A stretch of 64,000 bases of DNA from Diphasiastrum complanatum (lineage: Eukaryota > Streptophyta > Lycopodiopsida > Lycopodiales > Lycopodiaceae): assembly GCA_029204225.1 (NCBI GenBank), contig MU832583.1:1-64000 (forward strand), given 5' to 3'. The position numbers were made by a program, and so were the translations under genes. Positions 1 to 64,000 of this stretch are shown one piece after another; the stretch's first letter is position 1, and each line of letters begins with the position of its first letter. Below the pieces are notes generated by a model that made no database searches, had not been told where the DNA came from, and was given only the letters and a program-made list of their open reading frames with translations.

Positions 1-360
1 GAACCTTTAAAACCCACCAACAAATTGATCAATATTTTCGCTAAAATCGTTGCAACGCTTTGGTCGCTTTCCTACAAATTGATGAATGAAGAATTGTCTA
101 GTGAGCTAAAGTTTAAACCCTCCCTCATAGCGGCGAAATTTTCTACTAAATGGCTATCAAGCAGTCAAAGTTATCACCGTTTCTGCACTAATAATAATCA
201 CAAGAGAGGTACCGTACCTGCTGGGGATCTGGGGTGCCCGTTTTGCTGGAAAAAGGCCAGAGAAGGCTCCTGCGAGCGGATGGACGAACGTACGGAGAAG
301 CATTTACGCCTACTAACAACAGTAGCAGTGAAAGTACGCTGACAAAACGCCTGCCATAAC
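1..360. other. unassigned AT-rich DNA
   Basis: No recognisable coding motif or repeat boundary. Short open frames exist on both strands here but none resembles a protein family I know. Confidence 0.4.
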
Positions 361-374
361 CTGCCATTGCTCCA

Positions 375-392
375 ACACACACACACACACAC
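375..392. repeat. (AC)9 microsatellite
   Basis: Uninterrupted AC dinucleotide run directly upstream of the 72-bp tandem repeat. Confidence 0.9.
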
Positions 393-393
393 T

Positions 394-525
394 AAAACAA
401 CCCACCAGCAAAAGCACTCACAAGCAAATCAAGCACCGTTTGATCTGATCAGCCACACACTTACCAAAACAACCCACCAGCAAAAGCACTCACAAGCAAA
501 TCAAGCACTGTTTGATCTGATCAGG
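394..525. repeat. 72-bp tandem duplication (about 1.8 copies)
   Basis: The block starting AAAACAACCCACCAG at 394 is repeated at 466 (period 72) and the copies differ at only a few positions. It includes GTTTGATCTGATCAG near the end of each unit. An open frame crosses it only because 72 is divisible by three; no protein signal is seen. Confidence 0.85.
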
Positions 526-599
526 CACCTCGAGGATGCAGACACACAACAAAATCGCACAGATTCACTCACTCCACCAGCTCACAAGTACACACAAAC

Positions 600-1879
600 A
601 AACTAATAACCAGAAACTAGAATCACATCTCCATGCTTTATAATCAAGGAAGTACATCCAAGGCAGAACCATAAATCTACCTATTCTTTGGTATCCGAGA
701 AGTACAAACAGAAAAAGGAATTGGCATCAGCTAGAAGCAAAAGCTCCATGGTGGTGATGAGGATGAGGAAAGTATATTTAAAGGAGGAAGGGAAGGGAGT
801 ATCGATAGGGAGGTTGGGAAGCAAAAGCAAAAGGAAAGGTCATGTATGCATGGAAGGGATCCAACGATGTGCAAGAGGGATCGATCATGGAATGCTTATT
901 GGAATGAATTGAAAATATGAAATGGGTGGTGGGTTTGGATGTGGGGTCATGATGCCATGCTTCCTCTCCTCCAAGGAATCTCAATGGCACTACATATTCA
1001 GCAATGCATACTATATATTTCAAACATGTCACTTGGACTGCTAGAGATTGTCATGTTTGCCACATGTAAGCATTGTAACGATTCTTTAATGCTTCTTGGT
1101 TTCCAAGGGAAGGCTCGAACTTGAGACCAAAGAAACTTTGGATGTCAAGCTCACCAATTGAGTCAACTCCCTTGGGTGTCACGATTGTTTAATGAAATGT
1201 GGCAAAATCTAATGCTTTTCAATTATTTCCAATGGTGGAAGATTTAAGATTCTCATATGCCTTTTAAGGTTCATGGCCTTTCTCTATCATGGACACGTTT
1301 AACAAAGAGGGAGCGGGTGTCAAATCTTAATGATCTTGCAAACATCGCAAGAAATGGCACAAAAGAAAAACTTTATTGATTGAATAAAGTACATAGATTG
1401 CTCTCCTAAACATTGTAAGAGATGGTAGGCCCACATGACCAAGTATTTGTGGATCAAACTAGTTGTGCAAACGCCTCTCTTGTCGGTCCATGGATCACAT
1501 ATGCCTCGCTCTTGAAAAGTAAGCGAGCCATTAGACAATACGTCATCACCATCAAGTAGAATGCCCTTTTAATCTAGAAACATGAAATGCAAGATGCACT
1601 TTACAGGTTTCAAGCAAAGCTAACTTATCAAAAAACAATACTTATCTTTTGACAATTTTTTAAGGTCCGCAATAACGTAGAGATAACTTGTAACATTTGC
1701 CCATTAGAGTCTTGGAGTACTTAGAGGAAAACCCATTCTCCTCAAAATCCCTCGGTGTGCGATTCTAATCACTAAACATTTCGACTCAATTCATTGCATG
1801 TTTCACATTCACTTCAGGTAATTCATCATTTCACTCATTGAGCTAGAAATTCAGCTGCACTTCATAAGAAATTCTTACC
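600..1879. other. unassigned DNA, probably degraded retroelement
   Basis: No domain is recognisable. The lower part runs directly into the minus-strand integrase relic, so some of it may be the decayed 3' end (LTR or untranslated region) of that element. I cannot place a boundary. Confidence 0.3.
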
Positions 1880-2480
1880 GTAACACGACTTGCAAGCCTA
1901 AACCCTAATTCAGCCTTGATAGGACTCATGAATTTTGGTACTATCATTTTTCTTATCATGATAAGCAAACTCCAACAATGGCAAATACTTTTTCCATTGA
2001 GATTGCTTATCACCTACAAAAGCCCTTACAATATCCTCTAAGATTTGGTTAACTCTCTCAATTTGGCCATCCGTTTAAGCATGCTTCATACTGCTCATTC
2101 TTAGCTGGAGCTTTAGCATAGTCATTATTGCAGTCCAAAATTTACCTTTATAGCGAGTATCTCTATCGGACATTATGAATGACAATAACCCATGAAGTCT
2201 GAATATACGCTCAAAAAAAAAACCAGCTACATCAAATGCGTCAATTTCCTTATTCATTGGAATCAAATGAGCCATTTTTGTGAGTTTATCAACCACAACC
2301 AAGATAGAATCATGTTGTCATGGTATATGAGACAAATGTGTGACAAAGTCCATGGAAATATTTTTTCATCTTTCTCTTAGAAGAAGTAGCGGGTGTAATG
2401 AACCAAAGAACTTGACTTTCACTTCAAACAAGATTTTGTCGCATAGACATCTCAAAGGGAGATGGGAACCACGACTTAGC
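1880..2480 (-). pseudogene. Ty3/gypsy integrase fragment (chromovirus-like)
   Basis: Read on the minus strand, 2302 to 2075 gives VVVDKLTKMAHLIPM followed by an IMSDRDTRY-like segment, the classic core of gypsy integrases around the first two catalytic Asp residues. Further downstream (2070-1880) other frames give LEDIVRAFVGD and WKKYLPLLEFAY-like text, the region after the catalytic Glu. Upstream (2480-2310) frames resemble the stretch just before the core. Several frameshifts and stops are needed to join these pieces, so this is a dead relic. The style differs from elements A, B and C further right and matches chromoviruses better. No chromodomain is visible. Confidence 0.8.
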
Positions 2481-3015
2481 TTTCAAATTTCAACACTTAC
2501 CTTTCAAACCAGCTTGACATACAAGCAACCAACATGTTAGCACATCAGATCCTGGAACGGCCATCCGGAAAGTCTTAGCCAACTCGAAGCTCCATCACAG
2601 GTGCAAGGAGCCAACATGGCACCACGCCATACTGGACAACCATAGTAATTTTTCATCCAAGCAAGCCATCCAACTCAATCAACATGTTAGAGCCCAACAC
2701 AATTTACATTCAAGCAAGACACACTCATAACCACAAGCCATGACATATATGAAGGACAACTAGTTTTTGGATTGAATGGTCTTGGCATAACATCATGTTG
2801 TCCCGGACCGAACGGTCCCAATGACATACCGGTGGCATCCCCAAAACGTAACCCTCATCACGATGCCAGATTAAAAGATTCGAAGTGATCTTACAACTAT
2901 TGAACACCGAAAGCTAGAAGGTAATCAAAGTTAGTCTGAGATGAATTCCACTTTACTAATAAAATCAAGAAGGTACATTTCAAGTGTGTAACTGACCTTA
3001 GTCTCCGAGAGTAGT
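2481..3015. other. unassigned spacer upstream of K1
   Basis: No coding signal. It ends with GTAGT, the left target-site duplication of the K1 element that interrupts this DNA. Confidence 0.35.
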
Positions 3016-3495
3016 TGTTACGGCCATATTCAGCTAAGGACATGGAATAGTCCTAATATGGTAGACCGGCCCTCCAGTGTTCGAGATTATTGGTCATGCC
3101 TAGATTCATTCCACTTCAAGGCCTGTTGGTGACTAATGACCTTGAGAGGACCCAGACACTCTAATTGAGACATATGGAGTAGTGCATGTACGTGTGACTA
3201 ATATAGGCAGGAGGTATGCATGAAGAGTTGTGATCTATTTATAATTTACCTACATGCGGATTGCATGGGCTCATGCACAGGATTCTACTCTCTATATATT
3301 GAGGTAGAGATTATCATGTCGACGACTTTGGTCTAGGTCAATTGAGCTCTTCTCCTCTTGCTATCACATGGCTTGGGGGCTACATCCAGGAGGATTCTCC
3401 AGGAGGGATCTAGGATTGGTTGGGTGGTTTTGCTCCATAGTCTCTCTTGTGTTTTCCTATCCTCATCTTAGGGGTTTCCCCTAGTGGTCTTTACA
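3016..3495 (+). repeat. K1 5' LTR
   Basis: 480 bp, TG...CA ends. CTATATATTGAGG near 3292 is a possible TATA region. Matches the 3' LTR along its whole length; a third copy is at 49413-49889 (minus) and a divergent fragment at 60463. Confidence 0.9.
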
Positions 3496-3508
3496 TTGGT
3501 ATCAGAGC
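3496..3508 (+). other. primer binding site, initiator Met tRNA
   Basis: TTGGTATCAGAGC directly abuts the 5' LTR. TGGTATCAGAGC is complementary to the 3' end of plant initiator Met tRNA and would prime minus-strand synthesis. Confidence 0.9.
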
Positions 3509-6500
3509 CCGGCTAAGATGCAGACTTGGATGGGAATGGAGACGAGATCGATTTGGAAGTAAGGAGTACTTGGAATTACATCCCGGTTGGAGTGCTATTT
3601 TCTCAAGGGAATTTGATTCACTAATTCTGATTTGAAGCATGCTTTTCAGAATTGGTAGAGTGCACTTCTACATGGTTGATTTTGGTAAAGATGTTGTGGA
3701 TTAGTGTAAATTCATTATTAGTTCCCTGTTTCTTGAGGAATCTTCCAATTGATGTTGAATGATATGCTTTGGTGGATCTTGTTGCTTGTTTTATAGCAAT
3801 TTTCTACTTGGCTAAATGGCTAAATGACTCGCATGAATTCTATATGTCCTGAATATTATTATTAACTTTTATTCATTGACAAATTGATTGTGAATCAATT
3901 TATCCTGAAAAATGAATTGAAAGTAAAAGAATTACTGGATTTTGGTAATTGCATGTGAGGATTTGGAACTTTTCAGGATCCTTCGGTTGACATGCATATT
4001 AGAGGACATAAATTGGATTTGCAGTTATCCAATTCTGATCATTTTTAGCAGAGTACAAGGGCAATTGGTTGTCGATGTACATGTTTGGATTTCAACAGCT
4101 CCATGTAGAAACAATTCTGTTGTTGCTAAGATGTTAGTAAATCATGATTGTTTGGAGCAGTTTAAAGAACATGCAGATTGACACCCCAGTGAAACCTTTC
4201 CTGACTCGCTGCCTCTATGACAAATTGAGTAATATAAATCTGATGAAGCTCTTTTTCCAGTCCTCTACACATTGAGGTTGTCCTCATCTGTGAGTGATAG
4301 AAATCTGGAATCCGGATATGTAGCAACAGTGTTGTATTTTCCTGCCTTTCTGATAAACCTAATGGGTTGAGGGCCATGGAATGACAACAAACATGGGCTG
4401 GTTTGTGCCTTGCTGGATTATTCTGGATGTGTTTCGGTCTCTAGAGTTTTGTTATGGGACGATGTGAGACTTGATCAATTGTTGTGGACCTAAGAGAGCA
4501 GTTCTGTGAGCGCTGTCAGTATCCCTTGCTGATTTTCGCTTGAACCCCCTTCAAGGTTTCTCGGATAGGGCGCAATTGGATCAATCGTGTTGTGGACGCG
4601 GTGACAGCCACTTTAGACCATTGCCAATTATGTTTTTTTCCTTGCAACGATGGGGGGATGCTGGTGAGGAGGGCTTGGAGGTATGGTGGGTAGCTCGATG
4701 TGCGAGTTTGCAATGAGGGCTGGCTCGATGTGGGAGCTTGAGCTATAGCTATTGCAAATCGGCTATAGCGGCCTTCAGGGATTTTAAACTCTTTTTAGGG
4801 TTTGGAAGGGGGGGGGGCCGGGCGCTTTATTGGCTTAGCATGAGATTTTTTTTTTTTTCTTGCTTTTTCTCTGGTTGCGTGGTAAACCATGTTGCATGTC
4901 TCAGTTAGTTCAGTGAGTTGTGCATGACAATAGCCTTATGGTTGCATGGATTCCATTGTTTTTGCAAAGGGGTTTGGTGCATTTGGGGGAATGCATGGCT
5001 ATTCGTAACAATTTTATGGTTACGCAACCTGGATCTTTGGATGTCTTTGCAAAAATCCAAGCAATGGTCGATTCGGGAAGGGGATTTTTGTGAATCTACC
5101 TAAATCGACAATTGGGAATGGAATTACTATTACTCCAAACTTTTTTGGGGGTTTGTTGAAAAAAATAAAATAAAAAATTTTATTTTCCTAACGTTATGTC
5201 TATGTGATTGAATCCATGGATTTAGGATTGGCAATAAAATATTGTTTTTCATGGTAATTTTCTCCAGGCAAGTACCCAGTTAGTGGAATTTTGGGTTCCT
5301 GGTACTGTGCTTTTTATCGGTTTAACTCTGGAGTAGAAATATTCACAGTTAATTGAGTTAAATGATATTTTCGATTCTTCCTTTTGGACTCGGTGGTGCA
5401 CCGATAGGCTTATCTCAAATAATTTTGATCTTTAAGATTAGACAAACAAAAGCTTTTCAGATACTTGTTAAAGTGAATAAATGGAATAAGGTCGTAATTT
5501 TTGAGAGGTAGCTCTATATTCGATTAAAAAATAGGTGTATCGAATATCGTAAAGAGTACCCGGATCCAAATTTTATGGATTTTTTATTAGTTCAGGCAAC
5601 TTTAACAAAGTAATACTTAAGCTAGTGAGGTAAAAAAGGACGCAGCCTAGCATTTACTTGTGTCAAAGGAGTTTTCTGGGGCCTTCGCTAATGAAATTTT
5701 TTGGGTGACCGTAAAATCTAAGGGAGGAAGAAAATGTGACACATAAGTGGGTAATGTGTTTGTGATATGTAATTTGGATTGGAAAATAATCCCTGTAAGA
5801 AAATTGCATAGCACCAGTTTATCATCAAGTTGAATATCTATAGGACCATGAGCTGACTCTATTTGTTATTGGAAATTGTAACATTGGAATGAGAATGATA
5901 CTTGGTTCACATTTGTACTGTAAAGAGCCTTATTCCTAAGAGTTGGAACTCTCAGATGTTAGAAATTCGGTGAATGTTAGAAACCGGATGGGTTGTTTAT
6001 GTGACGATAAAGCCATGTGCAGATTCTTGTTAAATCACAATTTTGTTATTGGATTATTGGGATCCATTAGGAACAAATATGGGAGTACTCCAGTACTTGG
6101 TGGAATACATATGTGCATATCTGGTATTGGAAATCTAGATAGAGTTTTTAGATCTCTGGATTATCGGATAATTTGCTTACCTTACAGATTGTAGTCTATA
6201 AGTGCTTGTGTGCAAATTTCAGTCTATATCTCCAGATGTATAGGCGACAGATAAATCTAATAAGATATGGATAGTTGCTGATTTCTTGCATATGATGCTA
6301 GAAATGGGGCTCTTAACTCATTCGAGTAACTGCAGTACTATGGTTTGAGTTACTTGATGGATCTCCTAGAGATTTTAGATGACTAAATTGTGATATTTTA
6401 GAATATTTGGATGTTCAAAAAATATTTGTACCAGCTTTTGGATTTGATTTTTGATATAAGGTAAATCACCCAGTGTTTCATGTAATTGGGATACATGAAT

Positions 6501-6728
6501 TTATTTTAGAGTAGATCAACCCATTTGGAAGATTTATAGCTTAGTGTATTGTTGGGATTGTGAGTTAGTAGTTCTTGAGAGGAGGCAAGCAATTTAAAAA
6601 TTGTTGCATCTCTGAGTACTTATTCAAATGGAAAGATCAGACTAAGAATAATGATTCGTGTGTAAGACTTGAAAGCTTAAGGGATAATTTCATATTTCTT
6701 TTTCCTGTTCTGAGGATAGAACTTGTTT

Positions 6729-6741
6729 AAGGGAGGAAAAA
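6729..6741 (+). other. K1 polypurine tract
   Basis: AAGGGAGGAAAAA lies immediately before the 3' LTR, the expected place for the plus-strand primer. K3 has the equivalent AAGAGAGGAAGAA on the minus strand. Confidence 0.85.
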
Positions 6742-7221
6742 TGTTACGGCCATATTCAGCTAAGGACATGGAATAGTCCTAATATGGTAGACCGGCCCTC
6801 CAGTGTTCGAGATTATTGGTCACGCCTAGATTTTATTCCACTTCAAGGCCTGTTGGTGACTAATGACCTTGAGAGGACCCAGACACTCTAATTGAGACAT
6901 ATGGAGTAGTGCATGTACGTGTGACTGATATAGGCAGGAGGTATGCATGAAGAGCTATGATCTATTTATAGTTGACCTGCATGGGGATTGCATGGGCTCA
7001 TGCACAGGATCCTACTCTCTATATATTGAGGTAGAGATTATCACGTTGAGACTTTGGTCTAGGTCAGTTGAGCTCTTCTCCTCTTGCTATCACATAGCTT
7101 AGGGGCTAGATCTAGGAGGATTCTCCAGGAGGGATCTAGGATTGGTTGGGTGGTTTTGCTCTATAGTCTCTCTTGTGTTTTTCTATCCTCATCTTAGGGG
7201 TTTTCCCTAGTGGTCTTTACA
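6742..7221 (+). repeat. K1 3' LTR
   Basis: 480 bp, begins TGTTACGGCC and ends TCTTTACA. It is followed by GTAGC, nearly matching the GTAGT that precedes the 5' LTR. Confidence 0.9.
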
Positions 7222-7542
7222 GTAGCAGTGAAAATTTGTGTCAAATAGGATCATAGGTCGGCATACATAGATAGACTTTCAAAAAGCACTCTCCAAGCTC
7301 CACATAGCAAACTGTGTATTCAAAAACTTGAAACACTATACATACATAACTTTATTGTGGCAACCCATACATGACTCGGGTTGTTGCTGAAAAGGCTCAT
7401 CGATTGTCGGGTCACAAGTGCACCCAGTCCTAGTCGGTTGATTGGACCCACAGTACATAGACCTAGTGAGTCTACTTTTATTTTCACTCTCTCTCTAAGA
7501 GTAAACTCTATTTTTCACTCACATTTATACATAGCATCAAAG
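7222..7542. other. unassigned, probably copia 3' untranslated/LTR remnant
   Basis: Lies immediately past the C-terminal end of the minus-strand copia RNase H relic, where a PPT and 3' LTR would be expected. A clear LTR boundary is not visible. Confidence 0.3.
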
Positions 7543-8190
7543 TTAACAAACTTTAACTACATAAAGCTTTGATCTAAACTTATCAAACTTTTCTCTAATG
7601 AGTGGCTTAGTGAAAATATCAGCTAGTTGCTCATCTGTACTACAATGAACAACATTTATTTCTCTAGTTACTAACCTCTCATTTATGAAGTGATAGTGAA
7701 TGTCGATGTGCGAACACCATATTCTTTGCCAACTAAATGCCACTCTGACTGTTGCTATATATAATTGTGAGATTTTCTTACTTCACATCAATCTCACCCC
7801 AAGCTTGGTCTCAACCATATAGCTTCTTGTGCTGCACTACACATTGCCTTATACTCTACTTCTATTGTGGATAGAGCAACTGTACTTTTTTTTTTACTAG
7901 ACCAGTAAATGCAACTACCACAAAATTGGATTACATACCTTGTGGTTGATCTACGATCATCATAGTCACCTCCCTGATCCACATCCACAAAACCACGAAT
8001 CTCAGGTAGACCCTCTTGCTTCATGTACGCTAATCCATAGTTAGAAGTGCCTTTGAAATATCACAAAATGTGCTTGGCTGACTTCTAATGCATTTCAGTA
8101 GGTGCTACCATGAACTGACTCACAATATCAACAACATAGCATATATCTCATCTAGTCTTGGTAAGGTAAATTCTACAAGTAGTAGCTGTG
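7543..8190 (-). pseudogene. Ty1/copia RT tail and RNase H fragment
   Basis: Minus-strand frames give, in order: SQFMVAPTE-like text (end of RT/connection, near 8110), GFVDVDQGGDYDDRRST and IYWSSKKKSTVALST (RNase H start, 8000-7860), then HIDIHYHFINERLV and STDEQLADIFTKPL (RNase H end, 7700-7590). These are hallmark copia RNase H blocks. The usual ADWAGD appears as VDQGGD, and at least one frameshift separates the blocks near 7790. The fragment stops near 8190, where an oppositely oriented copia piece begins. Confidence 0.88.
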
Positions 8191-8835
8191 ATGTTATCTT
8201 TGATGAATCCAAGATGTACAAGGATAAGGATGTTGGGAAGATTGACACATCAAGTAGTAACAACGTTGCTATTAGAATTCGTCTCGACGATGGACTTTTT
8301 ATAGACATTCATGATGATGAACAAGGTGATGCACCTTGTGATACTACCTCACAACCTCGTATGACAGGATGGAGGAGCGACAAGCCATTTGGCTCCAAGA
8401 GGATTGAAGTTGCAAATGGCAAATGCAAGGAAAAGGATGTACCTTGAGACACATTCTCACCAGGAAGCAGATCACATGAGGCTCCCTAAATGGTTTGAGA
8501 GATTGATGGAGAGTCGTGACATGGATAGCTTTCCTAAATCATCCATCCATTGAGAGCTACAACTAGAGAGAAGACACAACATGATAAATACGAAGCAAGC
8601 TACGCTCTCTTATCAAACATCATTGAAAGCAAAGAGCCATGAAAGAAGAGATTGACCAAACATGACACATGGAAGCCACCAGCTGGTAAGAAACCCATTT
8701 TTTATAAATGGGTATACAAGACAAAATACCATGTAGATGGGAGGCAAAGCATAATGTGAGATTGATGATCAAAGGCTACGCATAAAGTAAGGACATCAAC
8801 TATGCAGAGACCTTTGCGCCAGTGTGTATGTGGAA
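8186..8835 (+). pseudogene. Ty1/copia integrase end to RT start
   Basis: The plus strand gives CDVIFDES near 8190 (the SRDVIFDE motif that ends copia integrases), then after several shifts KWVYKTKYHVDG (8705-8735), MIKGYA and INYAETFAPV (8760-8820), the conserved start of copia RT. The palm motifs are missing because the sequence is cut just after this point, shortly before the copia LTR at 8865. Stops and shifts show it is not functional. It runs opposite to the adjacent RNase H relic, so the two are not one element in its original order. Confidence 0.8.
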
Positions 8836-8864
8836 TATTTTATGATTATTTATTGCCTGAGCTT

Positions 8865-9635
8865 TGTTGAATTTCACACATGTGGCATAGCCCAAAAGTG
8901 TGTTTATGATCTCCTAAGATTTGGTGATTGCACAAAGATCAAGCATAGATTGAATTCCAAGATCTATCTCACAAATCTAAGGCAAGAGCATAATGAAACA
9001 TGCATATATCGCTCTCCAAAGTATATTCACACATGTGGGAGACATGTAATCAAAAACTAAGTACAAAATAGCCTTGCTCTCGGGTAGAGAGAGAATCCAA
9101 CAACAAAAACTCGAGTAGAGAGAGAAAGCCAAAATAGCTCAAAATGTAGAGAATATCATTAACTCCAAACTCGAGGTAGAGGGGAGTGAAACATGATTGG
9201 ACCCCTTCTTTTCCTCCTCCTAATTTGATTGGTTGAGTGACTTATGAGCCCTCAAACTTGATTGGACCAATTTGATGGATTTCTAGCTTTTTGATTGGAC
9301 ACTAGCTCTCATGCCAACACATAGGGAAGTGTCACACATCCAACCTCATCTTGACAAATGTAATACGCCTAACCTAGCTCGAGCCACATCATGTCCTACT
9401 TTTGGCCTAATCATGACTTCACATGTGTACTTGCCATTTTGCCTCTAAAGTCAATATTGGCCCTATCTCCTACTAACATGTAAATAGATGTCTACAAAAT
9501 TGCATGTACCCTAACTCAACATTGATCTAACATGACTATGACTATTTTCCACATGTGGGAACATGCTCCACACATGTGAGATTTCCATACAAGAAATTGT
9601 AAAATATCCAAACTAGATTTTACCAATTTTTCACA
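8865..9635 (-). repeat. copia LTR (771 bp), minus orientation
   Basis: On the minus strand it starts TGTGAAAAATTGG at 9635 and ends GAAATTCAACA at 8865. Orientation is fixed by two facts: a purine tract GAGGAGGA precedes its 5' end, and at 39471-39483 the same terminal sequence abuts a Met-tRNA primer site. A second, 3'-truncated copy sits at 37212-37885 on the opposite strand. It is probably the 3' LTR of the minus-strand copia interior at 9636-11205. Confidence 0.8.
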
Positions 9636-9648
9636 TCCTCCTCAAAAA
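9636..9648 (-). other. copia polypurine tract
   Basis: Minus strand TTTTTGAGGAGGA immediately before the LTR start at 9635, the expected plus-strand primer. Confidence 0.7.
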
Positions 9649-9664
9649 CTAGCTTGATGAGATA

Positions 9665-10545
9665 CTAGATCAAACGGGAAACTTGTGAAACTTTTTGAGT
9701 GGATCCTTTGGTGTAAGTGTGATGTGAAGACAAGCCAAGGGATCCTTCATAGCAGCAAATTCCCCAAATACAAGATAGGATTTCTTTGCTAGAAATCGAT
9801 TGCCAACTCCTTTGATGAGCATTCCACCAATGTGCCACCATTTCCTTTTGTTCCCTCCATGCTTGAAGTTTATCTTGGGCTTGTAGGCTCCACTTCATTG
9901 AATATAGCTGCAACCAAAGGAGAGAAATTTGAGGGCTCCATGCCTCATGATGATCATAAAGATCAAGATCACAAGATAGACAAAAGTGTTGATTACCAAG
10001 ATTATGCATACTAGCTTGCCTAGTAACTTTTTGCATGATAGATCTAATCTTGAATTCAAAAACTATATTGATCTTATTGGGGCTAAATACTTGCTCAAGG
10101 ATGTAAGTGTCCTTTTTGGATGGTTCACTTAATCTTATGAGAAGTTTACAATTTGCTTCACATAATGAAAAAACAAGATTTTTCATACTATGAGAGATTA
10201 GCTCATACTTGCTCTTACAAAATCCAAGACCACTCATTTGATGACACAACCAATTGCTTTCTAAATGTTTCAAAAACATATCTAAGCTATTATATCCATA
10301 CAAGAGGCATCATACAAGAATTGCCTCACTAGAACTTTGAGATATAGAAATCTCAATAAAGCAATAGCAAAAGTGAATATGTTGAAGTAGATACCACCTA
10401 AAAATTGCCCCTCTTTGTCATGAAAAGTGAGCCACATAGACTCGGCCTTGCCTCTTGAAGATCCCCTTGACATCTCCTCAAGCCTTGGCAAATCTCCATC
10501 ATGCACTTGGATTTTTGGTAGATTTGAGAATTCTACCATCATCCT
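9665..10545 (-). other. copia interior, 3' part, not recognised
   Basis: The longest frame is 10303 to 9665 (about 212 codons, minus), but its text matches no Gag, Pol or envelope motif I know. It lies between the PPT at 9636 and the pre-integrase fragment at 10600-11205, where copia integrase, RT and RNase H should be. None of those is detectable. It is either a replaced or highly decayed pol region, or unrelated inserted DNA. Confidence 0.35.
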
Positions 10546-10599
10546 CTTGATTGAGATTAGATCCTCCTTACTCCTTACATGAAAAGGAATATTTACAAA

Positions 10600-11205
10600 G
10601 CATATGGATCTAAAAATCCCAAAGTATCAACTATTGCAATCAAGCACCATTGATAAGAGATACCTCCAAATGAAGTCTTCAATGAAAAAGTCACATAAAA
10701 GAGCACCATCTTTGCTTCTTCTTGATGAAACAAGATCATCCACATGAACAAGACAAGAAAATTGAGATACTCCAATTGCCTTCTTCTCCTTGAGATGATC
10801 CAAGCTCCTCTTGACCACACTTCCACAAGGATTAGATTCCAACTTGAAAAGATTCCCACATCTTGTTCCTCTTGCTACCACATCACCATCCCTCTTAACC
10901 AAGCAAGCATCTTTTTCAAAATAGACTTGGAAGCCATCATCTAGCATTTTTCCAACACTAATGAGATTCATAGTGAGATTAGGCACAACAAGTACATTTT
11001 CACGAATCATAGTGGATTTAACACCAATTGGTACACTACCAATTTCTTCTATCTTGCATTCACCATCAATAGGAATGAAAATAAACTTTCTAGAACTATT
11101 GTAAGGTGCAAGATGAGTGAAAGACTTTCTTGAACTAGTCATATGAAAACTAGATCTCAAAACTAGCAGAAGAATACATAGACACCATGAGAGATGCTTC
11201 GTCAT
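10600..11205 (-). pseudogene. Ty1/copia protease end and pre-integrase region
   Basis: On the minus strand from about 11160: FHMTSSRKSFTHL, the segment right after the copia protease active site, then a run containing VPIGVKSTMIRENVLVVP, MNLISVGKMLDDGF and GTRCGNLFKLES, typical of the copia pol stretch leading to the GAG-pre-integrase zinc finger. The catalytic DSGA lies upstream of the preserved part. The fragment is open for about 190 codons and then loses similarity. The upstream side is cut at about 11205-11222, where gypsy copy A begins. Confidence 0.82.
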
Positions 11206-11295
11206 AAGTTCCTTCTATCTCACCATAATTTTAGCTGTCGCTTCAGCAGAGAAGTGACCGCCGCCAATGCCCTCATGAGCTTGAGATATGATAGG

Positions 11296-11972
11296 TCATA
11301 TCTCAGATTCATAAGCACATCGTCGGATAATACTGTCAACGCCCCTTTTGTAAAGTTGTCCTACTATTAGCTGAAAGGGCGCTACTTTAAGTAAAAATTT
11401 CTTTTTTGCAAACGTATTCAGGCCTTCTTTGAGTCTGCCTGTTGTTAGGAATTCAGTGATCTCCTCAGCCCATAAGGGTGTAGCATCAATCTGAAAAAAA
11501 ACATGCATAAGGAAGATCATCGTTGACTAGTGCAGTTGCTTTTTCAGCATTAGGGAGTCGGGAAAGGTGATCTGCCATGAAATGTTGGGTTTCTTTCCGA
11601 ACTACTACGCGAAAATTAAATTCCTCTAATATCAACAGCCATCAAGCTATACGGCCCGTTTTATAGGATTTATTAACAATATATAATAGGGCTTGATGGG
11701 GTGTAGAAGGCAAAGGTCTGGCCTAATAAATAATGTTGTAGTTGTTGAACAGCATAGACCATTGCCAATGCTTTGTGTTCGGTTGTTGTATAGTTTACTT
11801 CAGTAGGCACCAATTGCCTGCTCAACAAACGGATTGGAAAATCTTTGCCATACTCGTCTGGTTGTGCAAGAAGACCTCCAATGGCATACTTACCGACGTC
11901 AGTATGCACATGGAACTCTTTTGTGTAGTCTGGCGAACGGAGTATGGGTGCTGTGGTAAGTGCTGTTTTCAA
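11296..11972 (-). pseudogene. gypsy A RNase H and integrase zinc-finger start
   Basis: 11972-11673 reads TAPILRSPDYTKEFHVHTDV, then a YTTTEHKALAMVYAVQQL run, the D and E catalytic blocks of gypsy RNase H. 11520-11296 reads ATPLWAEEITEFL and ends RRCAYESEI, the approach to the integrase HHCC finger. The sequence breaks off at 11222 within the finger (GGGHFSAEA-equivalent). Everything downstream of pol is missing. Confidence 0.82.
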
Positions 11973-11997
11973 CTCCTCAAAGGCTTTAATGTGTTCT

Positions 11998-13088
11998 TCA
12001 GTCCTGATCTACCACAACTAAATAAATGAGGCGGGCCTTGCCGACATAATCGATTATAAAGATGCGATAATAATTTGTGTGACCGAGGAAGACGTAAACT
12101 TCCTTCACTGGTGCAAGTAAGGGCATTTCAACTATTACCTTGATTTTTGAAGGGTCAGCTGAAATTATATGTCCGAGTACTACCCCATGGGTGACCCAGA
12201 TTTGACACTTGTCATGATTTAGTGAAATTCCAAATCTACGACAGCGAATGAAGATTTTCTCCAATGCGTCAAGGTGTGTAGCCGATGAGGAATGTACACC
12301 CAGATTGTCGAGATAAATCTCGACAATCCGATGTAACAGGTCTTGGAAGGCCAATTGCATGACCCTATGAAACGTTGAAGGGGCGTTGCATAAGCCAAAA
12401 GGCATGACATTATAAGCATAAACCCCACTTTCTGTGGCAAAGGCCATTTTATGTTTATCTTCAGGGGCTATTTGAACAAGGAAATAACCGCTGAATCCAT
12501 CCAAGAAGCTGAAAGCTTCAGCTCCTGCCATTTCCTCTAAGATTTGGGTCGTTAAAGACAAGGGAAAATGGATACGAAGTTTGCCGATTTTCCTGGGTAC
12601 AACCACAATGATACCCAATTAGTATGTTGGACTTCATAAATGAAGCCAGCATCTAGCAATTTCTTAATATCTTCATCAATTTTCTCGCGATAGACGGGGT
12701 TACATCTGTAAGGTTTAGCCCTAACAAGCTTAGAGTTTTTTTCTAAAGGAATCGTATGGACCGCTAATTTAGGCGGGATTCCTTTCAATTCTATATAGTT
12801 CCATGCAAATACATCCCTGTATTTGCGAAGTAAAATTTTCAGATCAGAGAGTTGTGCAGACAAAACATGAGCACCAACATTAACTATTCGATCCATCTCC
12901 TCATCAGGATCTTTAAGGTGAAATAGAATTGTTTTAGCAGGTCCTTCAAAGGAGTTGGAACTTGGTGTAGGTTCTTGGTGTGGCTGTGGTAACTGGATAA
13001 CAACGTCATCCAGTGTGAAATCTTTAAACTTTCGTGGGAGATAAAAAAAAGGTGCTTCTACAAAGTTTTCTGGAACTCTGGGAATCAT
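11998..13088 (-). pseudogene. gypsy A reverse transcriptase
   Basis: 13088-12552 carries the RT lead-in (VFAWNYIELKGIPP, KPYRCNPVYREKIDEDIKKLLDAGF). 12618-11998 carries the palm: SFLDGFSGYFLVQIAPEDK, VMPFGLCNAPSTF, then IYLDNLGVHSS, and finally a primer-grip-like VVLGHIIS. The catalytic YxDD box reads YLDN, so the second Asp is lost; copies B and C keep YLDD. A frameshift near 12600 deletes the segment around the first conserved RT block. Clearly inactive. Confidence 0.88.
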
Positions 13089-13436
13089 CTGAGTTGAGTC
13101 ACTACTGGACGTGGAAGCTTGGTCTGATTGTTTTGGTTAATGTCTCCTTAGACAAGGGCTTAATTGGCTGCTTAAGCTTTTCACGCATCTGTTTTTGACG
13201 CTCGATTAATTTTGCATAAATAATTTTATTTTTTGTAACCGACGTTTTTGCAGTTTTTGAGTGGGCGGTGTTGTTGCCTCACTTATCATGTCGTCATCGA
13301 TTGTATCCTAGACTTCGTTTGGATACACGTCCCATGTGTATACTTTGGGCTTGGGCCTATATGATTGTGTGTTGGGTACTTTGGATGTCAGTTGAACATG
13401 AGCCAATGGCCCTGGTGACTTGATCTCCTGAGGAAT

Positions 13437-14227
13437 TTATTTTGGCGGATAACGTTGGGCATCTAGATAAAGGAGTACATGTTCATCCGTCATTTCAACA
13501 TCATCCATGGAAATAATACCTTCTTCCGAAACATGAGCAGTAGAGACGCTAGGTTCTCTTGGGCACCAAGCTATAGGAATCGAGTCAATCATCATAAGTG
13601 GGATGATGGGTGTATCAATGTCTGTAGAAGACAGTAGAATATCCACATCTTCTGCAGCGATTTCGATACGACATCGGTTGGAGTCAACACAGTCGACAGT
13701 GGCTAGTGTTTGACCCCAATGTATTATGTTCGTGGATCTTGTATAGTGGCCTTTTGGTTGGATCGGGACACTATCTGATTCGTCATAAGTTGTTGATGAC
13801 CGATCATCATAAACTTTAGCGGGTTTGACATGGCCAGTTGAGTCAACAATGGCTCGTTTGTCGTGATTGCCAAAGGTGATTTTGCTATGTTTCCAATCTT
13901 GGACAACGCCTGCCATCTGGAGCCAGGGTGTACCAAGAAGGAGTTTATAAGTATTTGCATCTTCTGGTAAGTCTAAGATGACACAATTGATTACAAATTT
14001 GACACCTGCTATTCGAATATTGATATTTGATAAATGACTTGCAGGGTCTGTAATTCGTTGATCAGTTGATCAAGGGTATGGAAGCCCAATGACTTTGCCA
14101 ATGACAAAGCCATTATATTGACGCCTGATCCGCTCTCAAGGATAGCGGACACTGAGGGATAGTCTTTATAGGACAAAGGCAAGGTAATGCTAGTCCCCTT
14201 AGCAGCAACTATATTCAGCAGATTCAT
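13437..14227 (-). pseudogene. gypsy A aspartic protease region
   Basis: The frame 14227-14009 reads NLLNIVAAKGTSITLPL then AILESGSGVNIMALSLAK. The ESG tripeptide sits where retropepsins have the catalytic DSG/DTG, so the catalytic Asp is Glu here. The body continues in other frames (13960-13724 and 13916-13437) with text like LLSTPWLQMAGVVQDW in copy B. Besides the frameshifts, the D-to-E change alone would be expected to abolish catalysis. Confidence 0.75.
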
Positions 14228-15405
14228 GGGAATCTGGAGAATTTCAGGAATCTCTTCTGTCTTTCGCTGGTCATCAGGAATAGTAGGCAGCTGAAAACTA
14301 CGATGGATATAGCGTTGAATCCCATGAAAGATTTTATCGCGCTATGGAATGGCATAGTGAGTTGAGCTTGCAGGAGGTTAGAAAATACTTCAAGTCCCTG
14401 TAGGGATTCCTCTTTTTCAGGGATCTGAACGGATAACAGACTTTTTGTATGTTCTTCCTCTCGCAAAAGCTCATCTCTAAATTCATTGTATTGCCTTTGT
14501 TCCACGTTTGGGTCTGGGTAGTCTTTGGGTAATGTGGAAGCTGTCAAGTGGCTTCCATGTTGGTCAGCAGATTTAGCATTGTTTTGTTGTTGTTCTTGGT
14601 GCTGGCGTTGTGCTCTAGTGAGAAATCTAACAGTTTCGGATGATATATGACGTGGTGGAAAGATCCTGTTAGGTTTTTTAGGACAGTCTTTGAAACTGTG
14701 TTTGCGAACACAGTCTGGACACTCCGCATGGTATTGGTTCTTAACTTTACAGTCAACCATGAAGTGGCCAGTTTTGCCACAAATAAAATAGCGGTTGCTC
14801 ATTGGTCCTGTGGCAATAGCATAACCATCTTGGATGGCTAGTTGGGCTGGATTTTCTGGTGGTGTGAAATACTCATTCCATTTGCACGAGCATGAGTGGT
14901 CGGTTTGATATAGTTGAGAATTAGTAGATGGGAGTGTGGTATCGTGATTATATGAGTGATTGTAGGAGTTTTCTACAAGATGTGTTTGTGCAAATTCTTG
15001 ATGGTGTCTATGTTTTTGTGCTCGTAGATCAGGTTGTCCCCTTGGAGGTGGTCTTAAGAGCACCAGTTGTGGTTGAGGTTCATGTCTAGATTGTCTGGGC
15101 AACTCTTGTATATGGATTTGGTTGTTTCATGGTGGATAGTGCTGGTGTTGGTTTTGTGAAACAAACTGTTGTCGAGGAGGTTGATAATGTCCCCCTGATT
15201 GGTGGTGAGGCTGATTCCTTGGGTGATAATAGCAATAGAGTGAGGTATGACCCATAAAGTCGCAGATGTCGCATTTGATCAATGAAGTATCTGGAACCGA
15301 GTAGTATGAAGGGCACTCATTGCCTGTGGGCGCACCTCGACAGTGAGGGCACCATGTATTCTCTCGTCTATGGTGGATTTGGCCGGTGGGTAACTGACCT
15401 GGCAT
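14224..15405 (-). pseudogene. gypsy A gag: zinc-finger region
   Basis: Two overlapping minus frames. The first (15405-15127) has cysteine pairs CPHC and CDICDFMGHTSLYC. The second (15102-14224) has YFICGKTGHFMVDC, a CCHC knuckle, followed by CPDCVRKHSFKDC, another Cys/His cluster, then Q/N-rich text. This is the nucleocapsid end of Gag. The amino-terminal Gag core seen in copy B (29270-29640) is missing because the copy is cut at 15435. A frameshift near 15110 separates the two frames. Confidence 0.82.
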
Positions 15406-15435
15406 CGAACTCTGGATAGACTTAAGAGTGTTGAT

Positions 15436-16029
15436 TCCTACATCTCATTGCCATATTAGTTTTTGAGTCAAGTACAGCAAGATTAAGACAAATTTAGCTA
15501 AAATCTGTTCAATCTTCAGTTCAGTTGATGTTCAACATGTTTTAACTGCGTGTTCCAAACGATGATCCACCCTTGAGCATGCAAGTTACCAATAACAACA
15601 TCCCCACCAACATATTTTTTTGGGGGGAGAGAGTGGATTTGCAGGCATCCACTGGAGTAGCCACATTGCCAGCAACAACATGAGAAAAATCAACAACCAA
15701 GGTCACAAAACTAAAGATGAAAACGACAAGGCTACGAAGAGTTCCTTTATCCTTCCACCAAGCCCCTATCGAATCCATCCATCCAAATCTATTTCTACCA
15801 CTAATTTGTCGATAAGTACATTCCCTTGAAGACTGATAACCAAGATTTGTGCAACCTTGCAATCGAAGGTTCTCCCCTTCTCGTCAAAGAAAGAGTGTCG
15901 ACAAGATTGGGACTTCGATTGAGAGAAGAACTGAGGAGACACCCAGAAGCAGAATGGAGGATACCAGAAGTTAGAATCTGCTAAGAAGCCAAAGTGAAAT
16001 CATCCATGGCAGATGCAAGTGAAAGAAAG
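15436..16029. other. unassigned insert between gypsy A gag and LTR
   Basis: Where copy B continues with Gag and a leader, copy A switches to unrelated DNA at 15435. A minus frame of about 106 codons (15862-15542) has no recognisable motif. It may be a degraded leader or an insertion. Confidence 0.3.
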
Positions 16030-16621
16030 AAGAAAAGACACACGGGAAGCACTCAAGCATGCAAGGTTGTCAAGCTGCTGGGAGCAGCCACAACCTAGCC
16101 AAGACGAATTACCACAATGCTGATTCCTACATTAATCCACAAAAAGCAAGAAAACTAATCCACCACTAAATCCACAACCACACACAAAGGGATGGAAGGG
16201 CATGATCATAGGGGCATCACTCAAGAAAACCATCATGATCAAGGAGTTCAATAATACACCAAACTCGTGGAGGCTCTTCTCACTAGGACATGCATTTCCA
16301 CATTACAAAAATTACAAGTGGAATTATCCTCTCCACTAGAGGTCACCATCAAAAGGTGGCTTGCTCTACTTTTCTAAGAGAGGCCTACTTGCATTTATTA
16401 CATTTGCCTAGGAATACTAGTTCCTACATGGTTATTCCATCTTCCGAGATTCACCACCATCAGGCTCACACAGTTTCTACTTGTCATGCTTAACTAGTAC
16501 TTCTCGGCTCTCATTCTTCGTTCATCTCGTCTTCTCAGAGACCTCCTCGGTCTACGGTGAGAGGTGCTCATGGGTATCTTTGGCTGAGTATCTTGGGGAT
16601 TCGTCAGAATCAACCGACATC
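16030..16621 (-). repeat. gypsy LTR shared by copies C and A (minus)
   Basis: On the minus strand it begins TGTCGGTTGATTCTGACG at 16621, matching the LTR starts at 37071 (minus) and 32903 (plus). It contains the diagnostic stretch CACCTTTTGATGGTGACC near 16350. The left end is approximate. It lies after the pol of copy C and before the gag of copy A, so it would be the 3' LTR of C and the 5' LTR of A. Confidence 0.75.
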
Positions 16622-16640
16622 ATCCCACCCCTAATGTGTT
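16622..16640 (-). other. gypsy C polypurine tract
   Basis: Minus strand TTAGGGGTGGGATG immediately before the LTR start at 16621, about 300 bp after the end of the copy C integrase frame. Confidence 0.7.
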
Positions 16641-16938
16641 GAAGGACCCACTACAACCCATATTGGATGATATCGCTCCACTTCCACATTGGCATCTTCG
16701 ATCATCACTGGAAAAGCGTAGATCCTCGTTCACTTGAATAAAACCAAGTGCTTATTGTCGCTGATCTTTATCACAAAAACTTGGTTGCCGCAATTGAATC
16801 AAAACGTCCTTTGTCGCAAATAGTTGACATCTTAAGTCTTGCAAATCCTATGACAACCCATTTCTTGATGTTCTTGGCAGTCCAAGAATCAAGAAATGTG
16901 TGTTTCTTGATTCTTGGGCTCTCTAAAATGCTATTTAG

Positions 16939-19290
16939 TTAAGTTCTTGTTCCTTGGTTTTGTTTCCAATAGGTGTTTAGAGTAGTTTCTAGTTTTGCAA
17001 GTAGATTAGCATTCTTGAACTTGGTTATAGCCCCTAGGATCTTGAAAACCGAGCAATTGTGCTGCATTGCAACTCTGAGTCTGTTCATCATGGCTTGTCT
17101 TATAATATTAAAACAATAAAAGGATACAAAAAATAGACATGCAAAAAGACAATAACAAAACAAGAAAAAATGTAGAATATATACCATGGAATTAGAATTA
17201 AATGGGGTCAACAAAAATAACTCCTCGTAATACTGCCACAGACGACCACCGTTGATGACAGTGTCTAGGAGTATTCCGTCAAGTGTTTGCAGCTGGACTG
17301 CACCATTAGGAAAGATTTTATTAATAAGATACGGTCCCTCACTTTTGAATTTCAATTTTTCGGGGTGCTTCTAAGATGTATAAAGAAGCACCTAGTCACC
17401 TAACTGTAAATCCTTGTTGCGTAAGTGACGGTCATGCCAGGCCTTTTGACATCTTTTGTTAACTAGTTGTGCATGGTAGGATATGAGTCTAGTTTCGCAT
17501 AACTGGGTTAACGTGAATAGCCTGGTCTTTACTTGTTGCTCAATTGTAGCTTTCTCACAAAGATCTGTGGAGAAGGCTTCCATGACTCTTAGAGAGGGTA
17601 CTAAGAACTCGACAGACATTACCACCTCTTGACCATACACTAGATGGAATGGGGTAACCCATCTAGAGGATTTCTTTGGAGTTGTGCAGTAAGCCCAGAT
17701 AGCTGAGAAGAGTTTTGTTTCCCAATCAGAGTGACTTATCTCTACTATCTTTGTCAATATCTTATAGATCGTCTTGTTAGTGGACTCGACCTAGCCATTA
17801 CACCTAGGATAGTATGGTGTACTCTTTCGGTGAACTACAAGGTAATGGCAAAGCAAACTATCAATGATGACATTTAAGAAGTGCGTGCCATGATCATTAA
17901 CTAGCTCAATCAGATAGCCAAAATGTGTAATAATGTTTTCATAAAGAAAACACACTACAGTCTTCGCATTGGCGTCCTTTGTTGCCCAAGCCTCAACCCA
18001 TTTAGTGGCGTAATCTGTGGTTACTAGGATTAACGGGCTTGGGTGTGTTTCACTGCTAGGCTGATTGGTCCAACAAAGTCGATTTCCCATTTATGGAAGG
18101 CTTCGCCTTCTATAATGGGAGTCAAGGGTGTGAAGTCTACTTTCGTATTTCTCTTGGCTCGTTGGCAGACATCACATGTTTTAATGATTGCAAATGTGTC
18201 TTCAAATAATGATGGCCACCACAAGCCTGCTCGAAGGATAATCTTAGCTGTCGCTTCAGCAAAGAAGTGACCGCCGCCAATGCCATCATGAGCCTGAGAT
18301 ATGATAAGCCGTATCTCAGATTCATAAGCGCATCGTCGGATAATACCGTCAATGCCCTTTTTGTATAGTTGTCTTGCTATTAGCTGAAAGGGCGCTGCTT
18401 TAAGCAAAAAATTTCTTTTTGCAACGATATTCAGGCCGTCTTTGAGTCTGCCCATTGTTAGAAACTGAGTGATCTCCTCAGCCCATAAGGGTGTAGCATC
18501 AATCTGAAAAAGACATGCATCAGGAAGATCATCGTTGACTGGTGGTTGCTTTTTCAGCATTAGGGGTCGAGAAAGGTGATCCGCCATGAAATGTTGGGTT
18601 CATTTTCGAACGACTACTCGGAAATTAAATTTTTCTAGTATTAATAACCATCGAGCTATTCGTCTTGTTTTACAAGATTTGTTAACAATATATAACAGGG
18701 CTTGATGGTCGATGTAGAAGGCAAAGGCACCAGTTGCCTGCTCAAGAAACGTATCGGAAAATCTTTGTCATACTCGTCCGGTTGTGCAAGAAGGCCTCCA
18801 ATGGCATACTTACTTGCGTCAGTATGCACATGGAACTCTTTCGTGTATTTTGGGAAACGAAATATGGGTGATGTTGTAAGGGTTGTTTTTAACTCCTCAA
18901 AGGCTTTAATACATTCTTCAGTCCATCGGATCGACCAAAACTAAGTAAACGAGTCGTGCCTTGCCGGCATAATCAATTATAAAGATGCAATAATAATTAG
19001 TGTGACCTAGGAAGACGTGAACTTCCTTCACTGTTGCAGGTAAGGGCATTTCAACTATTACCTTGAACTTTGAAGGATCGGTAGAATGATATGTCTGAGT
19101 ACTACCCCATGGGTGACCCAGATTTGACACTTATCAGGGTTGAGTGAAATTCCAAACCTACGGCAATGAATGAAGATTTTTTCTAATGCCTCACGATGCT
19201 TGTCGGCTGAAGAATGTACACACAAATCATCGAGATAAATCTCGACAATCCGATGTAACAGGTCATCTCCCAAACCATAAGTAATACGAG
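16939..19290 (-). pseudogene. gypsy copy C: RT tail, RNase H, integrase
   Basis: Read right to left: RT end with IYLDDLCVHSS (YLDD intact, 19273-19058), VFLGHTNYYCIFI (19130-18918), a damaged RNase H (18900-18600), the integrase zinc finger (18587-18030, ending CDVCQRAKR), the integrase core (WEIDFVGPISLAVK, TTDYATKWVEA, VNDHGTHF, YPRCNG), then 17757-17392 and the C-terminal part 17355-16939 (YLINKIFPNGAVQL). The middle catalytic Asp sits in NDHGTHF. Gag, protease and most of RT are absent because the copy is cut at about 19290 by element D. Frameshifts separate most blocks. Confidence 0.88.
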
Positions 19291-19450
19291 TTACTTTTTA
19301 ATGTTTGTCGACAACCAGAACACTCGACACCACTTGCCATAATTGTACCAAAAACATAACTTTCTAACACTGTCCTCTGTGGGAACGACACTATTTACTA
19401 TAAAATCTATATTAACCCTGTTGGTATAGCGCACGACATATACCAATTTT

Positions 19451-19467
19451 TGGCGCCGTTGCCAGGG
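19451..19467 (+). other. primer binding site, Asp tRNA type
   Basis: TGGCGCCGTTGCCAGGG closely matches the primer site used by Athila/Tat gypsy elements, complementary to the 3' end of Asp tRNA. One internal mismatch (CAGG for CGGG) is consistent with decay. Confidence 0.85.
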
Positions 19468-19520
19468 TTACTTTAGGAAAGTTATAAGAAATATAACAAA
19501 TCCATCTCTATCTCTAATGT

Positions 19521-19850
19521 ATGTCAGATAGAGAATCCATATTAGAACAATACCGTAAGTTTAGAGAGGAATTTTTACGAAGACAAAGTGAGAATACTAG
19601 TCGAAGAAATCTAGACGAAATCACTACTCAATTACTTGAACTCCTAATTAGCTTTGGTATGGAGGGCCCTGCTGCATGTTTCACTTCTATATCAAAAACT
19701 AAATATGATTATTTTAAAGGGACTTCTTCTGACGATGCAGATAGCTATGTCTCACAATTCGAGTCAATCGCTAATGCAAATAACGAAGGTACTGACGTAA
19801 ACAAACTACAAGTCTTCCCTAGTCTGCTAAGAAAGCAGGCGCACATCTAG
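19521..19850 (+). pseudogene. element D gag, N-terminal fragment
   Basis: ATG at 19521 opens a 109-codon frame, 54 bp after the PBS. It is rich in charged residues at the start, then KYDYFKGTSSDDADSYVSQFE and a NANNEGTDVNKL run that resembles the beginning of the Retrotrans_gag fold (F-x-G, D-A, FE-x-I). It ends where the deletion joins the RNase H remnant, so most of Gag, all of protease and most of RT are gone. Confidence 0.72.
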
Positions 19851-19954
19851 TACTGTCAAGTTGAACCAGGCCATGTAGGAACCTGGTACCTACTAAAAGA
19901 TGCGCTTCTACACCAGTTCAGAGAAATTGGTTACAAATCAAAAATTCTCGGACA

Positions 19955-21705
19955 TCTGAACAATTCATGTTGATCACTATGCTCTTAGGTATTTTGTAAA
20001 TAAATTAGATCTATCAGGACGAATTGCTCGATGGGTTCTACTTCTGCAGGAATTCACTTATGAAGTAGAGCTTCGTCAAGGAAAATATCATACAAATGTT
20101 GATTATCTTTCACAACTCAGCACGAGAAAAATTGAAGAACCTATTAATGATGATTTTCCAGACGAACATCTATTTGAAATTTCATCCATAAATTTCGCTA
20201 TATTCTGATATTAATATTTATCTCAAAGATCAGATATATCTGGATGGTTACGATTTGGAGCAAAAGACAGTTTTTCAATATAAGGTAGCACCTTGTACGA
20301 TTATTACCAATATCTTGTACAAGCTTGGTGCAGATCATCAGCTTCGAAGATGTCTCAAAACTGAAGACATTAAAATGGTCTATAAAGCCTTACACTCAGA
20401 AGATGTTGGTGGACATTTTGCTTTGAAAAATACTATTAATAAGATATTGACTGCCAAGTATTGGTGGCCCACAATGTTCAAGATTGTATCAAATTTTATT
20501 CGTTCATGTGATCCATGCTAGAGATCTGGTAGGCCTACAAAAGCAATGAATTGGCCGTTGACACCAATCCTGCCTCTTGCACCATTTGAAAAGTGGGGGA
20601 TTGACTTTGTCGGTCCAATCAAACCTGTGACTTGACATATGAAATGTCGTTATATTCTAGTTGCAACAGATTATGCTACAAAGAACGTTGAAGCAGAGGA
20701 GGCGACGAAATGAAACGATGCAAAAATTGTTGCGACTTTCTCATTCAAAAGTATAATCACAAGATATGGTTGTCCACTTGAACTAGTAAGTGACCGGGGT
20801 ACACATTTTCTAAATGACACGATACGGTTGCTAACAACCTATGTTTTGATCAAACACAGAAAAACTACACCGTATAATCCAAAAGCAAATGGGTTGACAG
20901 AAAGAGCTAATGGAATTTTATGTAAGATTTCCTGAACAAAATTACTATTGCACATGCGACGGATTAGGATCAGAAACTATCATCAGTTCTCTAGGCAACA
21001 CAGAGAAAATCACGACAAAGCAGACACCATATTTTCTTACGTATGGTATGCATCCTATTTTCCAATTGAATTTGAGGTGAAAACTTTTCGTATTCAAGCT
21101 CAATGAACAGATGCAGAATGTATAAACGAAAGGTTGACGAATATTGAAGAACTAGCAGAAGCTCATGAGAAATCACAAAAATTAACGAAGGAAATCCAGG
21201 AACAAAGAAAGAAGAAGTATGACAGTCGTATTAAGAAATGTCATCTTAAAGCTAATGACTTTGCACATGGCTTATCCAGAGTTATTCAGCCTTTATGTGG
21301 ATTGGGAGCAAAGCCTTGCAAATTATTTTGCGGAAATTCGACACAATCTGCAAGACAAAAGGAAGTCATTTCGCTACAAGTAGTTTTGTACATATTCATT
21401 TCGGCAATTTGGCACTTTCGCGGCAAAGACATTATTTTTCGTTCAAAATCTTTATGTTAAAAGCTCTTTTATTAGATTTTCAGCTCGTTATTGTAAAGAA
21501 GTCACTCTTCGTAGTGATTTAGACGAAGATACCAAGTTAGCCCAAGAGATGTTCGATGGAACATTGCTCTCGGTTAAGTTACAAGAATTCGGCAACTTAC
21601 CAGTTGGCCGCTACACAAAATCAAAAGAAGACTTGCTGTTGATCGAAGCTCAGCAAAACTTGGAGTTTGCTCAGAAATTATATGAAGAATTGAATCGTTC
21701 ATAAA
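19955..21705 (+). pseudogene. element D RNase H end and integrase
   Basis: Plus-strand text starts with HYALRYFVNKLDLSGRIARW and YHTNVDYLSQL (end of RNase H, 19965-20120), then an intact-looking zinc-finger frame 20255-20521 with HFALKNTINKILTAKYWWP and CDPC, then the core with WGIDFVGPIKPV, TDYATKNVEA, VSDRGTHF and KANGLTERANG. The D, D and E positions are all recognisable. Stops interrupt at about 20634 and 20711, with further damage after. The tail 21134-21460 continues the GPY-like C-terminal region. Confidence 0.82.
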
Positions 21706-21713
21706 ACATTCAT

Positions 21714-22583
21714 TCATGTCTTTGTTGTGCTGATGTTTCTATGGGATGCTGCATTTTTTAAGTTTAAAGATGTTTTGAAGGTTGATTCCAGTGGAGTCCC
21801 CAGTCTAACGTATTGGAGCATATCATTGTGCAAACTTTTGAAATCAGGGAAATCAAATGCTGTCATGAATTTAAGGGAAAACAATGCAACATCTATAAAC
21901 AATGGGGTCTGGAAGAACTCCATCCAGTACTGAAAGGCCCCACCTCCTACATTGTCCCCTAGTATTTTATCCCTACTTTCTAATTCAGCAGTATCTAAAC
22001 TAGAAAGGAGGAGACCAGCATTGGTCTTTGGCATCCTAAAACTGTATCGAGGACCTAAACCTTTAAGATACGTATTTAACAATTGGTCATATTGTACATA
22101 TTGAGGACTATTTACAAAGGCAAGTGCAGGGGGTGCCGGAAGTAACACAGATAAACCACATAAAGAATTGTCATTCAAAATTGATTCTACCTTTACACTA
22201 ACAAAATCATCTAAATCGCTTCCAACAACAGGAGGAGGGGAACTATTATTTACGAGTTTAGGAGGAGGAGGAGATTTAGGAGGTGGAGATTTATTAGGAG
22301 AGGAAGATTTAGCAGGAGAAGTTAAAGATGGAGTGGAAGGAGAAGAAAGAGACTTAGGAGAAGAAGAAGGAGAATTAGGAGGGGAATGAATAGAAGAAAG
22401 AATAGTATTCAGAGGAGTTGGCTTGGAAAAATCCCTCGCTTTAGATGGAGGGTCAAGAGACCTCCTCGTCTTTGAAACACTCCCGCTCTGTATATGAATA
22501 ACAGGCCGGGTTGGTTGAGATTGCTTACGTTTTCTCCTCTCTGAATCTTGTTTTGGAGGAGAGGAGGGAGCAGGTCTAAAGTA
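21714..22583 (-). pseudogene. P/S-rich extension plus unknown domain, same frame as H3-like sequence
   Basis: 289 codons without a stop, directly following the TAA that ends the H3-like segment and in the same phase. It starts with a basic patch (SERRKRKQ), continues as a Pro/Ser-rich linker (repeats such as SPPNSPSSSPKSL and KSPPPKSPPPP), then about 150 residues of non-repetitive sequence (YDQLLNTYLKGLGPRYSFRM, FQYWMEFFQTPLFIDVALF). I recognise no family for the last part. Its only ATG lies well inside (22178), so it is unlikely to be an independent gene as it stands; more probably it is the C-terminal half of one fused protein. It ends at a TGA next to element D. A distant resemblance to the broken frame at 54780-55460 (Phe-x-Asp-x-Ala context) is tentative. 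Confidence 0.55.
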
Positions 22584-23000
22584 TTAAGCAAACTTGTCAT
22601 ATGTGTCCCAAAGCCTGAACACTATGTTGAGATCCTTGGGCATGATGGTCACCCTCTTGGCATGGACAGCTACAACAACAGTATTAGAAAAAAATTTCAC
22701 CTGAAAATCCTCATATGCTGTGTGCAGCGCCTCAATTGTCGTTACCGTCCATCTCACATCTGTAGATAGACTTCTTGTCACCTGCCTGATGGACCTCTAT
22801 ATGTGAGATTTCGGAATCAGAAGATTATTTGTCTTCTGAAGCTTCCAAATATCCTTGAGCCATGGAGGGTCTCTTCTTCTGGCCCTTGGCCTAGGAGGAG
22901 GTGGTGGTGGACGAGGTGTCGATTGTGGATTTCCCTGACCCGCACCTGAAATTGGTATTCCACCTGAATGCCCACATGCTGTCTGCTTGGTCCGCGCCAT
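22584..23000 (-). pseudogene. histone H3-like sequence (CENH3-like features), one internal stop
   Basis: ATG at 23000 opens MARTKQTACGHSGG, matching the H3 tail MARTKQTARKSTGG at 10 of 14 positions. K4 is kept; R8 and K9 are replaced by Cys and Gly. A proline/arginine-rich tail follows. From IWKLQKTNNLLIPK to about H3 residue 131 the frame aligns to H3 with no gap, and HAKRVTIMPKD is intact. I count about 33 identities in 81 core positions. A Pro after LLI and a Trp at the F84 position recall plant CENH3, but the longer CENH3 loop 1 is absent. A TAG at 22797-22799 falls exactly on H3 Gln68. The total to the TAA at 22584 is 138 codons against 136 in H3. No intron is seen. Read as a degraded H3-variant or H3-mimic sequence lying between two retroelements; function is unknown. 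Confidence 0.8.
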
Positions 23001-23490
23001 TAATGTGTAGTAGCGGATCAGTGCGTGATAATGTTGATTACAGGATCAGACCTCAGGTCGGACGCGTCGAAGTGATACCGGAGCTCAACAATTACGTAAG
23101 TTGGTAGCGGATGGGCGCGCACGAGTAGAAACGGATTGAAGGAAGTTGGTTTTGAGCATGCTGAATCAATATCGCATGGATGTAATTAACTATAAGCAAA
23201 CAAATTTTAGCGTCATCGATCAGTATATATAGAGAAAATCAGAAATATTTGCAAACGTGGTGGCTCATATTACGATGATGATTACTCAGAGGCTTGTCAA
23301 TCAAGTCAATCTAAATATCCATCAGTCTTCAAAATGATAACAAGATGCTCCGGTCGAGATTTAACAAGAGTCCTGTATGGAGGAATGGAGATGTGTGATG
23401 CAAGTGAAAAACTTCAGGAGGAAAAATATGACTGTGGCTCAAATTAAAACTTCTTATGGGAAAGAAATATCTCAGTGAATGATTGTATGC
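23001..23490. other. flank between H3-like frame and gypsy B
   Basis: No coding signal. Near 23350 the plus strand reads TCCGGTCGAGATTTAAC, resembling one unit of the 24-bp minisatellite found in the B leader (30420), so part of this may be retroelement leader. No LTR is visible at the 3' end of B here. Confidence 0.35.
23221..23232 (-). promoter_or_regulatory. possible TATA box upstream of H3-like frame
   Basis: CTATATATACTG on the minus strand, about 220 bp before the ATG at 23000. This is the right orientation and a plausible distance for a plant promoter, but there is no supporting evidence of transcription. Confidence 0.3.
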
Positions 23491-23692
23491 TTAATTGGGA
23501 ATATTGAGATATAAAACATTCATGACAAATGAGCATTTATAGAAAAAGAAGATGTACAGAAAGTAAATAAGTACAAGCATGAATATAAACAAGAAAAGGA
23601 TAAAAAAATAGGCATGCAAAAAGAGAATAATAGAGCAAGGAAGAAGAGAAAATAAATAAATAAAATGTAAAATATATACTAGGGAAAAAGTG

Positions 23693-25141
23693 TTAAATTG
23701 GGTCAACAAAAAATAACTCTTTGTAATACCGCCGTAGACGACCACCGTTGACGACAGTGTCTAGGAGTATTCTGTCAAGTGTTTGCAACTGGACTGCACC
23801 ATTAGGAAAGATTTTATTGATAACATACGGTCTCTCACTTCGGAATTTTAATTTTCCGGGGTGCTTCTTTGATGTATAAAGAAGCACCTGGTCACCTAAG
23901 TGTAAATCTTTGTTGCGTAAGTGACGGTCATGCCAGGCCTTTTGACGACTTTTGTTAACTAGTTGTGCGTGGTAAGATATGAGTCTTGTCTCACATAACT
24001 AGGCTAACGTAAATAGCCTAGTTTTGACTTGTTGCTCAATTGTAGCTTTCTCACAGAGATCTGTAGAGAAGGCTTCCATGACTCTTAGAGAAGATACTAA
24101 GAACTCAACTGGCATTACCGCCTCTTGACCATACACGAGATGGAATGGGGTAACCCACCCTGTGGCTTTGTTCAGGGTGGTGTGATAAGCTCAGATAGCT
24201 GAGAAGAGTTTCGATTCCGAATCATAGCGACTGGTTTCAACTATCTTTGGTAATATCTTATATATCATCTTGTTAGTTGATTCGGCCTGGCCATTACATC
24301 TAGGATAGTATGGTGTACTCCTTCGGTGAACTACAAGGTAATGGCGTAGCAAATTATCAATGACAGCATTTAAAAAGTGCATGCCGCAATCACTAACTAG
24401 CTCTATAGGACAACCAAAACGTGTAGTAATGTTTTTGTAAAGAAAATGCATGATAGTCTTTGCGTTGACGTCCTTTGTTGCTCGAGCCTCAACCCATTTA
24501 GTGGCATAATCTGTGGCTATTAGGATATAACGGGCTTGTGTGTGTTTCGCTGCTGGGCTAATTGGTCCAACAAAGTCAATTCCCCATTTATGGAAGGCTT
24601 CGCCTTCTATAATCGGAGTCAAAGGTGTGAAATTTGCTTTCATATTTTTCTTGGCTCATTGACAGACATCACATGATTTAATGACAGCAAATGTCTCTTT
24701 AAATAATGATGGCCACCACAAGCCTGCTCGAGGGATAATTTTAGCTGTCGCTTCAGCAGAGAAGTGACCGCCGCCAATGCCCTCATGAGCCTGAGATATG
24801 ATAGGTCGTATCTCAGAATTATAAGCACATCGTCGGATAATACCGTCAATGTCCCTTTTGTAAAGTTGTCCTGCTATTAGCTGAAAGGGCGCTACTTTAA
24901 GCAAAAAATTTCTTTTTGCAACCGTATTCAAGCCTTCTTTGAGTCTGTCAATTGTTAGGAACTGAGTGATCTCCTCAGCCCATAAGGGTGTAGCATCAAT
25001 CTGAAAAAGACATGCATCAGGAAGATCATCGTTGACTGGTGCAGTTGCTTTTTCAGCATTAGGGAGTCGGGAAAGGTGATCCGCCATGAAATGTTGGGTT
25101 CCTTTCCGAACTACTCGTAAATTAAATTCCTCTAATATCAA
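23693..25141 (-). pseudogene. gypsy B integrase
   Basis: The zinc finger (25141-24656) includes HEGIGGGHFSAEATAKI and SCDVCQ. The core (24643-24191) includes WGIDFVGPISPAAKH, ATDYATKWVEA (first Asp), VSDCGMHFLN (second Asp) and CNGQAESTNKM (Glu), giving a complete DDE set. The C-terminal portion (23887-23693) has YVINKIFPNGAVQLQTL. A stop at 24658-24656 splits finger and core, and the stretch 24190-23890 is shifted. No chromodomain is recognisable, in keeping with an OTA rather than chromoviral element. Confidence 0.88.
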
Positions 25142-25147
25142 TAGCCA

Positions 25148-25508
25148 TCAAGCTATATGGCCCGTTTTATAGGATTTATTAACAATATATAACAGGGCTT
25201 GATGGTCGGTGTAGAAGGCAAAGGTCTGGTCTAGTAAATAATGTCGTAGTTGTTGAACAGCATAGACCATTGCCAATGCTTCGCGTTCAATTGTTGTATA
25301 GTTTACTTCAGCAGGAACGGATTGGGAAATCTTTGCCATACTCGTCCGGTTGTGCAAGAAGACCTCCAATGCCATACTTATTGGCGTCAGTATGCACATG
25401 GAACTCTTTCGTGTAGTCTGGCAAACGGAGTATGGGTGCCGTGGTAAGGGCTGTTTTCAACTCCTCAAAGGCTTTAGTACGTTCTTCACTCCATCGAGGA
25501 TCTACCAC
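25148..25508 (-). pseudogene. gypsy B RNase H
   Basis: 25508-25308 reads WSEERTKAFEELKTALTTAP and EFHVHTDANKYGIGGLLAQ. 25399-25148 continues with NYTTIEREALAMVYAVQQL and FYTDHQALLYIVNK. The D, E and D catalytic positions of gypsy RNase H are all present, but a frameshift near 25320 separates them. Confidence 0.82.
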
Positions 25509-25510
25509 AA

Positions 25511-26275
25511 CTAAATAAACGAGCGGGCCTTGCCGGCATAATCGATTGTAAAGATGCGATAATAATTTGTGCGATAATAATTTGTGTGACCGAGGAAGAC
25601 GTAAACTTCCTTCACTGGTGCAGGTAAGGCCATTTCAACTATTACCTTGATTTTTGAAGGGTCAGCAGAAATATCGTCCTTTGAAATTATATGTCCGAGT
25701 ACTACCCCATGGGTGACCCAGATTTGACACTTGTCAGGGTTTAGTGAAATTCCAAATCTACGACAACGAATGAAGATTTTCTCCAGTGCGTCAAGGTGCG
25801 TAGCCGCTGAGGAATGTACACCCAGATCGTCGAGATAAATCTTGACAATCCAATGTAATAGGTCTTGGAAGGCCAATTGCATGACGCTCTGAAACGTTGA
25901 AGGGGCGTTGCATAAGCCAAAAGGCATGAAATTATAAGCATAAACCCCATTTTCTGTGGCAAAGGCCGTTTTGTGTTTATCTTCAGTGGCTATTTGAACA
26001 AGGAAATAACTGTTGAATCCATCCAAGAAGCTGAAAGCTTCAGCTCCTGCCATTTCCTCTAAGATTTGGGTCATTAAAGACAAGGGAAAATGGTCTTTCT
26101 TCGTATTCTTTAGATCGACACAGATACGAAGTTTGCCATTTTTCTTGGGTACAACCACAATGGGTGATACCCAATCAGTATGTTGGACTTCATAAATGAA
26201 GCCAGCATCTAGCAATTTCTTAATATCTTCATGGATTTTCTTCCAATAGACGAGGTTACATCTGTAAGGTAACAA
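25511..26275 (-). pseudogene. gypsy B reverse transcriptase
   Basis: A roughly 254-codon open stretch with all main palm blocks: VSPIVVVPKKNGKLRICVDL, SFLDGFNSYFLVQIATEDK (catalytic Asp), FMPFGLCNAPSTFQ, IYLDDLGVHSS (catalytic YLDD) and VVLGHIISKDDI. Compared with A it keeps the LRICVDL block and the YxDD box. A short duplicated NYYRTNYYRIF appears at the end. The RT lead-in is in another frame (26714-26256), so a frameshift separates it. Similarity style is closest to Athila-group RTs. Confidence 0.9.
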
Positions 26276-27199
26276 GATTAGCGTTTTTTTCTAAAGTAAT
26301 TGTATGGACCGCTACTTCAGGCGGGATTCCTTTCATTTCTATATAGTTCCATGCAAATACATCCCTGTATTTCCAAAGTAAAGTTTCCAGATTAGAGAGT
26401 TGTGCGGACAAAAGGTGTGCACCAACATGAACTATTCGATCCATCTCCTCATCAGGATCTTTAAGGTGAAACAGAATTGTTTTAGCATGTCCTTCAAAGG
26501 AGTTGGAACTTGGTGTAGGTTCCCAGTGTGGCTGTGGTAACTGGATAACAATGTCATCCAGTGTGAAATCTTTAAACTTTGGTTCCACAAAGTTTTCTGG
26601 AACTTTGGGAATCATTTGAGTTGAGTCACTACCGGACGTGGAAGCTTGGTCTGATTGTTTGGTTGTTGTCTCCTTAGAAAAGGGCTTAATTGGCTGCTTA
26701 AGCTTCTCACGCAACTGTTTTTGACGCTCGGTTAATTTTGTATCAGTAATTTTATTTTTTGTAACCGAGGTTTTTGAGATTTTTGAGTGGGCAGTGTTGT
26801 TGCCTCACTTATCATGTCGTCATCGATTGTATCCTAGACTTCGTTTGGATACACGTCCCATGTGTATACTTTGGGATTGGGCCTATATGCTTGTGTGTTG
26901 GGTACTTTGGATGTCAGTTGGACATGAGCCAATGGCCCTGGTGACTTGATCTCCTGCGGAATTGATTTTGGCAGATAACGTTGGGCATCTAGATAAAGGA
27001 GTACATGTTCATCCGTCATTTCAACATCATCCATGGAAAGAATACCTTCTTCCGAAACATGAGCGGTAGAGGCGCTAGGTTCTCTTGGGCACCAAGCTAT
27101 AAGAATTGGGTCAATCATCATAAGTGGGATGATGGGTGTATCAATGTCTGTAGAAGACGGTGGAATATCCACATCTTCTGCAGCGATTTCGATACGACA

Positions 27200-27775
27200 T
27201 CAGTTGGAGTCAGCACAGTCGACAGTGGCTAGTGCTTGACCCCAATGTATTATGTCCGTGGATCTTGTATAGTGGCCTTTTGGTTGGATCGGGACACTAT
27301 CTGATTCGTCATAAGTTGTTGATGACTGATCATCATAAACTTTAGCGGGTTTGACATGGCCAGTTGAGTCAACAGTGACTCGTTTGTCGTGATTGCCAAA
27401 GGTGATTTTGCTATGTTTCCAATCTTGGACAACGCCTGCCATCTGGAGCCAGGGTGTACTAAGAAGGAGTTTATAAGTATTTGCATCTTCTGGTAAGTCT
27501 AAGATGACACAATCGATTACAAATTTGACACCTGCTATTCGAACATTGATATTTGATAAATGACCAGCAGGGTTTGTAACTCGTTGATCAACCATGCAAA
27601 GTTTGTATCGTGGTTGATCGAGGGTATGGAAGCCCCATGACTTTGCCAATGACAAAGCCATTATATTGACACCTGATCTGCTATCAACGATAGCGAACAC
27701 TGTGGGATAGTCTTTATAGGACAAAGGCAAGGTGATGCTAGTCCCCTTAGCAACAACTATATTCAGCAAATTCAT
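27200..27775 (-). pseudogene. gypsy B protease region
   Basis: A 191-codon frame beginning NLLNIVVAKGTSITLPL and AIVDSRSGVNIMALSLAK, followed by LLLSTPWLQMAGVVQDW, which includes the second conserved hydrophobic strand of retropepsins. The catalytic tripeptide reads DSR rather than DSG: the Asp is kept but the invariant Gly is lost. Copy A has the reverse defect (ESG). Upstream and downstream frames connect it to Gag and RT. Confidence 0.78.
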
Positions 27776-28090
27776 AAAAAACTGGGGAATTTCAGGAATC
27801 TCTTCTGTTTTTCGCTGGTCATCAGGAATAGTAGGCAGCTGAAAACTACGATGGATATAGCGTTGAATCCCGTGAAAGATTTTATCGCGCTATGGAATGG
27901 CATAGTGAGTTGAGCTTGCAGGAGGTTAGAAAATACTTCAAGTCCCTGTAGGGATTCCTCTTTTTCAGGGATCTGAACGGATAACAGACTTTTTGTATGT
28001 TCTTCCTCTCGCAAAACTCATCTCTAAATTCATTGTATTGCCTTTGTTCCACGTTTGGGTCTGGGTAGTCTTTGGGTAATGTGGAAGCTG

Positions 28091-29171
28091 TCAAGTGGCT
28101 TCCATGTTGGTCAGCAGATTTAGCATTGTTTTGTTGTTGTTCTTGGTGCTGGCGTTGTGCTCTAGTGAGAACTCTAACAGTTTCGGATGATATATGACGT
28201 GTTGGAAAGATCCTGTTAGGTTGTTTAGGACGGTCTTTGAAACTGTGTTTGTGAACATAGTCTGGACACTCCTATTGGTATTGGTTCTTAACTTTACAAT
28301 CACCCATGAAGTGGCCAGTTTTGCCACAAATAAAATAGCGGTTGCTCATTGGTCTTGTGGCAATAGCATAACCATCTTGAATGGCTAGCTGTGCTGGATT
28401 TTCTGGTGGTGTGGAATACTCATTCCGTTTGCACGAGCATGAGTTGTCGGTTTAATACAGTTGAGAATTAGTAGATGGGAGTGTGGTATCGTGATCATAT
28501 GAGTGATCGTAGGAGTTTTTAACAAGATGTGTTTGTGCAGATTCTTGATGGTGTCTATGTTTTTGTGCTCCTAGATCAGGTTGTCCCCTTGGAGGTGGTC
28601 CTAAGAGCGCCAGTTTTGGTTGAGGTTCATGTCTAGATTGTCTGGGCAACTCTTGTATATGGACTTGGTTGTTTCATGGTGGATAGTGCTGGTGTTGGTT
28701 TTGTGAAACAAACTATTGTCGAGGAGGTTGATAATGTCCCCCTGACTGGTGGTGAGGCTGATTCCTCGGGTTATAATAGCAATAAAGTGAGGTATGACCC
28801 ATAAACTTGCAGATGTCGCATTTGATCAATGAAGTATCTGGAACCGAGTGGTATGAAGGGCACTCATTGCCTGTGGGCGCACCTCGACAGTGAGGGCACC
28901 ATGTATTCTCTCGTCTATGGTGGATTTGGCCAATGGGTAACTGACCTGACATCGAACTATGGATAGACTTAAGAGTGTTCTGAAACTCTTTCGTGAGTTT
29001 CTCCATCTGTTGCTGGTTAAGCAATTCCATTTGTGTTTTCCATAACTGTTCTCGTGTTTTCTCATTTGGTCGAGCTTCTTGGACAACACGATGTGCTCTC
29101 CGTTCACGCGGCTCATCGACATTGGATCCCTCATCTTCTTCTCGAATGGCATCAGACATGGCTTGTTTCAA
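28091..29171 (-). pseudogene. gypsy B Gag zinc-finger region
   Basis: 29171-28713 carries a long charged segment (EKTREQLWKTQMELLNQQQ), CPHC and CDICKFMGHTSLYC. 28649-28452 is the QSRHEPQPK-type linker, and 28327-28091 is the second knuckle region with altered frames. The same arrangement is seen in A. Two finger clusters separated by a Gln/Pro/His-rich linker appear typical of this family. A stop near 28455 and frameshifts break it. Confidence 0.75.
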
Positions 29172-29269
29172 TGATGCATATTCATCGTTGGAGCAAAGTT
29201 CGCATCGTATCTATCGTGGGAGTCCAACGAGGAACCAAATGATTTGCATAGATTTAGTTGGTTGTTCTT

Positions 29270-29640
29270 GTACCTGACTTTTTAATCTTTTAAATCTTTC
29301 TATGTAGTCACGTAGTTTCTCATCTTTTGTCAAGTTTTGATGTTACTCAGCTTGACAAATGGACTTTCGATCAAACGAAATGGCTTAAAACATCTGATGA
29401 AGGCTTCCTTCAAGAGTGACCAGTCTCGTTTTTCTTCACGGTCAAGGTTAAAAAACCATTCTCATGCTCGATCGATCATGGTCATTGAGAAGATTTGAAC
29501 CATGGCTTTTGGTGATGTCTCGCCATAGACATAGCATGCATTCTCAAAGACTTGAAGAAATCTTTGAGGGTCAGTGTTGTCGTCATACTTAGGTAAATCT
29601 AACTTGGGAGTACGTTTTTCAGTATGCGGAACATTATTTG
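29270..29640 (-). pseudogene. gypsy B Gag core
   Basis: Minus-strand text KYDDNTDPQRFLQVFENACY, then AMVQIFSMTM, EWFFNLDREEKRDWSLLKEAF, matches the Retrotrans_gag capsid pattern (D-P-x-x-F, F-E, W-F, W-x-x-L-x-x-F). In-frame stops occur near 29466 and 29345, so it is non-functional. It is the only clear Gag core among copies A, B, C and E. Confidence 0.75.
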
Positions 29641-29972
29641 CAAAAGCTTCGTTTAAGTGAGCTCATGCATGTGAAGATTCTGGAGCATGAAAGTGTGGTC
29701 GATCGTATGGAGTTTCAAAACGCATGGGTTCCCATCTGTCAAATGGCTCTTGGACTTGGGATTTCATCTAGAATATCTATTGAATCAAGCCTGTTTGGTA
29801 GATGGAGAGACCATCTACGGTGGATAGTCCTTTGTGGAATTCGGATCGTAAGGACAATCCATAACAAATCTAGAGTACCTTAGGATTGGGTAAGTAGGCC
29901 TCTTGGACTCTTTGTTGTGTTTCTTTTTTTTTTTTTTTGTTTTGAAGTTAACTTGGTTCAAGTTGGAAGTCG

Positions 29973-30600
29973 AAGCTCTCGGTTGAGAGTTGATAGAAAA
30001 TCCTCGGTTGAGAATTGATAGAAAGGTCCAGTCGAGAGCTGAGAGAATGGCTTCGGTCGAGATCAGATAAAGTACTTCGGTTGAGATTTAATAGAATACG
30101 TCAGTTGTGATCTAATAGAGTACTTCGATTAAGATCCAACAGAATGCTTCAGTCGAGATCCAACGGAACGCTTCGGTCGAGATCTAACGGAATGCTTCGG
30201 TCGAGATCCAACGGAACGCTTCAGTCGAGATCTAACAGAACGCTTCGTTCGAGATCAAGACGGAAGGCTTCGGTCAAGATCTAGCAGAAAGCCTCCGGTT
30301 GAGATCTGATAGAAAGTTTCGGTCGAGATTTGAGACAAGCCTCCGGTCGAGATCTGATTAGATGTCTCTGGTCGAGATTTGAGAGAAGCCTCCGGTCGAG
30401 AGCTGACAGGATGTCTCCGGTCGAGATTTGATAGATTGCTTCGGTTGAGACTGGATAGAAAGCTTCTGATTGAGGTCTTATAGGATGCCTCCGGTCGAGA
30501 TATGACTGAAAGGCACCAGTTGAGATGCGACAGAAGGTCTGTGGCCGAGATGTCAACTGAAAGGCTCGGTTGAGATCTGATCAATGAGCATCAGTTGAGG
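29973..30600. repeat. 24-bp minisatellite in gypsy B leader (about 26 units)
   Basis: Degenerate tandem array of a unit like CTTCGGTCGAGATCTAACGGAATG, with period 24 in the best-preserved centre (about 30128-30245) and 23-26 elsewhere. Scattered single units of the same motif occur in the equivalent leader of element E (36515-36640), so the array is an expansion of a family-specific leader motif. Open frames crossing it are artefacts of the 24-bp period. Confidence 0.85.
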
Positions 30601-30654
30601 GCTAACTCAGAACTTGGCAAGATATTCCTAGTAGCGAGTCGGTCGAGAGTTGGT

Positions 30655-31757
30655 GTGTAGTTTCAATAGGTGAATGAAACAAGGTTCCGTCCGGTCCAGA
30701 CGAGAGCCGTGGAGCTCGGCTAGGTAAGGAGCGTGAAGCCTTGGTCGAAAACGAAGTTGTACGTCGGTCAAGACCAAAGTGACAAGCTCAGTAATGATGC
30801 GTGTGAGAGACTTCAGAACGATGGTCTGGCAGCACAGATCGAAAAGGTTTGATGTTGATAAGTGTCTGTATAGCTATGGAAATGGTGCCAAATGTTCATA
30901 GATTCCAGCTGAATCTATGAACATGGGTGTTTCTGCTCTAGAAACTGGGTGTTTCTTCCCGTTTCCAACAGCCAGTTCTTTATAGTTAAGTCTTCTTGCT
31001 TAGACCGGTTCCCAGACAGAAGTATGTCTCAGTTTGCAACGTGTATTCCCAGCCTGTCAGTGGAATGAAATGGTTACGTTTACTCAGCTACATGCATTTA
31101 CAAGCCATGCAACCAATCCTAGCTCCAGCATAGATCAGCGTTCTGGATAGAGAGCAAATCTACAATCTATCTAGCAAACTACCTTAGGAAATCAGGGAAT
31201 AATGCAATAACAAGATTAAGCTCTCAACAAGAAACAAAAATCAAGAAAGTTGACTTTCTAACAGCATTCTAGCAGCCCAAGGATCAAGAAACACCCATTT
31301 CTTGATGCTTGGAATGCCCAAGAACAATCAAGGATAAGATTGTTAGCGAGTATGCAAAATCAGATCCACAATCTCAGCCTCTATAGTTTGTCTGCATGCT
31401 GAAACAAAATCAAGAAACAAGGAAGTTAATCCACATCTATATTCCACAAAGCAAGAAAGTAAGCAAGAGATCTAATTAATCCACGATCACAAAAAGAAAT
31501 CAGAACATGCTCATAGGAATTTCACTCAAGAAGATTGCCATGAACAAGGAGCTTCACAATTGCCAAGAACTCGTGGAAGATCTTCTTTATTCAATCAAGA
31601 GGAATGACAATACAATCAAAGCTCCCTCACAAGAGAGGGGGGCCAAGCAATAGGGCTGCCCATGTGGAGCCCAAGTGGCAATTCCACTAATTTAGACATT
31701 ACAAGTGGAAAAAGCCCTTCCACTAGAGGTCACCATCAAAAGGTGGCTCACTCTAAA
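30655..31757 (-). repeat. gypsy B 5' LTR, truncated
   Basis: The minus strand matches the plus-strand LTR at 33165-34325 along about 1.1 kb (for example CACCTTTTGATGGTGACC, CTCCTTGTTCATGGC, CATGTAGCTGA). The first roughly 260 bp, which include the TG start seen at 32903, are missing at the right end, where relic F begins. The 3' end of the LTR and its PBS are not sharply defined. Confidence 0.8.
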
Positions 31758-31765
31758 TATTACAT

Positions 31766-32902
31766 TCTAAAATCGACCTGTGAACTTCGGACCCCGATCA
31801 CTTACAGTGTTAGATGGTTGTCCATATAATCTAAAGACATTCCACAAAGATTTGAGCTAACTACAATACCTTCACCGTAGTTTTTCCCAAAATAAACGTA
31901 GCCAATTTGGTTACTGGTCAACTATGACCCAGATAGCATCATTTTTTTTATTTGTACATGGTAAACCAATTACAAAATCCATCGAGATACTATCCCAATG
32001 CTTGGTAGGAATATCCAACGGATGTAACAAACGTCTAGTCTTTAAGCGTTCAACTTTATTCCACTGGCACTAATCATAGTTTAACACATAAGATTCTACA
32101 AAAGGTCTTAAATTTGACCAATAGAAACCCCTTTATACCAAATCTAATGTACGATGTATACTTTGATGTCTAGTGCAAGGTGCATCATGACATTCAAACG
32201 TAATTTTCTTGCTAACAGCATCCGGTTTGGGTACATATACCTTTCCTCTTCTGAACAAAAGTCCATTACAAATGAAAACATTTTCACTACTTTCTTATGT
32301 TTCTCGTCAAACTGATCACCTTGCAAATCAATTCTTGATTGAGAACCCAACAGAACCTTTTGCAAATAGGTCCAAAGTGAGGCATCAGCCACCTGTTTTG
32401 GGACTACCATTTTGAGTTTAACTCCTTTCAACACATTGTTGAGAGGTGCGGCAATCTTTAAATAGTCAATAATAAACTTACCAAAAAAAATAGTGAATCC
32501 AAGAACAAATTTGAGTTCATGCATAGTCATAGGAATTGGCCACAATCTCAACCCCTTGCCAAGATCTAACATGACCAAGATAAAGCCATTCTTTCTTTCT
32601 GAAAAATTCACATTTTGACTCTTGGCATAAAGCTTCTCTTATTTTAATATCCTCGAAACAATTCGAAGGTGCTTCCTTTGCTCTTTTAGTATCCTATTGT
32701 GGACTAGAATATCATCTAGGAACACCACTACAAACTTACCTAGATATGTACAAAATAAATCATTCGTCATCTATTAGAATGTTGTTGAAGCATTAGTCAA
32801 ACCAAAAGAAAAAGCTAAAAATTCATAGTGACTGAACCGAGTCCTAAAACCAATTTTCAATACATCAGCCGGATGTATTCTGATATGATTATAACTCGTT
32901 TG
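31766..32902 (-). pseudogene. relic F: gypsy RT, RNase H/connection and integrase start
   Basis: A different gypsy lineage from A/B/C. Minus strand: IRIHPADVLKIGFRTRFSHY and FSFGLTNASTTF (32890-32780), VVVFLDDILVH (near 32720, catalytic LDD), MHELKFVLGFTIFFGKFI (about 32520-32450), later polymerase/RNase H text, and finally VSDRGPKFTGRF near 31790, the second Asp of integrase. It is cut on the left by the B LTR and on the right by LTR J. Stops and shifts throughout. Confidence 0.85.
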
Positions 32903-34325
32903 TGTTAGCAAATTCCAGAGAATTCCCCAGATGCCGAGCCAAGATGAAAACATAGAGCATCTCTCACCTAAGACTGAGGAGGTCTCAGAAGGAGGAGAGC
33001 AGGAGAAGCTGAGAGCCGAGCATGAGAGCCGAGGATTACTAGCTAGGATTACAGATTGTTTCCATGTGAGCCTACATGGTGAATCCCATAGAAGGAACGA
33101 CAATGTAGGAGCTAGTGACATTCCTAGGCAATGTAAATAAATGTAGACCCCTCTTAAATAGAGTAGAGTGAGCCACCTTTTGATGGTGACCTCTAGTGGA
33201 AGAGCTATTTCCACTTGTAATTATAAACTAGTGGGATTGCCACTTAGGCTCCACATGGGCTGCTCTCTTGCTTATTTAAGTGCCCCCCTCTCTTGTGAGG
33301 GAGCTTTTATTGTATTGTCATTTCTCTTGTATGAATGAGTAAAATCCTCCACGAGTTATTGGCAATTGAGAAGCTCCTTGTTCATGGCTGTTGTCTTGAG
33401 TGAAATTTCTATGAACATGCTTTGATTTCCTTATTGTGGAACTGGAATAATCCAGTTCCATGTTTTATTTATTGCAATGTGGAATGTAGACGTGGATGTG
33501 GATGTGGAATGTAGATGTGGATTAGCTTTATTGTTTTTTGATTTTGTAACTTTCAGCATCCAGGTAAAGTAAATAGGCTGAGATTGTGGATCAGATCTTG
33601 CATATTCACTAACAATCTTGTCCTTGATTGTTCTTGGGCATTCCAAGCATCAAGAGAGGTGTATTTCTTGATTCTTGGGATGCTAGAATGCTGTTAGGTA
33701 GTTAGCTTTCTTGATTCTTGTTTTTATTGTGTAGATTAATCTTGATGTTGTATTGTTCCCTGATTTCTTAGATTAGTTTAGTAGACAAATTTGTAGATTG
33801 CTCTCTAATTCATAACGCTAATCTGTCGAGCAAGGATTGGTTACATGGCTTGTAAATGCATGTAGCTGATTTGGACGAAACCGTTTCATCCCACTTACAT
33901 ACTGGGAATGCAAACGCTGAACTGATAAACGATCTGCCTGGAAACAATTTTGAACTAGAGGTCCTAACTGAAAAGAACTGAGTTCTGGAAACGGGCAGAA
34001 ACACACGGTTTTTAGAGCGGAAGCCACCTAAGGAGAAGAAATAAACAATAGTAATAAAAGGATTACCGTGTTCACAAATTCTTGCTGGAATCCGTGAACA
34101 TTTGGCGTCATTCCAACCGCTACACAAACACTTATAACCATCAAACCATTCCGATCTGTGCTACCAAACCATCAATCTGAAGGCTCACATATGCATCCTC
34201 ACAGAGCTCATCACTTTGGTCTCGACTGACGTACAGCTCCATTTTTGACCAAGCCTTCACGATCCTTACCTAGACGAGCTCCATGACTCGCATCTGGACT
34301 GGACCGGACCGAGCCTTGTTTCATT
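32903..34325 (+). repeat. gypsy LTR J, plus orientation (about 1.4 kb)
   Basis: Starts TGTTAGCAAATTCC at 32903. The first 260 bp match the LTR starts at 37071 and 16621; the remaining 1.1 kb matches the B LTR in inverted orientation. TTGCTTATTTAAGTGCCC near 33270 is a possible TATA-like promoter core. The end is taken where similarity to B fades and coding sequence starts. Confidence 0.8.
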
Positions 34326-34326
34326 T

Positions 34327-34710
34327 TTTGTCAAATCAACTTTCTGATTTGGAAACTTTACTTCACAAATACAGGGATGTATTTGCATGGAACTATACAG
34401 AAATGAAAGGGATCTCGCCTGAAGTAGCAGTCCATACAATTCTTCTAGAAGACAATGCTAAGCCTATTAGGGCTAAACCATATAGATGTAACTCTGTCTA
34501 TCGCGAGAGAATCGATGAAGATATTAAGAAATTGCTAGATGTTGGCTTCATCTATGAAGTCCAACATACTGATTGGGTATCACCCATTGTGGTCATACCC
34601 AAGAAAAATGGCAAACTTTGTATCTGTGTCAATCTAAAAAATCTTAATGCAGTTACAAAAAAAGACCATTTTCCCTTACTTTTAACGACCCAAATCCTTG
34701 AGATATGTAA
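34327..34710 (+). pseudogene. gypsy J: RT lead-in fragment
   Basis: The plus strand reads LSDLETLLHKYRDVFAWNY, then KPYRCNSVYRERIDEDIKKLL, DWVSPIVVIPKKNGKL and DHFPLLLTTQILEI. This is the segment just before the RT palm, very close to A and B. It follows the LTR directly, so leader, Gag and protease are deleted. It ends before the catalytic motifs. It is on the opposite strand to all other copies of this family. Confidence 0.88.
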
Positions 34711-34719
34711 TGATAAATG

Positions 34720-35107
34720 AAAATGCATTCTTGAGATGCGCTACAAAGATGACTCTTGTTCAATGGCTATCCCTCATGTAAAATAAAAGCAAATCGAGAA
34801 AAATACACGCAATCACAAGAAAACAACACGTGAAGGAGACACATAACAAAATAAACAAGGTAATATACCATCTTCACAAAGGGTTGATATTTGCAGAGCA
34901 CCATGTGGAACAAAAATTTCATTCACCAATATTGATACGACACCTTGATAATTGCAATTGTCCATTGCGAGTTGAGTAATGAAAAACTCGGACATGCCCT
35001 TGTCAAAAACAAGGCAGGATTGGTGACACTAAATGTATGGAAGATATAGCTTGAAATGCATGGAAGGAGAAGGTACTATTTTTGTAGTACTCCTCTGATC
35101 ATGAGAT
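34720..35107. other. unassigned junction between J and E
   Basis: A minus frame (34995-34813) has no recognisable motif. This is the breakpoint between oppositely oriented gypsy fragments. Confidence 0.3.
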
Positions 35108-36240
35108 TCATAAAAAGAATTTCCATATAGATTTCCTATTCCCATAGTTGTTCGGTATATCTACTTGTTGGGAGATCAAATGATCAAATCTGTGTAAGGG
35201 CTCAAAAATCTTGTTGGGCTGTTTCGGATAGTCTTTGAAATTGTGTTTCCTAACACAGTTGGGGCATTTGACATGGTATTTTGTTTTGACCATACAATCA
35301 CCCATAAAGTGGCCTAGGTCACCGCAGATGAAGCATCTGTTGTTCATCAGCCCTTGTTGAATTGCATAGCCATCTTGGATGGCTAGGATTTCTGGATTTT
35401 CCTGATGGTGTTCGTGATAAGACAAGGATTCTCCAGAGTTGGATGGTTGTTCTTCATATCGTTGTATGGAATTGGCTTGAATAGGCTTATATGAAGGGCA
35501 ATCGTTAATAGGATGTGTAGCCCGGTAGTGTGGGCACCAGATTTTTTGTCGTCTATAAGGTACCTATGCAGGGGGTAGCTGACCAGGCATATGGCTTTGG
35601 ATAGACGTCAAGGTGTCTCGAAACTCCTTAGTGAGTTTCAACATTTGCATTTCGTGTTGTTGGTTGAGCAACTCCATCTATGATTTCCAAAGCTGATCAT
35701 GGGTATCCTTGTGCAGCTTCGATTCATAGATAGTAGAACGATGTGCTTTCCATTCCCTAGACTCGTCAACATCAGATCCTTCGTCTTCCTCTTGGATGGC
35801 ATCAGACATAGCTAACTTTAAGCTCGTATATTCGTCATTGGATCTAAGCTCGTGTCTAATCCATCTCGAAAATCTGACTAAGAACCTTTCATGGAAAACA
35901 ATTGGACCATAGCGTCGTGGATGTTTCGCCATAAACGTCACACGCATTCTCAAAGATTTGCAAGAATATTTGAGGTTCCAAACTTGGGTAGATCCAACTT
36001 GGGTGTTCTTTTCTCAACATGAGCTTCCTGGTTAGCAAAGGTGTGTTCTAGCCTTGTTGATTCTGCACCATGAAAATGGGCTCGTGCACATGAAGAGTTG
36101 GCGCTATCAGGTTCTCAGCTCTCGAATGGGTTTGTGGAAGGTTCATGTACGTGTAATTGCATTCGAGAGAACCTATGACGTCGGATTTCATCAGACATAG
36201 GTGACACCATGTCAAGTGGATAATTGTCTATGGTATGGGG
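35108..36240 (-). pseudogene. gypsy fragment E: Gag
   Basis: Minus strand: 36060-36000 has the RTPKLDLPKF lead-in to Gag. The Gag core is mostly deleted. 35953-35678 has a charged segment (HELRSNDEYTSLKLAMSDAI), and 35425-35108 has a good CCHC knuckle CFICGDLGHFMGDC followed by CPNCVRKHNFKDY. Pol is missing, because at 35107 it joins fragment J on the other strand. Confidence 0.78.
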
Positions 36241-36684
36241 ATCAGTATGGTGTTCCATTGGGTAAGATCTTGTTTTTTTGTTTTTTGTTTCTTTTTATGG
36301 GTTTTTGTTGTTTTTGGTTTGTTGAGCTTAGATAAGCCTTAGGTTTTTTTTTTTTTTTTTTGTTTTTCTAGTTAGGAGGTAAGTGTAGAGCGTGGTTAAT
36401 AGGTAAGTGAGTGTGTCGGGTAATGGGTGTGGTAGGGGGTTGGGTAATGGGTGTGGTAGGGACACGGGTAATGTTGAGGTAGCGGGCTCGATGAGGAAGG
36501 GTTAGAGGCCTATTGGGCTGCTCGGTCAAATGGAGAGTCAGGGCTTGGTCGAAATGTGAAGGCTTGGTCGAAGTCTCAGTAGGGAGCTCATCGGCTCGGT
36601 CAAGATTTGATGCAGGAAGCCCGTCGACTTTGTCGAGATGTGAGTGACATCAAGAAATGGGTTGTCATAGGATTTGCAAGATTA
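36241..36684 (-). other. leader of gypsy fragment E
   Basis: Low-complexity T-rich and GGGTAATGGGTG-type repeats, plus several single units of the TCGGTCGAGAT motif that is expanded in the B leader. Confidence 0.5.
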
Positions 36685-37071
36685 AGCCACAACCCAGCCA
36701 AGATGAATTACCACAATGCTGATTCCTACATTAATCCACAAAAAGCAAGAAAACTATTACAAATTACAAGTGGAATTATCCTCTCCACTAGAGGTCCCCA
36801 TCAAAAGGCGCCTCACTCTACTTCTCTAAGAGGGGCTTACTTGCATTTATTACATTTGCCTAGGAATACTAGTTCCTATATGGCCATTCCATCTTCTGGG
36901 ATTCACCACCATGAGGCTCACACAATTTCTATTTGTCATGCTTAACTAGTACTTCTCGGCTCTCATTCTTCATTCATCTCGTCTTCTCAGAGACCTCCTC
37001 AGTCTAAGGTGAGAGGTGCTCATGGGTAGCTCTAGCCAAGTATCTTGGAGATTCGTCAGAATCTGCCAACA
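36685..37071 (-). repeat. gypsy E LTR, internally deleted
   Basis: Minus strand begins TGTTGGCAGATTCTGACG at 37071 and matches LTR 16030-16621 and the first 260 bp of LTR J. It is much shorter than J, so a large internal piece is missing. Confidence 0.75.
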
Positions 37072-37211
37072 TCAAGTGACATATTTTATGATCCCATCCT
37101 TTCTCAACAAAACCTTCAAGTTGATCCATGAACACTCCTTCCTCCAAACCACAATTTATTAAAGCTAATTTTACATCCACCTGATATAAAGTTCAGCCAA
37201 AATGAGAAGCT

Positions 37212-37885
37212 TGTGAAAAATTAGCAAAATCTAGCTTGGATAATTACAATCTCTTATAAGTATGGAAATCTCACACATGTGAAAAAGATTCATAGTCATG
37301 TTAGTTCAATGTTGAGTTAGGGATACATGAAAATTTGTACACATCTATCCACATGTTAGTAGGAGATAGGGCCAATAAAAATGGCAAGTACACATGTATA
37401 GTCATGATTAGGCCAAAAGTAGGACTTGATGTAGCTCGAGCTAGGTTAGGCTTATTACATTTGTCAAAATGAGGTTGGATGTGTGACACTTCCCTATGTG
37501 TTGGCATGAGAGCTAGTGACCAATCAAAAAGCTAGAAATCCATCAAATTGGTCCAATCAAGTTTGAGGGCTCATAAGTCACGCAACCAATCAAAATAGGA
37601 GGAGGAAAAGAAGGGGTCCAATTATGTTTCACTCCCCTCTACCTCTAGACGTTGCTACATATAGGAGCAATAGTCCATTTGTAATTGAGTTTTTTGGAGT
37701 TAATGAGATTTTCTTCTTTTTGAGCTATTTTGGCTTTCTCTCTCTACTTGATTTTTTGTTGTTGGATTCTCTCTCTACCCGAGAGAAAGGTTGTTTTGTA
37801 CTTATTTTTTTCATCACATGTCTCCCACACATGTGAATGTACTTTGGAGAGTGATATATGCATGTTTCATTGCCTTAGTCCTTAC
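37212..37885 (+). repeat. copia LTR, plus orientation, 3'-truncated
   Basis: Starts TGTGAAAAATTAGC and is the inverted counterpart of the LTR at 8865-9635 for about 670 bp. Similarity stops near 37885, about 100 bp short of the expected CAACA end. Confidence 0.78.
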
Positions 37886-37889
37886 TTAG

Positions 37890-38460
37890 AGGTTTTCTAA
37901 GGACATCAACTATATGATCTACAATACTACAGTGGAATAATTTAACTTTATTACTAAGCACACAATCATGTACAAAGGATATTTAGTTCCTATGTGCTTA
38001 GTTTTGGCATGACAAACATTTAAACTGTATGCCGTTTTGGCTATCGCAAAATATGATATTCCCAAAATCTTGCTGAAGTCCAATCTCTGCAAGAAACTGT
38101 CATAACCAAATAGCTTCTTGTACAACACTCCAGAAAGATTTATATTATGCTTCTGTTGTAGATAGAGCAACCATATTCTGCTTCTTGCTGGACCATGAAA
38201 AACAACCATTACCCATGTGAAACACATACCCTGATGTAGAGTGTCTATCATCCATGTTTCCGCCTCGATCTACATCAACATAGCCTTCAAGTTTTACAAA
38301 GTTAGTATCACGAGAATAAAATAAGCCAAACTTTGACATAGCTTTCACATACCTAAGAATACATTTGGCGGCTCTCCAATGCGATTGCTTTGGTGCATGC
38401 ATGAATTGACTTACTAGACCCACCACATAGCAAAGTCTAGTCTTGTAGTTGTCGGATACA
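37890..38460 (-). pseudogene. Ty1/copia RNase H fragment
   Basis: Minus strand from 38426: VSQFMHAPKQSHWRAAKCIL, then FVKLEGYVDVDRGGNMDDRHS, CFSWSSKKQNMVALSTTEA, continuing in other frames with QEAIWL-like and GIQFKCLSCQN-like text down to about 37920. This is a standard copia RT-RNase H end with the first catalytic Asp kept (VDVD). It differs in sequence from the fragment at 7543-8190, so it belongs to another copia copy or family. Confidence 0.88.
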
Positions 38461-39470
38461 CTAGGCTTCCCACTAATGAATGATATTTAGTAGCATCAAA
38501 GGAATCACTATCATCATACTCTTTGTGTGAAGTGCCTCCCCTAGCAACAAGTACATAGACCAATTTGGTAGAGCACACTTTTCTCTCTCTAGAAAGTGAA
38601 TTTTATTTTTTCAAAATTTATTGATTCGCAGACTTTCTTTTATCGTGCCTAGATTGTGTGAGGTGATGGCACATCGATCTGAGCTCTCTAGAATTTTTGA
38701 GAATTGATCAAAGTTTCTATGCCATAGGAGCTCATCGCTGACTAGATTTTGGTCACAGTGGCACTGAGAGTTGTGTAGGGAGCGACATGAGTGTTGGTGC
38801 TGGAAACAATGTTGGCACTAGTGGCACCGGGAGTAAAGCTTGCGCTTGGAGCTAGCTTTATAACATCCACCCACCTTTGAAAAATTTGATGTCCTCATCA
38901 ACTATGAAATTAATCAAAAGTGTCTCCAAATTATCCCTGAATAATTTAAGCTACGTGGCACATCACTCACTTTATTGGCCATTTTATTAATATAATAGTT
39001 AGCATGCCACAAATCGAAGGCTTAGCTTTGTACATTTGAAAAGCAAATAAATTTAAATCTCTATGTTGTACGAGAAAAGCGTATCTCTTATCACTTACAT
39101 AAAACCCAAGAATCTTATTAATGGTGATGGAAGTTGTTGAAACATCCACCCCTGTCACTTTTGAGCTTGACCTTTGAACTCTTTGATCTCCAAATTTGTC
39201 CTTGTCGCACTTCATGTTGAGCCCCTTGACCTTCAAATCAATTGTTTTCACTCCAAGTATCAAGGCTATACGAGCTAGAAATTTATCATTGACCGTCCAT
39301 TTTTTGGTCCACTAGATTCTTTCTACTTTAAACCTTAGCTTTTCTCTTTGCACAATTTCGAGACCCTAAAATCCCCTTGATAGCCATAGAGATGCAACTA
39401 CACTCTCTAGATCTTGATTTCAAGACAATTTTTTCATCACTCTTGATGTATGCATGGATATCTTAGGTAG
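38461..39470. other. unassigned, probable retroelement leader/Gag remnants
   Basis: A minus frame of 98 codons (39263-38967) lies where Gag of a minus-strand copia element starting at the PBS 39471 would be expected, but shows no clear Gag motif. At 38864-38885 the minus strand reads TTCAAAGGTGGGTGGATGTTA, which resembles a gypsy polypurine tract and LTR start; unproven. Confidence 0.35.
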
Positions 39471-39482
39471 GCTCTGATACCA
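39471..39482 (-). other. primer binding site, initiator Met tRNA
   Basis: Minus strand TGGTATCAGAGC, directly abutting the LTR end TTCAACA at 39483. Confidence 0.85.
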
Positions 39483-39537
39483 TGTTGAATTTCACACGTG
39501 TGGGATAGCCCAAAAGTGCATTTATGATCTCCTAAGC
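39483..39537 (-). repeat. copia LTR 3' end fragment
   Basis: 55 bp matching the 3' end of the LTR at 8865-9635. It is truncated, as the rest is replaced from 39538. It fixes the orientation of that LTR family. Confidence 0.75.
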
Positions 39538-39573
39538 TTTTTGTTTTTGACATTGAGAATAAACTTAAGCTTT

Positions 39574-39800
39574 AGGGAGAGTGTTAGAATTGAAAGGTTA
39601 AGTTTGTTGCATCGGTATAATACTTTCTATTTTTGTCTAACTACACTCGTCTTGGCGTTGGGTATAGTATACCATACACGTGCCTCATAACGGCACCGTG
39701 TCGAGACTTGGTCCTGTCAACGACAGCCTTGCCATGTAGAATTTCCCTAAGGATAAGACTATATGTTTATATTGACTAGCTATTTTGTGAATGTAAGACA
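39574..39800 (+). repeat. possible PPT and LTR start of another element
   Basis: AGGGAGAG followed by TGTTAGAATTG at 39582 looks like a copia polypurine tract and LTR start. No second copy is present in the window, so the length is unknown. Confidence 0.4.
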
Positions 39801-39810
39801 CACATGTCTT

Positions 39811-40059
39811 TTAGTTGCTTGATAATTGCTTCACATACTTTTTAGCTTGGTTTGCTCTTGAGCTTGTGTTGTTAGGAAGCTTACTGCATGCTAGGAAGAT
39901 CCTATCACATATGTCATTTGGTTGTACCTTCCCTAGTTTATGATTCTTATATTGATGTGCCAATGAAAGAAAATCATGTTTTACTACCTCTGGAGAGAGT
40001 CCATAAAGGCCACCATCATAAGTGTTTTCCAATATAAATGGAACAATAGGATATTCCAA
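39811..40059 (-). other. 82-codon open frame, unrecognised
   Basis: Minus frame with LSPEVVKHDFLSLAHQYKNH and NDICDRIFLACSKLPNN. It looks more protein-like than its neighbours but matches no family I can name. It may be the end of a decayed transposon or retroelement ORF. Confidence 0.25.
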
Positions 40060-40442
40060 TATGGAGAGGTGGAGAACCTAGTGATGCAAAAAAGGCTAGG
40101 CTAAAAAAAGCACTTGGGTTAGATAACTAGTGCCTGTTAAGAATAAAAGAGATGACAATGTGCTAAAATATTAGCTACAAACACTCAAGTGTAGCAAGGT
40201 TTTAGCTAGTTTAGTGTGCCTCCCTAGATGGTGCGCCAATTTCTTGTATATAGGCCCTAGTTTTTTAGAAGTATTGTGCTCTTTTGCTACTCTTTAGATT
40301 TGAACATTTGTATATGATGAAATGATATGGCCAACTACTATAGGATATAAAGATTGTCCACACTCAACTTTCTAATAGCAAGACTAATTGTTCCATGGTT
40401 TATGCTTTACAAAAATGTGCATGCATTTTATAAGTTGTTTTG

Positions 40443-41240
<798 letters not shown>

Positions 41241-41249
41241 TGTTTATAC

Positions 41250-42640
41250 TATAAAAAAATTTCTTACGTATGCTACGTTCAAGCATGCCATAGATGAGGG
41301 TAATTGTCAAGCATTTTTCCATGAGTATTATAGTGGTCATTCTCTATAGCATTCAATGTACCCAACTTTGAAGCTTCTATCTTGGAGCAACGTCGAAATA
41401 TGTGAGAAACACCAACCTGAATGGTCGATGCAAGCGATTCATGTGAACTGGCCATATAAGCTTTTGAGTGTCTTTGAGAACTGTCAAAGTCCGTATGCAA
41501 GTCTACGTATAGCATTACATATTAATGCACACGATAGATATATTATGGTTGTGATCCATACTATCTTGTATAACCCATTATCGAAGCGTTCTTAGCAGTG
41601 TACCTCTTACATGATAAACGTTCAAGTAGTAGAGATCATACCTTTTCTTTTCATATGCTAGAAACCAATGATATAAAGCTTAAAACTCGTGCAACCTTGC
41701 TGCTATACTGTTGAAAGCCAAATATGATAGCAAATATAGTTATGACATATACGTATCTCAAGTGCTCATTGTGATAATACAAATCATACATTTAAAAACC
41801 ATCAAGAGAGCTCATCACTAGAAAGTGGAGTGAGAAAGGTATACTAGCCATCGCTGGTATACTTCTCCATACCAAATTATCTAAAGAGCTACCCTAATAT
41901 ACGTAGGATAGTATGTTGGATAGGTAGTGTTGAGCCGCGTTGAGCACTCTTGAAGAGTGGTTACCTCCTGTATCTTACATGCAAGCATACATAAAGAGAG
42001 CAAACTCTCCTCTGGTCAGTGATGGCTTGTGGGATCGCGATTGGGCAGATCATATATACCCTACGGAGCAGCAATTGGCAATGTATATTGTCTACAAATA
42101 TGTTTCTAGCCAGCGACTAATGGTATTCATTCATAAACAAGATGTCTGGCCAGCGATGGCATAGCCATAAACACATATGAATGGATGCAAGAAAACCATA
42201 TCTGAGCAATGATTGCCATATAGCAAACGTGGTACCTCATACAAACTCTTTATTAAAAGCAATAACCTATACGGCGATGTAGTAGGCACCGAAAGGGCGC
42301 CTTCCAAAACTTATGCAATATGCTTGCTTAATACACATTTTAATAGCAAGAATAAAGAAGAGTTGAATACACATACCATGTGCACAGTAGAATCATCTCC
42401 AAACGTAGGAGAGAGGGCGTAGAGAGCTCCAAAACTATCTTGCCAGAAGAGTAGAAGCAGGAGAGTGCAAGCAAGCATGGGAAGAGAGTGCAAGAAAGCG
42501 TGGGAGGAGAAGATGAAGCGCCACCACTAATATAGGTGCAACCAAATGAAAGTAAAGTGGCCATTTGTAGTTGTAGGATGAGAGGCAAGTGATCTTGACC
42601 TTTGAAAATGCCATAAATGTAGTTGGAGGTTTAAATTTTC
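41250..42640. other. unassigned DNA
   Basis: Several 60-80 codon frames on both strands, none with a recognisable motif. The part just left of the next GA tract shares GGGTCATATACCTTG-like text with 58870, so it is probably the upstream half of the GA-linked repeat family. Confidence 0.35.
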
Positions 42641-42720
42641 CCACCAAAAAACTTTCTAAGGGTCATATACCTTGCAAGGTTTACAATATCAAGTAAAAAA
42701 AGTAAAGTAGAGTACCATCC

Positions 42721-42835
<115 letters not shown>

Positions 42836-43151
42836 AAAAGAATACACATAGTTCCTCTTCCTTAAGCAAAGACCAAACCCTTTGGAACCTTTATTCATAA
42901 GCCAACAAGGTAATATAAAGCTGAAAAGTTGCTATCATCTTCAAAGTGTCAATGAAGTGGTAGAGACTCCCAAGATGCAGTAGTAGGTTGCGATCCAATC
43001 TGTAGTTGGGCGCTCCACAACACATTTTTTTTGTGGAAGCAATGAGAGCCAACGTGTGAAGAAATCAGTGGACAAAGGGTTGTTTATATAGCCTCCCCTC
43101 ACGTTTTTAGGTAAGTACATGTGGCTAATAGGTGGCTTTCTTTTGAAGCAA

Positions 43152-43156
43152 ACAAT
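43152..43156. other. target-site duplication, left (ACAAT)
   Basis: ACAAT immediately before the LTR, repeated exactly at 48713-48717 after the right LTR. Confidence 0.9.
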
Positions 43157-43803
43157 TGTGAAAATTGTCAACATTTCCTTGTCTAGTTTTAGGCCAAAAT
43201 TGCTAAAAATGGCACATAGTTTAGGATCTGACTTTTCACACGTGTGAAACAGGTCTAGATATTTTTAGTAAGTGTATTTTTTCAGTATGAAGAAGTGTCA
43301 AACTTCAAGACCTTCGAAATGAGTCCATTTTCATGTATTTTGGACATATATGCCAATTTTACCTATATAGGGCATATTTTAGGTAAGGAGGGTCTAGAGA
43401 GAGGAGAGAGAGTCATCTCTCTCAGCTATATATAGCAGGTAGGCCGTGGAGAAACAGGTTGGAGCAGATCCATTGTATTCATTTGCTTAATGAGAGATTT
43501 TTCTATTGGGTTCTCCTTCCATTGTTGGCATTGTGTAGTGATTGAGTTCAAGCTTTGTGTGTATGATCTTAGGTGCTTTCCAAAAGTGATAGGCTGATGT
43601 ATTATGGACTGTATAATGCTATTTTGGGCCGCACTTGATGTTTATGGAAGTTTCCATTTGTGATAAATGTTTTTTGATCAAGTTCTTTGCATTCTAGGTA
43701 GCATAGAATGTGTTGCCAATTCCTAGCTTATGTAGTTTGGAGTGCAAGCATTCAAGCCAATGATCTTGGAGTTTAGATCCACTTAGGATCTGTATTTTTC
43801 ACA
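43157..43803 (+). repeat. gag-only copia 5' LTR
   Basis: 647 bp, TGTG...CACA ends. It contains a perfect 14-bp palindrome TTCACACGTGTGAA (43235-43248) with a CACGTG core, a GA-rich/CT inverted repeat (about 43401-43424) and a TATA box just after it. Confidence 0.93.
43427..43434 (+). promoter_or_regulatory. TATA box in copia LTR
   Basis: TATATATA inside CAGCTATATATAGCAGG. This is a conventional plant core promoter position, roughly 270 bp into the 647-bp LTR; an identical site is at 48336 in the other LTR. Confidence 0.6.
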
Positions 43804-43815
43804 TGGTATCAGAGC
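43804..43815 (+). other. primer binding site, initiator Met tRNA
   Basis: TGGTATCAGAGC directly abuts the end of the 5' LTR. Confidence 0.93.
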
Positions 43816-44309
43816 TGGTTGGCTTCTATTTACAGTAAGTATTCCATTTTTGGTGATATTTGGATGTTTGATCAAGTTCTAGCATGATTTTGCATTGCTT
43901 TGTTGATCAAATCTTACTAACCTTTGTTTTGTGAGTTGAACTTGTGGATCAAAAGCATATTTCAGGTCTATTGAAGATCAGAGGCTGAAAAGAAACTATT
44001 TTGGATCAGATCATAACACCTAATCATTTGTTGATTGTGAGGCTTGTGCATATTCAATACTAACAATGTTCTTTTCAATCCTATTGTTGACAATCTCCAT
44101 TCTTGGATGAACACTCTCCTTAAGTGGATGAAACTTCTCCTTAAGTGGATGACAAATGCTCTTTTGAGTAAGTTGTAATTCTCCTAAAGGCTGAGCAAAG
44201 CTCCCATTTGGATGAAAGATCCCCTTTTTTGGGTGAACATATTGTAAGCTCCATTGTGAAGAGCATATTGTAAAGATTGTCATCAATTTTGGCATAAATT
44301 TTGGTGTAC

Positions 44310-44860
44310 TTTGTTGAGCATGTAAGTAACTCTCCTTATGTAATTTGATTGGAGCATTTGCTGGAAGGTGTTAACCATTATGCAAGTGTGTTTTCAGGTT
44401 CTTAACAGGTTGAGGAACATTCTCATGTGAAGTGATCTTAGATCTACATCTAAACACCAAATTTTGACAAGATAGTGAAGCTAGTCTTGTGATTCACTAA
44501 GTGTGCTCATTCATTCACCTCTAAATCTTGTATTTATCACTTGCTGGAGTTTATAAACTTTTAGAAGTGTGGTTTACATGTGGTTTTACAGGTTGAATCA
44601 ATATCTTAGTGTGGTGATCATATGTTGATCAAGTTTGTTCATTACTAGGTAATTTTGGCATCCTAGTTTTGGGTATTTTCTAAGAATGCAAGTAACTCTT
44701 CACACCATAACTTGATTTGGTCACTTGCTGGAAAGTTTGAGAGCTTAAGCAAGAGTGTGTTCAGGTTGGTTTGAGTTTGTAATCCATTCTTAGTGTGTGC
44801 AAAGTGTTGCATGTGTTTCAATCTTCCTTTCTATGCTTGAAAGCCAAATAGTTTCAAGAT
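44310..44860 (+). repeat. three degenerate ~183-bp repeats in the leader
   Basis: The anchor TTGCTGGA recurs at 44358, 44541 and 44725 (spacings 183 and 184). Each unit has a run like AAGTAACTCT before it and a pyrimidine-rich CAGGTT about 40-60 bp after it. The units are strongly diverged, so the array is old relative to the insertion itself. Confidence 0.6.
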
Positions 44861-44977
44861 AGAGGTCATTTAGGGTTCTAAATCTTTTAAGATCTTCTCC
44901 TTCTTCATTTATTGAGAGAAAGGAGAGTGCTAGGTGCATTAGAACAGAGCCTAAGGACACAAGAAGATTTTAGCATC

Positions 44978-47900
44978 ATGACATCCAATGGTGGAATCAT
45001 GTTGGAAGCTAAAGAGAGGTTAAACTCTACAAACTATTCAACTTGGAAAGTGAGGATGGAGTCTTTACTAGAGTTGAATGAGCTAATGGATATAGTTGTG
45101 GGAATTGAAGAAAGACCTCTAATTCTTCAAGAGCAACTAAATTTTGATAGAAGGGCTAAAAGAGCCTTACATATCATAAAGATGAATGTTACCAATGAAC
45201 TTCTTAAAGAAGTTGGTAAATGTACTTCTTCAAGTGAAGCATGGAATGCTTTGAAGAAGATCTATGAGTCCAAATCCACATCTAGGGTTCTCACCCTAAG
45301 AAGGCAAATCTTCCAAAGTTGTCAAAGAGAGGGAGAGAGTGCACATTCATTTGTCTTGAAGGTTAAATCCTTGAATGATGATCTAGCATGCATAGATGAA
45401 AGCATAAAGGATGGGGAACTAGTTCAAGTCATGTTGAATGGTTTGCTTGATGAACATTCTAACCTTGTACAATGCTTTGCTATACAAAAGTCCTTGCCAA
45501 GTGTCAATGACTTGCAAGAGATCTTGGTGGCTGAAGAGCATAGGTTGCAAGCCAAAGGTGGTGGTGCATCAACACAAGGTGGAGATGAAGAAGCTCTTTT
45601 CACAAAGGGCAAGTTCAAAGGCAAGTGTTCCAAGCAAGGTAGTTTGGAGCATGGAAAGCATTCTTCTTCTTTGCAAAGTAGGAAGCAAGATAAGTCCAAG
45701 TTCAAATGTTTTTATTGTGGGATAAAAGGACATTTTGCAAATGAATGCCATAAGAAACAAAATGCTAGATCTAGGTTGAGATCTAATGTACTTCTTGGAG
45801 ATGATAATTGTTGTGCTAACTTGGCAAGCTTTGGTGAATCTATGGTCAATTTTTTGGATCCATTGGATCTTGAAGATGCACTAGTGTTACCTACTAGTCA
45901 TATGGAGTCATGTGGAGCTAAATTAGCATCATGTTTGTACTCTTCTACTCATGGACTTCCAAGGCTTGGTGGTTCTTCAATGGTGCTAGATGGCAAGTGC
46001 AAAAATGGAAAAGGTAAGGAAGGAGCTAACTTCATCAATGGAGTTGATGAAGATTCTTCTTTGGAAGTGATTGTTGCTAATGACTTGTTTGTTCATATGG
46101 AAAAAGATGGAGATGCTAAGTGTCATTCTTTGCAAGAAGATGGTTGTTCTTCTAATTCTTTTCATATTGATGTATGTAATCATGTGGGAAAAGATGATGG
46201 TGCTTTGAGCATGCTTGAAGGAAATGGTTCTTTTACATCTTTTTGTGATAAAGTCATTTGTGCAACAAGTGGTGTCACATTTCTTCATAAAAAGAGTAGA
46301 TCAAAGGTTTCTATCATGAGACTTGGTGAGGGAGATCACAAGTCAAAAGGAAGAGAAGTATGTGAAGTGTTCAAAGTAGGATGTACTTTGAATGATGTTT
46401 TTATGAACGATAGTGAGGAAGAATCATTATCATATGACTCATTACCTAAATCATTGAGTAGAAGTTCATGTTTGAAAAGAGAGAGTACTTCAATCACTCT
46501 TATGTTGAAGGTACTAAGGATTCTTTTCTTGGCTTCTAATATTCAAGAGTCTTCTACTTCTTATGGTGCAACTATCAAGAGGGAGGTTTCTAACTTTTGT
46601 GGTGCTAGCATTAAGAGGGAGTCTTGTGAAGGAAAGGGCAATGGAAGAGTGGTTCTTGGGAAGATCCAAAGCATGGATCTAACATCTCTTCATCAACTCA
46701 AAGCATTCTATGATTGTGGTGGATTGTTCATTCATGGTCAAGATGGCAAAAGGTTGGTTGAAGAAGACTACATGGAGCAACTCAAGTGGCAACTTCTTCA
46801 AGGCAAGGGAGATATCATTGGTGAGCTTATTGAGGTTTGTTATGAACTCAAGAGGGCTGTTTTGATTAGGTTTGATACTCATCTTCACCTACTCTACTTC
46901 ATGTTAAATGGAAATGTTGGAATCTATCTTTTGGTTTATGATGGTGGCATTGTTTTCACTAACTATAGTGAAGGGTCAAATTTGAGCATTGATGAGATCT
47001 TGTGGGATCTTAATCATGTGTTTGAGAGGGAGTATCTTCAGAGTTTCAGATCTGAAGATGTTCACATATGCAAGATCTTTGATGTCTTATTGGAAGATCA
47101 AGAGGTTGATCTTGGATTGCTTCATCAACACCAAGAGACAAGTGGCAATTCGAAGCTAGTGAAAAGCATCAAAGAAGAGACAAATGGTCAAGGCATTTTG
47201 GATCTGTTTTTACAGGTTCTTGAAGGTTCAAGTAAGGTCTTTGGATCTGCAAGGAAGTGTCTTCTTACTCTACCTCACTTGCCTAATCTCATGTATGAAC
47301 ATTGTTATGTCAATGTGTTGAAATTGTCAAATTTCAATAAAACTAGTTCCATAGTTTTGCATCCTTTGGATCTTGGAGATGGAATAGTTATCATTGCTGG
47401 TTTGTATGATCAAGTACATGAATTCATTCAGATCTTGAAAGGTATTGAAGTGGTCAATATGTTTTCTTTTGAACAAAGTTCAAGATCTAGTATTCTAGTG
47501 TTGGCAAATTGGCAACTTGTTGACATTGTAGGATCAAGCGTTGTGTGCAAATCTTGTGGAGGTACTTCAAGTATTTCAAGTTCAGGTTTTGGTCATTCAA
47601 ATGGAGTAGGGAACACATCTTTTTGGCATTCATTCACTCAAAGGCTTTCATGGATTGAAGATCTACAAAGGCAAGGTGGTGATGGAAGTTCATTCATGGA
47701 GATACATGTTGCATTCACTATATGTATAGTGAAATGTGGAGGAGGCATGCAAACACTTGTTGATCACTTTCATTTACAACTTGTTTGCTGCTATTTTACA
47801 GAGAAACCAGAGATGGATACATGGAGGAATTCATTAATTGAGATTCTATGTTCTTTTACATGTACCATTTTTATGATTCTATGTAAAATTGATGTAAGAA

Positions 47901-48052
47901 ATAGTGAAGCATCCTATATGGACACTATTATCTATATCAATTATGTTGTGTCCTATTTTGTACATATTAGGATCCTTGAGAAGAGATCTATTCTGATGAT
48001 GGAGATCATTCTTAAGTTGGAACAAAGTAGTGTTGTAAAACTAGCAAGTTAA
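44978..48052 (+). CDS. Gag-like protein with long unknown C-terminal region (1,024 aa)
   Basis: The frame is open from a TTG at 44912, but the first ATG is at 44978 (MTSNGGIMLEAKERLNS), which I take as the start. Residues about 10-190 fit the copia Gag (UBN2) pattern: NSTNYSTWKVRMESLL, a helical middle, then VKSLNDDLACID and VNDLQEILVAEEHRL. Residues 244-257 form a zinc knuckle CFYCGIKGHFANEC (CX2CX4HX4C). The other roughly 765 residues match nothing I know: no DSGA protease motif, no integrase HHCC or DDE, no YVDD. A hydrophobic stretch near residues 953-975 (EILCSFTCTIFMILC) could be a membrane segment. The TAA lies 13 bp before the 3' LTR. An intact ORF of this length in otherwise decayed DNA implies recent selection or very recent arrival. 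It presumably forms particles or RNA complexes for the element. Confidence 0.88.
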   Translation: MTSNGGIMLEAKERLNSTNYSTWKVRMESLLELNELMDIVVGIEERPLILQEQLNFDRRAKRALHIIKMNVTNELLKEVGKCTSSSEAWNALKKIYESKSTSRVLTLRRQIFQSCQREGESAHSFVLKVKSLNDDLACIDESIKDGELVQVMLNGLLDEHSNLVQCFAIQKSLPSVNDLQEILVAEEHRLQAKGGGASTQGGDEEALFTKGKFKGKCSKQGSLEHGKHSSSLQSRKQDKSKFKCFYCGIKGHFANECHKKQNARSRLRSNVLLGDDNCCANLASFGESMVNFLDPLDLEDALVLPTSHMESCGAKLASCLYSSTHGLPRLGGSSMVLDGKCKNGKGKEGANFINGVDEDSSLEVIVANDLFVHMEKDGDAKCHSLQEDGCSSNSFHIDVCNHVGKDDGALSMLEGNGSFTSFCDKVICATSGVTFLHKKSRSKVSIMRLGEGDHKSKGREVCEVFKVGCTLNDVFMNDSEEESLSYDSLPKSLSRSSCLKRESTSITLMLKVLRILFLASNIQESSTSYGATIKREVSNFCGASIKRESCEGKGNGRVVLGKIQSMDLTSLHQLKAFYDCGGLFIHGQDGKRLVEEDYMEQLKWQLLQGKGDIIGELIEVCYELKRAVLIRFDTHLHLLYFMLNGNVGIYLLVYDGGIVFTNYSEGSNLSIDEILWDLNHVFEREYLQSFRSEDVHICKIFDVLLEDQEVDLGLLHQHQETSGNSKLVKSIKEETNGQGILDLFLQVLEGSSKVFGSARKCLLTLPHLPNLMYEHCYVNVLKLSNFNKTSSIVLHPLDLGDGIVIIAGLYDQVHEFIQILKGIEVVNMFSFEQSSRSSILVLANWQLVDIVGSSVVCKSCGGTSSISSSGFGHSNGVGNTSFWHSFTQRLSWIEDLQRQGGDGSSFMEIHVAFTICIVKCGGGMQTLVDHFHLQLVCCYFTEKPEMDTWRNSLIEILCSFTCTIFMILCKIDVRNSEASYMDTIIYINYVVSYFVHIRILEKRSILMMEIILKLEQSSVVKLAS

Positions 48053-48055
48053 GTT

Positions 48056-48065
48056 GAAGAGGGAG
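48056..48065 (+). other. gag-only copia polypurine tract
   Basis: GAAGAGGGAG immediately before the 3' LTR and 3 bp after the ORF stop. Confidence 0.85.
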
Positions 48066-48712
48066 TGTGAAAATTGTCAACATTTCCTTGTCTAGTTTTA
48101 GGCCAAAATTGCTAAAAATGGCACATAGTTTAGGATCTGACTTTTCACACGTGTGAAACAGGTCTAGATATTTTTAGTAAGTGTATTTTTTCAGTATGAA
48201 GAAGTGTCAAACTTCAAGACCTTCGAAATGAGTCCATTTTCATGTATTTTGGACATATATGCCAATTTTACCTATATAGGGCATATTTTAGGTAAGGAGG
48301 GTCTAGAGAGAGGAGAGAGAGTCATCTCTCTCAGCTATATATAGCAGGTAGGCCGTGGAGAAACAGGTTGGAGCAGATCCATTGTATTCATTTGCTTAAT
48401 GAGAGATTTTTCTATTGGGTTCTCCTTCCATTGTTGGCATTGTGTAGTGATTGAGTTCAAGCTTTGTGTGTATGATCTTAGGTGCTTTCCAAAAGTGATA
48501 GGCTGATGTATTATGGACTGTATAATGCTATTTTGGGCCGCACTTGATGTTTATGGAAGTTTCCATTTGTGATAAATGTTTTTTGATCAAGTTCTTTGCA
48601 TTCTAGGTAGCATAGAATGTGTTGCCAATTCCTAGCTTATGTAGTTTGGAGTGCAAGCATTCAAGCCAATGATCTTGGAGTTTAGATCCACTTAGGATCT
48701 GTATTTTTCACA
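48066..48712 (+). repeat. gag-only copia 3' LTR
   Basis: Same length as the 5' LTR, with no mismatch found on a base-by-base visual comparison. Confidence 0.93.
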
Positions 48713-48717
48713 ACAAT
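48713..48717. other. target-site duplication, right (ACAAT)
   Basis: Exact copy of 43152-43156. Confidence 0.9.
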
Positions 48718-48850
48718 CATAACCTTAGTATGAAAAATCTTGGCCCTTAATAAACCGAATGACTCTTATAAGGGGTATATGCTTTGATAGCCGAATTACT
48801 AATCAAGGAGCTTAAAATGAGGAGGGGCGAGTAAAAACTAGATACTATCC

Positions 48851-48852
<2 letters not shown>

Positions 48853-48947
<95 letters not shown>
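48853..48947. repeat. (GA)47 microsatellite
   Basis: Preceded by ACTATCCAT and followed by direct repeat R. Confidence 0.95.
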
Positions 48948-48949
<2 letters not shown>

Positions 48950-49412
48950 ACAGAACATCACATAGTCCCTCTTGACAAGTCAAGACCAAACCCTTTGAAC
49001 CCTTCAATTCATAGCATAACAGGTAAAAATAAAACTGTATAAAGTCTTACAGTACAGAGTACCATAAAGCAAAGCAAGTTTTAGGACACTCAGCTATTAC
49101 CTGCCACCATCCCACAAAACACAACCGCACTAGTTAGTTACGTGAGGAAGACAGGTGTCATAGCTGAGCATCAGTTGTTATCCATGTCTGAAACAAGATT
49201 CACTACTTTATCAGCATGTTGCAAGTACAATCGATATGTCCAATCACTCCCATCAAGCATTCTACACTTAGCAACAATACATTCTGCCCTTTAACGAAAC
49301 CGTATCAGGGCAGATGCCATACTGATCAGTATAAGGGTCAAAAGAATGTATTAAATTCACATTAACATTTGACACGTAAGAAGCTATTTTGCAATACACA
49401 AATAAAGCAAAA
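48948..49412 (+). repeat. direct repeat R (about 465 bp), left copy
   Basis: Starts TAACAGAACATCAC after the GA tract and ends near AATAAAGC, where K3 begins. About 95 percent alike by eye to 55488-55942. A divergent relative is at 40546. Confidence 0.85.
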
Positions 49413-49889
49413 TAGGGAAAACCCCTAAGATGAGGATAGAAAAACACAAGAGAGGCTATGGAGTGAAACCACCCAACCAAATCTAGATCCCTCTTGGAGT
49501 TTCCTCTTGGATCTATCCCCCAAGCCATGCCATGTGATAGCAAGAGAAGAAGAGCTCAACAGGTAACCTAGACCAAAGTCATCAACGGGATAATCTCTAC
49601 CTCAATATATAGAGAGTAGGATCTTGTGCATGAGACCACACAATCCCCATGCAGGTCAACTAAATATAGATCACGGCTCTTCATGCATTCCTCAAGCCTA
49701 TATCAGTCACACATACATGCACTACTCCACATGTCTCAATTAGAATGTCTGGGTCCTCTGAACTTCATTAGTCACCAACAGGCCTCGACCTGGAATAAAG
49801 TCTAGGCGTGACCAATAATCTCGAACAGTGGAGGGCCGGTCTACCATATTAGAACTATTCCATGTCCTTAGCTGAATATGGCCGTAACA
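49413..49889 (-). repeat. K3 3' LTR
   Basis: Minus strand starts TGTTACGGCC at 49889 and matches both K1 LTRs. It lacks roughly the last 15 bp (CTTTACA) at 49413, where direct repeat R abuts. Confidence 0.87.
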
Positions 49890-49907
49890 TTCTTCCTCTC
49901 TTAAACA
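49890..49907 (-). other. K3 polypurine tract
   Basis: Minus strand TTTAAGAGAGGAAGAA directly before the LTR. Confidence 0.75.
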
Positions 49908-52900
49908 GGTTTTGTCCTCAGAACAGAAAAAAAAAAAACATGAAATTATTCCTTAAGCTTCCAAGTCTTTCCATATAAATAAAACTCAAAAATGCAACAA
50001 TCCTTCAATTGCTTGCCTCTACCCATGAATACTGATTCAAATTTCCAAAGATACACAGCTATAATTCCTCCAAATGGGTTGATCTTATCCAAAAAAAAGT
50101 TCATCATTTTCATGTAATTTCAATTACATGAAACACTTGGTGATTTACCTTATTTTAGAAATCAAATCCAAAAGCTGAAAAAATTTTATTTCAATTTCTC
50201 GCAGAAAATAAGGCTTCCTGGTACAAATATTCTTAAAATATCCAAATATTCTTAGAATATCAAAATATTCTAAAGTACCACAAGTCTCAGACAATTATAA
50301 CTCAAACCAAACTACTGTAGTTACTCTAATGAGTTAACAGACCCATTTCTAGCATCATATGCAAGAATCAGCAACTATTTGTATCTTAATAGACTTATCT
50401 GTCTCCTATAAAACTGGAGATATAGATTGAACTTTGTACACAAGCACTTATAGACTACAATTCGTAATGTAAGCAAATTCCTCATAAGTAAGCAATTACT
50501 TAATGAAAATGTCTGTGAGATCCAGACAATCTCAAGTATGTGCTGAAGTAAAGAAATTTAGAGTTAATCCAACAGATCTAAATTCTTGACTCACCCAATT
50601 TATCAAGAATTACTCATTATCTTAAGAATCCTCACATTTCTATATTCTTTTAATGACCTTTAAGTATCAATCTATGATCTGTAAATCATAAATATTTAGA
50701 ACCTTATGATTCGTCAATCATAATTTACAGGGTTCCAAACCATATTTAATCATTAAAAAAATACTGGAGTATATGCACAACATACAACTCAGAAAATATA
50801 AGAATCATTCTGAAATCTTTTCCACAAGAAAAATTACTGGATTCCAAGAATATTTTTTCAACCCAATTCTTAATCAGATTATGAGTTCCAAATTTTACAA
50901 TCAACCAAGTAATTAAAGACCATTTTATACACATGCCTTTAACAAGATAAACTTTATACAATCACCTAGAACAATATCTAGAGAGTACAAAGTTCTACTG
51001 AATTCCAACTAAATTCAGTTTACCATTCTTGGAACCATTAGGATCCGGTATCCAATTGAGCTCACGGGGATACTATCACTAATAAATCAAGTTTATTTCT
51101 CAACTAAGAAATACTCATCCACGAATTCAGTATCCTATGCACACAATTCCTTGATGAATCCAAATGACTCATAAATCATGTGTCTTACAAGCAATACACA
51201 CAAAACAAACAGTTTCCGATAAATTCTCTTCACAGTGTCCGTTTTACCAATTAACTTCCATAAAAGTAAATCAATCACTCAAGTTAATTGCTCATGATTT
51301 GAAAATCTTAAATGTCTAGGTGCAGATCTTAATTGTACTGTACAACACCACATTTAGGTCCATATCCAAATCACTTTTAAGTTAACCTATAGATCTATCA
51401 AAACAGATCTGTTAACTCTGCAAATAATTGTCAACACAATACGTGATCATATGTCTATGTTCAACGACTAGGTTAAGTGCACCAGATAACCATAGTAACC
51501 AAGAATACATAGTAGATCCAAACAAGACTAATCGCGCACATATGAGAACAATCTCACTATTACACAGTACATAAACATATATGTCCTTATCTGGCAGATT
51601 CCTCCAAAATCCGCATATGCCACTCACATATATACTAAGAATCTTGTAACTCAGCTACAGAAGATTCTATTTCTCTTGAGTAAATAACATATCTGAGAAA
51701 TTTTTGAAGTGAATAATTCCACATCATAAGTTTTCTAACCATCATAAATTTTTCATCCAATCAACCTACTTCAGATCTTAGTGCACAAACCAAGTTAGGC
51801 TGACTTATACAGACATCTTTGGACATAAGGTTAAGATTAAAGCTTTATTCCTCTGATCCAATCCATAAATAACTAAATGGTACTTGGTAGTCAATCAGTG
51901 AACTCACATGTATCATGTGATTTCCAATGTACTTTTTTAAGACCCTTGGATTAGATTGGACTCAAAGTGAATGGTGTGGATTAAGAGTTCATATTAGTAG
52001 GAGTAACCAATAGAAGAAAGGGGCAAGGGCCTTTCCCATTGATAAAAAGGCACCACTTGTATCATATTTTCCATGCTTAATGAGAAGGAGGAAACTCTAG
52101 CAATTTGGAGAGAAGCATCCTCATTTGCTATTCCATGCTTGTTAATGCCATTGTTGTTTTTCTTTTGCTTTTAATCATGAATATCTAACAATTTGAAACT
52201 CCCAAAACCTCTCTAGTTCCATATTATTCAAAACAATCACTAGAGATTTCCTCTATTCCCACCGGATAGTTCCACCATTTCACACATATTGGATTCCACA
52301 AAAGAAATCTATGCAACTAGTTGATCCCATGAAAGTCTTATTCCTATCATTTCCTTCTCCCCCCTTTTAAAATAAATTCACAATTTCGATTAGAAAGTTC
52401 CCCTGAAACAACGTATAAGATATCAAAGATGCAAAAAAGTCAGTAACGGGTATTCAATACTATTACAAACCGGACTTTTTCCTCAAAATCATAAAATATC
52501 TTATCTTGAGTGATAGAAACATTACACTCAATAATCAACTATCAAATAGAGATAATCAATTGGGCTCAAGAAGTTTACATTCTAGTTAATCAATCAAAAA
52601 CATCAAATGATTCTGAGCTATATTCACAAACTGAAATGGAAGCATAAATTCATATAGCTTTAATAGTCCTTCAAAACCTAGTTCTACACTGGAAGGAATT
52701 ATATGAATCTCAATCCAATTGTCTTGTATTTAAGAAATTTCTAAAAAGTAGAGGTTTAAATTAAAAGAAAAATAGCTTTTAAGGGTTTCTGATTTGGAAT
52801 TTATGAGATACCATTGAGGGATCTGGATCTATATCTCATTACCTCTCCAAATACCCTAAACAAGTTTAAGCAATGGTTTCAACTGTTAGCATTACAAATA

Positions 52901-53089
52901 ATGTAAATACTAACCACTGCCCTACAGATCATTCTTGCACAAGAATTCCCCTTTGAAATCACTGACGTCCCATACCATCAAATTTCTCTCCAAGAAAGTT
53001 CTTTGCTTTTAGATCTGCTCAATAGAAAATCAAAAAGACTGACCATCCTATAACCAAATATAGGATCCGATCTTCAACCATTTCCAAAA

Positions 53090-53270
53090 AATAAATCTAA
53101 CCATTAAATTCTCTATTTTCGTAAGTTTTTTTTCCCCTGTAGATGACAATATCATCTAAGAATACCATTGACCCCAGTATGGACGAGAAATCTTGTTCAT
53201 ATACAGTTGAAATAACCCAAGTGTATTCAACAAAAAACAAAAGGAACCATTAAGAATTTAATATACTAAA
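53090..53270 (-). pseudogene. decayed gypsy RT within K3
   Basis: Minus strand around 53170-53145 reads VFLDDIVIYR, the catalytic xxDD block of chromovirus-type RTs. About 50 bp upstream, a neighbouring frame reads FQLYMNKISRPYWG, matching the usual FQ-x-x-MN-x-I-F-x-P-x-L segment. One frameshift joins them. No other RT block is clear. Confidence 0.65.
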
Positions 53271-54779
53271 GCATATATTAATAGATATCCGATATCTATA
53301 TCCAAAATGTTACAAGGAATTCAATTCCTTCAAGAAGATCTTTAACCGCACTATCCGATAATCTAGAGATCTAAAAACTCTAAATATCTATTCCACCAAG
53401 TACTGGAGTACCCCCATATTTGTTCCTAATGGATCCCAATAATCCAATAACAAAATTGTGATTTAACAAGAATCTGCACATGGCTTTACCATCACATAAC
53501 AACCCATCCGGTTGGTACTATCATTCCCAAATTCCTAGCATCTGAGAGTTTCAACTCTTAGGAATAAGACTCTTACAATACAAATGTGAACCAAGTGTCA
53601 TTCTTGTTCCATGTCACAATTTCCATTAACAAATAGGGTCAACTCATGGTCCTATAGATATTCAAAATAAATTCAACTTAATGAATTCAAAAATTTGGTG
53701 CAATGCAATTTTTATATAGGAATTATTAACCAATCTGAATTACACAACACTATCACACTTACCTACTCAGGTGTCTCATTTTCTTCCTCCTTTAGATTTT
53801 TTGGTTACCCAAAAAAATTTATCAGCGAAGGCACCGAAAATTTGTATGACACTAGTAAATGCTAGGTTGCTACCCTTTTGACCACAGCTTAAGTATTACT
53901 TCGTTAAATTGCCTGAAACTAATGGAAAATCAATAAAATTTGGATCTGGATACTCTTTACGATATTCGATACTCCTATTTTATAATCGAATATAGAGCTA
54001 CCTCTCAAAAATTATGACCTTATTCCATTTATTCACTTTAACAAGTATTTCAAAAGCTTTAGTTTGCCCAATCCTAAAGATCAAAATCATTTAGGATAAG
54101 TCTTTCGTGCACCACCTAGTCCAAAAGGAAGAACAAAAAAAAAAAAAAACCATTTAACTCAATTAACTGGGAGTACCATTCTAGAGTTAAGTGGCTTAAT
54201 AGCATAGTATCAAGGAATTGAATCCCTTTACTAGATACTTGCCTAAGAACCTTACCACTACCATTGTTTTGTCAAGATCGGTTTAAAAAATTCAGATTGA
54301 TTATTTTAGCTTGACACAAAAACAATGGTATCAAAGGCCTACAGCATGCATATTGGTCCAAGGAGTAGGAAAAACCAAATTGCTCCTACCAAAACCGGGA
54401 AGCAATATCCAAAAACCAAGGAATCGAAATTCCTCTTACTAGGTGCTAGTAACTTAAATTCTTTGAATTTCCAAAACCACTTTGGAATCATCTAAAAAGT
54501 TACCCAACAACAAGCCCTTAAAAGACCTCGGTCAGTTGGCATGCAACAAGCATTGACACAAACAGTCATGCCTTTCACCAATTGCATTCCAAGCAACCTC
54601 ATGCAAAACCCGGTAAACACAAGCATACCAAAGCCCTAAAGTTGGCTCTTAACAACAAAAGATGGATTCTTGTGTAGAGATGCAAGTTTACAGGCTTGGA
54701 CTTCAGCATCAGTAAGATTGGTAAGAACAATCCATAATTCAATAGAAATGGGTGCCAGAAAGTTTATGGAAGGAAGGCT

Positions 54780-55460
54780 TTAAAGTTTGTAGGCAGTTTT
54801 AGTAGATTTTAGCTTTATAGTGCGACTAGGCACCAAGGGTACTTGGCAACTCTTGGATTGATAGAATTCAAAGGCAGAAAAATTGTCAGTTTCACAGATT
54901 TCTTGAGAGAAAGATTCGAGCTGGGAGGCACTATCTTCATCAAGGTCTTCGGTAAAGATCAAAGGGTGAGGAGGGATAGGCGTATCAATATGAGTAGGGG
55001 TATTAGCAGCAAAGGCACCATTTTCTTTTTCCAAACAGTCAAAAATCTTTCGAATATGCGAATTACAATACTTTTCTTCAATAGCAATACGTTCAGCATA
55101 ATTAGCAAGGTCTATATAGATTTTTTCAACCAAGGTCAATGTATCCTTCTTTTTAACAAATTCCAAATAGATCTTGATCCAATCCATGGTTGTCATCAAG
55201 TCAACTAGGCAGGACCAACAACATTACATGTAGCCATATCATAAAAAGTAATAAGGTTGTGAACTTGAATAGCTTTCTTCATGCAACAAATAATAGTCTG
55301 AACAAAAGGGTTAGGAGGAGGAAGGGGCTCCCGATAACCAAGAGTAGCTGCATCATGAAACCACCATGTGGACTACACAATAAAATAGACCTTGTTAGCC
55401 ATAAAATACAAGTGAAGGTAAAGATAAGGTACTACCCCGGCCAAAAGGTAGTCGGGTTTA
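54780..55460 (-). pseudogene. broken unknown ORF
   Basis: Minus strand. A downstream frame with ATG at 55196 (139 codons in all from the preceding TTG) reads MTTMDWIKIYLEFVKKKDTL, then a helical stretch (YAERIAIEEKYCNSHIRKIF) and a Pro/Asp/Ser-rich tail. The upstream segment in the neighbouring frame (about 55430-55230) reads STWWFHDAATLGYREPLPP and VHNLITFYDMATCNVVGPA, ending at a TAG. Both look protein-like and together suggest one protein of more than 200 residues with a frameshift near 55215 and a stop near 55378. No family recognised. It lies between K3 and direct repeat R, so it may belong to the 5' part of K3 or to another element. Confidence 0.45.
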
Positions 55461-55487
55461 CATCTTAAAAAGATGTAGAGAGAGAGT

Positions 55488-55942
55488 AACAGAACATCAC
55501 GTAGTCCCTCTTGACAAGTCAAGACTTTGCAAACCCTTTGAACCCTTCAATTCATAGCATAACAGGTAAAAATAAAGCTGTATAAAGTCTTACAGTACAA
55601 AGTACCATAAAGCGAAGCAAGTTTTAGGACACTCAGCCCATCCCACAAAACACAACCGCACTAGTTAGTTACATGAGGAAGACAGATGTCATAGTTGAGC
55701 ATCAGTTGTTATCCATGTCTGAAACAAGATTCACTACTTTATCAGCATGCTTGCAAGTGCAATTGATATGTTCAGTCATTCCCATCAAGCATTCTACACT
55801 TAGCAATACATTCTGCTCTTTAATGAAACTGTATCAGGGTAAACGCCATACTGATCAGTATAAGGGTCAAAAGAATGTATTAAATTAACATTAACATTCT
55901 ACACGTAAGAAGCTATTTTGCAATACAAAAATAAAGCGAGAA
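55488..55942 (+). repeat. direct repeat R, right copy
   Basis: Same sequence as 48948-49412 with scattered differences, such as an added TTTGC near 55527 and a short deletion near 55638. It is preceded by a short GAGAGAGAG tract, the remains or seed of the GA microsatellite. Confidence 0.85.
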
Positions 55943-56905
55943 ATGACTTTAGTATCAATGCTAGGTACTAGGGCAGATCCGTAACATACTAGCCCCAAGG
56001 ACATCCCACGAAGGCAGTTAGGAGTCCAGGCACCTCGTAGCTTTGGCAAATCCATGCCATCCAAGCCCACTTTTAGTCACATTCTAACCAAGTATACAGC
56101 CCACCTTCCATAGCCGCTTTTAGTTTTGTGAGCTCATATTGTATCTTTAAAAACTTTAGACCAATCCATACTAGTTAATGTTAAGAAACGTAAATACTTC
56201 AAGAACTCATAAATGCATACACTTATTCTCCAAATATCTAGAAAAAACCCTTTGTGTGCATGCATCGTATTGCAACTCTTTAAGTTAAATTACCATTCGC
56301 ATCGGTGTTAAATCATATAGCATCGTTATGAGACGAAGACTCTTCTTGCGAGCTACCCATCTCCAACTGCTCAAGCGAAACACTCCTTACATACTAGTGA
56401 TTTCACACCGAAAATAAATAGTTAATGGTAGTGCTTTTACCTTACTAGTGTGTCATAGTTTAAGAACGATTTGTAGAATAGCCAAGCATACTTCAAAAAG
56501 TTAAAAGCATTTTTAGATGCCATAGAACCAATAGATTATTCAAATTCCAGCACACCTCACGTGGTAGTATTGCTTTAGTTTCATAATACTAAAAGCTTAC
56601 TGTTATATTTTATGTTTTTGAGAAGTCTCCTTTAGTGCAATACACATAGCCATACATATTGACAATTTTCACCATCAGTCACATTACCATTTAGTAGCAA
56701 TATGAATCAACCTATACATTTGACAGTGGTATGGACAACTTCTACTTAGCCATATTTGAAGTATGCCAGCCATTCTTTGCAATAGGTTATCATTAGACAA
56801 AGGTCTATGCATCAAATGCTATTTGTTATTGAAATGATACTTGAAAACCATGACAAAGCATGAAAAAACAGCACATGAAAAGGTGATCCATCGTTGCTGT
56901 TGTGG
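55943..56905. other. continuation of GA-linked repeat and unassigned DNA
   Basis: Contains CAAATCCATGCCATCCAAG, also near 41032 and 41100, so the repeat family extends here. No coding signal. Confidence 0.4.
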
Positions 56906-56961
56906 GCTCTGATACCACTTTGTAGGATGCGAAAAATGTAAATTTATCAGCTCTGATACCA
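56906..56961 (-). other. doubled initiator-Met primer site
   Basis: Minus strand TGGTATCAGAGC occurs at 56961-56950 and again at 56917-56906, 44 bp apart. The first lies 4 bp from the LTR end at 56966, the normal PBS position; the second is extra. Confidence 0.75.
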
Positions 56962-56965
56962 CATC

Positions 56966-58100
56966 TGTTGACGTTTTGGATTGATGTCAACTAATGAAAC
57001 AAAAATTTCTTAATAACAGGATCGTAGATTACTTAGAGAATGGAGTTTACGAGCAGTTGTTTTGTGTTGAATCAAATTATCAGTGTAGCAGTCTTAGACT
57101 ATCGTGAAGGAGAGATTGCAAGAAACGATTAGGCGTCTGTGATAGCCATGCAATCTTTCTAATACTGATAATTTGATATGAAGAGAATGTAAAATTAATT
57201 TAAGGCATCAGAGACAACCATACATTTCTCTTATAATAATGTTTGTGTAAGAGGAGTGAGAGTTATCATCATTCAACAAGAATGCGATGATGTAGAACAA
57301 TAGCAAATTTGTATAATAATGTAGTAAAGACAATGATCATATCACAATACAATTGCGCAGATAAGCGCGTGATCCTACTTACAGATTCAAAACAATTGCT
57401 AACGTTCTGAATATCTCTATCCCTCTCTATAATCACTAACTCTGAGGAGTCGGCTATAGAAAGACTCGTTCTGGTCGTTGTATCTCTGTCAGATAACTTA
57501 TGACTTCTAACTTATAATATCTTCAATCGCTCATTTACATTTATAGCAACTGGAAGATCTTGTATTATTCTAGCTTTACACTTACAAGATTGTTTAACAG
57601 CTGATTAACTGCCTAATTAGAATAGTTGTTATTGGAGCGTGAAGACATAGACAGTCTGTACTTGAAATACTGTGTATTTCTACAAAGTGTTGCCTGTGTA
57701 GTATCTCGTGTAAAACTGCAGTGTCGGGTTTTTTGCCACTTGAAATACTATGTATTTTTGCAGAGTGTCGTCTGTGTAATATCTCATGTAAAATTGTCGT
57801 GTCGGGTCGCCTGTTAGAAACTACATGTAAAAATGCAGTGCAGTGTTGCATTTTTTGCAGAAAGTATCGCTTTTTTGGAAGTGCCTAAATGGCCCAAAAG
57901 AAACTTACATAAGTGTCGCTAAACACTTATTTGCTTAGAAAGCTAAAAAAAGTGACAGTGTCGGGTGTCGGGTTTTTGGCCTGTGGAAAATCCTGAGTAA
58001 AAATGCAAATTGTGGCGACAATCAGTTCAAATATGCAAACTGTTAAAAAATAGTTCATTTTCTACAGATTTCATTTGAGAGAGTAAAAAGCAGAGAAGGA
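56966..58100 (-). repeat. probable LTR of a minus-strand copia element
   Basis: Plus strand begins TGTTGACG next to the PBS, i.e. CGTCAACA as the LTR end on the minus strand. The other LTR is not in the window, so the right boundary is only a guess. It contains a 78-bp tandem repeat. Confidence 0.5.
57661..57810. repeat. 78-bp tandem duplication
   Basis: CTTGAAATACT...GTGTCGGGT at 57661 is repeated at 57739 with about ten changes. Shorter GTGTCGGGT pieces recur near 57960. Confidence 0.8.
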
Positions 58101-58207
58101 AGAAGGGTTGTTGGAATGAGTAGGAGTTAGATTAAATTCCAACAGCTGGGATGGCGGCCAATTATCGTTTATGTAAAGTTTTATCAAGAAGTGCATGCAA
58201 ACGCTTC

Positions 58208-58209
<2 letters not shown>

Positions 58210-58241
<32 letters not shown>
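58210..58241. repeat. (AC)16 microsatellite
   Basis: Uninterrupted AC run. Confidence 0.95.
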
Positions 58242-58242
<1 letters not shown>

Positions 58243-58246
58243 GATG

Positions 58247-58990
58247 CGTGTAGGTGCGATCCACAGAGTGCTGGCCAGTGGCATATAGTTCATCACTGAA
58301 CTGCTACCAAACAATAGCATAAAGTGCGCTCATCCAACAAATGTATCAATTTGTCTTTTGATAAATCGATAGAAGCAAGTATGGGTATCATACCTGTAGT
58401 TTGCTACAAATTGCTATTTGAGGTAGCGCCCAAACGAGTAGCTTCAGAAGTACGAATACTACAACCATTCACAGTTATCATAATCTGAATGAGTTATTTA
58501 CCAAAAGCATAGCTAGCAAGTGCAACCTTTCACAAGTATGTGATCATTATGCCAAGAGTTAGATAGCAACCATACCTTTTACATAGTACTCTTTCACACG
58601 AATACTATTCCACTACACAATCATAGGTCTCCTCTTCCTCACACTGAATCAGGTCGCAGTGGAAAGACACAACAAGAGAGAGCAAGAGAAAAAGAGCAAG
58701 AAGAGTGAAGTTAGGGCTTTGTACTCTCCCTTTTTAAAGTGCACTTAGTGCACTGGTGCTTGATGATGCTTACTGTTAGATCATATCCTCCATATGTGCA
58801 CAGATCATAGCCATTCAAGGAAACCAAGTTTCCCTCCAAAAGACTTTTTTTTTTAAAAAAAAACCTCATAGGGGTCATATTTCCAAGTTTAACAAGGTAG
58901 AGCATTTTAAATGGTATGGTACCACAAGGGAGAAATCATTTCATGGTATTAAACCGAGTAAGTATCACGTCGTGACCATAGAATAGAGCC
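58247..58990. other. left flank of the GA repeat, unassigned
   Basis: Contains GGGGTCATATTTCC near 58873, similar to 42660 and 48770, and CCCATGAGAGAG entering the GA tract, as in the other GA loci. No coding signal. Confidence 0.4.
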
Positions 58991-58991
58991 C

Positions 58992-60462
<1,471 letters not shown>

Positions 60463-60665
60463 TGTTACGTCCATGTCCTGTATATAGGATTCGACATAGT
60501 CCTAGACTTGGATACACAGTACTCCACTACTCAAGATTATTGGTTACGTCTCATTATTTCAAACTAGGCCAGAAATGTAATTAATAACCTTGTGAGGACC
60601 CAGTCACACATATTGTGATATGTGGAGCTATTGCATGGATTAGGATGGCTATTGGCATGGTGTAG
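60463..60665 (+). repeat. K4: divergent LTR fragment of the K family
   Basis: Starts TGTTACGTCCAT and shares landmarks with the K1 LTR in order: CATAGTCCTA, GATTATTGGT, AACCTTGTGAGGACCCAG, ATATGTGGAG, GCATGG. It is cut after about 200 bp. Confidence 0.7.
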
Positions 60666-60683
60666 AGTATCAATTTCAACAAG

Positions 60684-62400
60684 TTTTGTCCTCAGAATGA
60701 GCAAACTAGGAAAGATCCAATATATATGCTTTTAACCTTTTCCCATGATTCATTATCCTCTCAAGCACTCAGAGATAGAACGAATTCTCAATTGTTTATC
60801 TCTGATTCTGAGTACTCTTTTAGGTTCCAAAGGTACATTGAGCATTAAGTCCTCCAAACAGATAAAATCTTCAATATATCCAATTGTCATCATCATATAA
60901 CTAAATTTACATGATACACTAGATGATCAATCGACTAATCCTGAAGATCAAGTTCAAAAGCTAACAAACCATTCCATCAACTTTCACATTTACCCAGAAA
61001 ATCATTATCCTTAGTCTGACTTCAATAATCAAATAAGTACTTAGAGATGGAACAATTCTCCAATTATTTATCTCTGCACTGAAGTACTATATCTGTCTTT
61101 AGAAGTACACTAAGCGATAAATTTTCCTATTGGGTCTGACTCTCTCTAGTCTAGTAATGTCACCTTCATGTAACCTCAATTTACATAAACCACTGGGTGA
61201 AATGTCACCTTACATTAAAAATCAATGTTCAAAAGTTAAATAAACAAATAATTATAGTCCAAGACTATGCACAATTTCTTGTAGACTTGTCCTAAATGCT
61301 TCTTGATACAAATACACTTAGATTTTAAGATAAACTAAGGTATAACAATTCATCCTACCAAAATCTCCTCCAAATTTTGTAAATAATGAGATACCATTTG
61401 GAATCCGGATCTATATCTCATAATTTCCCAAAATACCCTGAGCAAATAACCAATGGATTTCTATATTAGCCACCAACTTTCCCTCCAAAAATTCTCGGCC
61501 TCTAGATCTTTTTTCCAAAAAGTAAAAAAGACTATTTGGCTATCCTATACCTAGATATAGGACCAGATTCACAACCAATTCCAGGAAATTCTTCTAGCCA
61601 TTAAATTCTCTCACAAAGAATACCAATCCGCATATAATACCCAGTGCATGAAAAGAATCGTTCAATTTTTGTCTAAAATGCCTCATGAGTATTCATTGAA
61701 CCAAGAGGATATTAAGAATCTCAACATTACTGAAAACAATACTGCAATAGATATCCAATATCTATTCCAAAATCGGTGAAAAGAACTTATTCTTTTACAA
61801 GTTAAAAGTTCTCTTGGTTGTCTCAGTTATTATAAAGAAACACTAGCAAAGAATCCGAATTACTAGAGTCCTGTATGGAATACATTCCATTTTATTCCAT
61901 TTGCAAAATCTTGGGATTTGATCCAAATCCAATTGCAAAATAGAGATGGTTCCATAGCTGGATTAACTGACTGCCAATAACTTTTCCCTTAGAATCTTCG
62001 ATTTTTCGAAATTCTAATTAAACACTAGGGAAAAAGAATCCAGATTCCCAGAGGTGGTTTTAAAGTAATACCAAAGCTAAATTCCCAATTGTATTCTCAC
62101 TTGCTAACACATATACTTCAAGAATTAAAAGTAAAATAAAAACAATTGGATCACTTGGCTAACCAATCATCTACCCCTCAGGCTTCGTCTCCTTCCTCCC
62201 CTCCCAAATGTGGTTCAGGCTGAAAACCCCAAATTTGGCTAGGAAAAGGACCAATTTGGAATCAGTAGTACTTTAACTACTAATCAATTAGACAGTTTTG
62301 ATTGTTTTCTAATTAAGTGGCGCACTTAATTACTGGAAAATCAACAAATAGATCGACATAGAAACTGTTCCAACAAGATTTGCATTAGTCTTGGTCCTTA
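60684..62400 (-). mobile_element. K4: divergent interior of the K family
   Basis: Matches the K3 interior in the same (minus) orientation: TTTTGTCCTCAGAA at 60688 (49913 in K3), GAGATACCATTTGGAATCCGG at 61389 (52805 in K3), ATATAGGACCAGATTC near 61556. The adjoining LTR fragment is on the other strand, so the two are rearranged. No coding motif survives. Confidence 0.68.
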
Positions 62401-64000
62401 TTGATCACATAAAACAAGAAATGCTTTCTTTAGTTGACAAATTCCAAAATCTTCAATCAAAATTGAAAGGTCTTGTGACCTTATAAAACTGATAGATTTC
62501 AACTCAGTAAGGTCATTCACTTTATAAGCAATTTTTGTTTGACCAATAACCAACGAATTTGAACAAATCCAAAACATTCATGGTTCTTTCAAAAAATTTA
62601 GGAAAATGAGATTTTCAAATTCCATTCGATATGAATCAAAACTGTGAAAATCGATTTAAAACATCGACTTGGCAGTTTCATAGTTGCCATCTCATTTCGA
62701 AAGGATTTCAAAACATTTGGCATGCATCAGACCTGACATAGTATTGATTTCAAAAAATCTAAAAAATTTACGTAAAACACCTAGTAACTGGGAAATTTGC
62801 TTTTTGACTAGCTTTTTGTAAAACTGTATTCAAGCATGAAATTACTCTGATCAACCTATTGTACCACACTGTATCATGCATCCAAACATGCATACAGGTT
62901 CATCCAAACATTTTCAACACTAGAAAAGCACTCTACAATTCCACATGCATGCATGCAATCAAAACATTTTGGAAATTTTCAAATTTTAGACTAAAAATTG
63001 CCAAACTTTCGACAACCATAACTTTTGCTACAAGACTCCGATTTGGTCGTTGTAAGGCAAAGTACATAAGGAGAGCGGGTCCACAAGACACCTGCCATGT
63101 CACCTTGCCACCTAGGCTTCACACGTGCGAGCTGTAAATGACCAAAAATCAGGTAGGAGGGCACACTTTCTCAAGGATGTTTCACCAAAAATCTATACCC
63201 AGCCCAATAAGCATCAAATCAGAGGTTACAAGTACTCTTTTAAGGTAGAGAGGCTCAGAAGCTTCTATCAGGTCCAACAAGCATCATAAGCTTAGATCAT
63301 GCAAAAATTGCATTTATGGACTCCTTCAACAAACAAAACTTCAATATAATGGTGGCTAAGCCTCACAACACCAAATTGGGTGCATGAGTGCTCAAAACAG
63401 AGGCAATCCATCATGTCTTTCAGCTTGTAAAAAGATCCAACAGGTTTAGACCACCATTTGAGAGTTATTCATGCTCAAAAATCCTCCAAAATACACTATT
63501 TTTTGACTTTTTGAGACTCTTAATGGTGTCCAATCCTAACCAAACTTCATGAAAACCTTGGGAAAGCATCATTACACCTCTGAAAATGTGCATAAAAAGT
63601 ATTGGCCAAGAATTTTGTTAAAAACTCCAAATTTAGTGCAAAAACCATCAAAAAACCATGTTTTTTTACCATAATTTGACCAATTTCAAGTCAGCCCAGC
63701 TGAATGCAATGCCAAAATATGATCTTGCAAATTTCTGGCATGCAATCATTAAATATCTTGTTTGATAGTCACTTTGTTGTTCAATCCAAATGCTTCGACG
63801 ATAACCATGAGCCTAGCATTTGAAGTGTTAAGATCCCACATGAAGGAATTAGTGTCATGGTCAATTTCCAATATAAGAGCCAATATGTTTTGATTGATCA
63901 TCTATGAAAATGAGTGACAGTCTGATTGAACATCCATTTCCAGTAGTATTGAGTAAATGAGATACTTGCAAAGAGTGATGATATCTCTTTCACTCAAAGT
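62401..64000. other. unassigned AT-rich DNA
   Basis: May be a further extension of K4 but has no counterpart in K1 or K3 that I can align. One 92-codon plus frame (62859-63137) has no recognisable motif. Confidence 0.35.

Follow-up and report, generated by a model that had tools for sequence, protein, structure and literature searches.

The question raised by this locus is why a reading frame resembling histone H3 lies among retrotransposons in a lycophyte genome, and to what kind of gene it belongs. The locus is part of a 64,000-nucleotide stretch of Diphasiastrum complanatum DNA (hereafter the window; contig C1065 of the host assembly), in which an earlier note had read a minus-strand frame from the ATG at 23000 as H3. 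Its coordinates and frame are correct. The H3-like domain comprises 138 codons (22587..23000, minus strand), has a tail that begins ARTKQTA, lacks K9, and matches the Pfam Histone profile (PF00125) over residues 34-130 with E=1.2e-19; the score of 71.2 bits lies above the cut-off of 26.4. Its best PDB matches are chains of nucleosomal H3 (E 2.1e-18 and about 1e-17), with residues 1-130 lying on H3 1-131, and 34 of 83 core residues are identical to plant H3.1 with no gap, in agreement with the gap-free core alignment to about residue 131 that the note had described. The core retains the HAKRVTIMPKD run together with R69, R72, R83, H113 and D123, which are characteristic H3 sites. Two structure models, one from AlphaFold2 (mean pLDDT 33.0) and a second (mean pLDDT 40.2), were both too low in confidence for use. 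The frame had been described as broken by one stop; it holds two, a TAG at codon 68 within the H3 core (22797-22799, minus strand) and a TAA at codon 139, at the junction with the sequence that follows (22584-22586, minus strand).

Beyond the junction lie another 289 open codons, read in the phase of the H3 part. When the local 1.3 kb was shuffled 1000 times with dinucleotide content preserved, no shuffle reached 289 codons (maximum 192), and the longest frame in 20 whole-window shuffles was at most 195 codons, so the open extension exceeds chance expectation. While the open frame claimed in the note is thus real, its final ~24 codons and stop (21714..21788, minus strand) lie past a truncation and are foreign to the family described below. 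DNA similarity to other copies ends at 21792, and the family portion of the extension corresponds approximately to residues 1-265: 132 of 135 genome matches end at or before query residue 266, and the three that run past it are the window copy and its two near-duplicates. The family portion consists of a basic patch and a proline/serine-rich linker (22233..22583, minus strand), followed by a globular part (21789..22232, minus strand) that, in longer copies, continues into exons with DHW and QQ..CG motifs, which are missing from the window copy. The window extension alone had no match in Pfam and a single match in PDB, at E=3.1; a search for viral or phage relatives of the extension found none.

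Evidence on whether the two halves belong together came from searching the host assembly (1,744,706,496 bases, or 1.74 Gb, in 5,176 contigs) with the extension. At least 135 copies, segmental duplicates included, were scored from 9,265 first-look candidates; they are present on every contig from C1 to C24 and on many small contigs, and about 36 of the 135 listed matches, counted by eye, have no stop within the extension. Twenty of these places were fetched (L009-L028, 9.9 kb each), with diverse identities picked and stop-free rows favoured. An H3 match lies directly upstream of the extension in all 20, leaving no fetched locus in which the halves are separate. The H3 part is not always whole, being truncated, gapped or frameshifted in several loci; it is truncated or short of the junction in L009, L024, L025 and L026, and in two pieces in L010 and L028. 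The junction codon is a sense codon (E, K or D) in 19 of the 20, the one stop being that of L027, a near-identical duplicate of the window copy. Codon 68, among 18 loci readable at this position, encodes Q in 13 and K in 1 and is a stop in 4. Given the sense junction in 19/20 loci and the upstream H3 in 20/20, the H3-extension fusion is most likely the ancestral state and the TAA of the window a late lesion, which supports the view of the earlier note that a once-functional H3 variant is joined in frame to another domain. Intact fused copies do exist in the sample: four fetched loci (L011, L012, L014 and L018) hold H3 and extension in a single open frame of 417-427 codons, which starts ahead of the H3 tail and extends to ...SYITK, ...PYITK or ...PYIKK. 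L014 and L018 retain the ATG at the H3 start; L011 and L012, which are near-duplicates of each other, do not. These data show that the gene product joins an H3-like domain in frame to another domain by way of a linker that is basic and P/S-rich.

The surroundings of the frame suggest one candidate for its carrier, an adjacent Ty3/gypsy element with an extra ORF that would make the histone retrotransposon-encoded. The H3 frame begins ~0.7 kb past the integrase frame of gypsy copy C and on the same strand, as this explanation would have it, but the sister copy B has a different sequence after its integrase (homology ends at 17104/23582). Moreover, when ten loci were compared with window positions 21000-25000, only the duplicate L027 matched the gypsy side beyond 21792-23338; in the others, transposon sequence continues where the window has its gypsy side. 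No gypsy copy with an H3 frame between integrase and 3' LTR was found among the fetched loci. The H3 frame was rejected as a retrotransposon ORF on the grounds that copy B differs and that the non-duplicate loci have no gypsy flank, and a gypsy origin is now extremely improbable. Gypsy copies A, B and C have no bearing on the H3 element, nor has a plus-strand gypsy piece at 19.5-21.4 kb, and the link to LTR retrotransposons drawn in the note is not supported, given the difference in copy B and the finding that the H3 unit is bounded by terminal inverted repeats of its own.

These repeats were found by following the element outward in other copies. The window holds a 1,547-bp (1.55-kb) fragment of the H3-carrying element, truncated at both ends (21792..23338, minus strand), as delimited by blastn against the fetched copies: L013, L014, L015, L018, L022 and L028 match 21792-23338, and L010, L011 and L016 cover a little less of it, with identities of 88-93% (ten loci). 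In seven loci aligned to L010, the element breaks off sharply on the right at ...TATCCCCTAATG, which varies slightly between loci, and the flanks beyond it are unrelated. The left end was reached by extending L028 with L036 (L036 position 984) and lies far upstream of the point where L010 itself is truncated; it reads CATTAGGGGATAT, five variable bases, then CTCAAAATGGGCCCTTT. Compared with the reverse complement of the right end of L020, it is identical at 31 of 35 positions, giving 35-bp terminal inverted repeats whose two ends are taken from different copies. The distance from the left end to H3 is 6,050 bp in L028 and that from H3 to the right end ~4.6 kb in L020; a full element would therefore measure ~10.7 kb, a sum over halves from different copies, both termini being present in no single fetched copy. 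The repeats show the carrier, as far as it can be judged from its sequence, to be a DNA transposon, of which the window copy is a dead, truncated member.

The H3 unit thus sits between inverted repeats of its own, in keeping with one of the two options offered in the earlier note, that it is element-encoded. The other, a divergent host histone, is unlikely because there are at least 135 dispersed copies and a sharp end shared by seven loci. A related explanation is that the H3 fusion is a repeated host gene family, spread by tandem or segmental duplication rather than as mobile cargo. The window fragment and its neighbours are indeed duplicated on contig C12, with 99.55% identity across 4 kb, and the flanks shared by the window and C12 copies mean that some copies are segmental duplicates. 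However, the 135 scored copies occur on every contig from C1 to C24 and on many small ones, and the terminal inverted repeats, together with the sharp right end and unrelated flanks in seven loci, make a host gene family very improbable.

The family of the carrier was sought in its left half, where ORFs on the H3 strand resemble exons of a bigger protein. They matched no transposase family in Pfam; the best matches were to Borrelia families below their cut-offs (BLYB, E=0.0012, 19.5 bits versus 25) and were taken as spurious. Neither a hAT dimerisation domain nor a DUF659 domain was found among the scanned ORFs, which are decayed pieces. A Kyakuja-Dileera-Zisupton transposase, suspected from one motif, had no Pfam support, and a Helitron carrier was dropped after the inverted repeats were found. 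Two further signals were discarded: an 8-nt match at the supposed left end of L020 proved not to be at a terminus, and a 13-nt direct repeat (21701-21713/23511-23523), considered as a target-site duplication, is probably due to chance since 23338, and not 23510, is where the fragment of the element stops. Antisense frames inside the transposon (L010:5938-7004 and L010:1256-2579, both minus strand) gave no meaningful Pfam match, and some antisense frames of L010 carry weak frame-specific constraint; they possibly represent a second, antisense gene of the element. An isolated, inverted second fragment of the globular extension occurs some kb from the L022 copy (L029:5868-6275, plus strand).

Comparison across the family also clarifies which tail residues the encoded H3 has lost. 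K9 is missing in all 18 readable loci, and a proline-rich stretch stands in the place of the K27 region. K4 is present in 17 of the 18. These results agree with the description of the window tail in the note as having kept K4 and lost K9 and the K27 region, but not with its loss of R8, which is present in 13 of the 18 loci, replaced by C in 3 and by a stop in 2; loss of R8 is confined to the window copy and a few others and is not a family trait.

The ancestry of the H3 part was addressed by comparison with H3 and CENH3 references. Scores were nearly tied, at 75.5 bits for H3.1, 71.2 for rice CENH3 and 69.7 for Arabidopsis CENH3. In a tree of 11 rows, the element H3 falls outside every H3 and CENH3 row, on a single long branch (length 1.56, support 100/100); 5 of the 8 inner branches of this tree, including most forks among the H3 and CENH3 references, are not resolved. 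The tree placement proposed in the note thus sets the element H3 by itself, joining neither group, within a poorly resolved tree. LLIP and RW in the element H3 match plant CENH3, and WLKDIRKLQK is close to human CENP-A. Loop 1 is of H3 length and has no insertion relative to H3, unlike the plant CENH3 sequences compared. Plant "H3-like" variants and CENH3 (PMC4357034) resemble the element H3 in having an H3 fold by sequence and a degenerate tail. The element H3 differs from CENH3 in its H3-like tail (ARTKQTA), its H3-length loop 1, its long C-terminal extension and its location on a transposon.

Moderate evidence that both domains of the fused gene have been useful to the element came from sorting substitutions by the number of copies that carry them, in 18 rows (the 20 loci and the window, minus the near-duplicates L027, L023 and L012). 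Singletons are expected to reflect mostly decay after mobilisation, and substitutions carried by three or more copies to be mostly inherited from source elements. Omega for substitutions shared by at least three copies was 0.41 for H3 (all 138 codons) and 0.39 for the globular part, and for singletons 0.85 and 1.22, respectively (Fisher test, p=0.025 for H3 and p=0.0016 for the globular part, the two-copy class omitted). The locus choice favoured open extensions, an effect that is strongest on singletons of the globular part. In the wrong frames, the H3 values for at least three copies were 0.83 and 0.92, and those of the globular part 1.09 and 1.35. The linker showed no apparent amino-acid constraint, with a shared omega of 1.58 in its own frame and 1.65 and 0.73 in the wrong frames. 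Two results speak against selection: substitutions carried by exactly two copies show no constraint (1.08 in both H3 and the globular part), and the contrast is weaker for the H3 core alone (shared 0.51 versus singletons 0.72; wrong frames 0.60 and 0.79). Pairwise dN/dS bins were set aside in favour of the shared-versus-singleton comparison; they look too low because plain pN/pS falls below 1 in wrong frames as well. A separate line of evidence is that the H3 core has no indel, where neutral drift, with indel rates as assumed, would be expected to produce 5.9-14.8 (P(0) no higher than 0.003); the stop count alone is indecisive (P(<=1)=0.25). Together, we conclude with moderate confidence that both domains were under amino-acid constraint during spread of the element.

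The principal alternative to a selected gene is passenger capture, in which a host H3-like or H3-fusion gene was swallowed by the DNA transposon and copied along without a role, like the H3 cargo of fungal hAT elements. The absence of constraint in the two-copy class is consistent with this model, as is the decay of most copies, with only about 36 of the listed matches stop-free in the extension and one open frame in four fetched loci from a sample enriched for open frames. A fungal precedent points the same way: nearly all captured H3 copies were reported as inactivated in one case (PMC6710886). Passenger capture does not readily account for substitutions in at least three copies being constrained in both domains and in neither the linker nor the wrong frames, since a free linker between constrained domains is the picture of a working two-domain protein; nor does it account for a core that is divergent yet free of indels. 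We consider it unlikely.

What the second domain does is suggested by the longer copies. Past residue 265, these read ...GTPILVLPYIT, then ACAAA|GTAAGTG, and the GTAAGT donor is intact in 16 of 19 aligned loci, being altered in L010 and gapped in L022 and L023. The acceptor leads into DHWSLYVLSLYVNDEGVVIQF, with a DHWSLYV motif, and a later exon reads ...SSQQVDSV(N/S)CGWYTVCNAKHFFNWLALQDGLPNLEE, as read out in 11 of the 19 loci; the other eight (L010, L012, L019, L020, L021, L023, L024 and L026) were left out as near-duplicates or for having the later exon deleted or degenerate. Among the 11, HW is kept in 9, QQ in 10 and the Cys in 10, with the Asp of the motif unclear. In the joined-exon rows used for the motif count and for hhalign, between one and three residues are duplicated where the exons meet. 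The order of HW, then QQ.....CG, in a context like that of Ulp1 (PINLNQSHWALGIIDL and PQQPNGYDCGIYVC), suggests a C48-like cysteine protease, which would be split across at least three exons, with the His in DHWSLYV and the Gln and Cys in SSQQxDSx(N/S)CGWY. On these motifs we judge that the second domain is probably an Ulp1/C48-like cysteine protease.

Profile comparisons were less favourable. Neither single nor joined exons matched C48 (PF02902) in Pfam at E up to 5 or 10, and the protease exons had no match in PDB. With hhalign, the score against Ulp1 and SENP1 was 18.2, where 60 column-shuffled controls had a mean of 12.0 and a higher maximum, 20.6; when a NEDP1-like protein of the host was included, 3 out of 40 controls scored as high in both modes. 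The His motif (Ulp1/SENP1 run) or the Cys motif (NEDP1-added run) was placed onto its counterpart, not clearly above shuffles. A genome search with PF02902, in which 150 of 520 candidates were scored, gave three places, none in the H3 element. The failure of every C48 profile search favours a different model, in which the C-terminal domain binds DNA or protein in a manner specific to the element, and the H3 part, as a tag for the nucleus or for docking on chromatin, assists the element in its own transposition. This model is rather doubtful given that, of the 11 loci with these exons retained, most have HW and QQ..CG in the correct order, following conserved splice sites. Elsewhere in the genome, L032 (G000:C5:76129325-76129789) is an open host C48 protease frame with LND, HW, YDS and QQENGYDCG motifs, of the NEDP1/SENP8 type.

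Transposon silencing operates largely through H3K9 and DNA methylation. The best reading of the H3 fusion is that of a transposon-encoded H3-like chromatin effector, possibly anti-silencing; we give this reading as a whole a probability of roughly 0.6, its functional part being inferred. The H3-like module may enter or bind H3-handling chromatin through its partner H4, through H3 chaperones or through proteins that read the ARTKQTAR end; with K9 and K27 missing, it would be unable to receive the two silencing methyl marks there. The tethered protease-like domain could strip silencing proteins of SUMO or another modifier, keeping the element expressed. A more specific and decidedly speculative version is that the element has its own histone, an H3 without the silencing lysines joined to a deSUMOylase-like protease, which would be laid into or docked on the chromatin of the element and strip the silencing machinery from it. 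The H3 fusion gene may let a transposon act on host chromatin, and an element with a constrained H3 of its own, lacking K9 and K27 and coupled to a possible protease, would give direct access to the question of whether host nucleosomes can be rewritten by mobile DNA.

The protein has parallels in known systems. VANDAL elements encode VANC, which has a reported anti-silencing role and brings about hypomethylation of related elements; its KIU versions include an Ulp1 domain acquired by capture (PMC13317346, citing Hoen 2006). KIU/VANC of VANDAL and Kaonashi MULEs therefore resemble the protein described here as transposon-encoded accessory proteins with an Ulp1-like domain; they differ in that a histone part is not mentioned in the consulted part of PMC13317346, and in that the Ulp1 likeness of the present element is at the level of motifs. 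Transposon-carried H3 has precedents in fungi, where H3L of Pyrenophora tritici-repentis, like the H3 of Mycosphaerellaceae hAT elements, is likewise a many-copy H3-like frame in a DNA transposon with TIRs. In the portions of PMC3538342 and PMC6710886 consulted, the fungal H3 stands as an unfused frame of its own, either full length or truncated, and the carrier is a hAT element, with 18-20-bp TIRs and 8-bp TSDs in Mycosphaerellaceae. The element described here has a fused H3, 35-bp TIRs, no hAT domain found in its scanned ORFs, and a plant host. VANC may thus be regarded as the nearest functional analogue, and the fungal H3-carrying hAT elements as the nearest structural precedents. A full-text search of open-licence PMC papers found no comparable H3 fusion; relative to the fungal cases, what would be new is that the cargo encodes two domains in one protein, apparently retained by selection.

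Other features of the window were observed around the H3 element. A plus-strand open frame at 21495-21704, VTLRSDLDEDTKLAQEMFDGTLLSVKLQEFGNLPVGRYTKSKEDLLLIEAQQNLEFAQKLYEELNRS, ends beside the truncation of the element and has no Pfam match. Degenerate tandem arrays with 24-, 49- and 73-nt units, of the GTCGAGATCTGACAG type, occupy 30004-30599, near the 5' side of gypsy copy C. Further along is a very young LTR element: a 647-bp direct repeat (43157-43803 and 48066-48712), its two copies 100% identical, encloses a frame of 1046 aa (44912-48052) in which the Pfam scan recognised copia gag domains and no pol domain.
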